Source: a bacterium (lineage in GTDB: Bacteria; Myxococcota_A; UBA9042). From it: DNA of 41,067 nt. Positions 1 to 41,067 of the stretch are shown piece after piece. The stretch covers positions 1-41,067 of the forward strand of contig JAUIAC010000019.1 in NCBI GenBank assembly GCA_030425545.1, in the 5' to 3' direction. Position 1 is the first letter of the stretch. Each line of letters opens with the position of its first letter. Position numbers and translations under genes: made by a program. The notes beneath the pieces were generated by a model, which was not told the DNA's origin, did not search any database, and worked only from the letters and a program-made list of their open reading frames with translations.

Positions 1-751
1 CGAGCGCGGCGACGCACTTGAGCGAGCCGTCCGGGTTGATGCCCTTGACCACCTCGCCCTTGTTCTTGCACTCGCCGGCGGGCGTCTTGATGCCCGTGAG
101 CTTGGAGCCGTCCCCCGCGAAGCTCGTCGCGGTCACGGTCGCCGCCGCCAGGTCCCCTGTGAAGGTGCCGTTCTTGGCCTTGAGGCTGTTGCCACCGAGG
201 TCCACATCCTTGTCGAACTTGAGCTCGGCCACCGTGACGCAGCCCGTGCAGGCGACGTCGCTGGCAGGGCCGCCCTTGGTGGCGCTCGCGGCGTAGTTGA
301 AGCCCATCTTCGCGGCGGAGAGCGCGCCGTTGGCCACCTGACCAGCGGTGATGCAGCCGGTGCAGGTGAGCTTGTCGGCCGCGCCCGCGTGGAGCGCGAA
401 GAGCGTCGCGTGCAGCTTGGTCCGCGCCAGCTCCGGGTCACTGCCGATCTTCACGCCGAGCCACTGCGCCTTGAGCGCGCCGAGCTTGGCGATGTCGATG
501 GCCTTGGTGGTGCCGAGCGCGTAGCTGAACTGCCCGCCCTTGAGCGTGACCTTGACCGGCCCCTCGGACCACGCCGCCGAGCCACCCGTGCTGGCGTCAT
601 ACACGCTGAAGGTGACGTCGTAGGTCCCGTCCGCAGCGGCGCCGCCGCCAGCCGACGTCATCGCGCCCTCAATGATCGCGGACGTAGGTGGAGCCGCAAA
701 CACGGGGCCCGCGACCACACTAACCAGGACAGCCAAGAGGTACTTCTTCAT
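1..751 (-). CDS. Secreted modular stalk protein, paralogue 3 (partial, 3' end outside window)
   Basis: The reading frame is open to the window edge, so only the first 250 codons are visible. It starts at an ATG preceded by CGGAG about 8 nt upstream. The N-terminus is a signal peptide (MKKYLLAVLV..., cleavage probably after VFA). It is followed by the stalk shared with the next two upstream genes: an IEGxMTSAGGGAAADGTYDV motif, two CTGC-T motifs near residues 125 and 163, and a GDGSKLTGIKTPAGEC motif. It is the last visible gene of a minus-strand operon, 58 nt after its neighbour. By analogy with its paralogues it should continue into a P-like domain and a C-terminal domain of its own. The first ~180 residues follow the 810-2888 paralogue, whereas the part after KFDKDVDLG follows the 2933-4999 paralogue, which suggests recombination. 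Its function is unknown; it is probably exported to the periplasm or cell surface. Confidence 0.85.
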   Translation of the reverse strand, partial: MKKYLLAVLVSVVAGPVFAAPPTSAIIEGAMTSAGGGAAADGTYDVTFSVYDASTGGSAAWSEGPVKVTLKGGQFSYALGTTKAIDIAKLGALKAQWLGVKIGSDPELARTKLHATLFALHAGAADKLTCTGCITAGQVANGALSAAKMGFNYAASATKGGPASDVACTGCVTVAELKFDKDVDLGGNSLKAKNGTFTGDLAAATVTATSFAGDGSKLTGIKTPAGECKNKGEVVKGINPDGSLKCVAAL

Positions 752-809
752 TGCGTTCACTCCGAGCGAACTGTTGCTATGCGTGGAGGTTGAATGCCAA
801 GCCAGACTG

Positions 810-2888
810 CTAGAGGTCCGACTGCATCCACACCTCGATCTCCGTCGCGCTCCAGTTGTAGGCGCCGCAGAAGTCGTTCCGGCACTGCGACGTACCGTAG
901 CCGCTGTAGCCGTTCGAGCTCGACTGGACGACACGGCAGGTGTAGTCGTGACCCAGGTTGCAGTAGCCGCCGGTCATGTTGCTGCTGTTGATGCACAGGT
1001 CGTGGCCACCGCCAAAGCAAGGCCCGTAGCCGCTGTGGTTGTAGATGCGGTCGTTGTACGAGAACGAGTTGCTGCTGCCGTTGTGGTAGTTCTTGTGGCT
1101 GTAGCGATGCCCGTTGGTGAGGCTGAACAAGAACGTGCCGCCGCAGCCGTAGCTGTAGGCGTTGTAGTAGGGCACCCAGGGGCACGCTGCGTAGCCGCCG
1201 AAGATCTTGTTGTGGTTGTTCTTGATCACCGTGACGGTCGGCCCCTTGTAGTTGCACTTGCTGTGGAAGGTGCTCGAGCTCGTGCCGTCCTTGCTCCGCT
1301 GGTAGCACAGCTTCCACTTCTTGAAGGGCGCGCCAATCCAGCCGTTGATGGTGACGCCGTCCTTGGGCGTGATGAGCTTCGACCCGGGGAACGCCACCGG
1401 GAAGCTGATCGGCACCCACCCGCCGGGCGTGCACACGCTCACGAGGTCGTTGGCGTAGCGCATCGCGCCGTAGCGGCTCTGGTCACAGACCGCCTTGTCG
1501 TCGCCCAGCTTCACGCTGGTGCCGAGCTGGAGCGGGCTGCTGACCTTGCCGTGGCCCTGGTCTTTGCCCCAGAGCTTGCCGGAGATGTAGACGTCTCCGT
1601 TCTGCGCGATCTTCTGGTTGCTGAGGGTCTTGAGCTTGACGCTGAAGTAGCTGATCCAGCCGTCCTTCTTCGTGCTCGTGTTGCAGTAGGCCGAGTTGCC
1701 CGGCGCCTGGGGCACGCAGAAGCTGGTGTCCTTGACCTTGAGCGTCCAGAGCCCCTGCGGGTTCGCGCCGACCCAGTCGGCGATCTTCTTGCCGGCGCCC
1801 TTCTGCTCCTGCGGCGGGTTCTTCGGGTTGAAGGTCGCGTCGTACTTCTTCTCGTCCTTCTTGCCGCAGGGGTCGCAGAGCACCCAGCCAGTCTTCTTGT
1901 CGTCCGGCGGGAGCAGGTAGATGGCGATCGTCGCCAGGTCCGTGTTCTCCACCTTCACGTTGATGTCGATCTCCTGCGCCGTCCCGATGTTCGGGAAGGT
2001 CAGGTTCCACACCGCGTCGACCCCCTGATTGTCCGGGATGAGCACCTTGTTGCCCGTGGCCGTCGCCGGGATCTCGTCGACGAACTGGTTGGCGATGAGG
2101 CCGTTGGAGATCTCGTCGATGCCGTCCTTGGGGAGCGCGGTCGGGTCCATGGCCTTCACGCACTTGAGCGAGCCGTCGGCGTTGATGCCCTTGACCACCT
2201 CGCCCGCAGTCGTGCACTCGCCAGCCGGAGTCTTCAGGCCGGTCAGCTTGGATCCGTCACCGACGAACTCCTGCGCCATGACCGTACCCGCGGCCGTGAT
2301 GTTGGTCGCCTTGAGGCTCTGCTTGCCCAGGTCCACGTCCTTGTCGAACTTGAGCTCAGCCACCGTCACGCAACCCGTGCAGGCGAGGTCGCTGGCGGGG
2401 CCGCCCTTGGTGGCACTGCCGGCGTAATTGAAGCCCATCTTCGCCGCGGAGAGCGCGCCGTTGGCCACCTGACCAGCCGTGATGCAGCCGGTGCACGTGA
2501 GCTTGTCGGCCGCGCCCGCATGGAGCGCGAAGAGCGTCGCGTGCAACTTCACGCGGGCGAGCTCCGGGTCCGCGCCGATCTTGACGCCGAGCCACTGAGC
2601 CTTGAGCGCACCAAGCTTGGCGATGTCGATGGTCTTGGTCGTGCCCAGCGCGTAGCTGAACTGGCCACCCTTCACGGCGACCTTGACCGGCCCCTCGGAC
2701 CACACTGCGTTGCCCCCGGAGCTCGCCTCATAGACGGAGAAGGTCACATCGTATGTGCCATCGGCTGCGGCGCCGCCCCCAGCGGAGGTCATGAGTCCTT
2801 CAATGACCGACGTGTTCGGCGGCGCCGCCCAAGCCGACATCGGCAAGAGCAGCAACGCCACGAGGGACACGAGCCGACGACGATTCAT
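810..2888 (-). CDS. Secreted modular protein: stalk, P-like domain and TLDc domain
   Basis: This 692-residue protein starts at the ATG in MNRRRLVSL, which has GGAGA 6 nt upstream; an in-frame ATG 12 nt earlier overlaps that ribosome site. A signal peptide ends near SAWA. The stalk shared with its paralogues spans about residues 25-225. Residues ~265-425 resemble a proprotein-convertase P domain (PF01483-like): IPDNQG, VKVENTDLATI, LLPPDDKKTGWVLCDPCG and NPQGLWTLKVKD. A short GAMRY...C..GGWVPI linker follows near 475-493. Residues ~505-688 match the TLDc domain: an LCYQRSKDG start, FHSKC, KGPTVTVIK, IFGGY, TFLFSLTNG, PCFGGGHDLCI and a terminal ATEIEVW. Extra cysteines fit an exported, disulfide-bonded form. 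TLDc proteins are known mainly from eukaryotes (OXR1, NCOA7, TBC1D24), some of which bind V-ATPase; no such role can be assumed here. The domain calls are from motif recognition, not a profile search. Confidence 0.9.
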   Translation of the reverse strand: MNRRRLVSLVALLLLPMSAWAAPPNTSVIEGLMTSAGGGAAADGTYDVTFSVYEASSGGNAVWSEGPVKVAVKGGQFSYALGTTKTIDIAKLGALKAQWLGVKIGADPELARVKLHATLFALHAGAADKLTCTGCITAGQVANGALSAAKMGFNYAGSATKGGPASDLACTGCVTVAELKFDKDVDLGKQSLKATNITAAGTVMAQEFVGDGSKLTGLKTPAGECTTAGEVVKGINADGSLKCVKAMDPTALPKDGIDEISNGLIANQFVDEIPATATGNKVLIPDNQGVDAVWNLTFPNIGTAQEIDINVKVENTDLATIAIYLLPPDDKKTGWVLCDPCGKKDEKKYDATFNPKNPPQEQKGAGKKIADWVGANPQGLWTLKVKDTSFCVPQAPGNSAYCNTSTKKDGWISYFSVKLKTLSNQKIAQNGDVYISGKLWGKDQGHGKVSSPLQLGTSVKLGDDKAVCDQSRYGAMRYANDLVSVCTPGGWVPISFPVAFPGSKLITPKDGVTINGWIGAPFKKWKLCYQRSKDGTSSSTFHSKCNYKGPTVTVIKNNHNKIFGGYAACPWVPYYNAYSYGCGGTFLFSLTNGHRYSHKNYHNGSSNSFSYNDRIYNHSGYGPCFGGGHDLCINSSNMTGGYCNLGHDYTCRVVQSSSNGYSGYGTSQCRNDFCGAYNWSATEIEVWMQSDL

Positions 2889-2932
2889 GTGAGTCTCCAT
2901 TCCGGGTGGCGGCGTCGAGTCCGCCCTGCGCC

Positions 2933-4999
2933 CTACTTGGTCCAGCCGTCAGGCTTGGTGTCGAGGTCGTCGACGAAGCTCAAGCCAGCCGGGAGCTTCA
3001 GGCAGTTGTTGTAGAAGGCGAGCACGTTCTGGCGGTAGTGGTTGCCGTTGTAGCCGTAGCCCGTGCCGCTGGTGGACACGAAGATCACCGTGCTGGTCCG
3101 GTCGGCCGGGATGCTCACGTCGGTCTTGCGGCTGCAGGTGGTCGAGCCGCAGTTGCCCTCCCAGAGGTGCTTGCCGTTGACCGCGGCGCTCGCGCGCTCC
3201 GACCAGCCCGAGTACGACGTGTAGTACCAGTACACCGGCCACGTGACGGCCTTCGAGGTCGTGTTGCGGACCCGGAAGAGCGCCATGGACACCTTGCCGT
3301 TGGTCGACGTGCGCTGCAGGTAGTTCTCCGCCCACACAGTGCTGTTCCACTTGGCGTAGCCCTTCTTCGAGAAGATGGTCATCAGCACGTCGGTGTTCGA
3401 AGACATGTGCTGTGCCTGGTAGTTGCCGTCGGTCCACTGCGAAGGGTGCACACCACCGAACATCGCCGAGTTGTTGCCGGCAAACCAGTTGTAGGGCCAC
3501 TGGTACGTGTCGAAGGCTGCCCAACGGTAGGTGGCCGGCTTGTGCACCGGGCCCCAACCCTGACCGTTGCAGTACTCCATGTACTTGCCAGCCTTGTTGT
3601 AGCGCAGCGCGCCCTCCTGGTCGGCGCCGCAGCTCGAGCTGCTCGTGCCGACCTGAATCTGACCGCTGACGTTCATGTTGCCGGCAACCGCCACCTTCTG
3701 GTTGGAGATGTACTGCATCTTGACCGACCAGTCGGCGATCCAACCGTCCTTGGCGTTGGTGGCGTCGCAGTAGACGGAGTTGCCCGGCGCCTGGGGCACG
3801 CAGAAGCTCACGTCCTTGACCTTCAGCGTCCACAGGCCCTGCGGGTTGGCGCCGATCCAGCCGTCGATCTTCTTGCCCGCGCCCTTCTGCTCCTTGGGGG
3901 GGTTGGCCTTGTTGTACGTCTTGTCGAACTTCTTCTCGTCCTTCTTGCCGCAGGGGTCGCACAGGACGTAGCCGGTCTTCTTGTCGTCCGGGGGCAGCAG
4001 GATCATCGAGATGTTGGACAGGTCGGTGTTCTCCACCTTCACGTTCACGTCGAGCGACTGCGCCGTGCCGATGTTCGGAAAGGTGATGTTGCTCACCGCG
4101 TCCGTGCCCTGGTTGTCCGGGATCGCCACCTTCTTCGTGGGCGCCGCGACGCTGTACACGAACTGGTTGGTCAGCAGGTTGTTGCTGATCTCGTTGAGGC
4201 CGTCAGCCGGCAGCGCGGTCGGGTCCAGCGCGGCGACACACTTGAGCGAGCCGTCGGCGTTGATGCCCTTGACCACCTCGCCCTTGTTCTTGCACTCGCC
4301 GCTGGGCGTCTTGATGCCGGTGAGCTTGGAGCCGTCGCCAGCGAAGCTCGTGGCCGTCACGGTGCCAGCGGCGACGTCGCCGGTGAAGGTGCCGTTCTTG
4401 GCCTTGATGCTGTTGCCGCCGAGGTCGACGTCCTTGTCGAACTTCAGCTCGTCGACGGTGACGCAGCCCGAGCAGGCCAGATCGCTCGCCGGGCCGCCCT
4501 TGGTCTTGCTCCCCGCGTAGTTGAACCCGAGCTTGGCAGCGGAGAGCGAACCGTTGGCGACCTGGTCTGCCGTGATGCAGCCCGTGCAGGTCAGCTTGTC
4601 AGCCGCCCCCGCGTGCAGCGCGAAGAGCGAGGCGTGGAGCTTGACCCGAGCGAGCTCCGGGTCTGCCCCGACCTTCAGCCCGAGCCACTGCGACTTCAGC
4701 GCGGCGAGCTTGGTGATGTCGAGCGTCTTGGTGGTGCCGAGGGCGTAGCTGAACTGCCCACCCTTGACGGCCACCTTGACCGGGCCCTCCGACCACGTGG
4801 CGTTGCCACCGCTGCCGGCCTCGTAGACCGAGAACACGACGTCGTACGTGCCGTCGGCCGCGGCGCCTCCGCCTGCGGAGGTCATCATGCCCTCGATGAG
4901 GGACGTGGTGGGCGCAGCCGCGAAGGAAGACCCCGCCGTCAGGGCGAAGCCGCCAAGCAGCGCTGCTGTCCACAGGAGCGAGCGATTAAACTGGTTCAT
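2933..4999 (-). CDS. Secreted modular protein: stalk, P-like domain and unrecognised C-terminal domain
   Basis: This 688-residue protein starts at the ATG of MNQFNRSLLW, with AGGAGAGG about 6 nt upstream; an in-frame ATG 39 nt earlier lacks such a site. A signal peptide (LLGGFALTAGSSFA) leads into the shared stalk, with paired CTGCIT and CSGCVT motifs and GDGSKLTGIKTPSGEC. A P-like domain follows: IPDNQGTDAVSNITFPN, KVENTDLSNISMILLPPDD and NPQGLWTLKVKDVSFC. Next comes a GALRYN...YCNGQGWGPV linker like those before the tips of other adhesin or fibre proteins. The last ~180 residues are rich in Trp and Tyr (RWAAFDTYQW, WYYTSYSGW), carry a Cys pair (NCGSTTC), and are unrelated to the TLDc tip of the paralogue; I do not recognise this domain. 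The gene lies 54 nt after the Cys-rich lipoprotein gene and 44 nt before the TLDc paralogue, so the three are probably co-transcribed. Confidence 0.9.
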   Translation of the reverse strand: MNQFNRSLLWTAALLGGFALTAGSSFAAAPTTSLIEGMMTSAGGGAAADGTYDVVFSVYEAGSGGNATWSEGPVKVAVKGGQFSYALGTTKTLDITKLAALKSQWLGLKVGADPELARVKLHASLFALHAGAADKLTCTGCITADQVANGSLSAAKLGFNYAGSKTKGGPASDLACSGCVTVDELKFDKDVDLGGNSIKAKNGTFTGDVAAGTVTATSFAGDGSKLTGIKTPSGECKNKGEVVKGINADGSLKCVAALDPTALPADGLNEISNNLLTNQFVYSVAAPTKKVAIPDNQGTDAVSNITFPNIGTAQSLDVNVKVENTDLSNISMILLPPDDKKTGYVLCDPCGKKDEKKFDKTYNKANPPKEQKGAGKKIDGWIGANPQGLWTLKVKDVSFCVPQAPGNSVYCDATNAKDGWIADWSVKMQYISNQKVAVAGNMNVSGQIQVGTSSSSCGADQEGALRYNKAGKYMEYCNGQGWGPVHKPATYRWAAFDTYQWPYNWFAGNNSAMFGGVHPSQWTDGNYQAQHMSSNTDVLMTIFSKKGYAKWNSTVWAENYLQRTSTNGKVSMALFRVRNTTSKAVTWPVYWYYTSYSGWSERASAAVNGKHLWEGNCGSTTCSRKTDVSIPADRTSTVIFVSTSGTGYGYNGNHYRQNVLAFYNNCLKLPAGLSFVDDLDTKPDGWTK

Positions 5000-5053
5000 G
5001 AGATCCTCTCCTGGAGCGCCGCTCAAGCGGGCGTCCAACGCGATGCGTCCTGC

Positions 5054-8000
5054 TTACTTCTTGAGCCCGAGCAGCGTCGACAGCCACTGGTAGAAGCCAA
5101 AGTTGGCTGTGAGCTTTGTGCCCTTGGCGGTGCCCGCCGTGTTGCTGCCACCGGCGAAGGCACGAACCGTGACCTTGCCCGAGCTGCCCTTGACCACGGC
5201 GTTGCCCTGACGCGCCGAGAAGCCCGTCGGCGCGCAGCCCTCGTCTGTGACCCCACTGCAGTCGTTGTCCTTGCCGTCACAGGTCTCGTTCTTGGGCAGC
5301 ACGTCACCAACGCACTTGCCGAGCGAGCCGTCGGCGGCGCACTTCTGCACGCCGTCCTTGCACTCGCCGACGCCGCGCGTCTTGGCGTTGCCGGTGTAGC
5401 AGGACACCGACAGGTTGGTGTTGACCGCGTTGCTGCAGCCCTTGTCCTTGTCGCACTTGTCCTCGGTGCAGGGGTTGCCGTCGTTGCAGGTCAGCGCCTT
5501 GCCGCTCACGCAGGACCAGGTGCCACCGCTGTCCTTGGCGCAGGTGTCGCCCGAGGTGCAGGCGTTGCCGTCCGAGCACGACTGAATCAGGTCCTTGTAG
5601 GCGCACTTGCCGGTCTGCTTGTCGCAGGCGTCCGCGGTGCAGGGGTTGCCGTCGTCGCAGTCCTTGAGCGTGCCGGCCACGCACTTGCCCTGGTCACACT
5701 TGTCACCGGCGGTGCAGGCGTTGCCGTCCGCGTCGCAGGTGCCGCCCTGCGGGGTCTGCACGCAGCCCTTCTTCGGGTCGCAGCTGTCGGCGGTGCAGGG
5801 GTTGCCGTCGTCGCACTTCAGCAACGCACCCGACGCACACTTACCGCTCTTGCAGGTGTCCTGCGTGGTGCAGAGCGAGCCGTCGGCGTCGCAAGGCGTC
5901 CCGTCCGTCTTCACGTCCTGCGCGCACTTGCCCGACTTAATCTCGCACGAGGTCTTCAGGCAGAAGTTGTCCTGAGTGGTGTCGCACTTGACGATGGTCG
6001 CGGGGTTCACCTTGCACTCGTTGTTGGTGTCGCAGTAGAGCGTGCCGTTGCAGGCGTTGCCGTCTTCCTTGCTGGCGCAGTCGGAGTTCTTGGTGCACGC
6101 GCAGGTGTTGGTGCCGCTGACGCACTTGCCGGCGACGCAGGCGTCGTTCTGCGTGCAGCTGTTGCCGTCGTCGCAGCTCTTGTTCTGGAGCGCGGTGTTC
6201 TGGCAGCCGGCCTTCTTGTCGCAGGTGTCGAGCGTGCACTGGTTGTTGTCGTCGCAGTCCTTCGCGACGTTGATCGCCTGACCCTTGCAGATGCCGCCCT
6301 GGCAGGCGTCGCCCGAGGTGCACGCGTCGCCGTCGGAGCAGGCGCCCGACAGCGGCGTGTTCACGCAGCCGTTCTTCGGGTCGCAGCTGTCGCTGGTGCA
6401 GGCGTTGCTGTCGTCGCAGTCGAGGAGCTTGCCCGGCTTGCAGGCGCCGCTGGCGCAGGCGTCGCCGGAGGTGCAGACGTTGTCGTCGGCCTTACACGGC
6501 GTGCCGTCCTGCTCCTGTGCGATCTGGCACTTGCCGGTCTTGGCGTCGCACTTGTTCTTCTGACAGGTGCTGTTCACCGACGTGTCGCACTTGACCACCG
6601 TGCCGGGGTTGATCTTGCACTGGAAGGGCTGGCTGCTCTTGTCGCAGTAGAGCGTACCGTTGCACAGGTTGCCGTCCTCGGAGCCCGCGCAGTCCTTGTC
6701 CGCCGTGCAGCCGCAGGTGTTCACGCCCGACTGGCACGAGCCGTCCTTGCAGAAGTCGTTCTTCGTGCAGGCGTTGCCGTCGTCGCAGTTGGACGCGTTG
6801 GCGGGCAGGCTGACGCAGCCCTTCTGCGGGTTGCAGCTCTCACCCGTGCACGGGTTGTTGTCGTCGCACTTGGTCTTGACGTCGATGCTGGTGCCCGCGC
6901 ACGTCCCCTTGGAGCACGCGTCCTTGTCGGTGCACGCGTCGCCGTCGTCGCAGGCCTGGCCGTCGGTGACCGGGCTGAACACGCAGCCCTTGTCCTTGTC
7001 GCACTGGTCCTGGGTGCAGGGGTTCTTGTCATTGCACTTCACCGCGTTCGGCCCGACGCAGGTGTAGACGCCCGTGGTGGGCTCCTTGCCGCAGGCGTCG
7101 TTGAGGGTGCAGGCGTTGCCGTCGTCGCACTTGTCGACCACGGGCGCGTAAAGGCACTTGCCGCTGGTCTTGTCGCAGCTGTCGGTCGTGCACGGCTCCT
7201 TGTCGTCGCAGTCCTTGGCCTTGCCAGCCACGCAGGTGCCCGCCTGGCAGAGGTCCGAGACGGTGCAGAGGCTGCCGTCGGCGTCGCAGGGGTTGGTGTT
7301 CGGCTTGTGGGTGCAGCCCGACTTCGGGTCGCAGGCGTCGTCGGTGCAGCTGTTCTTGTCGTCGCAGTCGACCGGCGCGCCCTGGAGGCACTTGCCGTTC
7401 TTGCAGGCGTCGTCCTTGGTGCACACGTTGCCGTCGGCGTCGCAGGGCTTACCGGCGTTCTCCTGGGTGATCTCGCACTTGCCCGACTTCGCGTTGCAGG
7501 CGTTGGACTGGCACTCGTTGTTCAGCGACTTGTCGCAGTTGATGACGGTGCCCGGCTTGATCTCGCAGGTGAACTTCCCCTTGGCGGTGTTGCAGTAGAG
7601 CGTGCCGTTGCAGAGGTTGCCGTCTTCCTTGGTGGCGCAGTCGCTGTCCTTGGTGCAGCCACAGGTGTTGACCCCCGACTCGCACTTGCCGGCCTTGCAC
7701 GCGTCGTTGACGGTGCAGGTGTTGCCGTCGTCGCAGGAGCCGGCGTTCTTCGGCGCGTTGACGCAGCCCTTGTCGGCCTCGCACGAGTCGACGGTGCAGC
7801 TGTTGTCGTCGTCGCAGGACGCGGTGACGTCGATCGACAGACCGACGCACTTGCTGTCCTTGCAGCTGTCCTGGTTGGTGCACTTGCTGCCGTCGTCGCA
7901 GGGGCCGGTCGCGCCCTTGTGCAGGCAGCCCGACTTCGGGTCGCAGCTGTCGATGGTGCAGGTGTTCTTGTCGTCACAGTCGAGGACCTCGCCCTTGCAG

Positions 8001-9313
8001 ACGTCGCCCTTGCACTTCTCGTCCTTGCTGCAGGGGTTGCCGTCGTTGCAGACCTCGCCGTCCTTGCTCGTGTACTTGCACTTGCCGCCGTTGAGATCGC
8101 ACTTGCCGAGGATGCAGACGTCGCCGCTGTCGCACGACTTCTTGGCGCCGGCCTCGCACTTGCCGTCCTTGCACAGGTCGTTGGTGGTGCAGGGGTTGTC
8201 GTCGGCGTTGCAGGGCAAGCCGCTGCCTGGGGCGTACACGCAGCCCTTCTTCGGGTCACAGGTGTCGGTGGTGCAGGGGTTGCCGTCGTCGCAGGTCTTG
8301 GCGGCGCCAGCGACGCACTTGCCGTCCTTGCACTGGTCCTTCTCGGTGCACACCGAGCCGTCGGCGTCGCAAGCCTGGCCCGAGTCGTTGGTGTACTTGC
8401 AGCCGTCGGCGCCGCCACAGGCGTCCTTCGTGCAGGGGTTGCCGTCGTCGCAGGTGCCGTCGTCGGTCTGGCCGTTGCAGTCGTTGTCGACGCCGTCGCA
8501 GGTCTCGGTCGCCGGCTCCGGCGCGGAGCACGCGGTCAGGCCGCCGCCGTCGGGCGCGCCGGGCGTGCCGTCGGCCGCGCACTTGCGGCTGCCGAGGCAC
8601 TTGCCGCCGTTGCTGTGGGCCGCGTAGCAGTAGGTCTTCATCTCCGTGGCCATGGCGGCGTCGCTGCAGCCGCAGTCGTCGCCCTTGGGCAGCACGCACT
8701 GCTTGACGTTGGCGCCGTCGACGTCGGTGGCGTCTTCGCAGCCGTAGCCCGTCGGGCAGTCCGCGGCCGAGTCGCACTTGGTGCCGCAGTAGCCGCCGGC
8801 GTCACCGCGGTCGACGCACACCGCGCCGGCCGAGCCGACGCCCACGCACTGGTCGTTGGTCTCGCAGGGGTTGCAGATGGCGCCGAACTTCTTCGCGCAG
8901 ATCTTGTCCTTGTTGCTGCCCTTGCCCTGCACCTCGACGCAGGTCTCGTCGTCGGCGCAGGGGTCGTCGGCGCACGGCTTGGCGCAGGTCTTGCTGCCGC
9001 CGTTGTCGATGCAGTGACCGGAGTAGCACTCGTCGTCGGTCTTGCACACGCACGTCGGTGCGCCGGGGCAGACCGGGGCGGCGTCTGTCGAGGTGTCTTG
9101 CTCGACGTTGGTGTCGGGGCCAGCGTCTTCGCCAGTCACGGTGTCGGCGCCGCCGCCGACGTCCTCCGCGCCAGCGTCGGTCTGACCGGCGTCCGGGTCA
9201 GCAGCGACGTCGGTCGTCTCACCCTCGACGCCAGCGCCGTCCCCGCAGCCCATCGCCGTGAGCATCACCAAACACGCTGCCGCGCGGGCCGCATTCATCC
9301 AGATCATCCGCAT
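5054..9313 (-). CDS. Giant Cys-rich repeat lipoprotein with MopE-type motifs
   Basis: This 1419-residue protein starts at MRMIWMNAAR, with GGGAGAGG just upstream. A hydrophobic stretch ends in LTAMGC, a plausible though atypical lipobox, followed by a disordered Asp/Thr/Gly/Ala-rich linker to about residue 80. Residues ~80-260 hold irregular Cys-rich segments (CVCKTDDEC, CDSAADC). The rest carries about 30 units of two alternating forms, CDDxNPCTxDxCDPKxGC and CDADGxxCTxxDxCxxGKC. Three longer modules interrupt them (C-G/A-CTxDxDCxxxEDGNxCNGTLYC, then an NCD/KCD segment). Two CDGxDNDCxGxTD-G motifs, near residues 272-289 and 1343-1360, match the putative metal-binding MopE motif (PF11617-like). 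The final 59 residues lack Cys and may be a sorting or interaction tail. It is the first gene of the cluster with the three stalk proteins. A disulfide-rich, possibly metal-binding surface filament is an inference. Confidence 0.9.
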   Translation of the reverse strand: MRMIWMNAARAAACLVMLTAMGCGDGAGVEGETTDVAADPDAGQTDAGAEDVGGGADTVTGEDAGPDTNVEQDTSTDAAPVCPGAPTCVCKTDDECYSGHCIDNGGSKTCAKPCADDPCADDETCVEVQGKGSNKDKICAKKFGAICNPCETNDQCVGVGSAGAVCVDRGDAGGYCGTKCDSAADCPTGYGCEDATDVDGANVKQCVLPKGDDCGCSDAAMATEMKTYCYAAHSNGGKCLGSRKCAADGTPGAPDGGGLTACSAPEPATETCDGVDNDCNGQTDDGTCDDGNPCTKDACGGADGCKYTNDSGQACDADGSVCTEKDQCKDGKCVAGAAKTCDDGNPCTTDTCDPKKGCVYAPGSGLPCNADDNPCTTNDLCKDGKCEAGAKKSCDSGDVCILGKCDLNGGKCKYTSKDGEVCNDGNPCSKDEKCKGDVCKGEVLDCDDKNTCTIDSCDPKSGCLHKGATGPCDDGSKCTNQDSCKDSKCVGLSIDVTASCDDDNSCTVDSCEADKGCVNAPKNAGSCDDGNTCTVNDACKAGKCESGVNTCGCTKDSDCATKEDGNLCNGTLYCNTAKGKFTCEIKPGTVINCDKSLNNECQSNACNAKSGKCEITQENAGKPCDADGNVCTKDDACKNGKCLQGAPVDCDDKNSCTDDACDPKSGCTHKPNTNPCDADGSLCTVSDLCQAGTCVAGKAKDCDDKEPCTTDSCDKTSGKCLYAPVVDKCDDGNACTLNDACGKEPTTGVYTCVGPNAVKCNDKNPCTQDQCDKDKGCVFSPVTDGQACDDGDACTDKDACSKGTCAGTSIDVKTKCDDNNPCTGESCNPQKGCVSLPANASNCDDGNACTKNDFCKDGSCQSGVNTCGCTADKDCAGSEDGNLCNGTLYCDKSSQPFQCKINPGTVVKCDTSVNSTCQKNKCDAKTGKCQIAQEQDGTPCKADDNVCTSGDACASGACKPGKLLDCDDSNACTSDSCDPKNGCVNTPLSGACSDGDACTSGDACQGGICKGQAINVAKDCDDNNQCTLDTCDKKAGCQNTALQNKSCDDGNSCTQNDACVAGKCVSGTNTCACTKNSDCASKEDGNACNGTLYCDTNNECKVNPATIVKCDTTQDNFCLKTSCEIKSGKCAQDVKTDGTPCDADGSLCTTQDTCKSGKCASGALLKCDDGNPCTADSCDPKKGCVQTPQGGTCDADGNACTAGDKCDQGKCVAGTLKDCDDGNPCTADACDKQTGKCAYKDLIQSCSDGNACTSGDTCAKDSGGTWSCVSGKALTCNDGNPCTEDKCDKDKGCSNAVNTNLSVSCYTGNAKTRGVGECKDGVQKCAADGSLGKCVGDVLPKNETCDGKDNDCSGVTDEGCAPTGFSARQGNAVVKGSSGKVTVRAFAGGSNTAGTAKGTKLTANFGFYQWLSTLLGLKK

Positions 9314-9607
9314 GGTCCCTCTCCCTCTGCATCCCCATGTCACGTTCGTCTCCGCGTTGGAGTCACGGCTTGATCACGCAAGATGGGATGTCTGCCTTGG
9401 CACGATGCCGATTGCGCGGGGCACGGTCAAGCGGGTTGGCGACGGTCCGACAGCTCCCTCAAAGGGCATCGCGCTGGGCGTTGGCTCGGCGCGAGGCGTC
9501 CGTTGCGCCCGCACGATCTCGTACGGTCCGCCGTCCTGACCTGAGGCCCACGGGAATCGCGGGGGACAGACGAGACATGCGTGGCTCTGGCAGGGCGGAG
9601 CGTCGTG
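9314..9607. other. Intergenic spacer upstream of the Cys-rich/stalk operon
   Basis: This 294-nt stretch separates the stop of the SMB-containing lipoprotein gene from the start of the giant Cys-rich lipoprotein gene, both on the minus strand. No convincing coding region is seen. On the minus strand a TTGACC (9425-9430) lies 17 nt before a poor -10 candidate (9402-9407), so a separate promoter for the downstream operon is possible but weak. Confidence 0.4.
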
Positions 9608-11410
9608 CTATGACTTGCACACCGGCGGCGACGTGGTCGACGAGAGCGAGCACTTGGTGCCCCCGCTACACGTCTTGTACTGCTGCCAGGGCCCACCGGC
9701 CGGCTGGAGCTGGCTGCACTTCGACGCGTCGATGCCGGTGCAGCCCGGGTACAGGTCGCGCTTGTAGCCTGTGTTGCCCTCGCACTTGTACTGCGAGCTG
9801 AGCTTGAACGAGCTGCAGGGCGTGCCCAGGGGCTTGAGCTTGCCTGCGCCGACGTCACAGCAGACGCCCGAGGAGCAGCAGTCCGTGTCCTTCTCGATGG
9901 CGCAGCTCCCGTCGCCCTTGCACACCGCTTTTTCGCACGTGCTCGGGTTGACCTGGCCCACGCAGTCCGCGTCTTCCTTGCAACAGTTGGGCTTGGTCTT
10001 GCCGACGCACGTGCCGGTGGCGGAGCAGGTGGTCGAGATGGTGCACGCGTCGTCGTCGGAGCAGGTCGAGCCGGTCTTGGCCGAGGTCCACGTCGAGGGA
10101 GACGTGGCCGCGTTGCAGGTCTGGCATCCGAAGCTGCCGGGCTTGCTCGCGCCGCCTTGCACGCAGGCGCCGTCGATGACGCACCAACCCGTCTTGGGGG
10201 TGAGTGACGACGACGAGGTCGCGGGGTCGCAGACCGCGCAGTCGAGCTTCGGGTCGCCAGCGCCGGTGTCGTAGCAGACCCCGTCGACCGCGCACTTGCC
10301 GGCCACGCCGCTCCACGCCTTGGGGTTCTTGGACGGCTGACAGGTCGCGCAGGTCGGGTTCTTGGGGTCGCCCGCGCCGCCGGCGAAGCACTTGCCGTCG
10401 ATGTAGCAGCTGCCCGACGAGACGCTCCAGGTGTCGCCGCTCACGGCTGGGTTGCAGACCCGGCACTCGTCGGGCGCGGTCGTCGCCTTCTCGCCGCTCT
10501 TCTTGCAGAGGCCGTCCACGAGACACGTGCCGGCCTTGGCGGTCCAGGCGTTCTGGTCCTTGTCTGGCTGACACAGCATGCAGCCGCCGCTGCCTGGCTT
10601 GCTGGCGCCAGCGCCGTGGCACGCACCGTCGACGAGACACTTCACCGCCGAGAGCTTGTGCTTGCACTCGCCGGTGGCGGGGTCGCACGAGTCGATGGTG
10701 CAGTCGACGCCGTCGTCGCAGTCCTTCTGGACGTCGGTGCAGCTGCCCTGCAGGCACGTCGGCTTGATGCACTTGTTCTGGCCGGCGGCGCCGCACTCCG
10801 CGTCGCTGTTGCAGCAGCCGAAGAAGGGGACCTGCTTGCAGAACTTGGCGCCGCCCCGGGCGTCCTGGCAGGAGTCGGTGGTGCAGTCGTTGCCGTCGTC
10901 GCACTGGGCCTTGCTCTCGCAGCCGCACGCGCCCTGAAAGTCGGGGCAGCAGTCGTTGCGGCCGACGCAGGCGTGGTCGCAATGGCAGGGGTTGGTCTCG
11001 AGCTTCAGCCCGCACTTGCCTTCGCAGGACACGATCGCAGGAGCGGCGGTGTCTTCGCTGGCCGAGTCGCTCTGGCCGTCGGCCTGGGCCGACGCGTCGA
11101 CCGTGGCGTCGGTCGCGTCGGCGCCGGTCTCGACGCTGTCTTCGCCCGGCTGCGTGTCGTTGCTGAAGGTCCAGCCCCCGGTGTCGCCAGCGGCGTCAGC
11201 GACCTTGATGTCCAGCGTGTAGACCGGGCCGGCGTCCGTCCCAGAGTCCTCTTCGCCACAGGCGACGCCGAGCACCACCGCGGCGACGATGGCGACCCAG
11301 GGGCGCAACGCGCGGCGAGGTGCGCCCCGCAGAGAGGCCGGCGCGAGGGGGCCGTGGGTCGTGGTCGGGCGGGGCTGGCGTGGGTTGATTCGTGTCATAG
11401 CGCGGCGCAT
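9608..11410 (-). CDS. Cys-rich lipoprotein with somatomedin-B-like domain and five ~38-residue repeats
   Basis: This 600-residue protein starts at an ATG (MRRAMTRIN) preceded by GGAAGG at 6 nt; an alternative ATG four codons later (11398) would give a near-leaderless mRNA. A hydrophobic segment ends at VVLGVAC (residues ~38-51), a probable lipidation site, followed by an Asp/Thr/Ala-rich linker. Residues 129-162 contain eight cysteines in somatomedin-B order: CEGKC, CHCDHAC, CCPDF and a final C. Residues ~170-250 hold CDDGxDCTxDSC units. Residues 258-450 contain five ~38-residue repeats, each opening with C-x-(I/V)DGxC and containing C-x-x-C, at about 258, 296, 335, 373 and 410. A C-terminal Cys-rich domain follows (CCKEDADC, CCSSGVCCD). 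It lies upstream of the stalk operon and is probably part of the same surface system, but its function is unknown. Confidence 0.88.
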   Translation of the reverse strand: MRRAMTRINPRQPRPTTTHGPLAPASLRGAPRRALRPWVAIVAAVVLGVACGEEDSGTDAGPVYTLDIKVADAAGDTGGWTFSNDTQPGEDSVETGADATDATVDASAQADGQSDSASEDTAAPAIVSCEGKCGLKLETNPCHCDHACVGRNDCCPDFQGACGCESKAQCDDGNDCTTDSCQDARGGAKFCKQVPFFGCCNSDAECGAAGQNKCIKPTCLQGSCTDVQKDCDDGVDCTIDSCDPATGECKHKLSAVKCLVDGACHGAGASKPGSGGCMLCQPDKDQNAWTAKAGTCLVDGLCKKSGEKATTAPDECRVCNPAVSGDTWSVSSGSCYIDGKCFAGGAGDPKNPTCATCQPSKNPKAWSGVAGKCAVDGVCYDTGAGDPKLDCAVCDPATSSSSLTPKTGWCVIDGACVQGGASKPGSFGCQTCNAATSPSTWTSAKTGSTCSDDDACTISTTCSATGTCVGKTKPNCCKEDADCVGQVNPSTCEKAVCKGDGSCAIEKDTDCCSSGVCCDVGAGKLKPLGTPCSSFKLSSQYKCEGNTGYKRDLYPGCTGIDASKCSQLQPAGGPWQQYKTCSGGTKCSLSSTTSPPVCKS

Positions 11411-11436
11411 TGTACGCCTTCCGCGATGGCAGGCAA
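11409..11436 (-). promoter_or_regulatory. Candidate promoter of the SMB-containing lipoprotein gene
   Basis: On the minus strand TTGCCT (11431-11436) and TACAAT (11409-11414) are separated by 16 nt. Transcription would begin near 11402, just before the second in-frame ATG of the lipoprotein gene (11398). The element overlaps the proposed first codons of the divergent HupE/UreJ-like gene, so one of the two start calls may need shifting. Confidence 0.45.
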
Positions 11437-12943
11437 TGGAACCCGACTCAGGCGCTCTCGCTCCGGCGCATCCCAGCCCCGGGGCGGGCCGATTGCGGTG
11501 TGCGACGCACTCCGGGCGGCGCTCGGGCGGGAGCCGGGACGGCGGCGCCCCAACCGGGGGACGCGCCGTCCCCAGCAGCTCCTCCCGCTGGTCGCGGTGG
11601 CCACGCTGGCCATGGGAGCCTTGGGGGCACGCCCGGCGCAGGCGCACCTCATCGACGAGGTCGCCGAGTCGGTGGTCATCGCGCTGTCGACCCGCGACCG
11701 AGCGACGTTCGAGGCGCAGTTCGTCTTGCACACGGAGCGCCTCGAGGCCTACTTCGACCAAGCCGAGCAGCTGGGCATGGGCGTGGCGCGGAGCGACGCC
11801 GCGTTCGCCAGGCGACTCGCCGCGGGCTTCGCGTTCACGGGCTGCACGCTGGCGCCTGCGACGGCCGCAGTGGGCCGACCGGTGAAGGGCGGCGTGTTCC
11901 GTGCCTTCCGGCTCACCGTGCGATGCCCCAAGCCGGTGAGCGCGCTGCGGCTGGTGCGACGGGATCACGATCGAGCGCGTACCCGCACGACGCTGTACGT
12001 GACGATGCGCCAGGGCGAGGCGCCGGCCCGGCGGCTGCTGCTGCCGCCGCGCCTCGCGGCGCTCGACATCCCGCTCGACGGCGGTCGTGTGGACACGCAG
12101 ACGCCCCCGCGGGCGACCTCCGAGCCCCCCGCACCCACCCGGGTCCAAGCCACGCCAGGGGTGGCGCAAGGGGACCAGCGACGGGACACCGAGCGGCTCC
12201 AGCACCCGACCCCGGGAGACCCGGTGAGCGTGCGTGCGCTGCCCCGCCCTGGACCTCCCACAGCGCCCTGGCGCCGAGCGCTGCGGCCGCCGCCGTGGTC
12301 CATCGTCGCGCTCTGGGCCGACGCGGGGGCGCGGCACCTCGCCGGTGGGCTGGACCACCTGCTCTTTCTGACCGCGCTCGCGCTCGCCGCGCTGCGGTGG
12401 CGGCGCCTCGTGCTCGCGGCGGTCTGCTTCTCGGTTGGCCACCTGGTGACCATGGCCCTCGCCATCGCGTTCGCGTGGCCAAGCTCGCCGTGGGTGGAGT
12501 GCGCCATCGGGCTCAGCATCGCCTGGGCCGGCGTCGGAGCGCGCGCGCCAGGGCTGAGCCGGTCCGCGCTCGTCGGCGCCGCCGCCTTTGGCCTCGTGCA
12601 CGGGGCCGCCTTCGGCTCCGAGCTGCGTCACCTGATCGGCGGCAGCGAGGGGCTGGTGTGGCCGCTCCTGAGCTTTGGCGTGGGGCTGGATGTGGCGCAG
12701 ACCGTGTGGGTCACGGTGGGTTTCGCCCTGTGGACCCCGGTCCGACGCCGTGTGGCGACCACTCGGAGCGCCGAGGGCCCCGCCGTCGCGCAACCCACGA
12801 CCCAGGACGAACTGTCGCAGAGCGCGGACGCGCCCACGGTTGGCGCCTCGGACGCGCCCGGGTGGGCGCTCAGGCTCCAGCGGGGCGCAGCTGCCCTGCT
12901 GGTCGCGGCGGGCCTGCTCTACGGGCTGCGCGCGCTGCTGTAG
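11426..12943 (+). CDS. HupE/UreJ-like membrane protein with large exported N-terminal domain
   Basis: This is 505 residues long if it starts at the ATG of MAGNGTRLRR; a GTG at 11498 is a credible alternative that would shorten the positively charged leader. A hydrophobic signal (LLPLVAVATLAMGALGARPAQA) ends near residue 73. The following ~210 residues form a soluble exported domain with two Cys (TGCTLAP, TVRCPKP) and a Pro-rich linker. From residue ~290 come several membrane segments with HLAGGLDHLLFL (304-315), FSVGHLVTMALA and FGLVHGAAFGSEL. These match the histidine-bearing motifs of the HupE/UreJ family, which has been linked to nickel or cobalt transport for hydrogenase and urease. No hydrogenase or urease genes are in the window, so the metal link is unproven. 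It is divergent from the lipoprotein gene, with start codons only 15 nt apart. Confidence 0.82.
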   Translation: MAGNGTRLRRSRSGASQPRGGPIAVCDALRAALGREPGRRRPNRGTRRPQQLLPLVAVATLAMGALGARPAQAHLIDEVAESVVIALSTRDRATFEAQFVLHTERLEAYFDQAEQLGMGVARSDAAFARRLAAGFAFTGCTLAPATAAVGRPVKGGVFRAFRLTVRCPKPVSALRLVRRDHDRARTRTTLYVTMRQGEAPARRLLLPPRLAALDIPLDGGRVDTQTPPRATSEPPAPTRVQATPGVAQGDQRRDTERLQHPTPGDPVSVRALPRPGPPTAPWRRALRPPPWSIVALWADAGARHLAGGLDHLLFLTALALAALRWRRLVLAAVCFSVGHLVTMALAIAFAWPSSPWVECAIGLSIAWAGVGARAPGLSRSALVGAAAFGLVHGAAFGSELRHLIGGSEGLVWPLLSFGVGLDVAQTVWVTVGFALWTPVRRRVATTRSAEGPAVAQPTTQDELSQSADAPTVGASDAPGWALRLQRGAAALLVAAGLLYGLRALL

Positions 12944-12965
12944 ACCGCGCGCTGCGTGCGCCGTG

Positions 12966-15596
12966 TCAGTCGGCTGGGGCGATGCCGATGCGCAGGTCCC
13001 GGTCGCCCACGCCATGGGTCGGCGCGGCGTCGGCCGGCGCCTCCCAGGTCACCAGGTCGGCGCGGGCGGCCGCCCGCCAGTCTCGCTCGACCAGGGCGAT
13101 GTCCTCGCGCAGCGCGGCGTCGCCCGCCACGTAGATCGCGGCGAGCGGCTTTCCCAGCCCCATGCGCGCTTCGGTCTTCAGCTGACGGACTGCGGCCACC
13201 AGATCCAGCAGCAGCCCGCCAAGCGCGCCAGCCTGCTCGTCTACAACGCCACCGAAGACGTCCACCTCACCCGTGCGCTCGTCGAGCGGCCAGGGCGCGA
13301 CATGCACGCTCAGGGGCGCGTCGTCCGCCATGCGCGGCTTGAGCGCCCGCGTGTACAGCTCCTCGGTGATGAAGGGCAGCACCGGCGCGAAGAGGCGCAG
13401 CATGGCCCAGGTCCCGTAGAAGATGGTCGCGCGCGCCGCCTCGACCTGGGCCGGGTCCCACTGCTCCGGGTTGCGAAAGCGGTCCTTCACGATCTCGAGG
13501 TAGTTGTCGCACCAGTCGCGCCAGAACAGCTGCTCGGTCGCCCGCAGCGCCTTGTTGTACTCGTAGCCCTCGTAGGCCTCGGTAGCCTTGTGGACGGTCT
13601 CCAGGACGCGAGCTCGAATCCACCGGTCGGCCACCGTGGGCGCCTCGGTCGCGCCGCTGCTCGGGTCGTAGTCGCCGATGCTCATCATGGCGAAGCGGGT
13701 CGAGTTCCAGAGCTTGGTGAGCAGCCGCTTGCCGCCCTTCACGTCGTTCTCGAGGTAGCGCAGGTCGTGCCCGAGCGTCGCCCCGGCGGCCCAGTAGCGC
13801 AGCGAGTCGGCGCTGTACTTCTCGATGACGCCCTTGGGGTCGACGAAGTTGCCGAGCCGCTTGGACATCTTCTTGCCCTTCTTGTCGAGCCCCCAGCCGG
13901 AGATCATCACGTCGCGCCACGGCAGGGCGTCGGTGTGCATGTGACTCTTGGCGACCGTGTAAAAGAGCCAGGTCCGGATGATCTCGAAGGCCTGAACGCG
14001 CACGCCCATGGGGTAGATCCCAGGCCGCGGCTGGAGATCCGGCGTCTCCGCACCGGAGTCCTTGTCCCAGAAGGCCCAGTTGGCGTTGATGAGCGGCGTC
14101 AGTGACGACGTCATCCAAGTGTCCATGACGTCTTCCTCGGCCACGAGCTCGACGCCGTCGGGGACCTGGGCCTTCACCGAAGGCGGCGGTGCGTCGACCA
14201 TGGGATCGAGCGGCAGGTCGGCGGCCGTGGGCAGCACCGCCGCGCCGGTGTCCTGGCGGTACCACACCGGGAAGGGCACGCCGTAGAAGCGCTGGCGACT
14301 GATGTTCCAGTCCCACTTCAGCCCGTCGACCCAGTGCTCGTAGCGGTCCTTCATGTAGGGCGGGTGCCAACGAAGCTCACGGCCGCGCGCCAGCAGCTCG
14401 TCCTTGATGTCCACCAGCTTCACGAACCACTGGGGCACGACCTGGATCTCGATGGGCGTGCTGCTGCGCTCGGACACGGAGGCGCGGCTCACGTTCTCGG
14501 TCACGTCGAGCAGGTACCCGTGCGCCTCAAGCAGCTCCTTCGCCGCCAGCCGGGCCTCGGGGAGCTTGCTGCCCTTGGCCAGCACGTGCACGCGCTGACC
14601 GTGCAACGAGGGCAGCTCGGGGGTGTCCATGCGGCCGTCGGGGCCGATGATGAGCTGCGTGTCCAGCTTGTGGGTGCGCCACTTGATGATGTCTTCCTGG
14701 TCACCAAAGGTGCACACCATCATCAGCCCGGTGCCGAACTCCGGGTCCACAGCGTCGTCGCGGATCAACGGGACGGTGCGAAACTCCGCCTCGGAGCCGT
14801 CCGCGCGCAGGTTCGACAGCGGCACCTTGAAGCGCACCGACCCGTCCGCCGCGAAGCGGGTGTCGTCCGGGTGGCAGGCGAGCGCCACGCACGCCGTCAC
14901 GAGCTCCGGGCGGGTGGTGTCGATCAGCCCGGAGCCCTCAGTGTCCGCCCGGTCGAAGCGGAGCTGATGCAGGGGCCGGTCGATCTCCGGCCCAGGCTCG
15001 GTGTCCGCCTGCGCGAGGGCGGTCTGCATGCGCGGATCCCACAGGATCGGGTCGGCGCGGCGCTCGATGCGGCCCTTGGCCACCAGGTCCAAGAACGACT
15101 TCTGCGCGTGCTCGACCGCGCGCGGCGCGATGGTCGAGTAGGTCATCCGCCAGTCGACCGAGAGGCCCAGGCTGCGCCAGAGCTGCTCGTAGACCGCCGC
15201 CCCGCCGCGGGTCTCCGCCAGGCAGAGGTCGACAAACTCTTTGCGGGTCGCGTTGCCCTTGTGCTTCTTGTACTTCTTCTCGACGTAGCGCTCTGTGGGC
15301 AGGCCGTTGTCGTCGAAGCCCATGGGGTAGAACACCTCGTAGCCACGCATGCGCTTGAAGCGAATGACGAACTCCGCCTGGCTGTAGCTCATGGCGTGGC
15401 CGACGTGCAGGTGGGCGGCCGAGACGTAGGGCGGGGGCGTGTCGATGCTGAACGTGCGACCGGCGGCCGCTGCGTCGCTCGACGGGTCGTAGCGGTAGAT
15501 GCCGTCTTCGTCCCACTGCGTGGTCCAGCGGGGCTCCACGGCGCGGAAGTCGTAGTTCTTGGGGAGCTCGGCGTCGGACGTGCGCGGGTCGGTCAT
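12966..15596 (-). CDS. valS: Valyl-tRNA synthetase, archaeal/rickettsial sequence type
   Basis: This 876-residue class I synthetase charges tRNA-Val. It starts at MTDPRTSDAELPKNYDF, with GGAG 5 nt upstream; the frame extends further but without a ribosome site. The HIGH motif is HLHVGH (62-67) and KMSKR is intact near 576-580. The editing domain has IDTTRPELVTACVALACHPDD-like residues. The stretch YPMGFDDNGLPTERYVEKK and the KHKGNATRKEF insert are characteristic of archaeal and rickettsial ValRS rather than the usual bacterial NVTGSDHAG-type sequence. The protein also stops short of the long C-terminal coiled-coil arm of bacterial enzymes. The assignment to ValRS rather than IleRS or LeuRS rests on these motifs and the overall pattern. 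A promoter is visible 130-160 nt upstream. It converges with the HupE/UreJ-like gene, with a 22-nt gap and no obvious terminator. Confidence 0.93.
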   Translation of the reverse strand: MTDPRTSDAELPKNYDFRAVEPRWTTQWDEDGIYRYDPSSDAAAAGRTFSIDTPPPYVSAAHLHVGHAMSYSQAEFVIRFKRMRGYEVFYPMGFDDNGLPTERYVEKKYKKHKGNATRKEFVDLCLAETRGGAAVYEQLWRSLGLSVDWRMTYSTIAPRAVEHAQKSFLDLVAKGRIERRADPILWDPRMQTALAQADTEPGPEIDRPLHQLRFDRADTEGSGLIDTTRPELVTACVALACHPDDTRFAADGSVRFKVPLSNLRADGSEAEFRTVPLIRDDAVDPEFGTGLMMVCTFGDQEDIIKWRTHKLDTQLIIGPDGRMDTPELPSLHGQRVHVLAKGSKLPEARLAAKELLEAHGYLLDVTENVSRASVSERSSTPIEIQVVPQWFVKLVDIKDELLARGRELRWHPPYMKDRYEHWVDGLKWDWNISRQRFYGVPFPVWYRQDTGAAVLPTAADLPLDPMVDAPPPSVKAQVPDGVELVAEEDVMDTWMTSSLTPLINANWAFWDKDSGAETPDLQPRPGIYPMGVRVQAFEIIRTWLFYTVAKSHMHTDALPWRDVMISGWGLDKKGKKMSKRLGNFVDPKGVIEKYSADSLRYWAAGATLGHDLRYLENDVKGGKRLLTKLWNSTRFAMMSIGDYDPSSGATEAPTVADRWIRARVLETVHKATEAYEGYEYNKALRATEQLFWRDWCDNYLEIVKDRFRNPEQWDPAQVEAARATIFYGTWAMLRLFAPVLPFITEELYTRALKPRMADDAPLSVHVAPWPLDERTGEVDVFGGVVDEQAGALGGLLLDLVAAVRQLKTEARMGLGKPLAAIYVAGDAALREDIALVERDWRAAARADLVTWEAPADAAPTHGVGDRDLRIGIAPAD

Positions 15597-15727
15597 AGGG
15601 GCTCCAGCGCCTCGTGGCGGCGGGGACAGGGCCTCGGCGGCGGGCGCGCTTCTGCGGCGACGGTGCCGGACCTGGGTGCAGCCCGCGTCTGCTGGCGCGC
15701 AGGTGGCGCCGTCAACGGGGGCGCGGG

Positions 15728-15755
15728 AGCCTAGCACGGTCGCCGACAGCGGCAA
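15728..15755 (-). promoter_or_regulatory. Candidate valS promoter
   Basis: On the minus strand TTGCCG (15750-15755) and TAGGCT (15728-15733) are spaced by 16 nt. The start codon at 15596 would follow a leader of about 125 nt. The -10 resembles those seen upstream of rpoZ and glpD (TAGACT). Confidence 0.5.
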
Positions 15756-15782
15756 CCGCACGCGAACAGCCCGCGGCGGCAC

Positions 15783-15812
15783 GTGACCCCTGGCGTCGGC
15801 GTGCGCTACGCT
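15783..15812 (+). promoter_or_regulatory. Weak candidate promoter of the 15848 membrane protein gene
   Basis: GTGACC (15783-15788) and TACGCT (15807-15812) are spaced by 18 nt. The leader to the GTG start at 15848 would be about 30 nt. The -35 is poor, but the -10 is the same hexamer as upstream of the kinase gene. Confidence 0.35.
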
Positions 15813-15847
15813 CGCCCCGGCACAGCGGCGACGAGGGACGCGAGCCG

Positions 15848-16516
15848 GTGACGACGGAGACCAAGGTGGAAGGGCTGACCGCGCTCAGAGAGTGGATTCC
15901 GGAGTTCGTGGTGGGGCTGGCTCAGTCCGGCCACGCTGTACCCGCTGCCGACGTGCGCGACGCCCTGGTGCTCACCGTGGCTGGGGCGGGCTTCATGCTC
16001 GGCGCCCAGGTCGTGTTGAGCCTGCTCCGCGGCACCTCGAACCTGCTCGCCGGGCGCAGCCTGAGCCGACGACGCGACGGCTTTCTCGGGGTGCTGCGAA
16101 AGGGGGCGATGCTCGCCGTGATCGCCGTGCCGGTCTGGAACCTCGCGCAGCTGGCCACGGACGGCGTCGCGCTGCCCGACGCAGAGGGCTTCACGATCCT
16201 GGCCGGGTTGGCGTGGGCTGGGCTGCACGCGATGGACCACCGGGCGGTCTGGCTGGACGTCGACGAGGGCGTCGTTCGGGCCCGACGAGGATTCGCGATC
16301 TTCCGCCGCCATCTGCTCACGCTGGAGCTGACTCACGTGTTCCGGGACCGCCGAGGCTCGCCCGTGGGTCAGCTCAAGGGGCTCAACGGGCGCACCCTGG
16401 GCATCGCGTCGGAGGCGGTCGAGGCCCTCGCGCCCTATCGCGGCGGGGAAGATGCCGCGCGGCGATACCTCGCCGAGGTGTTGCGGAAGCTCGGCGCCAA
16501 GCCTGCCCCGACCTGA
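15848..16516 (+). CDS. Unknown membrane protein with a possible PH-like C-terminal domain
   Basis: This 222-residue protein starts at a GTG (MTTETKVEGL) with a GAGGG about 10 nt upstream; the frame is open further upstream, but that part runs across the valS promoter region and has poor composition. Hydrophobic stretches at ~39-60 (VLTVAGAGFMLGAQVVLSLL), ~87-103 and ~115-128 look like membrane segments, separated by a basic loop (GRSLSRRRDG). The last ~90 residues (WLDVDEGVVRARRGF...LTLELTHVFRD...GIASEAVEALAPY) look like a small beta domain ending in a helix, somewhat like bacterial PH domains; this is a guess. It is divergent from valS and converges with the kinase gene with a 54-nt gap. I do not recognise the family. 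Confidence 0.75.
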   Translation: MTTETKVEGLTALREWIPEFVVGLAQSGHAVPAADVRDALVLTVAGAGFMLGAQVVLSLLRGTSNLLAGRSLSRRRDGFLGVLRKGAMLAVIAVPVWNLAQLATDGVALPDAEGFTILAGLAWAGLHAMDHRAVWLDVDEGVVRARRGFAIFRRHLLTLELTHVFRDRRGSPVGQLKGLNGRTLGIASEAVEALAPYRGGEDAARRYLAEVLRKLGAKPAPT

Positions 16517-16570
16517 GCCGGCGGCACAGGCCGCGCGGGCGCACATCGCTCGCTGTGAAGGGTCTGGTGA

Positions 16571-18286
16571 TCAGCCGAAGAGGATGAACGCCGCTGCGCC
16601 GGCGGCGGCGAGGCCGATCACGCCGATGCCGACCGCGATCCACAAGGTCGTGTTGGACTTGCGAGCTGGCGCGGCGACGGGGGCAGGCGGATCGTTCACC
16701 GCCAGGGTCTCGCGGCTCGAGCGACGCCGCGCGTGGGCATGGACGTCCTCGATGTGCATGTCGTGGCGGGTCGCGATCTCCTGGTCGGGGACCGTGGGCG
16801 GCCCGTCGTCGCCGGCGTGGCGAGCGCCCTGCTCTGCGCTGGTGTCGGAGCGCAAGCGGCTCTGCATGCGCGCTCGGTTGGCCGGCGGCGGCGGCACGGC
16901 CCCCGACGGCTTGCGACCGGCCACCGCAGAGGGTGCGGACACGCCGGCGGACGACGCTGGCACAGCGGCGGGAGACGCGGGCGGTGGCGCGATGTCGGGC
17001 GCCGCGGCGCGCTTGGCGGCCTCTCGACGCGCCACCTCCGCTCGGACCTGATCCGCCAGGCCGACGCCCAGCAAGGTGGCGGAGCCGAGGCCATCGGAGC
17101 CGGGCAGGTCGAGCGGCGGGGAATGGGAACCAGGGAGGTCGGCATGCGCCGCGGGCTGCCTCGGCGAGCTGGGCGCGCGTCTGGGCCCCGAGGAGGGCAG
17201 GTCGGGCGGCGCCGCGGCCGGCTCCGGCGCCCGCGACGGCTGGGGCGGCGGCTGGGGCGGCGGCTGGGACGGCGGCTGGGACGGCGGCGGCGCAGACGGA
17301 GCGCGCCCCCCTGCGTGCTGAGCCGCCAGATGGGCCGCGATCTGGTCGTCGGTGACCTTGTCCACCAGCTCAGTGGCCGGGATCTCGGGCCCGGCGCGGC
17401 GGGTCTGCTCGATCATCGACTCGAGCGCCCGCTCGACGTCCTCGGCGGAGGCCGGGCGGTCCTCGATCTTCTTCGCGAGACAGGCGTCCACCAGCTCGTC
17501 GAGCCCGTCGGGCAGCCACATCCCCAGGTTCTTGAGCCGCGGCGGGTCAGACCGCGCGTGCTGCAGCAGGATGTCGATCACCGAGTCGCCGTCGAAGGGC
17601 GGCTCGCCTGCGAGGCACTCGTAGAGGACCGCACCCAGCGCGTACACGTCGGTCAGCGGAGAGACGGTGCGTCCCTCGACCTGCTCCGGCGCCATGTAGT
17701 GGGGTGTGCCAAACACGGAGCCGGCCCGGGTCAGCGCCGCCGTCACCATGTTGGTGGGCAGCTTGGCGATGCTGAAGTCCAGCATCTTCACGAAGTCGCC
17801 ACCGCTGTCGGTGTCGATGAGAAAGAGGTTCTCGGGCTTGATGTCACGGTGGACGATGCCGGCGCGGTGGGCTGTGGCGAGCCCGCTGGCGACCTGCCGC
17901 GCGATCTCGAGCGATCGCGCCAGCGGGATGGGCCCCACCTCTTCCATCAGCTCGGAGAGCTCCCGACCGCGCAGGACCTCCATCACGATGTAGACCATGC
18001 CCTCTTCACTACCCACGTCGTGCATCGTGATGATGTGGGGGTGGTGAAGCTGCCCGGCGGCGCGGGCCTCGCGGACGAGGCGCTTGGCGGCGACTGGATC
18101 CTTGGCCACGTCGGTCCGAAGCACCTTGATCGCCACCTCGCGACCAAAGCTGCTGTCCTTCGCCAGGTAGACGACGGCCATGCCGCCCTTGCCGAGCCGC
18201 GACTGAATCTCATAGCGACCGGCCAAAACCTGCCCGATCAGCTTGTCCCGAGTGCCCTTCTTGGGCGACCCAGTGGTCTGCGACAT
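16571..18286 (-). CDS. Membrane-anchored Ser/Thr protein kinase with DFS in place of DFG
   Basis: This 571-residue Hanks-type kinase starts at MSQTTGSPKK, with GGAGG 5 nt upstream. The Gly-rich loop is LGKGGMAVVY (31-40), the ATP-binding Lys is in VAIKVL (K54), the catalytic loop is HRDIKPEN (146-153) and the activation segment ends in MAPEQ (~199). The magnesium-binding motif reads LDFSIAK, so the Asp is kept (~D170) but the usual Gly is Ser. A long Pro/Ala/Ser-rich linker follows (~330-540), including PPSQPPSQPPPQPP. One hydrophobic segment ends the chain (WIAVGIGVIGLAAAGAAAFILF), so the kinase domain should be cytoplasmic with a C-terminal anchor and almost no outer part. It lacks PASTA or other sensor domains. 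Such kinases are abundant in Myxococcota. Its substrates cannot be deduced from the neighbours. Confidence 0.93.
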   Translation of the reverse strand: MSQTTGSPKKGTRDKLIGQVLAGRYEIQSRLGKGGMAVVYLAKDSSFGREVAIKVLRTDVAKDPVAAKRLVREARAAGQLHHPHIITMHDVGSEEGMVYIVMEVLRGRELSELMEEVGPIPLARSLEIARQVASGLATAHRAGIVHRDIKPENLFLIDTDSGGDFVKMLDFSIAKLPTNMVTAALTRAGSVFGTPHYMAPEQVEGRTVSPLTDVYALGAVLYECLAGEPPFDGDSVIDILLQHARSDPPRLKNLGMWLPDGLDELVDACLAKKIEDRPASAEDVERALESMIEQTRRAGPEIPATELVDKVTDDQIAAHLAAQHAGGRAPSAPPPSQPPSQPPPQPPPQPSRAPEPAAAPPDLPSSGPRRAPSSPRQPAAHADLPGSHSPPLDLPGSDGLGSATLLGVGLADQVRAEVARREAAKRAAAPDIAPPPASPAAVPASSAGVSAPSAVAGRKPSGAVPPPPANRARMQSRLRSDTSAEQGARHAGDDGPPTVPDQEIATRHDMHIEDVHAHARRRSSRETLAVNDPPAPVAAPARKSNTTLWIAVGIGVIGLAAAGAAAFILFG

Positions 18287-18307
18287 CGACGCCTCCAGGG
18301 GGAGCCG

Positions 18308-18336
18308 AGCGTAGACCGCCGGTGCACGGGAAGCAA
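18308..18336 (-). promoter_or_regulatory. Candidate promoter of the Ser/Thr kinase gene
   Basis: On the minus strand TTGCTT (18331-18336) and TACGCT (18308-18313) are spaced by 17 nt. The predicted transcription start is about 15 nt before the ATG, just upstream of the GGAGG ribosome site. Confidence 0.5.
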
Positions 18337-18465
18337 TCGCACCCCGGGGTTCGGTCGCCGGCCAAGCGCCAGCCCGGCCGGGGAACCCGACCCACTGCGG
18401 GGTGGGCTCGCGCCCCGCTCCAATCGGCGCCCTATGGGCCGCCCCCGGCGCTCGGAGAGGGGTGG

Positions 18466-18493
18466 TTGACGTAGCCTTGGGCACGCGTAGACT
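18466..18493 (+). promoter_or_regulatory. Candidate rpoZ promoter
   Basis: TTGACG (18466-18471) and TAGACT (18488-18493) are spaced by 16 nt, giving a leader of about 20 nt that carries GAGGAG before the rpoZ ATG. The region around the -10 (GGGCACG then TA-ACTCCCG) is nearly repeated upstream of the DUF2225-like gene at 23675-23701. Confidence 0.62.
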
Positions 18494-18521
18494 CCCGCGT
18501 TCTTCAACGAGGAGTCCCTAC

Positions 18522-18743
18522 ATGGCACGCATTACGATCGAAGACTGCCTGGACAAGGTCCCGAACCGCTTCGCCCTGGTGATGCTCGCTGCCAAGCGCG
18601 CGCGTCAGCTGCGCGAGGGTGAGGGCGCGTCCATCGAGGCGCGCAAGAACAAGGAGTGCGTGACCGCGCTCCGCGAGGCGGCCCATGGCCACCTGCGCTT
18701 CACCGAGGCGGTCGGCCCGCTGATCGAGCGCCGAGAGCGCTGA
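18522..18743 (+). CDS. rpoZ: RNA polymerase omega subunit
   Basis: This 73-residue protein helps assemble RNA polymerase by latching the beta' subunit. The sequence has the family start [20 protein letters not shown], followed by [10 protein letters not shown] and the [10 protein letters not shown] region that corresponds to the conserved (N/D)K-x-x-VxALREI segment. It is of normal length for this small family. The ATG has GAGGAG about 8 nt upstream and a good promoter before it. It stands alone, divergent from the kinase gene and convergent with the lytic transglycosylase gene. The usual neighbours gmk and spoT are absent. Confidence 0.95.
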
Positions 18744-18801
18744 CGTCAGGACTCCGGCCGAGGCGAGCACGCCGACGCCAGGGGACGGCAGGGGTCCACG
18801 C

Positions 18802-19659
18802 TCACCTCGCGTGTCTGCACCCCGCCCGCTCCAGTCGAGACCGCGCCGCCAGCACGCGCTCGGCATACCAGACATTGAAGGGCAGCTTGTTGGCTCGGAC
18901 CGCGCGCGCGACCCGAGCAGCGCCGGCGTTGTACGCGCAGAGGGCGGCCACCAGGTTGCCGTCGAAGCGCCGCAGCAGCCGCGCCATCAACGCGGCGGCG
19001 GCCGGAAACGCGCACGAGGGCTCACGCGGGCGGGTGCAGCCGAACGCCCGCGAGGTGCGTGGCATCAGCTGCATGGGGCCTTGCGCTCCGGCGCTGCTCT
19101 CGGCGCGCACGACGAAGCCGCTCTCCACCCACGAGATGGCCAGCAGCGTCGACCATCGGAGCCCGTGGGCCCGCGCGGCTCGGGCCGCGGCGGGCCGCCA
19201 TGCCGCGCACTGCGCCGCTCGGGCGGGCGTCATGCGCAGGCGCATCGGCGTGCTGCGGCCCCGCGCCGCGACGGCGCCGGGAGCCTCCGCGCGCCCCTGA
19301 TCGACCGCGACGCCGCGCGTTGAGCGCCTCGTGGCCCGCTGCTTGGCGCTGCGCGTGGCCCTGCGCGTGGCCCCGGGCGAGGCGCTGTTCGTAGCCCTGC
19401 GCGCGGGCTCGCGCGTGGGTGCCGCCAGGGCATCAGCGTCCACGGCCACGGCACGCGACGCCCCGCCGGAAGCGGGGCGCGCGCCTGGGACGCCGCCGTC
19501 GCGGCGATGAGGCTGCGTCGTCCCGGTACACGCCACCTGAGCACAGACGACGGGAACGAGGCCGAGCAGCGTGACCACACGCACGCCCACCCTGCCCCGC
19601 CAACGCGCCGTCGGGGTCGCCCGCGGCTCCGTCCACTCTGCTCCGCCACGCCTCACCAT
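18802..19659 (-). CDS. Lytic transglycosylase (SLT family), probable lipoprotein
   Basis: This is 285 residues long from the ATG of MVRRGGAEW; a GTG one codon later is equally possible. A hydrophobic segment (VGVRVVTLLGLVPVVCAQVAC, about residues 24-44) ends in a possible lipidation Cys. A very basic, low-complexity linker rich in RAT, RRS and RA repeats runs to ~135. The catalytic domain (about 145-275) has the SLT signatures: the catalytic Glu in ISWVESGF (E179), AGAQGPMQLMP, FDGNLVAALCAYNAG and a WYAERVL tail. Such enzymes cleave the MurNAc-GlcNAc bond of peptidoglycan with anhydro-ring formation, in the periplasm. The domain is compact, as in MltE- or phage-type SLT proteins. It converges with rpoZ. 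Confidence 0.88.
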   Translation of the reverse strand: MVRRGGAEWTEPRATPTARWRGRVGVRVVTLLGLVPVVCAQVACTGTTQPHRRDGGVPGARPASGGASRAVAVDADALAAPTREPARRATNSASPGATRRATRSAKQRATRRSTRGVAVDQGRAEAPGAVAARGRSTPMRLRMTPARAAQCAAWRPAAARAARAHGLRWSTLLAISWVESGFVVRAESSAGAQGPMQLMPRTSRAFGCTRPREPSCAFPAAAALMARLLRRFDGNLVAALCAYNAGAARVARAVRANKLPFNVWYAERVLAARSRLERAGCRHAR

Positions 19660-19749
19660 GATCGCAGCATGACGGTCCAGCACGTCAGGTCCAGATTCTC
19701 CCCGGCGCCCGCCACGGGTCAGACCGCGTTCGAGCTGAGCCTGCCCACG

Positions 19750-19778
19750 TTGCGGCCAATGCCGACGCGAGCTAGGTT
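19750..19778 (+). promoter_or_regulatory. Candidate promoter of the HEAT-like protein gene
   Basis: TTGCGG (19750-19755) and TAGGTT (19773-19778) are spaced by 17 nt. The leader to the ATG at 19823 would be about 38 nt and carries GGAGG. Confidence 0.5.
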
Positions 19779-19822
19779 GCCGTCCCCCGAGGGCTGCGAC
19801 GCCCTCTTGTTGGAGGTGTGCC

Positions 19823-20551
19823 ATGGGCCTGTTCGACTTCTTCGGCGGCGGCGGCAATCCGCAGAAAAGCATCGAGAAGCACCGCAAGCGGCTGATGGAC
19901 AAGTACCGGCAGACGCAGGAGCGCTACGCCGCGATGGACGATCTGGCCGCCATGGCGACGCCGGAGGCGCTCACCGCGCTGCTCGGTCGCTTCACGTTCC
20001 GGGTCGACGGGCCCACCGTGGACGAGGAAGAGAAGACCTACTGTCACCAGCTCGTGACGCGGGCGGGCGACGCGGCGGTCGAGCCCCTACGCACGTTCAT
20101 TCGCACGCAGACGGCCGTGTATTTTCCCCTCCGCGCGCTGCGCGACATCGCCGGCGACGACGCCGCGGTGGACGCGCTGCTCGAGGCCATGGCCGACTGC
20201 GACCCCGGCTACCACGACGGTTTGGACCGGCTGCGTGAGATCGTCTCCAACCTGCGAGACTTCCAGCACGAGCGGGTCAAGGCGGCGCTGGTGGAGCTGC
20301 TCGACAGCCGCTCGGACGAGATCCGCTTCTACGCGCTCGACGGGCTCGCCGCGTATCCGGACGACGACGTGACGCCGCTCTTCGCGGCGCGGCTGCTCGA
20401 CGACGACGAGAGCCAGCGCGTCAAGGCGCTCGCCTATGAGCTCGCGGTGGAGCGGGAGCTCTCGTTCAAGAAGTGGGCGACCGAGCTGGCCCCGCGCCTC
20501 GGCCCGTCGTACCAGCTCAACAGCGAGTTCAAGATCGCCCGAAAAGGCTAG
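19823..20551 (+). CDS. HEAT-repeat-like protein
   Basis: This 242-residue cytoplasmic protein starts at MGLFDFFGGGGNPQKS, with TTGGAGGTG just upstream. It is built of helical pairs typical of HEAT-like repeats: RYAAMDDLAAMATPEALTAL, AAVEPLRTFI, YFPLRALRDIAGDDAAVDALLEAM, VKAALVELLDSRSDEIRFYALDGLAAY and VTPLFAARLLDDDESQRVKALAYEL. A Lys-rich N-terminal segment (KSIEKHRKRLMDKYRQ) precedes them. No catalytic motif or membrane segment is seen. HEAT-like proteins are usually scaffolds or binding partners. It lies between the transglycosylase gene (divergent) and greA, which has its own promoter, so it appears to be a single-gene unit. Confidence 0.85.
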   Translation: MGLFDFFGGGGNPQKSIEKHRKRLMDKYRQTQERYAAMDDLAAMATPEALTALLGRFTFRVDGPTVDEEEKTYCHQLVTRAGDAAVEPLRTFIRTQTAVYFPLRALRDIAGDDAAVDALLEAMADCDPGYHDGLDRLREIVSNLRDFQHERVKAALVELLDSRSDEIRFYALDGLAAYPDDDVTPLFAARLLDDDESQRVKALAYELAVERELSFKKWATELAPRLGPSYQLNSEFKIARKG

Positions 20552-20593
20552 CTGCATCAACAACATCCACCGTGGCTGACGGGCCTGTTCGGG

Positions 20594-20623
20594 TTGACCC
20601 GAGCGCGTCCGCGGCCCTATGAT
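20594..20623 (+). promoter_or_regulatory. Candidate greA promoter
   Basis: TTGACC (20594-20599) and TATGAT (20618-20623) are spaced by 18 nt. The leader to the ATG at 20721 would be about 90 nt and includes a GCGGC/GCCGC stem near 20635-20652 and GGAGAG before the start. This is among the best promoter matches in the window. Confidence 0.62.
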
Positions 20624-20720
20624 CGGTGGTTCCGGCGGCGCACGTGCCGCCTCCCCTACGACGCCGCGACTGCGGCGAGAGTGACCAGACCGGTGACCCC
20701 CGGGTCGCCTTGGAGAGACC

Positions 20721-21200
20721 ATGTCCAGTGTCCCGATGACCCCTGCAGGCTTGGCGAAGGCCCACGCGGCGCTCGAGCGTCTGAAGCACGTGGAGCGGCC
20801 GCAGAACGTCCGTGACATTGAGGAGGCGCGCGCGCACGGCGACCTGAAAGAGAACGCCGAGTACCACGCGGCCAAGGAGCGGCAGGGGCACATCGACGGT
20901 CGCATCAAGTTCAACGAGTCGCTGATCGCAAACGCGGAGATCATCGACCCGAAGACGCTGAGCGGCGACCGGGTGGTGTTCGGTGCGACCGTCACGCTCA
21001 TCGACCTGGACGAGGACGACGCGGAGCCGGTGACCTACCAGATCGTCGGCGCCTTCGAGAGCGACCTCGAGGCGGGGCTGATCAGCTACAAGTCGCCCAT
21101 CGGCAAGAGCTTGATCGGCAAGTGCGAGGGCGACGAGGTCACCGTGACCACGCCGGTCGGCCGCCGCATGTTCGAGATTGATCGGGTCGAGTTCAAGTAG
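20721..21200 (+). CDS. greA: Transcription elongation factor GreA
   Basis: This 159-residue factor rescues backtracked RNA polymerase by inserting its coiled coil into the secondary channel and stimulating RNA cleavage. It starts at MSSVPMTPAGLAKAHAAL, with GGAGAG 4 nt upstream. The coiled-coil tip reads EARAHGDLKENAEYHAAKE, with the acidic pair D41 and E44 in the same places as in the E. coli protein. The C-terminal FKBP-like domain follows (VVFGATVTLIDLDEDD, ISYKSPIGKSLIGKCEGDEV, FEIDRVEF). The protein is of normal family length. tsaE follows on the same strand after 113 nt. Confidence 0.95.
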   Translation: MSSVPMTPAGLAKAHAALERLKHVERPQNVRDIEEARAHGDLKENAEYHAAKERQGHIDGRIKFNESLIANAEIIDPKTLSGDRVVFGATVTLIDLDEDDAEPVTYQIVGAFESDLEAGLISYKSPIGKSLIGKCEGDEVTVTTPVGRRMFEIDRVEFK

Positions 21201-21313
21201 ACCGACCCACGACCGGAGCGCGGTGTGTACGTCTCCGACACGCCGCTGCGAACCTGTCAGAGACGCGCGCGTCGCCCCTGCATCGCGGCGGCGATGGCGC
21301 GGGCGAGCCGTCC

Positions 21314-21799
21314 ATGGGCCTGACCCCCGACCACGACCCAGACCCAGCGCAGGTCGCGCTGGACTCGCTGGCGGCCACGGCCGAGCTGGCGTCGGCCCTG
21401 GCCGCGGTCCTCCGCCCCGGCGACGTGCTCGCGCTGACCGGAGACCTGGGCGCCGGCAAGACCACGCTCGTTCAGGGCATCGCCCGGGCCTGGGGGCTGG
21501 CAGACGGCGAAGCGCGCAGCCCGACCTTCGCGCTGATGAACGTGCATGAGCTGCCCGACTTCGACCTGGTCCATGCCGACCTGTACCGCCTGACCGACGC
21601 CGACGAGGTGGCTGGCACGGGGCTCACTGAGCTGCTGGGGGCGCCCGACTGTGTGTGCGTCCTCGAGTGGCCAGACGCAGCGGCCCCGTGGCTCCCCGCG
21701 ACGACCCTCCGGTTGACGCTGAGCACCACGCCGGCCCGCACGGCCACCCCCGGCCCACGCCTGGCCGCGCGCCTCAAGGGTCAAACAGGGCTGCTCTGA
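21314..21799 (+). CDS. tsaE: tRNA threonylcarbamoyladenosine biosynthesis ATPase TsaE
   Basis: This 161-residue protein belongs to the complex (with TsaB and TsaD) that makes the t6A modification at A37 of ANN-decoding tRNAs. The Walker A motif is GDLGAGKTT (43-51), followed by VQGIARAWGL, the family motif SPTFALMN and the HADLYRL segment; a Walker B-like Glu is in CVCVLEW. The chosen ATG has only a weak ribosome site, so the start is less certain than the family call. It follows greA by 113 nt on the same strand. tsaB and tsaD are not in the window. It converges with the helical membrane protein pair. Confidence 0.92.
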   Translation: MGLTPDHDPDPAQVALDSLAATAELASALAAVLRPGDVLALTGDLGAGKTTLVQGIARAWGLADGEARSPTFALMNVHELPDFDLVHADLYRLTDADEVAGTGLTELLGAPDCVCVLEWPDAAAPWLPATTLRLTLSTTPARTATPGPRLAARLKGQTGLL

Positions 21800-21841
21800 G
21801 ACACTCGACCCACCAAGCGGTGCGTGACACAGCGCCGCGCG

Positions 21842-22591
21842 CTACTTCGCGCCCTTCTTCGCCTTGCCCGCCGCGCGGTCGTCGACCACCACGTCCGGGT
21901 TCTCCTGCTGGACAAAGCGCCAGAAGGTCCCCAGGAAGCGCTTGGTGAGCTTGTCCTTGCGGCCGAGCTTCTTGTCGTCCTTGGCGATGACGGACTTGAG
22001 TCGGTCGTTGAGCTTGGCGAGCGCGACGTGGCTCTCTTCGATCTGCTTGAAGAGCGGATCTTCGGAGAGCTCGCCCGCGTCGACCCGCTTGCCGAGCGCG
22101 GTGATCTGCTTCTCGATGGCGTTCACGACGGCCCGCTCCTGCTCGTCGTTGTTCTCCGTCGCGACGGCCTTGGCGATGTCGGCCTTGGCGCTGTCGATGA
22201 TGGCCTTGAACGCCTCCGTGTACTTGTCGACCGCGTAGCCAGACAGCTTGTCGGTGTACTGGGTCACCATGCTGCCGACCATGTTGCCGACGAGCTTGGG
22301 CACCTCCTGGGTGACGGTGTCACCGACGTACTTCGCCAGCCCCGGCGCTTGCTTGGTGAGCATCTCCTCGGCGCCGGTCCGCAGGCTCGGCAGGTTGTCG
22401 ATGACGACGCCCGCGGCGAACTGGGCGACGTTGCGGGGCTGCGTCACGTAGCTCCACTTGCTGTTGATCCAGGACATGTAGCCAAGGACCACGAGGACCG
22501 CGAGGGTCCCGAAGATCAGGCTGTTGCGGCGCTCCTTGTGCAGGCGCAGGACCTCGGCTTCGAGGTGAGAACGTAGAATCTGGTCGCTCAT
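21842..22591 (-). CDS. Single-pass membrane protein with long helical periplasmic domain (pair member 2)
   Basis: This 249-residue protein starts at MSDQILRSHLEAEVL, with GGGAGG 6 nt upstream. A short charged cytoplasmic segment precedes one membrane helix (~24-41, LIFGTLAVLVVLGYMSW). The rest is predicted helical: repeated heptad-like segments (NLPSLRTGAEEMLTK, YVGDTVTQEVPKLVGNMVGSMV, AVDKYTEAFKAIIDSAKADIAKAV) and a Lys-rich tail ending AAGKAKKGAK. No enzyme motif is seen. It lies 43 nt after a gene of similar size and layout, so the two likely form a complex. It is of unknown family; the helical part suggests a structural or spacer role at the envelope. Confidence 0.82.
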   Translation of the reverse strand: MSDQILRSHLEAEVLRLHKERRNSLIFGTLAVLVVLGYMSWINSKWSYVTQPRNVAQFAAGVVIDNLPSLRTGAEEMLTKQAPGLAKYVGDTVTQEVPKLVGNMVGSMVTQYTDKLSGYAVDKYTEAFKAIIDSAKADIAKAVATENNDEQERAVVNAIEKQITALGKRVDAGELSEDPLFKQIEESHVALAKLNDRLKSVIAKDDKKLGRKDKLTKRFLGTFWRFVQQENPDVVVDDRAAGKAKKGAK

Positions 22592-22634
22592 GGTGTGTTC
22601 CTCCCATGTGAGCTGTTCATGTCGTCGGCTGGGC

Positions 22635-23420
22635 TCACTTGCCTTCAGCCGGAGCCGTCAAGAGGTCGCTTTCGCCACCGCTCTTGAGCGCCTCGTCCAT
22701 GATCTCCAACCACAGCGCGAGCAGCTGCTCAGGCGTGATCTTCGGGTGGGCCTTGTGCCGTCCGGCCTTGGCGCCGGCGGCGAGCTGGGCCGTGTTCGCC
22801 GCGTTCTGCTTGGCGACAAAGCCGTTGAGCGTGCGCTTGATGTTGTCGAGCTCCTTGAGGTGGCGGGCGAAGGTCCCCGTGAGCGTCTTCTGCGCCCAGC
22901 GAGAGAAGCCCGACTGGAAGCTGGCCATCAGTCGCTGAACACGCTTGGGGTCCTTCTTCAGCTCTGGGAACGCGGCGTGGAGCACCTTCACCTGGCGCTC
23001 GTTGGCCTCGGTGAGCCGCCGGTTGAGCGCGCCCTCCATCTTCTTGGGCAGCTCGTCTCCCAGCTTCTTCATCTCGCCGTCGAGACGTGTGCCGAGCTGG
23101 TCCACAGCCCGGTCGAGCTGCTTCGCAAAGGCGGCGCTGACCTTGGGCGCGACCCGCTCGCCGACCTGCATGGCCGAGCGCTGGATCTTCGGCAGCACGT
23201 GAGCCGCCTCCTTGTCGAAGGCCGCGACCACCTCCTCCGGCTTGATCGCCTGATAGGTGCTGTACATGTTGAAGATGAAGCCTGCGATGATGACGAAACA
23301 CAGCAGCGGAACCGCGTAGCGTAGCGTCCGCAGGTTGCCCTGTAGTCCGAGATGCGCGTCCCGCAGCCCGTCGTCGCTGAGCGATGACAAGGACTCCGGG
23401 GCCTTGAGCCAACTGATCAT
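22635..23420 (-). CDS. Single-pass membrane protein with long helical periplasmic domain (pair member 1)
   Basis: This 261-residue protein starts at MISWLKAPESLSSLSDD, with AGGGGGAG upstream. One membrane helix lies at ~33-52 (LRYAVPLLCFVIIAGFIF), as in its partner. A helical domain follows (EEVVAAFDKEAAHVLPKIQRSAMQVGERVAPKVSAAF, KQLDRAVDQLGTRLDGEMKKLGDELPKKMEGAL), ending in a segment with PEQLLALWLEIMDEALKSGGES. The repeated VAPKV and LPKIQ spacing suggests amphipathic helices. It is the first gene of a two-gene operon, 43 nt before its partner. I do not recognise the family. Topology (N-terminus in, helical domain out) is inferred from the single hydrophobic stretch. Confidence 0.82.
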   Translation of the reverse strand: MISWLKAPESLSSLSDDGLRDAHLGLQGNLRTLRYAVPLLCFVIIAGFIFNMYSTYQAIKPEEVVAAFDKEAAHVLPKIQRSAMQVGERVAPKVSAAFAKQLDRAVDQLGTRLDGEMKKLGDELPKKMEGALNRRLTEANERQVKVLHAAFPELKKDPKRVQRLMASFQSGFSRWAQKTLTGTFARHLKELDNIKRTLNGFVAKQNAANTAQLAAGAKAGRHKAHPKITPEQLLALWLEIMDEALKSGGESDLLTAPAEGK

Positions 23421-23727
23421 GGTCTCCCCCTGGTTGAACGTCTGCGCTTCCGCCCCGCGCTCGTCCCCACGAGCACATGACCCAGCCGCAGGCGCGACCT
23501 GTCGCCGCGACCCAGACCTGCTTCAGCCATCTGGCGGAAGCGCACAACTTGTTCTTACGCGGAAAGGTACACCGCTGCCCGGGGATCACCAAACAGGCGA
23601 CCGGCGGACGACGTTGTTGGGGCGGGAGCTCCGCACCGACACCCGCGCGACGAATGCCACCACGCGTCCGAACGTTGACGCAGCGAGTGGGCACGTATAC
23701 TCCCGGCGTGTTCCTTGGAGACCGACG
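23421..23727. other. Divergent intergenic region
   Basis: This 307-nt gap lies between the helical membrane protein operon (minus) and the DUF2225-like gene (plus). No gene is convincing here. It holds the candidate promoter at 23675-23701 for the rightward gene. For the leftward operon only a weak TTGGTG-17-TACCTT arrangement (near 23564-23592, minus strand) is visible. Confidence 0.45.
23675..23701 (+). promoter_or_regulatory. Candidate promoter of the DUF2225-like gene
   Basis: TTGACG (23675-23680) and TATACT (23696-23701) are spaced by 15 nt, shorter than ideal. The flanks (GGGCACG before and CCCG after the -10) mirror the rpoZ promoter. The leader to the ATG at 23728 would be about 20 nt and carries GGAG. 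Confidence 0.45.
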
Positions 23728-24855
23728 ATGACTGACACCGCAGCCCCCGGGCGAACGACCTTCGACACCGCGCAGCGGCGGCACGCCCCAGCGGGCGCGC
23801 GCGCCTTGCGCACCGTGGGCTGCGTCCTGGCGGCCGTGCTCCTCGCGTCGCCAGCGGCCGTCACCGCCGCGCCGCCGAAGACGCCGGCGGCCCAGCCCGC
23901 GGCGGGCGCTGCGGCCCCGAAACCTGCGCCACGTCGCGCCACCGGCAAGCGTTACGTGTGCCCGCTCTGTGCGGCTCAGGCCCGCGCCATCGGTCACGAC
24001 GGCAGGGCGTCGCCGCGGCGCTACTCGGATCTCGAGGTGCCGACGCGCGCCTACACCAACCTGGTGGTCGCCTGTCCAAAGTGTGGCTACGCAGCCTGGA
24101 GCCACGACTTCACGTCGCCGCCCCCGGGCTCGGCGGTGCACTACACCCGCCGCTACCTGAAGCGCACAGCCCGGCGCGCCGCGACCGACCCGGTGCTGGC
24201 CTATCAGCACCACATGAACCTGCTGCACACCCGCCGGAGCCCGCTCACCGAGCAGGTGGGCGCCGCGCTCTTCTACACCTACGTGCTCAAGCGTCGGCGC
24301 CCCTACGGCGGCATGGACCCGAAGCTCGAGACGCGCATCCTCAAGGCCCGCAAACGCGCCTTGAAGCTCCTCCGGCTGGCCGCGGAGAAGAGCCCGCCCT
24401 CCGATCCCCGGACTCGGCTCGAGTGGCAGTACCTCGAAGGCGAGCTGGCGCGGCTGACGATCGACACCAAGAGCGCCGCACAGGTCCTCAAGAAGGTGTG
24501 CTGGGCGCGCAAGCAGGCCGGCTACACCGTCGGACGGCTGGCCTGCGAGATGCTCGAGCGCGCCAAGCGCGGAGAGACGTGGGAGGACTACCGCGACGGC
24601 GTCACCGACGCCCGCGAGATCCCCGCCGCCGCCAAGAAGGCGAAACAGACGGCGGTCGACGCCAAGAAGGCCGAGGCGGAGCGGAAGCAGGCCGAGGTGG
24701 CGCGCAAGAAGGCCGAGGCCGCGGCCAAGGCCAAGGCAGCCGAGGCCGAGGCGAAGCGGCGCGCCGCCGAGCCCAAGGGCAAGCCGGCGCCGGGCGTGGC
24801 GCCACCGACCACCAAGGACCCCTACGCGCCAGCACCGCCGCCTGTGGCCAACTAG
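23728..24855 (+). CDS. Exported DUF2225-like protein with two CxxC pairs and a charged helical tail
   Basis: This 375-residue protein starts at MTDTAAPGRTTF, with GGAG 7 nt upstream. A signal peptide (ALRTVGCVLAAVLLASPAAVTA, to about residue 48) is followed by an Ala/Pro linker. Two Cys pairs, YVCPLC (C78, C81) and VACPKCGYAAW (C116, C119), match the zinc-ribbon-like start of DUF2225 (PF09986) proteins. A helical, TPR-like region follows (LAYQHHMNLLHTRR, ALKLLRLAAEKSPPSD, RLEWQYLEGELARL). The last ~80 residues are an Ala/Lys/Glu-rich helix resembling TolA or coiled-coil linkers, ending in a Pro-rich tail. DUF2225 proteins have no established function to my knowledge. The export signal is the unusual part. 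The next gene is 297 nt downstream. Confidence 0.82.
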   Translation: MTDTAAPGRTTFDTAQRRHAPAGARALRTVGCVLAAVLLASPAAVTAAPPKTPAAQPAAGAAAPKPAPRRATGKRYVCPLCAAQARAIGHDGRASPRRYSDLEVPTRAYTNLVVACPKCGYAAWSHDFTSPPPGSAVHYTRRYLKRTARRAATDPVLAYQHHMNLLHTRRSPLTEQVGAALFYTYVLKRRRPYGGMDPKLETRILKARKRALKLLRLAAEKSPPSDPRTRLEWQYLEGELARLTIDTKSAAQVLKKVCWARKQAGYTVGRLACEMLERAKRGETWEDYRDGVTDAREIPAAAKKAKQTAVDAKKAEAERKQAEVARKKAEAAAKAKAAEAEAKRRAAEPKGKPAPGVAPPTTKDPYAPAPPPVAN

Positions 24856-25152
24856 CGGACGGCGGCGCGGTGGACTGGCCCCCGACATCGCGATGGACCG
24901 CCTCGCGGGGGCGACGAGCGCCGCGCGCCCGATCGCGTCGGAGGCCGCAGCGCGCCACGCCCTGGCACGTCCCGCAGCGCTGCGCGGGCCCTGACGTCCG
25001 CAGACAAGCGGCGAGAGCCCCTGCCAGTGCGCGCAGTTGCGAGCGATGCCACACGTCGCGGATGAGCGCGTGACCCAAGGGAGCGGCCCCGGCGCGCCCG
25101 ATCCGCGCTGCCCCACTTGCCAAGTGGCGAGCCTTGGCACAATCTTCGGCGC
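24856..25152. other. Intergenic region before the outer-membrane protein pair
   Basis: This 297-nt stretch lies between the DUF2225-like gene and the first barrel gene, with both neighbours on the plus strand. No coding region is supported. Its last 40 nt hold the candidate promoter and inverted repeat described at 25117-25145. Confidence 0.4.
25117..25145 (+). promoter_or_regulatory. Candidate near-leaderless promoter with embedded inverted repeat
   Basis: TTGCCA (25117-25122) and CAATCT (25140-25145) are spaced by 17 nt. A perfect inverted repeat, TGCCAAG (25118-25124) and CTTGGCA (25133-25139) with an 8-nt centre, fills the spacer, the place expected for a repressor operator. Transcription would start near 25152, right at the ATG of the barrel gene, which has no clear ribosome site. 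Confidence 0.45.
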
Positions 25153-25944
25153 ATGTTCATGGCCCCACTTCGCTCCCGGATCGCGCTCTGTCTCGCTGCT
25201 GCCAGCGTGCTCGTGCTCTGTGCTGCGCCGCAGCGCGCGCTGGCCGCCGACGGCGAGGGGACGGTCAAGCAGGCTGACGAGGCCCGCATGTCGCCGCGCG
25301 AGCGTCGACTGCGGCGGCGGCGGAAGCTGACCGCAGAGCTGGCGCGCAAGGGCGCGGCCGAGCTGCAGCGCTCCGTGCGCGTCTTTCAGCAGAAGTACCT
25401 GTTGAAGTCCAAGCGCGTCGAGCTCCTCGGCGGCGGCTCGGTGGCCATCGGCGATCCGCTGATTCGCACCTACAACATCGACGCGTCCCTGCTCTTCCAC
25501 ATCTCTCAGAGCCTCGCCATCGGCGCCACGGGCTTCTACGCCACGGCGTCGGAGAACGACGCGTTCCAGAACATCCAGAGCGACTTCGGGCTCTTTCCAG
25601 AGCGCTCGCTGCTGCAGGCCGGCGGCTTCGGTGAGGTCCAGTACAGCCCGATCTTCGGAAAGTTCTCCAGCTTTCGCATGGCCGTCGTGCAGATGGACAT
25701 CTACTTCATCGGCGCCATCGGCGCGTTGCGGACCAGCGTCAGCGCGGACCCGAAGCTCGCCTGGCAGGTGGGCGCGGGGCTGCGTATCCACACGCTCCGC
25801 GCGCTCACGGTCTCGTTCGAGATTCGCGACCTGATGATGCAGGAGACATTCCAGGGTGGTGAGCGTCTGATGCAGCACTGGTTCGGTGGTATCAAGCTCG
25901 GCCTCTGGATTCCGCCCACCTTCGACTACAAGCACCAGCGATGA
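25153..25944 (+). CDS. Outer-membrane beta-barrel domain protein (first of pair)
   Basis: This is 263 residues long from the ATG of MFMAPLRSR; a second ATG two codons later is possible. No strong ribosome site is present, which fits a near-leaderless mRNA. A signal peptide (IALCLAAASVLVLCAAPQRALA) ends near residue 31. A basic helical segment (SPRERRLRRRRKLTAELARKG) comes next, and then alternating beta strands typical of a small porin-like barrel: VELLGGGSVAIGDPLIRTYN, LFHISQSLAIGATGFYAT, AAQ-free YSPIFGKF, WQVGAGLRIHTL and FGGIKLGLWIPPTF. This layout resembles the myxobacterial outer-membrane barrel family. The stop overlaps the next gene's start in ATGA, so translation is probably coupled. 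Cargo or function is unknown. Confidence 0.85.
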   Translation: MFMAPLRSRIALCLAAASVLVLCAAPQRALAADGEGTVKQADEARMSPRERRLRRRRKLTAELARKGAAELQRSVRVFQQKYLLKSKRVELLGGGSVAIGDPLIRTYNIDASLLFHISQSLAIGATGFYATASENDAFQNIQSDFGLFPERSLLQAGGFGEVQYSPIFGKFSSFRMAVVQMDIYFIGAIGALRTSVSADPKLAWQVGAGLRIHTLRALTVSFEIRDLMMQETFQGGERLMQHWFGGIKLGLWIPPTFDYKHQR

Positions 25945-26690
25945 CGTCACGTATGCCAGCTTTGCCTCGTCGCCTTGGCGGCTTCACGGTGCTCCGAGCG
26001 CTGCTGGCGGTCGCGGTGTGCGTGAGCAGCTGGGTCGCGGCTCCCGCCCACGCCGACGACGATGTGCTGGCCGGCAGCCCGGTGGTGCGGCGCAACCTGA
26101 TGTACCGCGCCGCTCGCCACGAGCTGGCCGGCGTGCTCGGCATGACCGTCGGCGACCCTTACGTCCGCAACGTCCTGCCTGGGGCGCGCTACGACTACCA
26201 CCTCTTCGACTGGCTGTCGGTGGGCGGCCGGCTGCTCGTCGGCATCCCGGTGACGACGGCGACCTACGACGAGGTCGACGCGAAGGTCACCGCCAACAAC
26301 GACACCTTCGCCATGGAGGCGAGCAGCCTGCGCTTGCTCGGCATGGGGCACGTCTCCGTCTCGCCCCTGGTAGGCAAGATGCTGGCCTGGTCCAAGGTGC
26401 CGATTCAGTTCGACGTACACGTGGATCTCATGGCGGGCTTCGCCAGTGTCGGGAGCACCGGGGACGCGCTGACCACGGGAGCAGGGCTCTCCCTGGGTGC
26501 CGCCGGTGGGCTGCGGGTCTTCATCTCTCGCGTGGTGGCGGTGACGGTGGACCTGCAGGCGGTGTCGACCAACCGCGCGCTCTCCGTGAACCGGGACAGC
26601 AAAGAGACGGGCAAGAAGACGCGCTTCAACACCATCACCAGTGTGGGCGTGTCCTTCTTCATGCCGCCCAAGCTCAAGCGCGACGAGTAG
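25941..26690 (+). CDS. Outer-membrane beta-barrel domain protein (second of pair)
   Basis: This 249-residue protein starts in the ATGA overlap with the preceding gene. A signal peptide (VLRALLAVAVCVSSWVAAPAHA) ends near residue 38. Alternating beta-strand segments follow, close in layout to the partner: LAGVLGMTVGDPYVRNVLPG, WLSVGGRLLVGIPVTT, MGHVSVSPLVGKML, GLSLGAAGGLRVFISRVVAVTVDL and ITSVGVSFFMPP. The strand order suggests that the two arose by duplication or work as a pair in the outer membrane. No enzymatic motif is visible. A strong terminator stands 50 nt downstream, so the operon is just these two genes. Confidence 0.85.
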   Translation: MTSRMPALPRRLGGFTVLRALLAVAVCVSSWVAAPAHADDDVLAGSPVVRRNLMYRAARHELAGVLGMTVGDPYVRNVLPGARYDYHLFDWLSVGGRLLVGIPVTTATYDEVDAKVTANNDTFAMEASSLRLLGMGHVSVSPLVGKMLAWSKVPIQFDVHVDLMAGFASVGSTGDALTTGAGLSLGAAGGLRVFISRVVAVTVDLQAVSTNRALSVNRDSKETGKKTRFNTITSVGVSFFMPPKLKRDE

Positions 26691-26740
26691 CGCTCGGCGG
26701 CGCCCTGCGGCCAGCCCGATTCGGCGACAGTCAGACCAAC

Positions 26741-26783
26741 CGAGCGCGGGGCGCCTTCGACGAAGGCGCCCCGCGCTCGTTTC
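26741..26783 (+). terminator. Strong hairpin terminator after the barrel gene pair
   Basis: A perfect 19-bp inverted repeat (26741-26759 with 26761-26779, one base between) folds into a long GC-rich hairpin with a TTCGACGAA apex, followed by TTTC. Because it is symmetrical, it may also act on transcripts from the opposite strand, where the CYTH gene ends 65 nt away. Confidence 0.8.
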
Positions 26784-26847
26784 GGTGTGAGCGCTCTGTC
26801 CGCTCAAGTCGTCAGCGCGGAGCCGGAGCGCGCGCGCGGGGCCTGAC

Positions 26848-27531
26848 CTAGATCAGCTCATCCGGGTCGCCCTGCTCTTCGGCCAGCGCGGAGAGGAACT
26901 GCTCGTACTTGGAGCCGCTCGCCGGGCGCCACGACACGTCCAGCCGGTCGAGCAGCCCTTGAATCGCGCTCTGCAGCGCCGCCGCGTCGTCGTGCTCGAC
27001 CTCCAGCTCAAAGCGCTCCTGGCGCGCGGGGAACAGGGTGTGGTCGAGCTCCAGGCAGAGCGTGCCTTCGCCGCTCAGGCCCAGCGCAGCATAGGGTACG
27101 TAGCACTTGCGACGGGTGTTCTTCATCGCGCCGATCACGTGGACGACGCGGTCCCCGAGGTCGTCCACATCGGCCAGCGGCCCGCTGGCGAGGCCCCCGA
27201 TGACCGGCTCCGGCAGGGCCCGCAGGGCGCAGCTCGAGCGACCTGTGCGCCACGCCTCGGCGTCGGGCACGGCAGCCTCCCACTCCGACACGCGCATCAC
27301 GCCGTCGACCAGCTGCGCGCCCGACTTGGCCGTGCACTTCACCTTGTCGCCGGCGACGCGCACGCGCAGCATCAGCCGACGTCCAGCGAAGAGCCGGTCC
27401 GTGGTGTCGAGGTAGCGGTTGTCCTGCTCCACCACCTTGACCTCGCCCGCCGCCTCCAACCATTGGCGCAGCGCAGCGTAGTCGTGCTCGGTGTCCAAGA
27501 GCAGCTTCAGCTCGATCTCAGTGTGGGCCAT
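26848..27531 (-). CDS. CYTH domain protein (inorganic triphosphatase-like)
   Basis: This 227-residue protein starts at MAHTEIELKLLLD, with GGAG about 8 nt upstream. The N-terminal EIELK (E5, E7, K9) is the ExExK signature of the CYTH/triphosphate tunnel family. It is followed by QDNRYLDTTDRLF, LMLRVRVAGDKVKCTAKSG and acidic or basic strand motifs (LCLELDHTLF, FELEVEHDDAAAL) that supply tunnel residues. Family members hydrolyse inorganic triphosphate or thiamine triphosphate or make cAMP; no accessory CHAD domain is fused here. It lies 211 nt downstream of mgtE on the same strand, after a hairpin-rich spacer, so it may be transcribed separately. The exact substrate is open. Confidence 0.9.
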   Translation of the reverse strand: MAHTEIELKLLLDTEHDYAALRQWLEAAGEVKVVEQDNRYLDTTDRLFAGRRLMLRVRVAGDKVKCTAKSGAQLVDGVMRVSEWEAAVPDAEAWRTGRSSCALRALPEPVIGGLASGPLADVDDLGDRVVHVIGAMKNTRRKCYVPYAALGLSGEGTLCLELDHTLFPARQERFELEVEHDDAAALQSAIQGLLDRLDVSWRPASGSKYEQFLSALAEEQGDPDELI

Positions 27532-27560
27532 GGGGGCAACTCCGGGGGTTGGGGTACGCC

Positions 27561-27580
27561 GCGCAGGCCGCCGCCTGCGC
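27561..27580. repeat. GC-rich inverted repeat in the mgtE-CYTH spacer
   Basis: GCGCAGGC (27561-27568) and GCCTGCGC (27573-27580) form a perfect 8-bp stem with a 4-nt loop. It lies 30 nt upstream of the CYTH start and is one of five successive hairpins in this spacer. Confidence 0.7.
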
Positions 27581-27588
27581 CTGGGCAG

Positions 27589-27642
27589 CTAGCAGACTGC
27601 GCCTTCTCTCCGTTTTTGCGGCCACGCCGGTCAGTCTGCTGG
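27589..27642. repeat. Diverged copy of the CTAGCAG palindromic repeat
   Basis: CTAGCAGACTG (27589-27599) pairs with CAGTCTGCTGG (27632-27642) through an 11-bp stem with one G-T pair. These arms match the outer arms of the 43-bp repeats at 27704 and 29159, but the centre is unrelated and longer, so this looks like a degraded or expanded copy. Confidence 0.6.
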
Positions 27643-27650
27643 GAAGGGGG

Positions 27651-27690
27651 AGCCACGGCTTGCCGTGGCTGGGGGCGCTCGTAGCCCCCC
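27651..27690. repeat. Two adjacent short hairpins
   Basis: AGCCACGG (27651-27658) and CCGTGGCT (27663-27670) form an 8-bp stem with a CTTG loop. Directly next to it, GGGGGC (27671-27676) pairs with GCCCCC (27684-27689). They continue the hairpin array between mgtE and the CYTH gene. Confidence 0.6.
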
Positions 27691-27703
27691 CAAGACAGAA
27701 AAG

Positions 27704-27746
27704 CTAGCAGATTGCGGCGACGATCCATTTCGCCGCAGTCTGCTAG
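27704..27746. repeat. 43-bp palindromic repeat, copy at the 3' end of mgtE
   Basis: The left arm CTAGCAGATTGCGGCGA (27704-27720) and right arm TCGCCGCAGTCTGCTAG (27730-27746) pair with one mismatch around a 9-nt loop, CGATCCATT. The mgtE stop codon TAG (27743-27745, minus strand) is inside the outer arm. On the minus strand the hairpin is followed by CTTTTCT, so it could also terminate mgtE transcription. It is almost identical to the copy at 29159-29201. Confidence 0.85.
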
Positions 27747-29086
27747 AGGAGGATGGCGCGGGCCATGCTCAGGTACGTGACGATGCCGAGCAGGTCGACC
27801 AAGGTCGCGATGAAGGGGGTCGACGACACGGCAGGATCGAGGCCGAGCCGCTCGAGCAGGATCGGGAGCATCGAGCCCAAGACCGTGCCGAGCGTGACCA
27901 CGGTCACCAGCGTCGCGCCGAGCGTGAGGGCGACCAGGCCGCCGCCCGTTCCGGTCAGCGCCCGCAGCGCGCCGATGCCCGCGAGCATGCCGCCAAGCAC
28001 CAGCCCCATGGCCAGCTCGCGGGCGAGGACGCGGCCAGCCTGGCTCAGGTTGACCTCACCCACGGCCAAGGCGCGGATGATGATCGTGGCTGACTGCGAG
28101 CCCGAGTTGCCACCAGACGAGATGATCAGGGGCAAGAAGAGGACGAGCACGGCGGCCTCGGCGATCACGTCGTCGTAGTAGCGCATGGCGTTGGCGGTGA
28201 ACTGACCCCCGACGAAGAGGGCGACCAGCCACGGCGCGCGCTTCTTGACGAAGGTCCAGAAGCCGGTGCCAAAGTAGGAGTCCTCCAGCGGCTGAATCGC
28301 CGCCATGCGGTGCATGTCCTCGGTCGCCTCTTCTTCGATGACGTCGACCAGGTCGTCGATGGTCACCAGGCCGCGCAGGCGGTGGGCGTCGTCGACCACC
28401 GGCAAGGCGATGAGGTCGTAGTGCTTGATCAGGTCGGCGGCGTCTTCCTGGTCGGCCTCCGGGCCGATGCTCTTGACGTCCTCCGCCATGATTGAGGCCA
28501 CCGCCTCGCCCGGGTCGCACAGGATCAGGTCCCGCAGCGACACCACGCCGACCAGCTTGTCGCTGCCCGCCACGACAAAGACGTAGTAGACCGTCTCGGC
28601 CTCCTGACCGACCGTGCGAACGCGGTCGATGACCTCGGCGACGCTCATCTCCACCGGGACCGTGAGCGCCTCGGTCGACATCACCGACCCAACGGTGCCC
28701 TCCTCCCAGCGGACGAGGGCGCGGACGTCGGCCTCAGCCGCGTCGTCCATGGCGCTGAGGAGCGCCTCGGCGAAGTCGTGCTCGAGCTCGGCGACAAAGT
28801 CAGCGCGATCGTCCGACGCCATCTCGTCGATGATGGGAAAGGCGCGCTGCACACCGAGGCGCTGGACCAGGTCCACCTGCCGATGGGGCTCGATGCACTC
28901 GAGGACGTCGGCGGCCTGCGCCGGTACCAGCGCGGCCAGCAGCTCGGGCGCCAGATCTGGCGGCGCGCTCTCGACGATGTCTGCGACGTCCTCGTCGTGC
29001 AGGTCCTCGAAGAGCTCGCGGATCGCCTCGGGATCGGCCGCAAAGGCCTGCTCGATGTCGGGCAACATGAGGTGAGACAGCCGCAT
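27743..29086 (-). CDS. mgtE: Magnesium transporter MgtE
   Basis: This 447-residue inner-membrane channel imports Mg2+ and is gated by its own cytoplasmic magnesium-sensing domains. It starts at MRLSHLMLPDIEQAF; the upstream sequence carries GAGGA and the frame extends further without a site. An N-domain of helical repeats (EDLHDEDVADIVESAPPDLAPELLAAL) runs to ~125. Paired CBS domains follow (VGSVMSTEALTVPVEMSVAEVI, VVSLRDLI, DLIALPVVDDAHRLRGLVTIDDLVDVIEEEA), then the plug helix and five membrane helices. The pore signature is SSGGNSGSQSATIIIRAL, and the Asp that lines the selectivity site is in LGLDPAVSSTPFIATLVDLLG. The stop codon lies in a mobile-looking repeat. It is 111 nt downstream of the exonuclease gene, with another copy of that repeat between. 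Confidence 0.95.
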   Translation of the reverse strand: MRLSHLMLPDIEQAFAADPEAIRELFEDLHDEDVADIVESAPPDLAPELLAALVPAQAADVLECIEPHRQVDLVQRLGVQRAFPIIDEMASDDRADFVAELEHDFAEALLSAMDDAAEADVRALVRWEEGTVGSVMSTEALTVPVEMSVAEVIDRVRTVGQEAETVYYVFVVAGSDKLVGVVSLRDLILCDPGEAVASIMAEDVKSIGPEADQEDAADLIKHYDLIALPVVDDAHRLRGLVTIDDLVDVIEEEATEDMHRMAAIQPLEDSYFGTGFWTFVKKRAPWLVALFVGGQFTANAMRYYDDVIAEAAVLVLFLPLIISSGGNSGSQSATIIIRALAVGEVNLSQAGRVLARELAMGLVLGGMLAGIGALRALTGTGGGLVALTLGATLVTVVTLGTVLGSMLPILLERLGLDPAVSSTPFIATLVDLLGIVTYLSMARAILL

Positions 29087-29158
29087 GGAGGTCCTCGGGA
29101 GGCGGCGCTGTTCGCCAAGGCCGCGCGCGCCGCGTCGGGCCGGGTCACGGTGCACAGG

Positions 29159-29201
29159 CTAGCAGAATGCGGCGACAATCCATTTCGCCGCAGTCTGCTA
29201 G
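29159..29201. repeat. 43-bp palindromic repeat, copy at the 3' end of the exonuclease gene
   Basis: The left arm CTAGCAGAATGCGGCGA (29159-29175) and right arm TCGCCGCAGTCTGCTAG (29185-29201) pair with one mismatch around the 9-nt loop CAATCCATT. The TAG stop codon of the exonuclease gene (29198-29200, minus strand) lies in the outer arm, at the same offset as the mgtE stop in the other copy. The two copies differ at two positions. Confidence 0.85.
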
Positions 29202-29935
29202 AGCCGGCCGGTCCCGCGTAGAAACATGAATCGCACCGGGTCGAGCTCGTCGCCGTGTGGGTACCCGGGACCAAGCGCGTCGGTCGGGCCGGTGGTGGCG
29301 GCCACGGTGGCTTGATTGCCACGTCTTCGGTTGCGCCACGACGCCCGTTGCGCCGCCTGTGCGGCCTCCCACTGCTCCTGCTGATCGAGCAGCTCTTCGA
29401 GCCCGTCGGGGAGCTGATCCGAGAGGGCGATGAGCACGTGCCCAGCGCACTCCGCGTCCGCCGTGGCCCGGTGCGCCTCTTCCAAGGGGATGCCGAGCCG
29501 CTTGGCCACGGTCCCGAGCTTCATGTTGCCCTGCCCCTTCTGGAGCTCCTTGGCGAACACAAGCGGATCCAGCCAGGTGGCGCCGTCGGGCAGGCTCAGG
29601 TCACAACGCGCCAGCTCATGGATGATGAAGCCCCGGTCGAAGGCCGCGTTGTACGCGACCAGCAGCCGCCCCTCGAGCAGCGCGACGAACTCCTGGGCGA
29701 CCGCCGAGAACACGGGCTTCCCCGCGAGGTCGGCCTCAGTGATGCCCGTCACCCGGGTCGCGTCTTTGGGCAGCGGGCGCTCCGGGTCGATCAGCGCGCC
29801 CCAGCGCTGGCTGACCTCGCCCTCGTCGAAGAGCACCACGCCCAGCTCGATGACGCGATCGCCCTGCTCTGGCTCGAGGCCGGTGGTCTCCGTGTCGAGC
29901 ACGGCGAGCGGCATGCGTGCCCACGAGGCGGCCAT
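29198..29935 (-). CDS. DEDDh 3'-5' exonuclease, DnaQ/epsilon-like
   Basis: This 245-residue protein has an exonuclease domain at about residues 10-175: LAVLDTETTGL (first Asp/Glu pair, 14-16), TRVTGITEADLAG, LLVAYNAAFDRGFI and HRATADAECAGHV, which together provide the DEDDh catalytic set. Such enzymes proofread for DNA polymerase III or act in repair and RNA trimming; no polymerase partner is nearby. The C-terminal ~70 residues are Gln/Ala/Arg-rich and not conserved in type, and their last codons lie within the 43-bp repeat, so the tail may have been replaced when that repeat arrived. The start is 2 nt after the psd stop, with its GGGAG site inside psd, which indicates coupling. Confidence 0.9.
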   Translation of the reverse strand: MAASWARMPLAVLDTETTGLEPEQGDRVIELGVVLFDEGEVSQRWGALIDPERPLPKDATRVTGITEADLAGKPVFSAVAQEFVALLEGRLLVAYNAAFDRGFIIHELARCDLSLPDGATWLDPLVFAKELQKGQGNMKLGTVAKRLGIPLEEAHRATADAECAGHVLIALSDQLPDGLEELLDQQEQWEAAQAAQRASWRNRRRGNQATVAATTGPTDALGPGYPHGDELDPVRFMFLRGTGRL

Positions 29936-29937
29936 GG

Positions 29938-30783
29938 CTAGCCGTCTCCCAGCACGCGCAACGCCGGCTGCCCCATGCGGATCGGCGAACCCAGCGGCAG
30001 CGCCGGCTCCAGGTCGGGGCGCTCGAACACCAGCACCACCGTCGAGCCCATCTCGAACACGCCGAACTCGTCGCCACGCTCAAAGGGCACCGGCGCGCTC
30101 GGCGTCACCCGCCCGCTCGCCGGCTGGCCGTTGTTCGACTTGATGTCGGCGAAGGCCACGCTCATGTGTCCGACGAAGGTCGCGCCGACCATGATCAACG
30201 CCGCCTTGCCGAACTCGGTGTCGAAGTGACCGATGATCCGCTCGTTGCGCGCGAAGAGGCCCGGCACGTGCTTGATGCCCATGCTGTTGACCGGGTAGAG
30301 CGCGCCAGGGAGGTAGCGCCAGGCCGTCAGCGACCCCTGCCACGCGCAGTGCACTCGGTGGTAGTTGTAGGGCGCCAGGTACACCACGGCGTAGCTGCCG
30401 TGCCGGTAGGCGTCGGCGTCAGAGCTGTCGCCGAGGAGCGCGTCGAGGCTGTACTCCACACCCTTGGCCTGCACCAGGGTGCCCTCTCCCAGGGGACCGA
30501 AGGCCGAGAGGGTGCCGTCGGCAGGCGACGGGACCCGGGTCGCGTCCGTCTCCACTGCCCGCATGCCCGGCTTGAGCTTGCGGGTGAAGAAGGCCTGAAA
30601 GGTGTCGAAGTCCGACACCGGCTGCGCCGCTTCGTGCAGGTCCACGCCGTAGACTCGGCTGAAGGCACGGATGGCGCCGTGCACCACCGGCGCGGGTGGC
30701 CGCGACGTGACGATGCGGTGCATCACGCGGGACACACGGGGGTCAGCGATGGCGCGTAGCCAGGTGGGCGGGGTGTGGGGCAT
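29938..30783 (-). CDS. psd: Phosphatidylserine decarboxylase proenzyme
   Basis: This 281-residue inner-membrane-associated enzyme makes phosphatidylethanolamine from phosphatidylserine. It is synthesised as a proenzyme that cleaves itself at a Gly-Ser bond to form the pyruvoyl group. Here the site is FEMGSTVV, with Ser near residue 247, which leaves an alpha chain of about 35 residues. Other signatures are FFTRKLKPGMRAV, PSPADGTLSAFG, YLAPYNYHRVHCAW, YPVNSMGIKHVPGLFARNER and GATFVGHMSV. The protein has the length of the E. coli-type family. It lies 29 nt after the PfkB gene and 2 nt before the exonuclease gene in the same minus-strand run. pssA is not in the window. Confidence 0.95.
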   Translation of the reverse strand: MPHTPPTWLRAIADPRVSRVMHRIVTSRPPAPVVHGAIRAFSRVYGVDLHEAAQPVSDFDTFQAFFTRKLKPGMRAVETDATRVPSPADGTLSAFGPLGEGTLVQAKGVEYSLDALLGDSSDADAYRHGSYAVVYLAPYNYHRVHCAWQGSLTAWRYLPGALYPVNSMGIKHVPGLFARNERIIGHFDTEFGKAALIMVGATFVGHMSVAFADIKSNNGQPASGRVTPSAPVPFERGDEFGVFEMGSTVVLVFERPDLEPALPLGSPIRMGQPALRVLGDG

Positions 30784-30812
30784 GCGGGGCCTCCAGGGAC
30801 GCGGGGCGTCGC

Positions 30813-31727
30813 TCAGAAGTTGGCGTCAAGCGTGCCCACGACCTGCTGCAGCGTCGCGTGGCGGGTCTGCAGGTCGGCGAGCGTGACGGTCTCGAGCCGG
30901 TCGACGCTGAAGTCTTCGACGCAGTACGACGCGGCGAGCGTGCCCGAGACCATGGCCTCGCGCATGCTCTCGGTGTCGAAGCGACCGCGTCGCGCCAGGT
31001 AGCCGATGAAGCCCCCCGCGAAGGTGTCGCCGGCGCCCGTGGGATCGATGACCTCGGGCAGCGGCACGGCGGGCACCAGCCCGGCGCTGTCCTCGGTGAA
31101 GAGCCACGCCCCGTGCTCACCGCGCTTGATCACGACGGCCTTGGGGCCCATGTCGCGGATCGCCGCGGCGGCCTGGATCATGTTGCCCGAGCCGCTCAGC
31201 CCGAAGGCCTCTTCGTCGTTGAGCAGCAGCAGGTCGACCTTGGCCAGCACCGCCTTGAGGTGGTTCAGCTCTCCGCTGATCCAGAAGTTCATCGTGTCGA
31301 GCGCGACGAACTTGGGCGCCGTGACCTGCTCGAGCACCGAGAGCTGGAGCCTCGGGTGGATGTTGGCGAGGAACACGACCTCGGCGTCGCGCAGCTCGGC
31401 GGGCACCTCGGGGTCGAAGCTGCTGAACACGTTGAGCTCGGTGAAGAGCGTCTCCCGCGTCTCGAAGTAGCGCGAGTAGCGGCCGCCCCAGCGGAAGGTC
31501 TCCCCGGCGACCTGCTGCACGCCCGTGAGCCCGACATCGTGGGCCCGCAGCCGCTCGAGGTCGGAGTCGCGAAAGTCCTCGCCCACCACCGCGACGACCT
31601 CGGTCGGGGTGAAGAGCGACGACGCCAGCGAGAAATAGGTCGCGGAGCCGCCCAGCGCGCGGTCTGCCTTGCCAGCCCAGGTCTCCACGGAGTCGTAGGC
31701 CATGGATCCAACGACGAGCACCTTCAT
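30813..31727 (-). CDS. PfkB-family carbohydrate/nucleoside kinase
   Basis: This 304-residue ribokinase-fold kinase starts at MKVLVVGSMAYDSVET, with AGGAGGAGG just upstream. The N-terminal ALGGSATYFSLAS matches the first PfkB signature, and the second is DPTGAGDTFAGGF (~228-239) with the catalytic Asp near 234. An NIHPRLQLSVLEQV...DTMNFWI region and LLLNDEEAFGLSG follow the pattern of the adenosine kinase and sugar kinase branch. The substrate cannot be read off. The immediate neighbour, 32 nt upstream, is methylthioadenosine phosphorylase, so a purine nucleoside or methylthioribose-related substrate is an attractive inference. psd follows after 29 nt. Confidence 0.9.
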   Translation of the reverse strand: MKVLVVGSMAYDSVETWAGKADRALGGSATYFSLASSLFTPTEVVAVVGEDFRDSDLERLRAHDVGLTGVQQVAGETFRWGGRYSRYFETRETLFTELNVFSSFDPEVPAELRDAEVVFLANIHPRLQLSVLEQVTAPKFVALDTMNFWISGELNHLKAVLAKVDLLLLNDEEAFGLSGSGNMIQAAAAIRDMGPKAVVIKRGEHGAWLFTEDSAGLVPAVPLPEVIDPTGAGDTFAGGFIGYLARRGRFDTESMREAMVSGTLAASYCVEDFSVDRLETVTLADLQTRHATLQQVVGTLDANF

Positions 31728-31759
31728 TCGAGCCTCCTCCTGCGCAGGTGGCAGGGCTC

Positions 31760-32620
31760 CTACCAGTAACGGGACATCAGCAGCGACACCTTGCGCCGCG
31801 CTTCGGCGGGGATCGCCTCCGGGTGGGTCATGACCGCGTGACGGAGCGCGTCCTGGCTCGGGCACGCGCCGGTCGGCGGGTTCTTGGCCAGGGCGACGAT
31901 GACCCGCTTGGCAGCGTCGACGTTGGCGCGCATGACGGCCAGCACGGACTCGACCGTGACGTCGTCGTGATCGGCGTGCCAGCAGTCGTAGTCGGTGACC
32001 AGCGCCAGGGTGGCGTAGGGCAGCTCAGCTTCCCGTGCGAGGCGGGCCTCCGGCATGTTGGTCATGCCGATCACGGAGACGTCGGGCCACGTCCGAAAGA
32101 GCGCCGACTCGGCCCGGGTGGAGAACTGCGGTCCCTCGATGCAGACGTAGGCCCCGCCCTGATGATGGGTCACACCGGTCTGCTCACAGGCAGCGCGGAG
32201 GGCCTGACGCACGCGCTCGCTGACCGGGTCGGCGAAGCCCACGTGCGCGACGATGCCGTCCTCGAAGAAGGTGCGCGCGCGGCCCACGGTGCGATCGATG
32301 AACTGGTCCGGCAGCACCACGTGACCCGGCGCGATGTGCTCCCGCATGGAGCCGACGGCCGACACCGAGAGCACGTCGGTGCAGCCCAGCTTCCGGAGCG
32401 CCCACAGGTTGGCGCGGTAGTTGATCTCGGAGGGGCTGAAGCGGTGACCGCGCCCGTGCCTGGGCAGGAAGAAGAGCGTCGTGTCGCCGATCTTGGCCTC
32501 GACGATGTCGTCCGACGGCGCGCCAAAGGGCGTGGCGACCGCGTGCGACCCGACGGTGTCGACGCCGTCGATGTCGTACAGACCGCTGCCGCCGATGACT
32601 CCGATGACTGCGTGGCTCAT
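31760..32620 (-). CDS. mtnP: S-methyl-5'-thioadenosine phosphorylase
   Basis: This 286-residue protein starts at MSHAVIGVIGGSGLYD, with GGAG 6 nt upstream. It splits methylthioadenosine with phosphate into adenine and methylthioribose-1-phosphate, the entry step of methionine salvage. Family motifs are IGGSGLYDI, FLPRHGRGHRFSPSEINYRANLWAL, VSAVGSMREHIAPG, YVCIEGPQFSTRAES, IGMTNMPEARLAREAEL and TDYDCWH; the last is typical of MTA rather than purine-nucleoside phosphorylases. It is the first gene of the run mtnP-pfkB-psd-exonuclease. mtnA and other salvage genes are not visible, although a class II aldolase is encoded 5 kb away. Confidence 0.94.
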   Translation of the reverse strand: MSHAVIGVIGGSGLYDIDGVDTVGSHAVATPFGAPSDDIVEAKIGDTTLFFLPRHGRGHRFSPSEINYRANLWALRKLGCTDVLSVSAVGSMREHIAPGHVVLPDQFIDRTVGRARTFFEDGIVAHVGFADPVSERVRQALRAACEQTGVTHHQGGAYVCIEGPQFSTRAESALFRTWPDVSVIGMTNMPEARLAREAELPYATLALVTDYDCWHADHDDVTVESVLAVMRANVDAAKRVIVALAKNPPTGACPSQDALRHAVMTHPEAIPAEARRKVSLLMSRYW

Positions 32621-32908
32621 GGCTGGCTCCGTTCTCGTGGGTCGTTGCTGCGGGCAGGGAGGCCGCGGAGGGCGCGCGTCGGCGCCGCGTTGTAGCACGG
32701 TGGAGGCGGCTTCGCTGCCGCGGACGGTCCTGGCTGAAGCGCGTCCAGGGGTGGGTCGATCGCGGCGACGTCAGCTGCGGGATGGGTGGACGGCGGAGCG
32801 GGCGCTGCGTGGGAGGCGCGCGTTCGGGCGCGGCGAAGCGTGGAGTCGCGTGACCGACGCGAAGGGGTCGTCTCGCAGGCGTCCCGGTGGTGGGCGCCCG
32901 CGGAGGAC

Positions 32909-33334
32909 TCAGCCGGCGGTGGGCGCCGCCTCGTTGGCCGGCCCCTCGGAGTCCCCGTCTTCCAGCCGCTGGTCGACGTAGGTCGCGATCGCGTCGTGAT
33001 GCTCGGGCGAGAGGTCGATGAAGGCGACGGCCAGCCCGTGGGCGTAGCCGTTGACCCGACGCTGGCCGATGACCTCGCCGCGGACGATGATCGGCATCTC
33101 CAGCTCGGGAAGCTCGAACTCCAGCTCCATGTACTCCCGATCGAGCACGCTCCGCTGGGAGTAGGAGTGGCTCTCCAAGAAGATGCCGCTCGCGCTGAGG
33201 TTGGTCGCCGGGTGCACCCACATGCGCTGGCCGTCGCGCTCGCGCACGAACATCTCCACAGAGACACGTCGGGCAGAACGGCGGTCCTCGCCTGTGAGTT
33301 CTTCGTCGCGGATCGCGTTGATCGGATCGGTCAT
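32909..33334 (-). CDS. PilZ domain protein
   Basis: This 141-residue protein starts at MTDPINAIRDEEL, with GAGAGG 7 nt upstream; an in-frame ATG 18 nt earlier has no ribosome site. The sequence is a nearly stand-alone PilZ domain: the RRSARR motif (18-23) supplies the RxxxR arginines, NLSASGIFL (45-53) is the [D/N]xSxxG motif, and the strands FELPELEMPIIVRGEVIGQRR and HGLAVAFIDLSPE complete the barrel. Such domains bind cyclic di-GMP and control motility, secretion or surface polymers through partner proteins. A short acidic tail ends the chain. It lies 288 nt upstream of the mtnP start region on the same strand. No partner can be named from the context. Confidence 0.9.
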   Translation of the reverse strand: MTDPINAIRDEELTGEDRRSARRVSVEMFVRERDGQRMWVHPATNLSASGIFLESHSYSQRSVLDREYMELEFELPELEMPIIVRGEVIGQRRVNGYAHGLAVAFIDLSPEHHDAIATYVDQRLEDGDSEGPANEAAPTAG

Positions 33335-33816
33335 AGCTGGACCTCTCGTCATGCCGTCGTACGGAGTAGAAGGGGGCGGGAGGATACGGGATGCGCCGAG
33401 CGCTGGTCAACGGCAAGTCGTGGATGAAGGTCCACCCGGAGGGCCTCCAACGAGCCACCGGGAGCGTCGCGTGGTCGAGCTGATGATCGCATCGCGGGCC
33501 CGCAAGACGCCCGTGGACACCGCAGTCGATGTCCCGACAAGGCCGGAAACATGGGCCCATGGCAGGGGGCGGCAACAAAATGCGGCGCGAAGGCTTGCCA
33601 GGGGCGAAAACCTTGGGTAGAAGCCTGCCCGCTCGCAAGGGCACTTCGTCGGCGGTCGCTGCGCGCGTCCCAGACGTCCTCCAGGCTCCAGGGTCTGGAC
33701 CTGCGCTCGGCGCTCCGGAGAGCTCGTCTCCGAGGTCGGTCGCTGACAAGATGCGGACGTGTCGCTGCCCATCTGTGGGCGCGGTGAATCGGGACGCCGG
33801 CGTAGACCGGCTCCAC
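33335..33816. other. Intergenic region between the PilZ gene and tRNA-Ala
   Basis: This 482-nt stretch has open frames on both strands but none with a ribosome site or protein-like composition. A TAGACC 8 nt before the tRNA (33803-33808) could be its -10, without a good -35. Nothing else is recognised. Confidence 0.4.
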
Positions 33817-33889
<73 letters not shown>

Positions 33890-33945
33890 CCGACCCGATT
33901 CGCAGCCTGGCCAGACGGCCGGCGACAGTGAACGACCGCACATGT

Positions 33946-33980
33946 ACGAGAGGACCCACACGGGTCCTTTCGTCGTTTTT
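33946..33980 (+). terminator. Rho-independent terminator after tRNA-Ala
   Basis: The stem is AGGACCC (33951-33957) with GGGTCCT (33962-33968) around an ACAC loop, extended by ACGAG/TTCGT. After two bases a TTTTT run (33976-33980) follows. It ends the short tRNA transcript 57 nt after the tRNA gene. Confidence 0.82.
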
Positions 33981-34054
33981 GCGCCGCGCGCGTGCTCGAG
34001 CCGCTGTCGTTCTCGAATCGCGAGATGGGGGTCGCTGGGCCGTTGGGCCGCCGA

Positions 34055-34732
34055 TCACCCCTGACGCTTCAGCTCGGCCTCGTCGAAGAAGTCCACCTTG
34101 TGCACCGGCATGATGACCGACGAGAGCAGGTTCACCGCGTGGGCGCCGACCCGCTTGTAGAAGCGCGTGAGGAGCACCGCCGCGGTGACCTCGCGGGCGT
34201 GCAGGTCGGTCTTGGCGATGTCGACCAGGAGGCGGTCGCAGCGTCGCCCGGCGTTGCGACCACGCTCCACGAGCTCCGTGGCCCGCTCCCGGTCCTGGGT
34301 CCGAATCACCTGCTCCACCGCCCCCAGGAGCGTGCCCGCGAGGTCGACCAGCTCCTCGAGCTCGCTGCGGAGCGGCCCCTCGGGGATGGGCCCGCCGCCC
34401 AGCTCGGACACCTCGGTGATGTTCTTGATGTAGTCGCCGATGCGTTCGGCGTCCTTCACCAGGGTCATGAGCAACAGACACCACGGGACACGACTGGGGT
34501 TGAGCGTCAGGTGCGAGATGACCCGCTTGCGGACCTTGCGCTGGAGCTTGTTCACCTCGACGTCCATCTCGTAGATCTTGGCGCGCTCCTCGACCGGGAT
34601 CGTGTGCTCGAACGCGTGAGGGCGGACGCGCTTGGACATCTCCGTGGTGATCTGGAGCATGCGAAAGAGGTCTTCGCCCGCGGCCTCGAGCTCGTCACCC
34701 CCGCGGAAGATATCCAGCAATTCCATCCACAT
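34055..34732 (-). CDS. PhoU-domain protein
   Basis: This 225-residue helical protein starts at MWMELLDIFRGGDEL, with GGAG 6 nt upstream. Its repeats carry PhoU-type motifs: ITTEMSKRVRPHAFEHTI, VEVNKLQRKVRKRVISHLTLN, VKDAERIGDYIKNITEVSELG and RCDRLLVDIAKTD. PhoU-like proteins restrain phosphate uptake and signalling. When encoded beside Na/Pi cotransporters they probably regulate that transporter. It lies 69 nt after such a transporter gene on the same strand, which supports this role. Many NptA-type transporters have the PhoU domain fused at the C-terminus; here it is a separate gene. Confidence 0.88.
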   Translation of the reverse strand: MWMELLDIFRGGDELEAAGEDLFRMLQITTEMSKRVRPHAFEHTIPVEERAKIYEMDVEVNKLQRKVRKRVISHLTLNPSRVPWCLLLMTLVKDAERIGDYIKNITEVSELGGGPIPEGPLRSELEELVDLAGTLLGAVEQVIRTQDRERATELVERGRNAGRRCDRLLVDIAKTDLHAREVTAAVLLTRFYKRVGAHAVNLLSSVIMPVHKVDFFDEAELKRQG

Positions 34733-34801
34733 CTTCGACTCCAGAGGGGCACGTAGGTCCACAGGGTTGGCGCGCGCTGCGCCGGGGGTGAGCGGGCGCG
34801 T

Positions 34802-35959
34802 CTACAGCGACCGGCCCAGCGCGAAGAGCAGCGCTGGCACGCCGTAGAACACACCGATGACATAGGCTACCGCGATCCGCTTGGACTTGGCGGCGACGAC
34901 CGAGAGCCGGTCGGCCAGGTAGAGCGGCAGGCGCCGTGTCACGGGCGGCACGTACCAGATCAAGATGCCGACCAGGTTGAAGAGCAGGTGCACGAGCGCG
35001 ACCTGCACCGCGGCCTCGCCCTTGTCGCCGGACACGGCCGTCGCGGCGAGCAGGGCGGTGACCGTGGTGCCAACGTTGGCGCCGAGGGTGATCGGGTAGA
35101 CCTGCTGGAGCGTGACCAGCCCCGCACCGGCGAGCGGCACCATGATCGACGTGGTGATCGAGCTCGACTGGACCGACACCGTGATCGCGATGCCAACGAA
35201 CATCGCCACCGCGCCCCCCGAGCCGAGAAAGCGGTTCACCCAGCGCTCGACCCGCGCCAGCATGAGCGCGCGCATGACCTTCACGATGAGCCCAAGCGCC
35301 AGGAAGATGAGCACGCCGCCGATGATGGCCAGGGCGATGGAGCCCACCGAGCCGTCGAGCCCAACGGCCTCGAGCCCGCCCTTGATCAGCTTGACGCCCG
35401 CCTTGAACGCGGCCTTCAGCGGGCTCTTGTACTTCGCGCCGCCGATGCCTGTGAGCGCGCTGGCCAGGGTGCCGCTGGCGGACTCCAAGACGCCCTTGCC
35501 GCCCCACGACCGGGAGAGGATCTCGATCGGCAGGAGCGTCAGCACCGCCAGGTAGTTGAAGAAGTCGTGACAGGTCGCGGCAGCGAAGGCCCGACGGAAC
35601 TCGGCGCCGCGGTTGGCGTGCGCCAGGCTGGCGATGGTGTTGGTGACCGTGGTGCCGATGTTGGCGCCCATGATCATCGGCACGGCGGCCGCCACGGCGA
35701 CCTGACCCGAGGCCACCAGGCCGACGATGAGGCTGGTGGTCACCGACGAGCTCTGCACCAAGGTGGTGGCGAGGATGCCGACGATGAGCCCCAAGAGCGG
35801 GTTCATGTCCGCGCTCATGTAGGTGTCCATGGTGCCCTTGCCGAGCCCCTTGATGCCCGACGAGAGGCACTCGACACCGACCAGGAACACGTAGAGCAAC
35901 ACCAGGGCCTGGAGCACGTGCACCAGCAGCTGCTTGCGCGAGAGGTTGGCCTGGCTCAC
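34802..35959 (-). CDS. Na+/phosphate cotransporter family protein
   Basis: This 385-residue inner-membrane protein starts at a GTG (MSQANLSRKQLL). Two inverted repeats each carry the family motif: ATTLVQSSSVTTSLIVGLVASG with MGANIGTTVTNTI, and SVQSSSITTSIMVPLAGAG with LGANVGTTVTALL. These QSSS and GAN(I/V)GTTVT elements form the substrate site in SLC34/NptA (PF02690) transporters. Around eight to ten hydrophobic helices are visible, with a charged central loop (~160-200). It imports phosphate with sodium. phoU follows 69 nt downstream, so the pair is probably one operon. Confidence 0.92.
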   Translation of the reverse strand: MSQANLSRKQLLVHVLQALVLLYVFLVGVECLSSGIKGLGKGTMDTYMSADMNPLLGLIVGILATTLVQSSSVTTSLIVGLVASGQVAVAAAVPMIMGANIGTTVTNTIASLAHANRGAEFRRAFAAATCHDFFNYLAVLTLLPIEILSRSWGGKGVLESASGTLASALTGIGGAKYKSPLKAAFKAGVKLIKGGLEAVGLDGSVGSIALAIIGGVLIFLALGLIVKVMRALMLARVERWVNRFLGSGGAVAMFVGIAITVSVQSSSITTSIMVPLAGAGLVTLQQVYPITLGANVGTTVTALLAATAVSGDKGEAAVQVALVHLLFNLVGILIWYVPPVTRRLPLYLADRLSVVAAKSKRIAVAYVIGVFYGVPALLFALGRSL

Positions 35960-36451
35960 CGCCCACCCCCGTCCAGGCGTACGCGAGCGACGCGCTCACC
36001 GCTCCTGGCAACAGGGCGCGGCGCAGCGGGGAGCGGCTGTGCGCACACGGCTCCGCGGGCGCCGGATGGGGGTTCGCCCTGGGCTGGCTGGGTCACTGCG
36101 GTCACCTCGGGCTCCGCGTCGGAGCGATGGAGTCACGTGCCGTCGACAGGGGCGACAAAGCGCCCGAACTGACGCCCACCTGTCACAGCGGCGGCGCGGC
36201 CGCAATCAAGACTTTCGCGTGGCGCCTGGCAAGGGCGGGATCGGCACCCGGGCGTCACCGTCTCGTCACAGACCGACGAGGGCGGGCTTGGGGCTCCAAA
36301 CGGGGGCGTGCGGTGTGGTGCGGCGGCGCGTCGGGCCGTGAACGCGGGTTCGGTGGAGCGGCAGCGGCCGAAGCGGGTCGCCGATCGTCAGAGCCCCTCC
36401 TTGGGCACGCGGCGCGGTCGCCGCGATCCCAGCGCGGCACCGACGCCGGGG
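35960..36451. other. Non-coding region between the pseudokinase and Na/Pi cotransporter genes
   Basis: No supported gene lies in this 492-nt stretch. It contains two short tandem GGGACGCGGGG-like units near 36455-36480 at its edge. It also has a CGTCAC direct repeat with 11-nt periodicity (36253-36269), somewhat like a PhoB box, about 300 nt upstream of the phosphate transporter start. This is a weak signal. Confidence 0.35.
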
Positions 36452-37747
36452 TCAGGGACGCGGGGATCGGGGACGCGGGGGCCGCGCAAGCTCACGCTTG
36501 GGCCGGTCTTCTTCGCGAAAGAGCGGGATCGATCGCACCGGCCTCGGGGGGGGCGCCCGACGCAGACGGAGCCGGGCCGGGCCGCTCCCAGGCTCAGCGC
36601 GCGGCGTCGGCGGCGGTCGCGTGCCGACCCAGGTCACCGCGATCGCCACGGCGATGGTGAGCAGGACCACGACCAACTTCAGGCCGGTGCGCTCATGGGT
36701 CTGCTGGGCCTTGCGGGACAGGGCGCGCTGCACCTCGAGCTCACGCAGCGCGGCGCTCAGGCGGGCCCGGTCGACCACGTCTTCCTGCTCGTCGAGCGCC
36801 ACCGCGTGGGGCAGGAGCGCGACGCGCTCTTCGAAGCGATCGCCGTAGGGCATGGCGCCGGCGTACGCGGCGAGCGGCATCAGCGGCGTCCCGCGTGCCC
36901 ACGGCCCCTCGCCGCCCTCGACCGACAGCCGCTCCGCCTCTGGCAACACCAGCGCCACCGCCGCGGCCAGGCTGTCGAGCGCGCCGGCCCGCAGCAAGGG
37001 GGTCGGCGACAGGCCTTGCAGGACGGCTCCGGCGAGCGCCGGAGCGCGGCGCTCCAGCTCGGCCCGCGTGTCCGGCGAGGGCCCCTGACGGAGCGCGTGG
37101 TCGAGCAGGGTGGACGCAGGGACGTCGAACGCCGGCCGCCCCAAGAGCGCGTGGGCCAGGGCGGCGCACAGGGCCCACGTGTCGCTCGTCGTCGCTGGCA
37201 AGCGCCCCGCCAGCAGCTCCGGCGCCACGCTGCCGGAGGGTCCGTAGAGCGACGCCACGTCGTCTCCGATGTCGCCGCGGGCCGCCGCCACCACCAGCGC
37301 CACACCAGCGCCCTGGAGACGCAACGCGGCGGTGCCGTCGAGCCCAGGCGGGCAGACGTACAGGTTGTCGACGTGGACGGCCCCCGCGACGAGGCGCCGC
37401 CGGTGGCATCGCTGCAGCGCGGCGACGAGATCGACGAAGAGCGCCGCGGCTTGCCGCTCGCTGAGCTGGCCGTGAGCGTCGAGCAGCTCGCGCAGGGTCG
37501 AGCCGGTGGGGGCCGCGTGATGCAGCGCCACGCTGTCCGCCGTGGACTCCACGCCGACCAGGGGCAGCAGCGCTTGCTGCGGCGAGCCGCGCCAACGTTC
37601 GGCGAGCCCAGCGGCACCGTCGACGTCGGCCCCAGGGCGGCCAAGCACCAGGGTCACCACCACGGCGCTGTCCGCTGCGACCCCCTCCGCCAGGCTCACG
37701 CGGCCCCAGGGCGGCGCCGCGAGCAGCCGCTGGCCGACTCGACTCAC
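36452..37747 (-). CDS. Membrane-anchored pseudokinase (degenerate Ser/Thr kinase fold)
   Basis: This 431-residue protein starts at a GTG (MSRVGQRLLAAPPWG) with GGGGGAG upstream; the GTGA overlaps the aldolase stop, so translation is coupled. The kinase layout is recognisable: an N-lobe (VVVTLVLGRPG), the helix ELLDAHGQLSERQAAALFVDLVAALQRCHRRRLVAGAVHVDNLYV, SVAPELLAGRLPATTSDTWALCAALAHALLG, and a C-lobe helix set. The catalytic features are missing: there is no Gly-rich loop or VAIK Lys, HRDxKxxN reads AVHVDNLYV (126-129), and DFG reads LQGAG (~145). One membrane helix (about 355-376, LKLVVVLLTIAVAIAVTWVG) and a Pro/Arg-rich tail end the chain. It is probably a signalling scaffold rather than an enzyme. 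Confidence 0.8.
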   Translation of the reverse strand: MSRVGQRLLAAPPWGRVSLAEGVAADSAVVVTLVLGRPGADVDGAAGLAERWRGSPQQALLPLVGVESTADSVALHHAAPTGSTLRELLDAHGQLSERQAAALFVDLVAALQRCHRRRLVAGAVHVDNLYVCPPGLDGTAALRLQGAGVALVVAAARGDIGDDVASLYGPSGSVAPELLAGRLPATTSDTWALCAALAHALLGRPAFDVPASTLLDHALRQGPSPDTRAELERRAPALAGAVLQGLSPTPLLRAGALDSLAAAVALVLPEAERLSVEGGEGPWARGTPLMPLAAYAGAMPYGDRFEERVALLPHAVALDEQEDVVDRARLSAALRELEVQRALSRKAQQTHERTGLKLVVVLLTIAVAIAVTWVGTRPPPTPRAEPGSGPARLRLRRAPPPRPVRSIPLFREEDRPKRELARPPRPRSPRP

Positions 37748-38508
37748 GCTGGGCTCCCCCGCGACAGGGCGGCCATGACCGCCTGCACGAGGCGCTCGTC
37801 GGCCCCTTCGATCGGGGCTGCGAGCGGCTCCATGGGGGGGCAGCTCGCGCTCGGACGCTCCAGGCTCGCGGCCGCGTAGAGCCGGGTCACCTCGCCCTCT
37901 GCGATCGGCTGGGGCGGCGTCCCGAACTGCGCCCCCAAGAGCTGGGCTGTGGCGCACACGCGCGCGGTGTGCTCCATGGCGTCGAGGCGGACGAAGGCCT
38001 GGTCGAGATCGGCCCCCAGCGTCACCGAACCGTGGCGGGGCATCATGACCACGTCGTAGCACCGCAGGTAGGGCTCCAGGGTCTCGCCCACGCTGGCCGT
38101 GGTGGGGGTGGTGTAGGGCGCGGTGGCGACCTGTCCGAAGGCGAAGATGACCTCCGACACGTAGACCTCGCTGAGCTTGCCGCCAGCGAGCTGGTAGGCC
38201 GTGGCCATCGGCGGGTGGGCGTGGATCACGGCGCCCACGTCGGGGCGCACGCGATAGGCCGCCAGGTGGAGCGAGAGCTCACTCGAGGGTCGACCTGCGC
38301 CCACAGGGGCTCCGCTGAGGTCGGTGACGACCAGGTCTGGAGCGCGCAGCCGGCCTTTGTGACAGCCGCTCGGGGTGGTCAGCACGCGGTTCGGCCCGAG
38401 TCGAACGCTGAGGTTGCCGTCGGCGGCGGCGCCCAGCCCTCGGACCCAGATGTCGCGCGCTGTCTCGCACAGCGCTGCGCGTGCCTGCCGCTCGTCGACT
38501 CGACGCAT
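37744..38508 (-). CDS. Class II aldolase/adducin family protein
   Basis: This 254-residue protein starts at MRRVDERQARAAL, with GGGAG 4 nt upstream. Family motifs are GLGAAADGNLSVRLG (the GNxS phosphate-binding segment), TTPSGCHKG, RPSSELSLHLAAYR with the catalytic Glu, VIHAHPPMATAY with two metal-binding His, and MMPRHGSVTLG with the third His. Members are Zn- or Mn-dependent aldolases such as fuculose- or ribulose-phosphate aldolases and the related MtnB dehydratase. The substrate is uncertain. It lies 20 nt after the NTF2-like gene and overlaps the pseudokinase start by 4 nt, so the three form an operon whose logic is unclear. Confidence 0.9.
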   Translation of the reverse strand: MRRVDERQARAALCETARDIWVRGLGAAADGNLSVRLGPNRVLTTPSGCHKGRLRAPDLVVTDLSGAPVGAGRPSSELSLHLAAYRVRPDVGAVIHAHPPMATAYQLAGGKLSEVYVSEVIFAFGQVATAPYTTPTTASVGETLEPYLRCYDVVMMPRHGSVTLGADLDQAFVRLDAMEHTARVCATAQLLGAQFGTPPQPIAEGEVTRLYAAASLERPSASCPPMEPLAAPIEGADERLVQAVMAALSRGSPA

Positions 38509-38528
38509 GTCGCTCCCGTGTTGGCGTG

Positions 38529-38981
38529 TCAGTAGGTCTGGTCGACGACGTGCTTCTTGCCCGTGAAGCTCAGCGCGTCGATCTTCCAGGCCCGATCGAT
38601 CTCGACCATGCGCACGCTGTACTCGGTGCCGACGCCGCGGTCGCCGGCGCGTTTCAGCGTCAGCCAGACCTCTTCCTTGCCGTCGGGGCCCTTCTGCGGC
38701 TCGCCGACCGACTCGATCTGCTCGGTGACCAGGTAGTAGTAAGGGTGTGTGCTGGCCAGGCGTGGGTCGCGCGTGCGCGAGAGCCGCAGCAGCGCCGCCA
38801 GCACCGGCCGCGACTCCGGCGTGAAACCGTCGAGGAAGCCGTCCTCGTCGCCCAGCATCGCCGCCGACACGGTCTGCAGGTAGACGTCGCCCGCCTTGGT
38901 CACGTGGACAAAGCGGAAGTAGGCCCACACGGCGGCGCCGATCAGCAAGACGATCACAAGGACGAGGAGCAGCTTCTTCAT
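38529..38981 (-). CDS. Small exported NTF2-like protein
   Basis: This 150-residue protein starts at MKKLLLVLVIVLLIGAAVWAYFRF; an in-frame GTG three codons earlier is also possible and no strong ribosome site is visible. The hydrophobic N-terminus is a signal anchor or uncleaved signal. The rest (YLQTVSAAMLGDEDGFLDGFTPESRPVLAALLRL, THPYYYLVTEQIESV, KEEVWLTLKRAG, YSVRMVEIDRAWKIDAL) has the helix-then-sheet layout of NTF2-like/DUF4878-type domains. A second small protein of similar plan is encoded 180 nt away at 39163-39594. It is the first gene of the run with the aldolase and pseudokinase genes. Its function is unknown. Confidence 0.78.
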   Translation of the reverse strand: MKKLLLVLVIVLLIGAAVWAYFRFVHVTKAGDVYLQTVSAAMLGDEDGFLDGFTPESRPVLAALLRLSRTRDPRLASTHPYYYLVTEQIESVGEPQKGPDGKEEVWLTLKRAGDRGVGTEYSVRMVEIDRAWKIDALSFTGKKHVVDQTY

Positions 38982-39162
38982 GGGTCTCACAGCGCAGGCG
39001 CCGCTCCGTGCGACGGGTCTGCGGCGATGCTACGCGCCGAGCAGCGAAAGCGCAGCACCCCGCGTCGGCGGGCCACCGCGGTCGGCTGGGGTCACGGGCC
39101 GAGCCCTGGGTCCGTCCGTCGAGCGCGTCGGTGGGCGACCCGGGCGGACCCGCACCCCAGCG

Positions 39163-39594
39163 CTACCTCGGCAACACGTGATCGAGAAATCCGTCCATCT
39201 CCAGCAGCGCGACGCGCCACTGGCCCCGCACCAGGCGCATGGGCACCCGAGCGACACGCGTCCCCTTGCGCACCTCGACCAGGCAGAGGTGGTGGTTCAG
39301 CACCATGCAGTGATCCCCGTCTTCCGGGTCCTCGACGATGTCACCGCTGGGCAGCAGGTCGGGAGCGAAGCCGCGGGCGCCGAGGACCTCGAAGGTCTGC
39401 GCGGACACCTTCACCACGTGCTGCGACCGGGTCAGGAAGGCCCGCGACTGCGGGTCCACCAGCGCCAGGAACTCGTCTGGAGACTTGGAGGTCAGCGCGT
39501 CGCGCGCCGCGTTCAGCACCACGGCCGGGTCGTCCCTACAGCCAGTGAGGGCGAGGGCAGCGAGGCAGAGCAGCGGTAGCAGGCGGCGTGACAT
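39163..39594 (-). CDS. Small NTF2-like lipoprotein
   Basis: This 143-residue protein starts at MSRRLLPLLCLAALALTGCRDD; LTGC is a classical lipobox, so it should be lipid-anchored. The AVVLNAARDALTSKSPDEFLALVDPQSRAFLTRSQ segment and the beta strands CMVLNHHLCLVEVRKG, RVARVPMRLVRGQWRVALLEM follow the same helix-sheet plan as the 38529-38981 protein, and the two are probably distant paralogues. A Cys pair (HHLC, DHC) may form a disulfide. It lies upstream of the NTF2-aldolase-pseudokinase run on the same strand, 181 nt away. Its function is unknown. Confidence 0.8.
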   Translation of the reverse strand: MSRRLLPLLCLAALALTGCRDDPAVVLNAARDALTSKSPDEFLALVDPQSRAFLTRSQHVVKVSAQTFEVLGARGFAPDLLPSGDIVEDPEDGDHCMVLNHHLCLVEVRKGTRVARVPMRLVRGQWRVALLEMDGFLDHVLPR

Positions 39595-39902
39595 GGCCTT
39601 GTGCGTGTCATGGCGGGCCGGACTCGTCAAGCCACTTTGCCCTGGCAGCCTCCCACGCATCGGCCGGCTGCGCCGACGTCGATCGCGACCGCCCCGCGCC
39701 GCATGGGCCGCAAACGAGCTGAAAATACAGGCACGGAGCGGCGGCCGCGCCCCCGAATCGACCTGCGCGACGCGCCGCGCTTGCGCCACGTGGAGCCCAG
39801 GTGATAGCCCGCCAGAGGTCGTCTCCACCCTGTGCGCCAGGCCCGCGTCCGGACCGAGCCACGCCGCGTGATCCGCCTTTCCGTCTCGCTCGAGGAGCGC
39901 CC
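39595..39902. other. Divergent intergenic region
   Basis: This 308-nt gap lies between the small lipoprotein gene (minus) and the deoxynucleoside kinase gene (plus). No gene is supported. A weak TTGCGC-18-TAGCCC arrangement (39781-39810) could serve the rightward kinase gene. Confidence 0.35.
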
Positions 39903-40616
39903 GTGTCCGCCGCACCGCCACGCCAACCTTGGGGCCCCGGGCTCGACCTGCGCGCCGACGGCGACGTGAACCAGAGCGCTCGCTTCGTCGCCATCGCCGG
40001 CAACATCGGCGCCGGCAAGTCGACGCTCACGTCCTTCTTGGAGTCGCGCTTCGGCATTCGGCCTTTCTACGAGCCCAATGACGCCAACCCCTACCTGACG
40101 GACTTCTACGGCGACATGGCGCGCTACGCGTTCCACAGTCAGATGTACTTCCTCTCCGCCAAGTTTCGGGCCCACCTGCAGCTGGCGGCCCTGCTCGACG
40201 AGCACCCGGAGACGGTCTTCGTTCAGGACCGCACCATCTACGAAGACGCCGAGATCTTCGCGACCACCCTCCACAGCTCCGGGGTGATGAACGCGCGCGA
40301 CTTCGAGACCTACCACAGCATGTACAGCGCCATCCGCGACACGCTGCCGCGCCCGGACCTGCTCATCTACCTGCGCTGCTCGATGAAGACGATCCGCAAG
40401 CGCATTCGCAAGCGGGGGCGGACCGAGGAGCAAGACATCGACCTGGGCTACCTGCGGCGCCTACACGAGGCCTACGAGGCCTGGTTCGAGCGCTACGACC
40501 TCGGGCCGACCTTGGTCATCGAGGCGGATCAGAACGACTACCTCTCGCACATGATCGACCGACTCGACCTGACCCGGGCGCTCGAGCGAGTCCTGCACCC
40601 CGGCAACGGCGCGTGA
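39903..40616 (+). CDS. Deoxynucleoside kinase (deoxyadenosine/deoxyguanosine kinase-like)
   Basis: This 237-residue protein starts at a GTG (MSAAPPRQPWGPG), with GAGGAG 5 nt upstream; the frame is open further upstream but without a site. The Walker A motif is AGNIGAGKSTLTSFL, the YEPNDANPYLTDFYGD segment binds the deoxynucleoside, QMYFLSAKF follows, VFVQDRTIYEDAEIFA holds the DR(S/T) pair, and the LID is RKRIRKRGRTEEQDI. The tail DLGPTLVIEADQNDYL is also typical. These enzymes phosphorylate salvaged deoxynucleosides in the cytoplasm. The pattern fits the bacterial dAK/dGK group better than thymidine kinase. It is a single gene, with glpD following on the same strand after its own promoter. 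Confidence 0.92.
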   Translation: MSAAPPRQPWGPGLDLRADGDVNQSARFVAIAGNIGAGKSTLTSFLESRFGIRPFYEPNDANPYLTDFYGDMARYAFHSQMYFLSAKFRAHLQLAALLDEHPETVFVQDRTIYEDAEIFATTLHSSGVMNARDFETYHSMYSAIRDTLPRPDLLIYLRCSMKTIRKRIRKRGRTEEQDIDLGYLRRLHEAYEAWFERYDLGPTLVIEADQNDYLSHMIDRLDLTRALERVLHPGNGA

Positions 40617-40691
40617 CCGGGACGGCGCGCGGACCTGGCCGTCGCGGGCCACGGGATGGCAGAGCCGTCTTGAGACCTTAGCCGCTGACGC

Positions 40692-40720
40692 TTGCCCCGC
40701 ACCCGGGCCAGCCGTAGACT
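40692..40720 (+). promoter_or_regulatory. Candidate glpD promoter
   Basis: TTGCCC (40692-40697) and TAGACT (40715-40720) are spaced by 17 nt. The -10 is identical to that of rpoZ. The leader to the ATG at 40763 would be about 35 nt. Confidence 0.5.
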
Positions 40721-40762
40721 CCGCGCGCCCAAATTTCGGGGCCCCGCGGGAGTCGATGCGTC

Positions 40763-41067
40763 ATGGCGTTCTCTGTCCACCAACGCCCTGAGCTGCTCGA
40801 TCGTCTGGGGCGAGAGCGCTTCGACGTGCTCGTGGTCGGGGGCGGCATCACTGGCGCGGGGGTGGCGCGCGACGCCGCGCTCCGCGGGCTGAAGGTCGCC
40901 CTGGTCGACATGGACGACTTCTCGAGCGGCACGTCGTCGCGGTCGTCGAAGCTGATCCACGGCGGCCTCCGCTACCTGGAGCAGGGAGACGTCGGGCTGG
41001 TGTTCGAGGCCGTGCGCGAGCGGCAGCGGCTGATGAAGCTGGCCCCCCACCTGGCGACGCCGCAGTC
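40763..41067 (+). CDS. glpD: Glycerol-3-phosphate dehydrogenase, FAD-dependent (partial, 3' end outside window)
   Basis: The first 101 codons are visible and the frame is open at the window edge. It starts at MAFSVHQRPELLDRLG, with GGGAG about 14 nt upstream. The FAD-binding Rossmann motif is DVLVVGGGITGAGVARDAALRG, and FSSGTSSRSSKLIHGGLRYLE is the GlpD/GPO signature next to the flavin. GlpD oxidises glycerol-3-phosphate to dihydroxyacetone phosphate and feeds electrons to quinone at the inner membrane. A promoter lies just upstream. No glpK, glpF or regulator gene is seen in this window. Confidence 0.92.
   Translation, partial: MAFSVHQRPELLDRLGRERFDVLVVGGGITGAGVARDAALRGLKVALVDMDDFSSGTSSRSSKLIHGGLRYLEQGDVGLVFEAVRERQRLMKLAPHLATPQ

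What the first reader, a model, noticed from the sequence alone, without database searches (positions are those of the whole stretch)
1..4999. Operon of secreted proteins with a constant stalk and exchangeable tips
Three consecutive genes share a signal peptide and a ~200-residue stalk, and the two complete ones also share a P-like domain. Their last ~180 residues are unrelated (a TLDc domain versus an unrecognised Trp/Tyr-rich domain). A constant carrier with variable ends, behind a giant Cys-rich lipoprotein gene, looks like a modular surface or secretion system that diversifies its terminal domain. The shared and unshared parts are read directly; the system idea is inference.
Basis: partly seen in the sequence, partly recalled or inferred. 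Interest (0 to 1): 0.78.

Follow-up and report, generated by a model that had tools for sequence, protein, structure and literature searches.

The report
Bacterial fibres with swappable recognition tips
An uncultured relative of the myxobacteria carries about twenty secreted fibre-like proteins with the same stalk but very different tips (many of kinds best known from animals, such as C1q, collagen/fibrinogen, CTHRC1 and TLDc); between related species the tips at one locus differ, so this is probably a modular kit for binding many different surfaces, as in predatory Bdellovibrio.

Summary
The three genes belong to a family with roughly 20 members in this genome, and it is widespread in one uncultured Myxococcota family. 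All members share a signal peptide, a beta domain, a fibre-like segment and a furin-type P-domain (about 430 residues in all, not 200). C-terminal tips from 120 genes fall into about 20 unrelated classes: FReD/COLFI/intelectin-like, an unknown Trp/Tyr-rich domain, C1q-like, lectin/link-like, CTHRC1, TLDc and others. Stalk and tip have separate histories. The stalk tree rejects one origin for the Trp/Tyr-tipped (p 4e-50) or TLDc-tipped (p 4e-5) genes. The most similar stalks within a genome mostly carry different tips. At one syntenic locus, behind the orthologous Cys-rich gene, three congeneric genomes carry different numbers and kinds of tips. Many other genes do keep stalk and tip together. 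The nearest known kind is the Bdellovibrio mosaic adhesive trimer (MAT) family: it works like that, but sequence membership could not be tested and the S74 subgroup signature is absent. Best reading: surface adhesins whose homogenised stalk displays an exchangeable, probably trimeric, recognition tip. Function, trimerisation and surface display are inferred.

The parts
2933..4999 (-). gene A3: complete constant-stalk protein (688 aa) with the Trp/Tyr-rich tip
4916..4999 (-). A3 signal peptide (by eye: basic start, hydrophobic core, ...SSFAAAP)
   Evidence: sequence; no signal-peptide program was available
4190..4915 (-). A3 stalk: beta domain (residues ~33-125, pLDDT ~90) then Cys-bearing and phage-fibre-like segment (residues ~126-270, low confidence as a monomer)
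   Evidence: alignments A1 and A3, AF2 model; the motif GVVTATSFFGDGSKLTGI recurs in a viral-contig S74-ended fibre
3704..4165 (-). A3 P-domain (residues 279-432)
   Evidence: AF2 pLDDT ~95 and Foldseek to Kex2/furin; Pfam PF01483 in 29 of 41 family members at E<=0.1
2936..3691 (-). A3 linker and Trp/Tyr-rich tip, unknown fold; tip class found in 15 genes
810..2900 (-). gene A2: complete constant-stalk protein with TLDc tip (696 aa)
1608..2900 (-). A2 constant part (signal peptide, stalk, P-domain)
825..1325 (-). A2 TLDc domain
   Evidence: PF07534 E 1.9e-24, 4.3e-25; NCOA7 TLDc structures E 1e-7
2..751 (-). gene A1: constant stalk, cut by the contig end within the linker before the P-domain; probably continues on contig C439 (positions 2-1189), which carries a C1q-like tip
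   Evidence: 47-bp end overlap with one mismatch; synteny of C439 with G001 and G003
5054..9343 (-). large Cys-rich protein with 14 Dicty_CTDC repeats, possibly a lipoprotein (...LTAMGCGDG); its orthologue stands upstream of the array in two other species
5000..5053 (-). 54-nt gap between the Cys-rich gene and A3, with a plausible ribosome-binding site (CAGGAG)
2901..2932 (-). 32-nt gap A3-A2, no terminator
752..809 (-). 58-nt gap A2-A1, no terminator

Best explanation
These are secreted, probably surface-displayed fibre adhesins. A constant part (signal peptide, beta domain, phage-fibre-like segment, furin-type P-domain) carries one of many unrelated C-terminal recognition domains. The genome holds a repertoire of about 20, so one cell can present many binding specificities, most likely to glycans or proteins on prey, neighbours or particles. 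The repertoire evolves by gene duplication and by recombination within the conserved core. That recombination homogenises stalks within a genome and re-assorts them with tips, and the array in this window is one of its active loci. Shown here: the family, the tip classes, the discordant histories, and the different tips at a syntenic locus. Inferred: trimeric assembly, surface location and ligand binding.
For: At least 17 paralogues of the stalk in this genome, 26 matching stretches, and the family in 71 of 90 relatives (more distant relatives share only parts of the constant region). 120 genes with tips fall into 22 clusters, including FReD/COLFI and intelectin-like, C1q-like, CTHRC1_C (E 1.4e-39), TLDc, C-type lectin/link-like (weak) and ALK/LTK glycine-rich. 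AU tests on the stalk reject a TrpTyr clade (p 3.7e-50), a TLDc clade (p 4.5e-5) and A3 with C162 (p 0.005). In the DNA profiles, core identity of roughly 65-95% collapses to about 40-50% on both sides in most close pairs, and breakpoints differ between pairs. In relative G003, two adjacent genes share an exact 1155-bp core tract flanked by diverged DNA. For 63 genes the best core partner is in the same genome in 35, 23 of them with another tip class, whereas the best tip partner is in the same genome in only 9 of 57. At the syntenic locus, between the 73%-identical Cys-rich gene and the same downstream genes, this genome has TrpTyr, TLDc and C1q genes, G001 has Xlink-like, TrpTyr and C1q, and G003 a single C1q. 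The design matches the Bdellovibrio MAT fibres, which are surface-displayed and have glycan-binding tips (PMC10769870).
Against: No trimer, surface anchor or ligand was shown. The fibre-like segment folds poorly as a monomer. The MAT S74 domain is absent from this genome. The genomes are fragmented metagenome assemblies, and stalk repeats break contigs, so joins at repeats could be wrong. Many genes keep stalk and tip together (25 of 46 in the genus). The tip of A3 is of unknown fold. Some tip domains, such as TLDc, are not established adhesins.
Confidence: 0.64

Rival explanations
1. Extracellular matrix or envelope structural proteins: the stalk proteins, together with the many Cys-rich repeat giants, build a surface coat or biofilm matrix, and the tips are cross-linking modules rather than recognition heads.
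For: COLFI, CTHRC1, C1q and FReD are matrix-type domains in animals; repeated adjacency to large Dicty_CTDC Cys-rich proteins; such giants are numerous here.
Against: The diversity and re-assortment of tips between congeners fits changing targets better than a fixed structural role.
Confidence: 0.22
2. An ordinary old multigene family: each tip was fused once to the stalk, and stalk-tip pairs have since been inherited together.
For: 25 of 46 genes in the genus have their nearest stalk on a gene of the same tip class (null 5.5); clean stalk-tip orthologues exist, e.g. G001_L149/G003_L162.
Against: AU rejection of single origins for TrpTyr and TLDc tips; 13 of the 15 closest stalk pairs carry different tip classes; tip content differs at a syntenic locus.
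Confidence: 0.06
3. Assembly artefact: the assembler joined one copy's stalk to another's tip, so the apparent shuffling is chimeric.
For: Metagenome assemblies with hundreds of contigs; several family genes sit at contig ends.
Against: Within this genome exact shared tracts are at most 83 bp and stalks differ by 8-20% of bases, which a graph assembler separates; the tandem genes lie inside long contigs; the same pattern appears in several independently assembled genomes.
Confidence: 0.05
4. Polymorphic effector delivery: the constant part is a secretion/delivery carrier and the tips are toxins or enzymes.
For: A constant N-terminus with variable C-termini is also the layout of polymorphic toxins (family knowledge); TLDc has no settled extracellular role.
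Against: No toxin or nuclease family among the recognised tips; the recognised tips are mostly binding folds. Immunity genes were not systematically sought.
Confidence: 0.05

Closest known systems
Mosaic adhesive trimer (MAT) fibres of Bdellovibrio bacteriovorus (PMC10769870)
   Same: About 20 proteins per genome; conserved beta-rich domain of ~100-130 residues right after the signal peptide; fibre-like middle; C-terminal tips of unrelated folds including TNF/C1q-like and C-type-lectin-like; near-identical stalks with different tips (Bd1334/Bd2133, 75% identical in the fibre).
   Different: Here a furin-type P-domain sits between fibre and tip; no S74 domain in the genome; tip classes include COLFI/FReD, CTHRC1, TLDc and ALK-type glycine-rich; up to about 90 family stretches per genome in one relative; re-assortment is seen at a syntenic locus. 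Homology of the N-terminal domain to MAT could not be tested.
Tail fibres of extracellular contractile injection systems (PMC12923769)
   Same: Constant base plus variable receptor-binding domains including C1q.
   Different: Here Sec-type signal peptides and no injection-system genes seen beside the inspected part of this locus; no eCIS attachment domain was found, although it was not searched for specifically.
Phage tail fibres (S74-ended fibres; P-domain tail proteins)
   Same: The FxGDGSKLTG repeat segment and P-domain fold occur in phage fibres.
   Different: Chromosomal, with signal peptide; full-length protein has no match in phage or plasmid records.
Animal C1q/TNF, CTHRC1, fibrillar-collagen propeptide and FReD proteins
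   Same: The same tip families; in animals several of these sit at the ends of trimeric stalks (family knowledge).
   Different: No collagen stalk; the stalk is a bacterial fibre plus P-domain; whether tips came by transfer from animals was not tested.

Membership tests
Mosaic adhesive trimer (MAT) | conserved beta-rich domain directly after the signal peptide | tested here: met
   Residues ~33-125 beta-rich, pLDDT ~90, conserved in 41 members; met as architecture only
Mosaic adhesive trimer (MAT) | sequence homology of that domain to Bdellovibrio MAT proteins | not testable with these tools
   No Bdellovibrio genome could be reached; the domain has no PDB relative
Mosaic adhesive trimer (MAT) | C-terminal S74 domain (S74 subgroup) | tested here: not met
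   PF13884 absent from the genome; only the non-S74 subgroup remains possible
Mosaic adhesive trimer (MAT) | shared fibre with diverse adhesive tips | tested here: met
   that the tips are adhesive is inferred from their folds
Mosaic adhesive trimer (MAT) | trimeric, surface-displayed | not testable with these tools
   Needs an experiment; AF2 was monomer only
Proprotein convertase P-domain | Pfam PF01483 and jelly-roll fold | tested here: met
   Above cut-off in several members, 29 of 41 at E<=0.1; Foldseek Kex2/furin 4e-7; below cut-off in the window's own two genes
TLDc | PF07534 above cut-off | tested here: met
   87 bits against 24.5; NCOA7 structures
C1q domain | PF00386 above cut-off | tested here: not met
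   14.5 and 11.2 bits against 23.7; the profile of the class matches C1q-like structures weakly, best E 0.0012-0.0015: C1q-like, not filed as C1q
Fibrillar collagen C-terminal / fibrinogen-related domain | PF01410 or PF00147 above cut-off | tested here: met
   C443 and C879 above the COLFI cut-off; intelectin E 1.5e-14 for the class profile; the match covers the N-terminal part mainly
CTHRC1 C-terminal domain | PF25815 above cut-off | tested here: met
   136 bits against 27

The most novel reading that the evidence does not exclude
The conserved stalk DNA serves as homology arms for ongoing recombination that swaps expressed tips within a population, giving a bacterial cell-surface variation system built from domain types known mainly from animals.
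Probability: 0.2. Interest if true: 0.86.

Novelty: new variant of a known kind. Interest (0 to 1): 0.67.

Why it matters
How uncultured Myxococcota recognise prey or partners is not known. This gives a concrete repertoire of candidate recognition proteins, about 20 per genome in this genus and more in some relatives, with predicted binding folds. It extends the Bdellovibrio MAT principle to another phylum with a different architecture (P-domain, tip families known from animals). It also offers a natural system for studying how bacteria exchange adhesin tips while keeping the stalk constant.

Tried and rejected
Trp/Tyr tip fold: AF2 with seven sequences gave pLDDT 50 and no PDB sequence match, so its fold is left open and no fold search was run. 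NEAT and IsdC hits to the stalk are far below cut-off and were dismissed. Phage and plasmid origin: no full-length match. The 1018-bp and 208-bp exact tracts in G007 and G010 come from overlapping stop-to-stop frames and were discarded. Identity of unrelated tips used free end gaps and is unreliable for short overlaps; bit scores were used instead. An attempt to find a vacated TLDc locus in this genome was uninformative. Copy numbers were capped by the number of candidates scored; one search rescored five genomes, and its counts are stretches, not genes.

Full report
What is in the window. The window is a whole contig (C924) of a metagenome-assembled Myxococcota genome (7.44 Mb, 945 contigs, 92% complete). 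On the minus strand, behind a large Cys-rich gene (9343-5054), stand A3 (4999-2933), A2 (2900-810) and A1 (751-2, cut by the contig end). A2 and A3 align at 68% identity over 508 residues and then have nothing in common: A2 ends in a TLDc domain (E 1.9e-24), A3 in a Trp/Tyr-rich domain with no known relative. The gaps are 54, 32 and 58 nt with ribosome-binding-like sequence and no terminator, so co-transcription is plausible but not shown.

A family, not a trio. The stalk has at least 17 paralogues in this genome, 26 matching stretches in all. It occurs in 71 of 90 relatives, although distant ones share only the first domain or the P-domain. In five relatives there are 24 to 92 matching stretches per genome (stretches, not genes). 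From ten genomes I extracted 130 genes, 120 of which reach the tip.

Anatomy. The constant part has a signal peptide; a beta domain (residues 33-125, pLDDT ~90); a Cys-bearing and fibre-like segment that is poorly modelled as a monomer; and a P-domain (279-432, pLDDT ~95) that matches Kex2 and furin P-domains. The sequence GVVTATSFFGDGSKLTGI in the fibre-like part recurs many times, with small changes, in an S74-ended fibre on a viral contig, so a trimeric beta-fibre is a reasonable inference. The tips fall into 22 clusters, ten of them with two or more genes: FReD/COLFI-like (52 genes; intelectin E 1.5e-14), Trp/Tyr (15), C1q-like (12, below the Pfam cut-off), lectin/link-like repeats (7; weak), CTHRC1 (5; E 1.4e-39 in C10), TLDc (5), and others including an ALK/LTK glycine-rich domain.

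Separate histories of stalk and tip. On a tree of 67 constant parts the tip label needs 29 changes (minimum 14; 42.6 when shuffled), so there is inheritance and exchange. AU tests reject one origin for Trp/Tyr tips (p 3.7e-50), for TLDc tips (p 4.5e-5) and for A3 with C162 (p 0.005). A2 (TLDc) has its closest stalk in C162 (Trp/Tyr, 90% identical), while C162's tip is related to that of A3. In G001 two tandem genes have 92% identical cores with unrelated tips. In DNA, core identity of roughly 65-95% falls to about 40-50% outside the core in most close pairs, on both sides, with breakpoints that vary. In G003 two adjacent genes share an exact 1155-bp tract inside diverged flanks, as expected of gene conversion, though an assembler could exaggerate exactness. 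By contrast 25 of 46 genes in the genus have their nearest stalk on a gene of the same tip class (null 5.5): a stable set and a shuffled set coexist, and the window belongs to the shuffled one.

One locus, three genomes. The Cys-rich gene has full-length orthologues (73% over about 1440 residues) upstream of the family genes in G001 and G003, and the genes downstream of the family gene on contig C439 are orthologous to those downstream in G001 and G003. C924 and C439 also overlap by 47 bp with one mismatch. The locus therefore probably reads Cys-rich, Trp/Tyr, TLDc, A1 (probably C1q), C1q in this genome; Cys-rich, Xlink-like, Trp/Tyr, a cut gene, then on another contig C1q in G001; and Cys-rich, C1q alone in G003. 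This is the strongest evidence for the modular reading, with the caveat that repeats break or could mislead these assemblies.

What it most likely does. The layout and tip folds match the Bdellovibrio MAT fibres (PMC10769870): about 20 proteins, a conserved beta domain after the signal peptide, trimeric fibres displayed on the cell surface, diverse tips including TNF/C1q-like and C-type-lectin-like folds, and a glycan-binding example. I infer that these proteins are adhesins that present exchangeable tips. Prey recognition is one possibility; attachment to particles or matrix building are others. MAT membership is not claimed: the N-terminal homology could not be tested and the S74 domain is absent.

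Limits. No experiment, no trimer model, no signal-peptide predictor, metagenome assemblies only. The horizontal origin of the animal-like tips was not tested.

Noticed in passing
window 9608-11278 (minus strand): A second Cys-rich protein with a somatomedin-B domain (E 1e-6) and Dicty_CTDC-like repeats, upstream of the Cys-rich giant.
   Followed up: partly
genome contig C770:58168-60087 (loci L242, L244): A 6080-residue open frame holds two more TLDc domains outside the stalk family.
   Followed up: no
genome-wide: Giant Dicty_CTDC Cys-rich repeat proteins are numerous in this genome: the 150 best repeat matches lie on dozens of contigs.
   Followed up: no
L055, L056, L057 (genus g6 relatives): Relatives with only 3-6 family stretches carry tips that resemble a phage tail-collar domain by eye (CPVGW...NG...TPN..GR.PIG.G).
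   Followed up: no
L037 (C481:5414-9235): A 1201-residue relative shares only the first stalk domain and continues into pentapeptide-like and phage-fibre-like repeats without a P-domain.
   Followed up: partly
L024 (C802) and L094 (G001): The lectin/link-like tips are 84% identical between two species although their cores are only 70% identical and the loci differ.
   Followed up: partly

Follow-up and report, generated by a model that had tools for sequence, protein, structure and literature searches.

The window analysed here is an entire contig of 41,067 nucleotides, belonging to a myxobacterial-type metagenome-assembled genome of 7.4 Mb (945 contigs, 92% complete). The contig is bacterial, because genes for ValRS, SLT, CYTH and PfkB proteins lie on it together with the gene studied here. 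This gene (810..2888, minus strand, defined by translation and Pfam searches) encodes a 692-residue fibre protein that consists of a signal peptide, a stalk, a P-like domain, a neck and a C-terminal TLDc tip, all read from the minus strand. The signal peptide MNRRRLVSLVALLLLPMSAWA, of about 22 residues (MNRRRLVSLVALLLLPMSAWAA; 2823..2888), is plain in the sequence of the product, as the first-pass annotation of this DNA had seen. It is followed by the N-terminal beta domain of the stalk (2514..2822), delimited by profile searches and a structural model, and by a jelly roll like the proprotein convertase P-domain (1617..2087, residues about 268-424), recognised by PF01483 and by a fold match to furin. 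A neck with the pattern C...GAMRY...C...GGW (1395..1526) then joins the stalk to the TLDc tip (813..1376, residues 505-692), which was identified by PF07534 and by a fold match to NCOA7.

Two tandem siblings lie beside this gene on the same strand. One (2933..4999) has the same stalk (68% amino acid identity over 513 residues) and a tip that we call tipX, which belongs to no Pfam family, is unrelated to TLDc and is of the same type as the tip of another sibling in this genome, L091. The other (2..766, 79% amino acid identity) is present as N-terminal stalk only, its tip falling beyond the contig end. Adjoining the fibre genes is a putative lipoprotein of 1429 residues with 13 Dicty_CTDC repeats (5054-9343, minus strand), after which comes a Somatomedin B protein (9608-13015).

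The TLDc tip and its cysteines

The first-pass annotation had read a TLDc domain at 825-1380 from a series of motifs and had proposed to check it with PF07534 and by structure prediction. All of these motifs are present in the minus-strand translation of 810-2888, and the span was right, the domain lying at about 1376-813. PF07534 matches residues 522-687 of the product (828-1325, minus strand) with 87 bits and an E-value of 1.9e-24, the curated cut-off being 24.5 bits. A phmmer search of the PDB with the window protein finds the TLDc domain of NCOA7 (8.7e-07), and a profile built from relatives of the tip matches mEAK7, NCOA7, OXR2, Skywalker and yeast Oxr1. In the AlphaFold2 model of the tip (28 related sequences, pLDDT 89.6), the fold is also that of TLDc: the model superposes on the TLDc domain of human NCOA7 over 154 residues with an rmsd of 1.7 (Z 20.7-20.8), the top eleven rows of the fold search are all TLDc proteins or V1-bound Rtc5p, and every listed TLDc structure scores Z 13.6 or more, while the next unrelated fold scores Z 4.0. 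Thus, the Pfam match and the fold alignment to NCOA7 settle both the fold and the family of the tip, and the C-terminus of the window protein is a TLDc domain. We make no claim of kinship between TLDc and fibrinogen-like or ficolin folds, for which Z is about 3 and within noise.

The tip contains 10 cysteines, which bears out the earlier remark that the domain has cysteines added to it. Two pairs, C24/C41 and C147/C165 (window tip numbering), are constant or nearly so in TLDc domains of the myxobacterial type, and a further pair, C120/C128, is present in the window tip and was seen in none of its nearest relatives. In fact, the number of cysteines is even in 33 of 34 myxobacterial-type copies, which fits an oxidising compartment, and this sequence pattern suggests that the tip cysteines form disulphides. 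In several Bacteroidota copies the first pair is reduced to its FHxxC cysteine, and the copies with PEP-CTERM tails mostly have no such cysteines. The aligned eukaryotic TLDc proteins have neither paired cysteines nor an FHxxC motif, whereas the window tip has both.

Stalk relatives and tip exchange

The P-like domain, also proposed in the first-pass annotation, is real. The window's own match to PF01483 (18.8-19.5 bits) is below the cut-off of 21, but the family matches 14 of 19 stalk relatives at E <= 0.1 (best E 1.2e-05) and the stalk model superposes on the P-domain of furin over 120 residues with an rmsd of 3.1 (Z 11.6). This model, a monomer prediction of the 479 residues before the tip, is confident only in the N-terminal beta domain and in residues 260-400, where the furin match falls, while residues 96 to 200 are modelled poorly; a stalk profile searched against the PDB gave E-values of 0.06-0.11 at best. 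The N-terminal domain of the stalk is common to about 20 paralogues in the window genome and recurs in each of the 22 family genomes that were searched, with 1-127 matches each. Two genomes of the family have very large repertoires, with 127 (G256) and 71 (G044) matches to this domain.

What the first-pass annotation missed, and what is the main context of the gene, is that it belongs to a family of fibres whose tips have been swapped. Within its own genome, the stalk (residues 22-498) has 25 matches, in about 20 genes and with up to 88% amino acid identity, and the C-termini of these siblings differ. Their tips match CTHRC1_C (140 bits), COLFI (38-44 bits) and Fibrinogen_C (up to 28 bits); others match C1q or Xlink weakly, or are of types that match no family. 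The strong CTHRC1 C-terminal domain, named for an animal secreted protein, is the tip of L096 (G000:C10), and the fibrillar collagen C-terminal domain COLFI is matched by the tips of L097, L098 and L106, two of which also match Fibrinogen_C.

The exchange can be followed at the DNA level in the nearest sibling, L091. The two genes are 87% identical over 1333 bp (gene positions 60-1392); past nucleotide 1392, within or just before the end of the neck, identity falls to about 45% in the tip. The stalk tree pairs the window with L091 (100/100). The tip tree places the window tip with L033-L036, which come from a different genus within the family (99/98), yet the stalks of the three of these that the stalk tree covers (L033, L034 and L036) are on its opposite side (100/100) and share about 40% identity. 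Because the tip of L091 is unrelated and the two trees conflict with strong support, the tip was swapped, and the window gene is a chimera of two ancestries, one for the stalk and one for the tip. That close siblings bear entirely different end domains suggests that TLDc is an interchangeable recognition head. We rejected a diversity-generating retroelement as a source of tip variation: Tyr, Asn, Ser and Gly are abundant in the tip, but there is no RVT_1 match in the window genome (92% complete).

The first-pass annotation had also noted that TLDc is known mostly from eukaryotic proteins and their protist relatives. Export is supported, but TLDc on an exported bacterial protein is no singular case: PF07534 occurs at 34 places in the phylum, spread over 17 of 377 genomes and lying in fibres or other proteins of several domains, and exported TLDc proteins occur in at least seven phyla (Myxococcota, Bacteroidota, Planctomycetota, Verrucomicrobiota, Acidobacteriota, Pseudomonadota and Armatimonadota) and have a curated NCBIfam model. 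TLDc is present in KSB1 too. The wider scan selects for a GPT(F/W)G..H pattern and is therefore a sample rather than a census; a crude signal-peptide rule classes 35 of its 44 TLDc proteins as exported, and PEP-CTERM tails are frequent among them.

TLDc domains are also found inside other domains. The window genome has two further copies, both in one open reading frame of 6080 residues (G000:C770:44497-62737; L031 and L032), which contains many Cys-rich and metal-binding-like repeats and, in a row, long repeated stretches that resemble beta-propellers. One of these copies splits a C-type lectin domain, and the second may lie in a MAM-like jelly roll, which Pfam matches weakly (15.5-15.8 bits). 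At the first, the left half of the lectin domain alone covers positions 3-78 of Lectin_C, and excising TLDc extends the match to positions 3-107 and raises it from 49.4 to 55.0 bits. In total, TLDc lies within C-type lectin domains at six loci, and its excision restores a full-length Lectin_C match, from 44.6 to 59.1 bits at L009 and from 47.6 to 51.5, 41.3 to 58.7, 48.3 to 61.4 and 44.4 to 59.2 bits at the remaining four. The family has many unsplit relatives of the TLDc-bearing lectin domain.

Relation to known systems

The system closest in its working is the mosaic adhesive trimer (MAT) fibres of Bdellovibrio, a multigene set of exported fibres in which the N-terminus is constant and the C-terminal recognition tips are swapped; these tips include C-type lectin and TNF-like folds, and one of them binds particular prey glycans (PMC10769870). 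The window fibre likewise has a constant N-terminus and exchangeable tips across paralogues, and paralogous fibres with exchanged tips, a trait of the MAT type, are found in the window genome. The window stalk differs from MAT in its P-like domain, and the family's match to the MAT N-domain is sub-threshold: the window stalk has no hit to NF053851 (Bdello_MAT_N), its siblings reach at most 19.3 bits and the best match in the genome is 23.9 bits, against a curated cut-off of 60. We therefore regard the window fibre as MAT-like in its working but not established as MAT, and full membership was rejected on this cut-off. The main text of the Bdellovibrio MAT paper makes no mention of TLDc (PMC10769870).

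An exported bacterial TLDc is already known to curators as NF038124 (PEP_CTERM_TLD_A), "PEP_CTERM-anchored TLD domain-containing protein" in NCBIfam, whose members have a signal peptide like the window protein. This model matches residues 500-656 of the window protein with 68.4 bits, below its cut-off of 100. Its proteins are short, end in a PEP-CTERM tail and mostly lack the myxobacterial cysteines; the window protein, in contrast, combines a long stalk with a P-domain, and ends in MQSDL without PEP-CTERM. OXR1, NCOA7, mEAK7 and Skywalker/TBC1D24 share the domain family and the fold of the window tip (Z 17-21) but, unlike it, are cytosolic proteins that bind the V-ATPase and are not exported. 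The TLDc literature that we surveyed has eukaryotic subjects, a search for "PEP-CTERM" and "TLD domain" together found no paper, and OXR1 function has been stated to be absent from prokaryotes (PMC3462732). Bacterial CTHRC1 C-terminal domains have already been reported (PMC7058181), while the tip-swapped fibre setting and the insertion of TLDc into lectin domains look new.

TLDc has been studied, in animals and yeast, almost only as a cytosolic partner of the V-ATPase. A large, exported and Cys-rich bacterial branch carried on tip-swapped fibres means that the fold is able to do something else, probably binding. The bacterial tips are small soluble domains with which the recognition partners of a TLDc surface could be probed, and the family, with its CTHRC1-, COLFI-, fibrinogen- and TLDc-type heads and as many as 127 stalk matches in one genome, amounts to a natural library of tips that are candidates for recognition.

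Proposed function and origin

Export, the P-domain and the added cysteines together argue for a role outside the cytosol, as had been proposed from the sequence. We consider it probable that the window gene encodes an exported surface fibre with TLDc as its recognition or adhesion tip, rather than a V-ATPase partner. We envision that the fibre, once exported, would stand on the cell surface and would be trimeric, its N-terminal stalk and P-like jelly roll bearing an exchangeable C-terminal recognition tip that in the window copy would be a disulphide-stabilised TLDc. The ligand of this tip would be on prey, on neighbouring cells or on the substrate, and the conserved FH and GHD residues may lie at the binding site. 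Against this reading, solved TLDc structures are, to our knowledge, not trimeric lectins.

TLDc could instead be a passive folding or trimer cap without a ligand of its own, as COLFI and C1q-like domains are in chain assembly. COLFI and CTHRC1_C, both found among the sibling tips, relate to collagen chain trimerisation. In fact, the CTHRC1 C-terminal domain has been modelled as a C1q-like trimer (PMC7058181). Such diverse and unrelated tips would not be needed for a cap, however, and TLDc also occurs within lectin domains and, in L042, L043 and L073, as two or three tandem copies on one protein, where it cannot cap a fibre. We thus find this explanation unlikely.

A role for the exported TLDc as an enzyme or as a redox-protective envelope domain, comparable to the oxidation resistance conferred by OXR1, we regard as distinctly improbable. 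We know of no TLDc domain with an established enzyme activity, which counts against the first form of this proposal. On its side, across 28 bacterial copies H38, D126 and E181 are invariant and H125 is kept in at least 90%, and OXR1 suppresses mutagenesis in E. coli (PMC3462732). But TLDc takes its place among recognition-type domains, as a tip that can be swapped, and also occurs within C-type lectin domains, and Ncoa7 E938, which belongs to a conserved part of the domain, is a buried residue with an effect on folding (PMC8608904), all of which speaks against this role.

A recent arrival from a protist, which the first-pass annotation had allowed for, or contaminating eukaryotic sequence, is highly improbable even though TLDc is best known from eukaryotes. 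The gene shares its contig with ValRS, SLT, CYTH and PfkB genes, the tip forms one protein with a bacterial stalk, the N-domain of which occurs in 22 of 22 relatives, and GC3 of the tip (0.952) equals that of the host, as seen in the stalk (0.933) and ValRS (0.927). Moreover, in a tree built without protist sequences, the tip lies inside a bacterial clade with the four relatives from another genus (99/98). A viral origin was rejected as well, the viral contig scan having returned no relative of the gene.

The V1 part of the pump faces the cytoplasm and is the partner of TLDc, and by its signal peptide and paired cysteines the window protein would be exported, so that regulation of a V/A-type ATPase in the manner of OXR1, NCOA7 and mEAK7 is very unlikely, to the point of being negligible, in keeping with the earlier proposal of a role unlike the V-ATPase-linked one. 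It is indeed V1 that TLDc proteins bind (PMC9263379). In favour of such regulation, a V/A-ATPase D subunit (127 bits) is present in the genome, and Ncoa7 G815 and S817, which are needed for V-ATPase binding (PMC8608904), appear to align with the glycine and serine of DGTS in the window tip, but these are better read as fold residues.

The swappable tip and the lectin insert also allow a tentative scenario, to which we give little weight: TLDc may originally have been a bacterial extracytoplasmic recognition module, with V-ATPase binding in eukaryotes a later reuse. The named relatives of the window TLDc are mostly from metagenome-assembled genomes labelled "Myxococcales" or "Deltaproteobacteria". 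The TLDc stretches L051 (CALGHC010000648) and L052 (CALENB010000551) come from two assemblies assigned to different genera, yet have the same contig coordinates and the same domain sequences, so that a single contig was probably binned into both.
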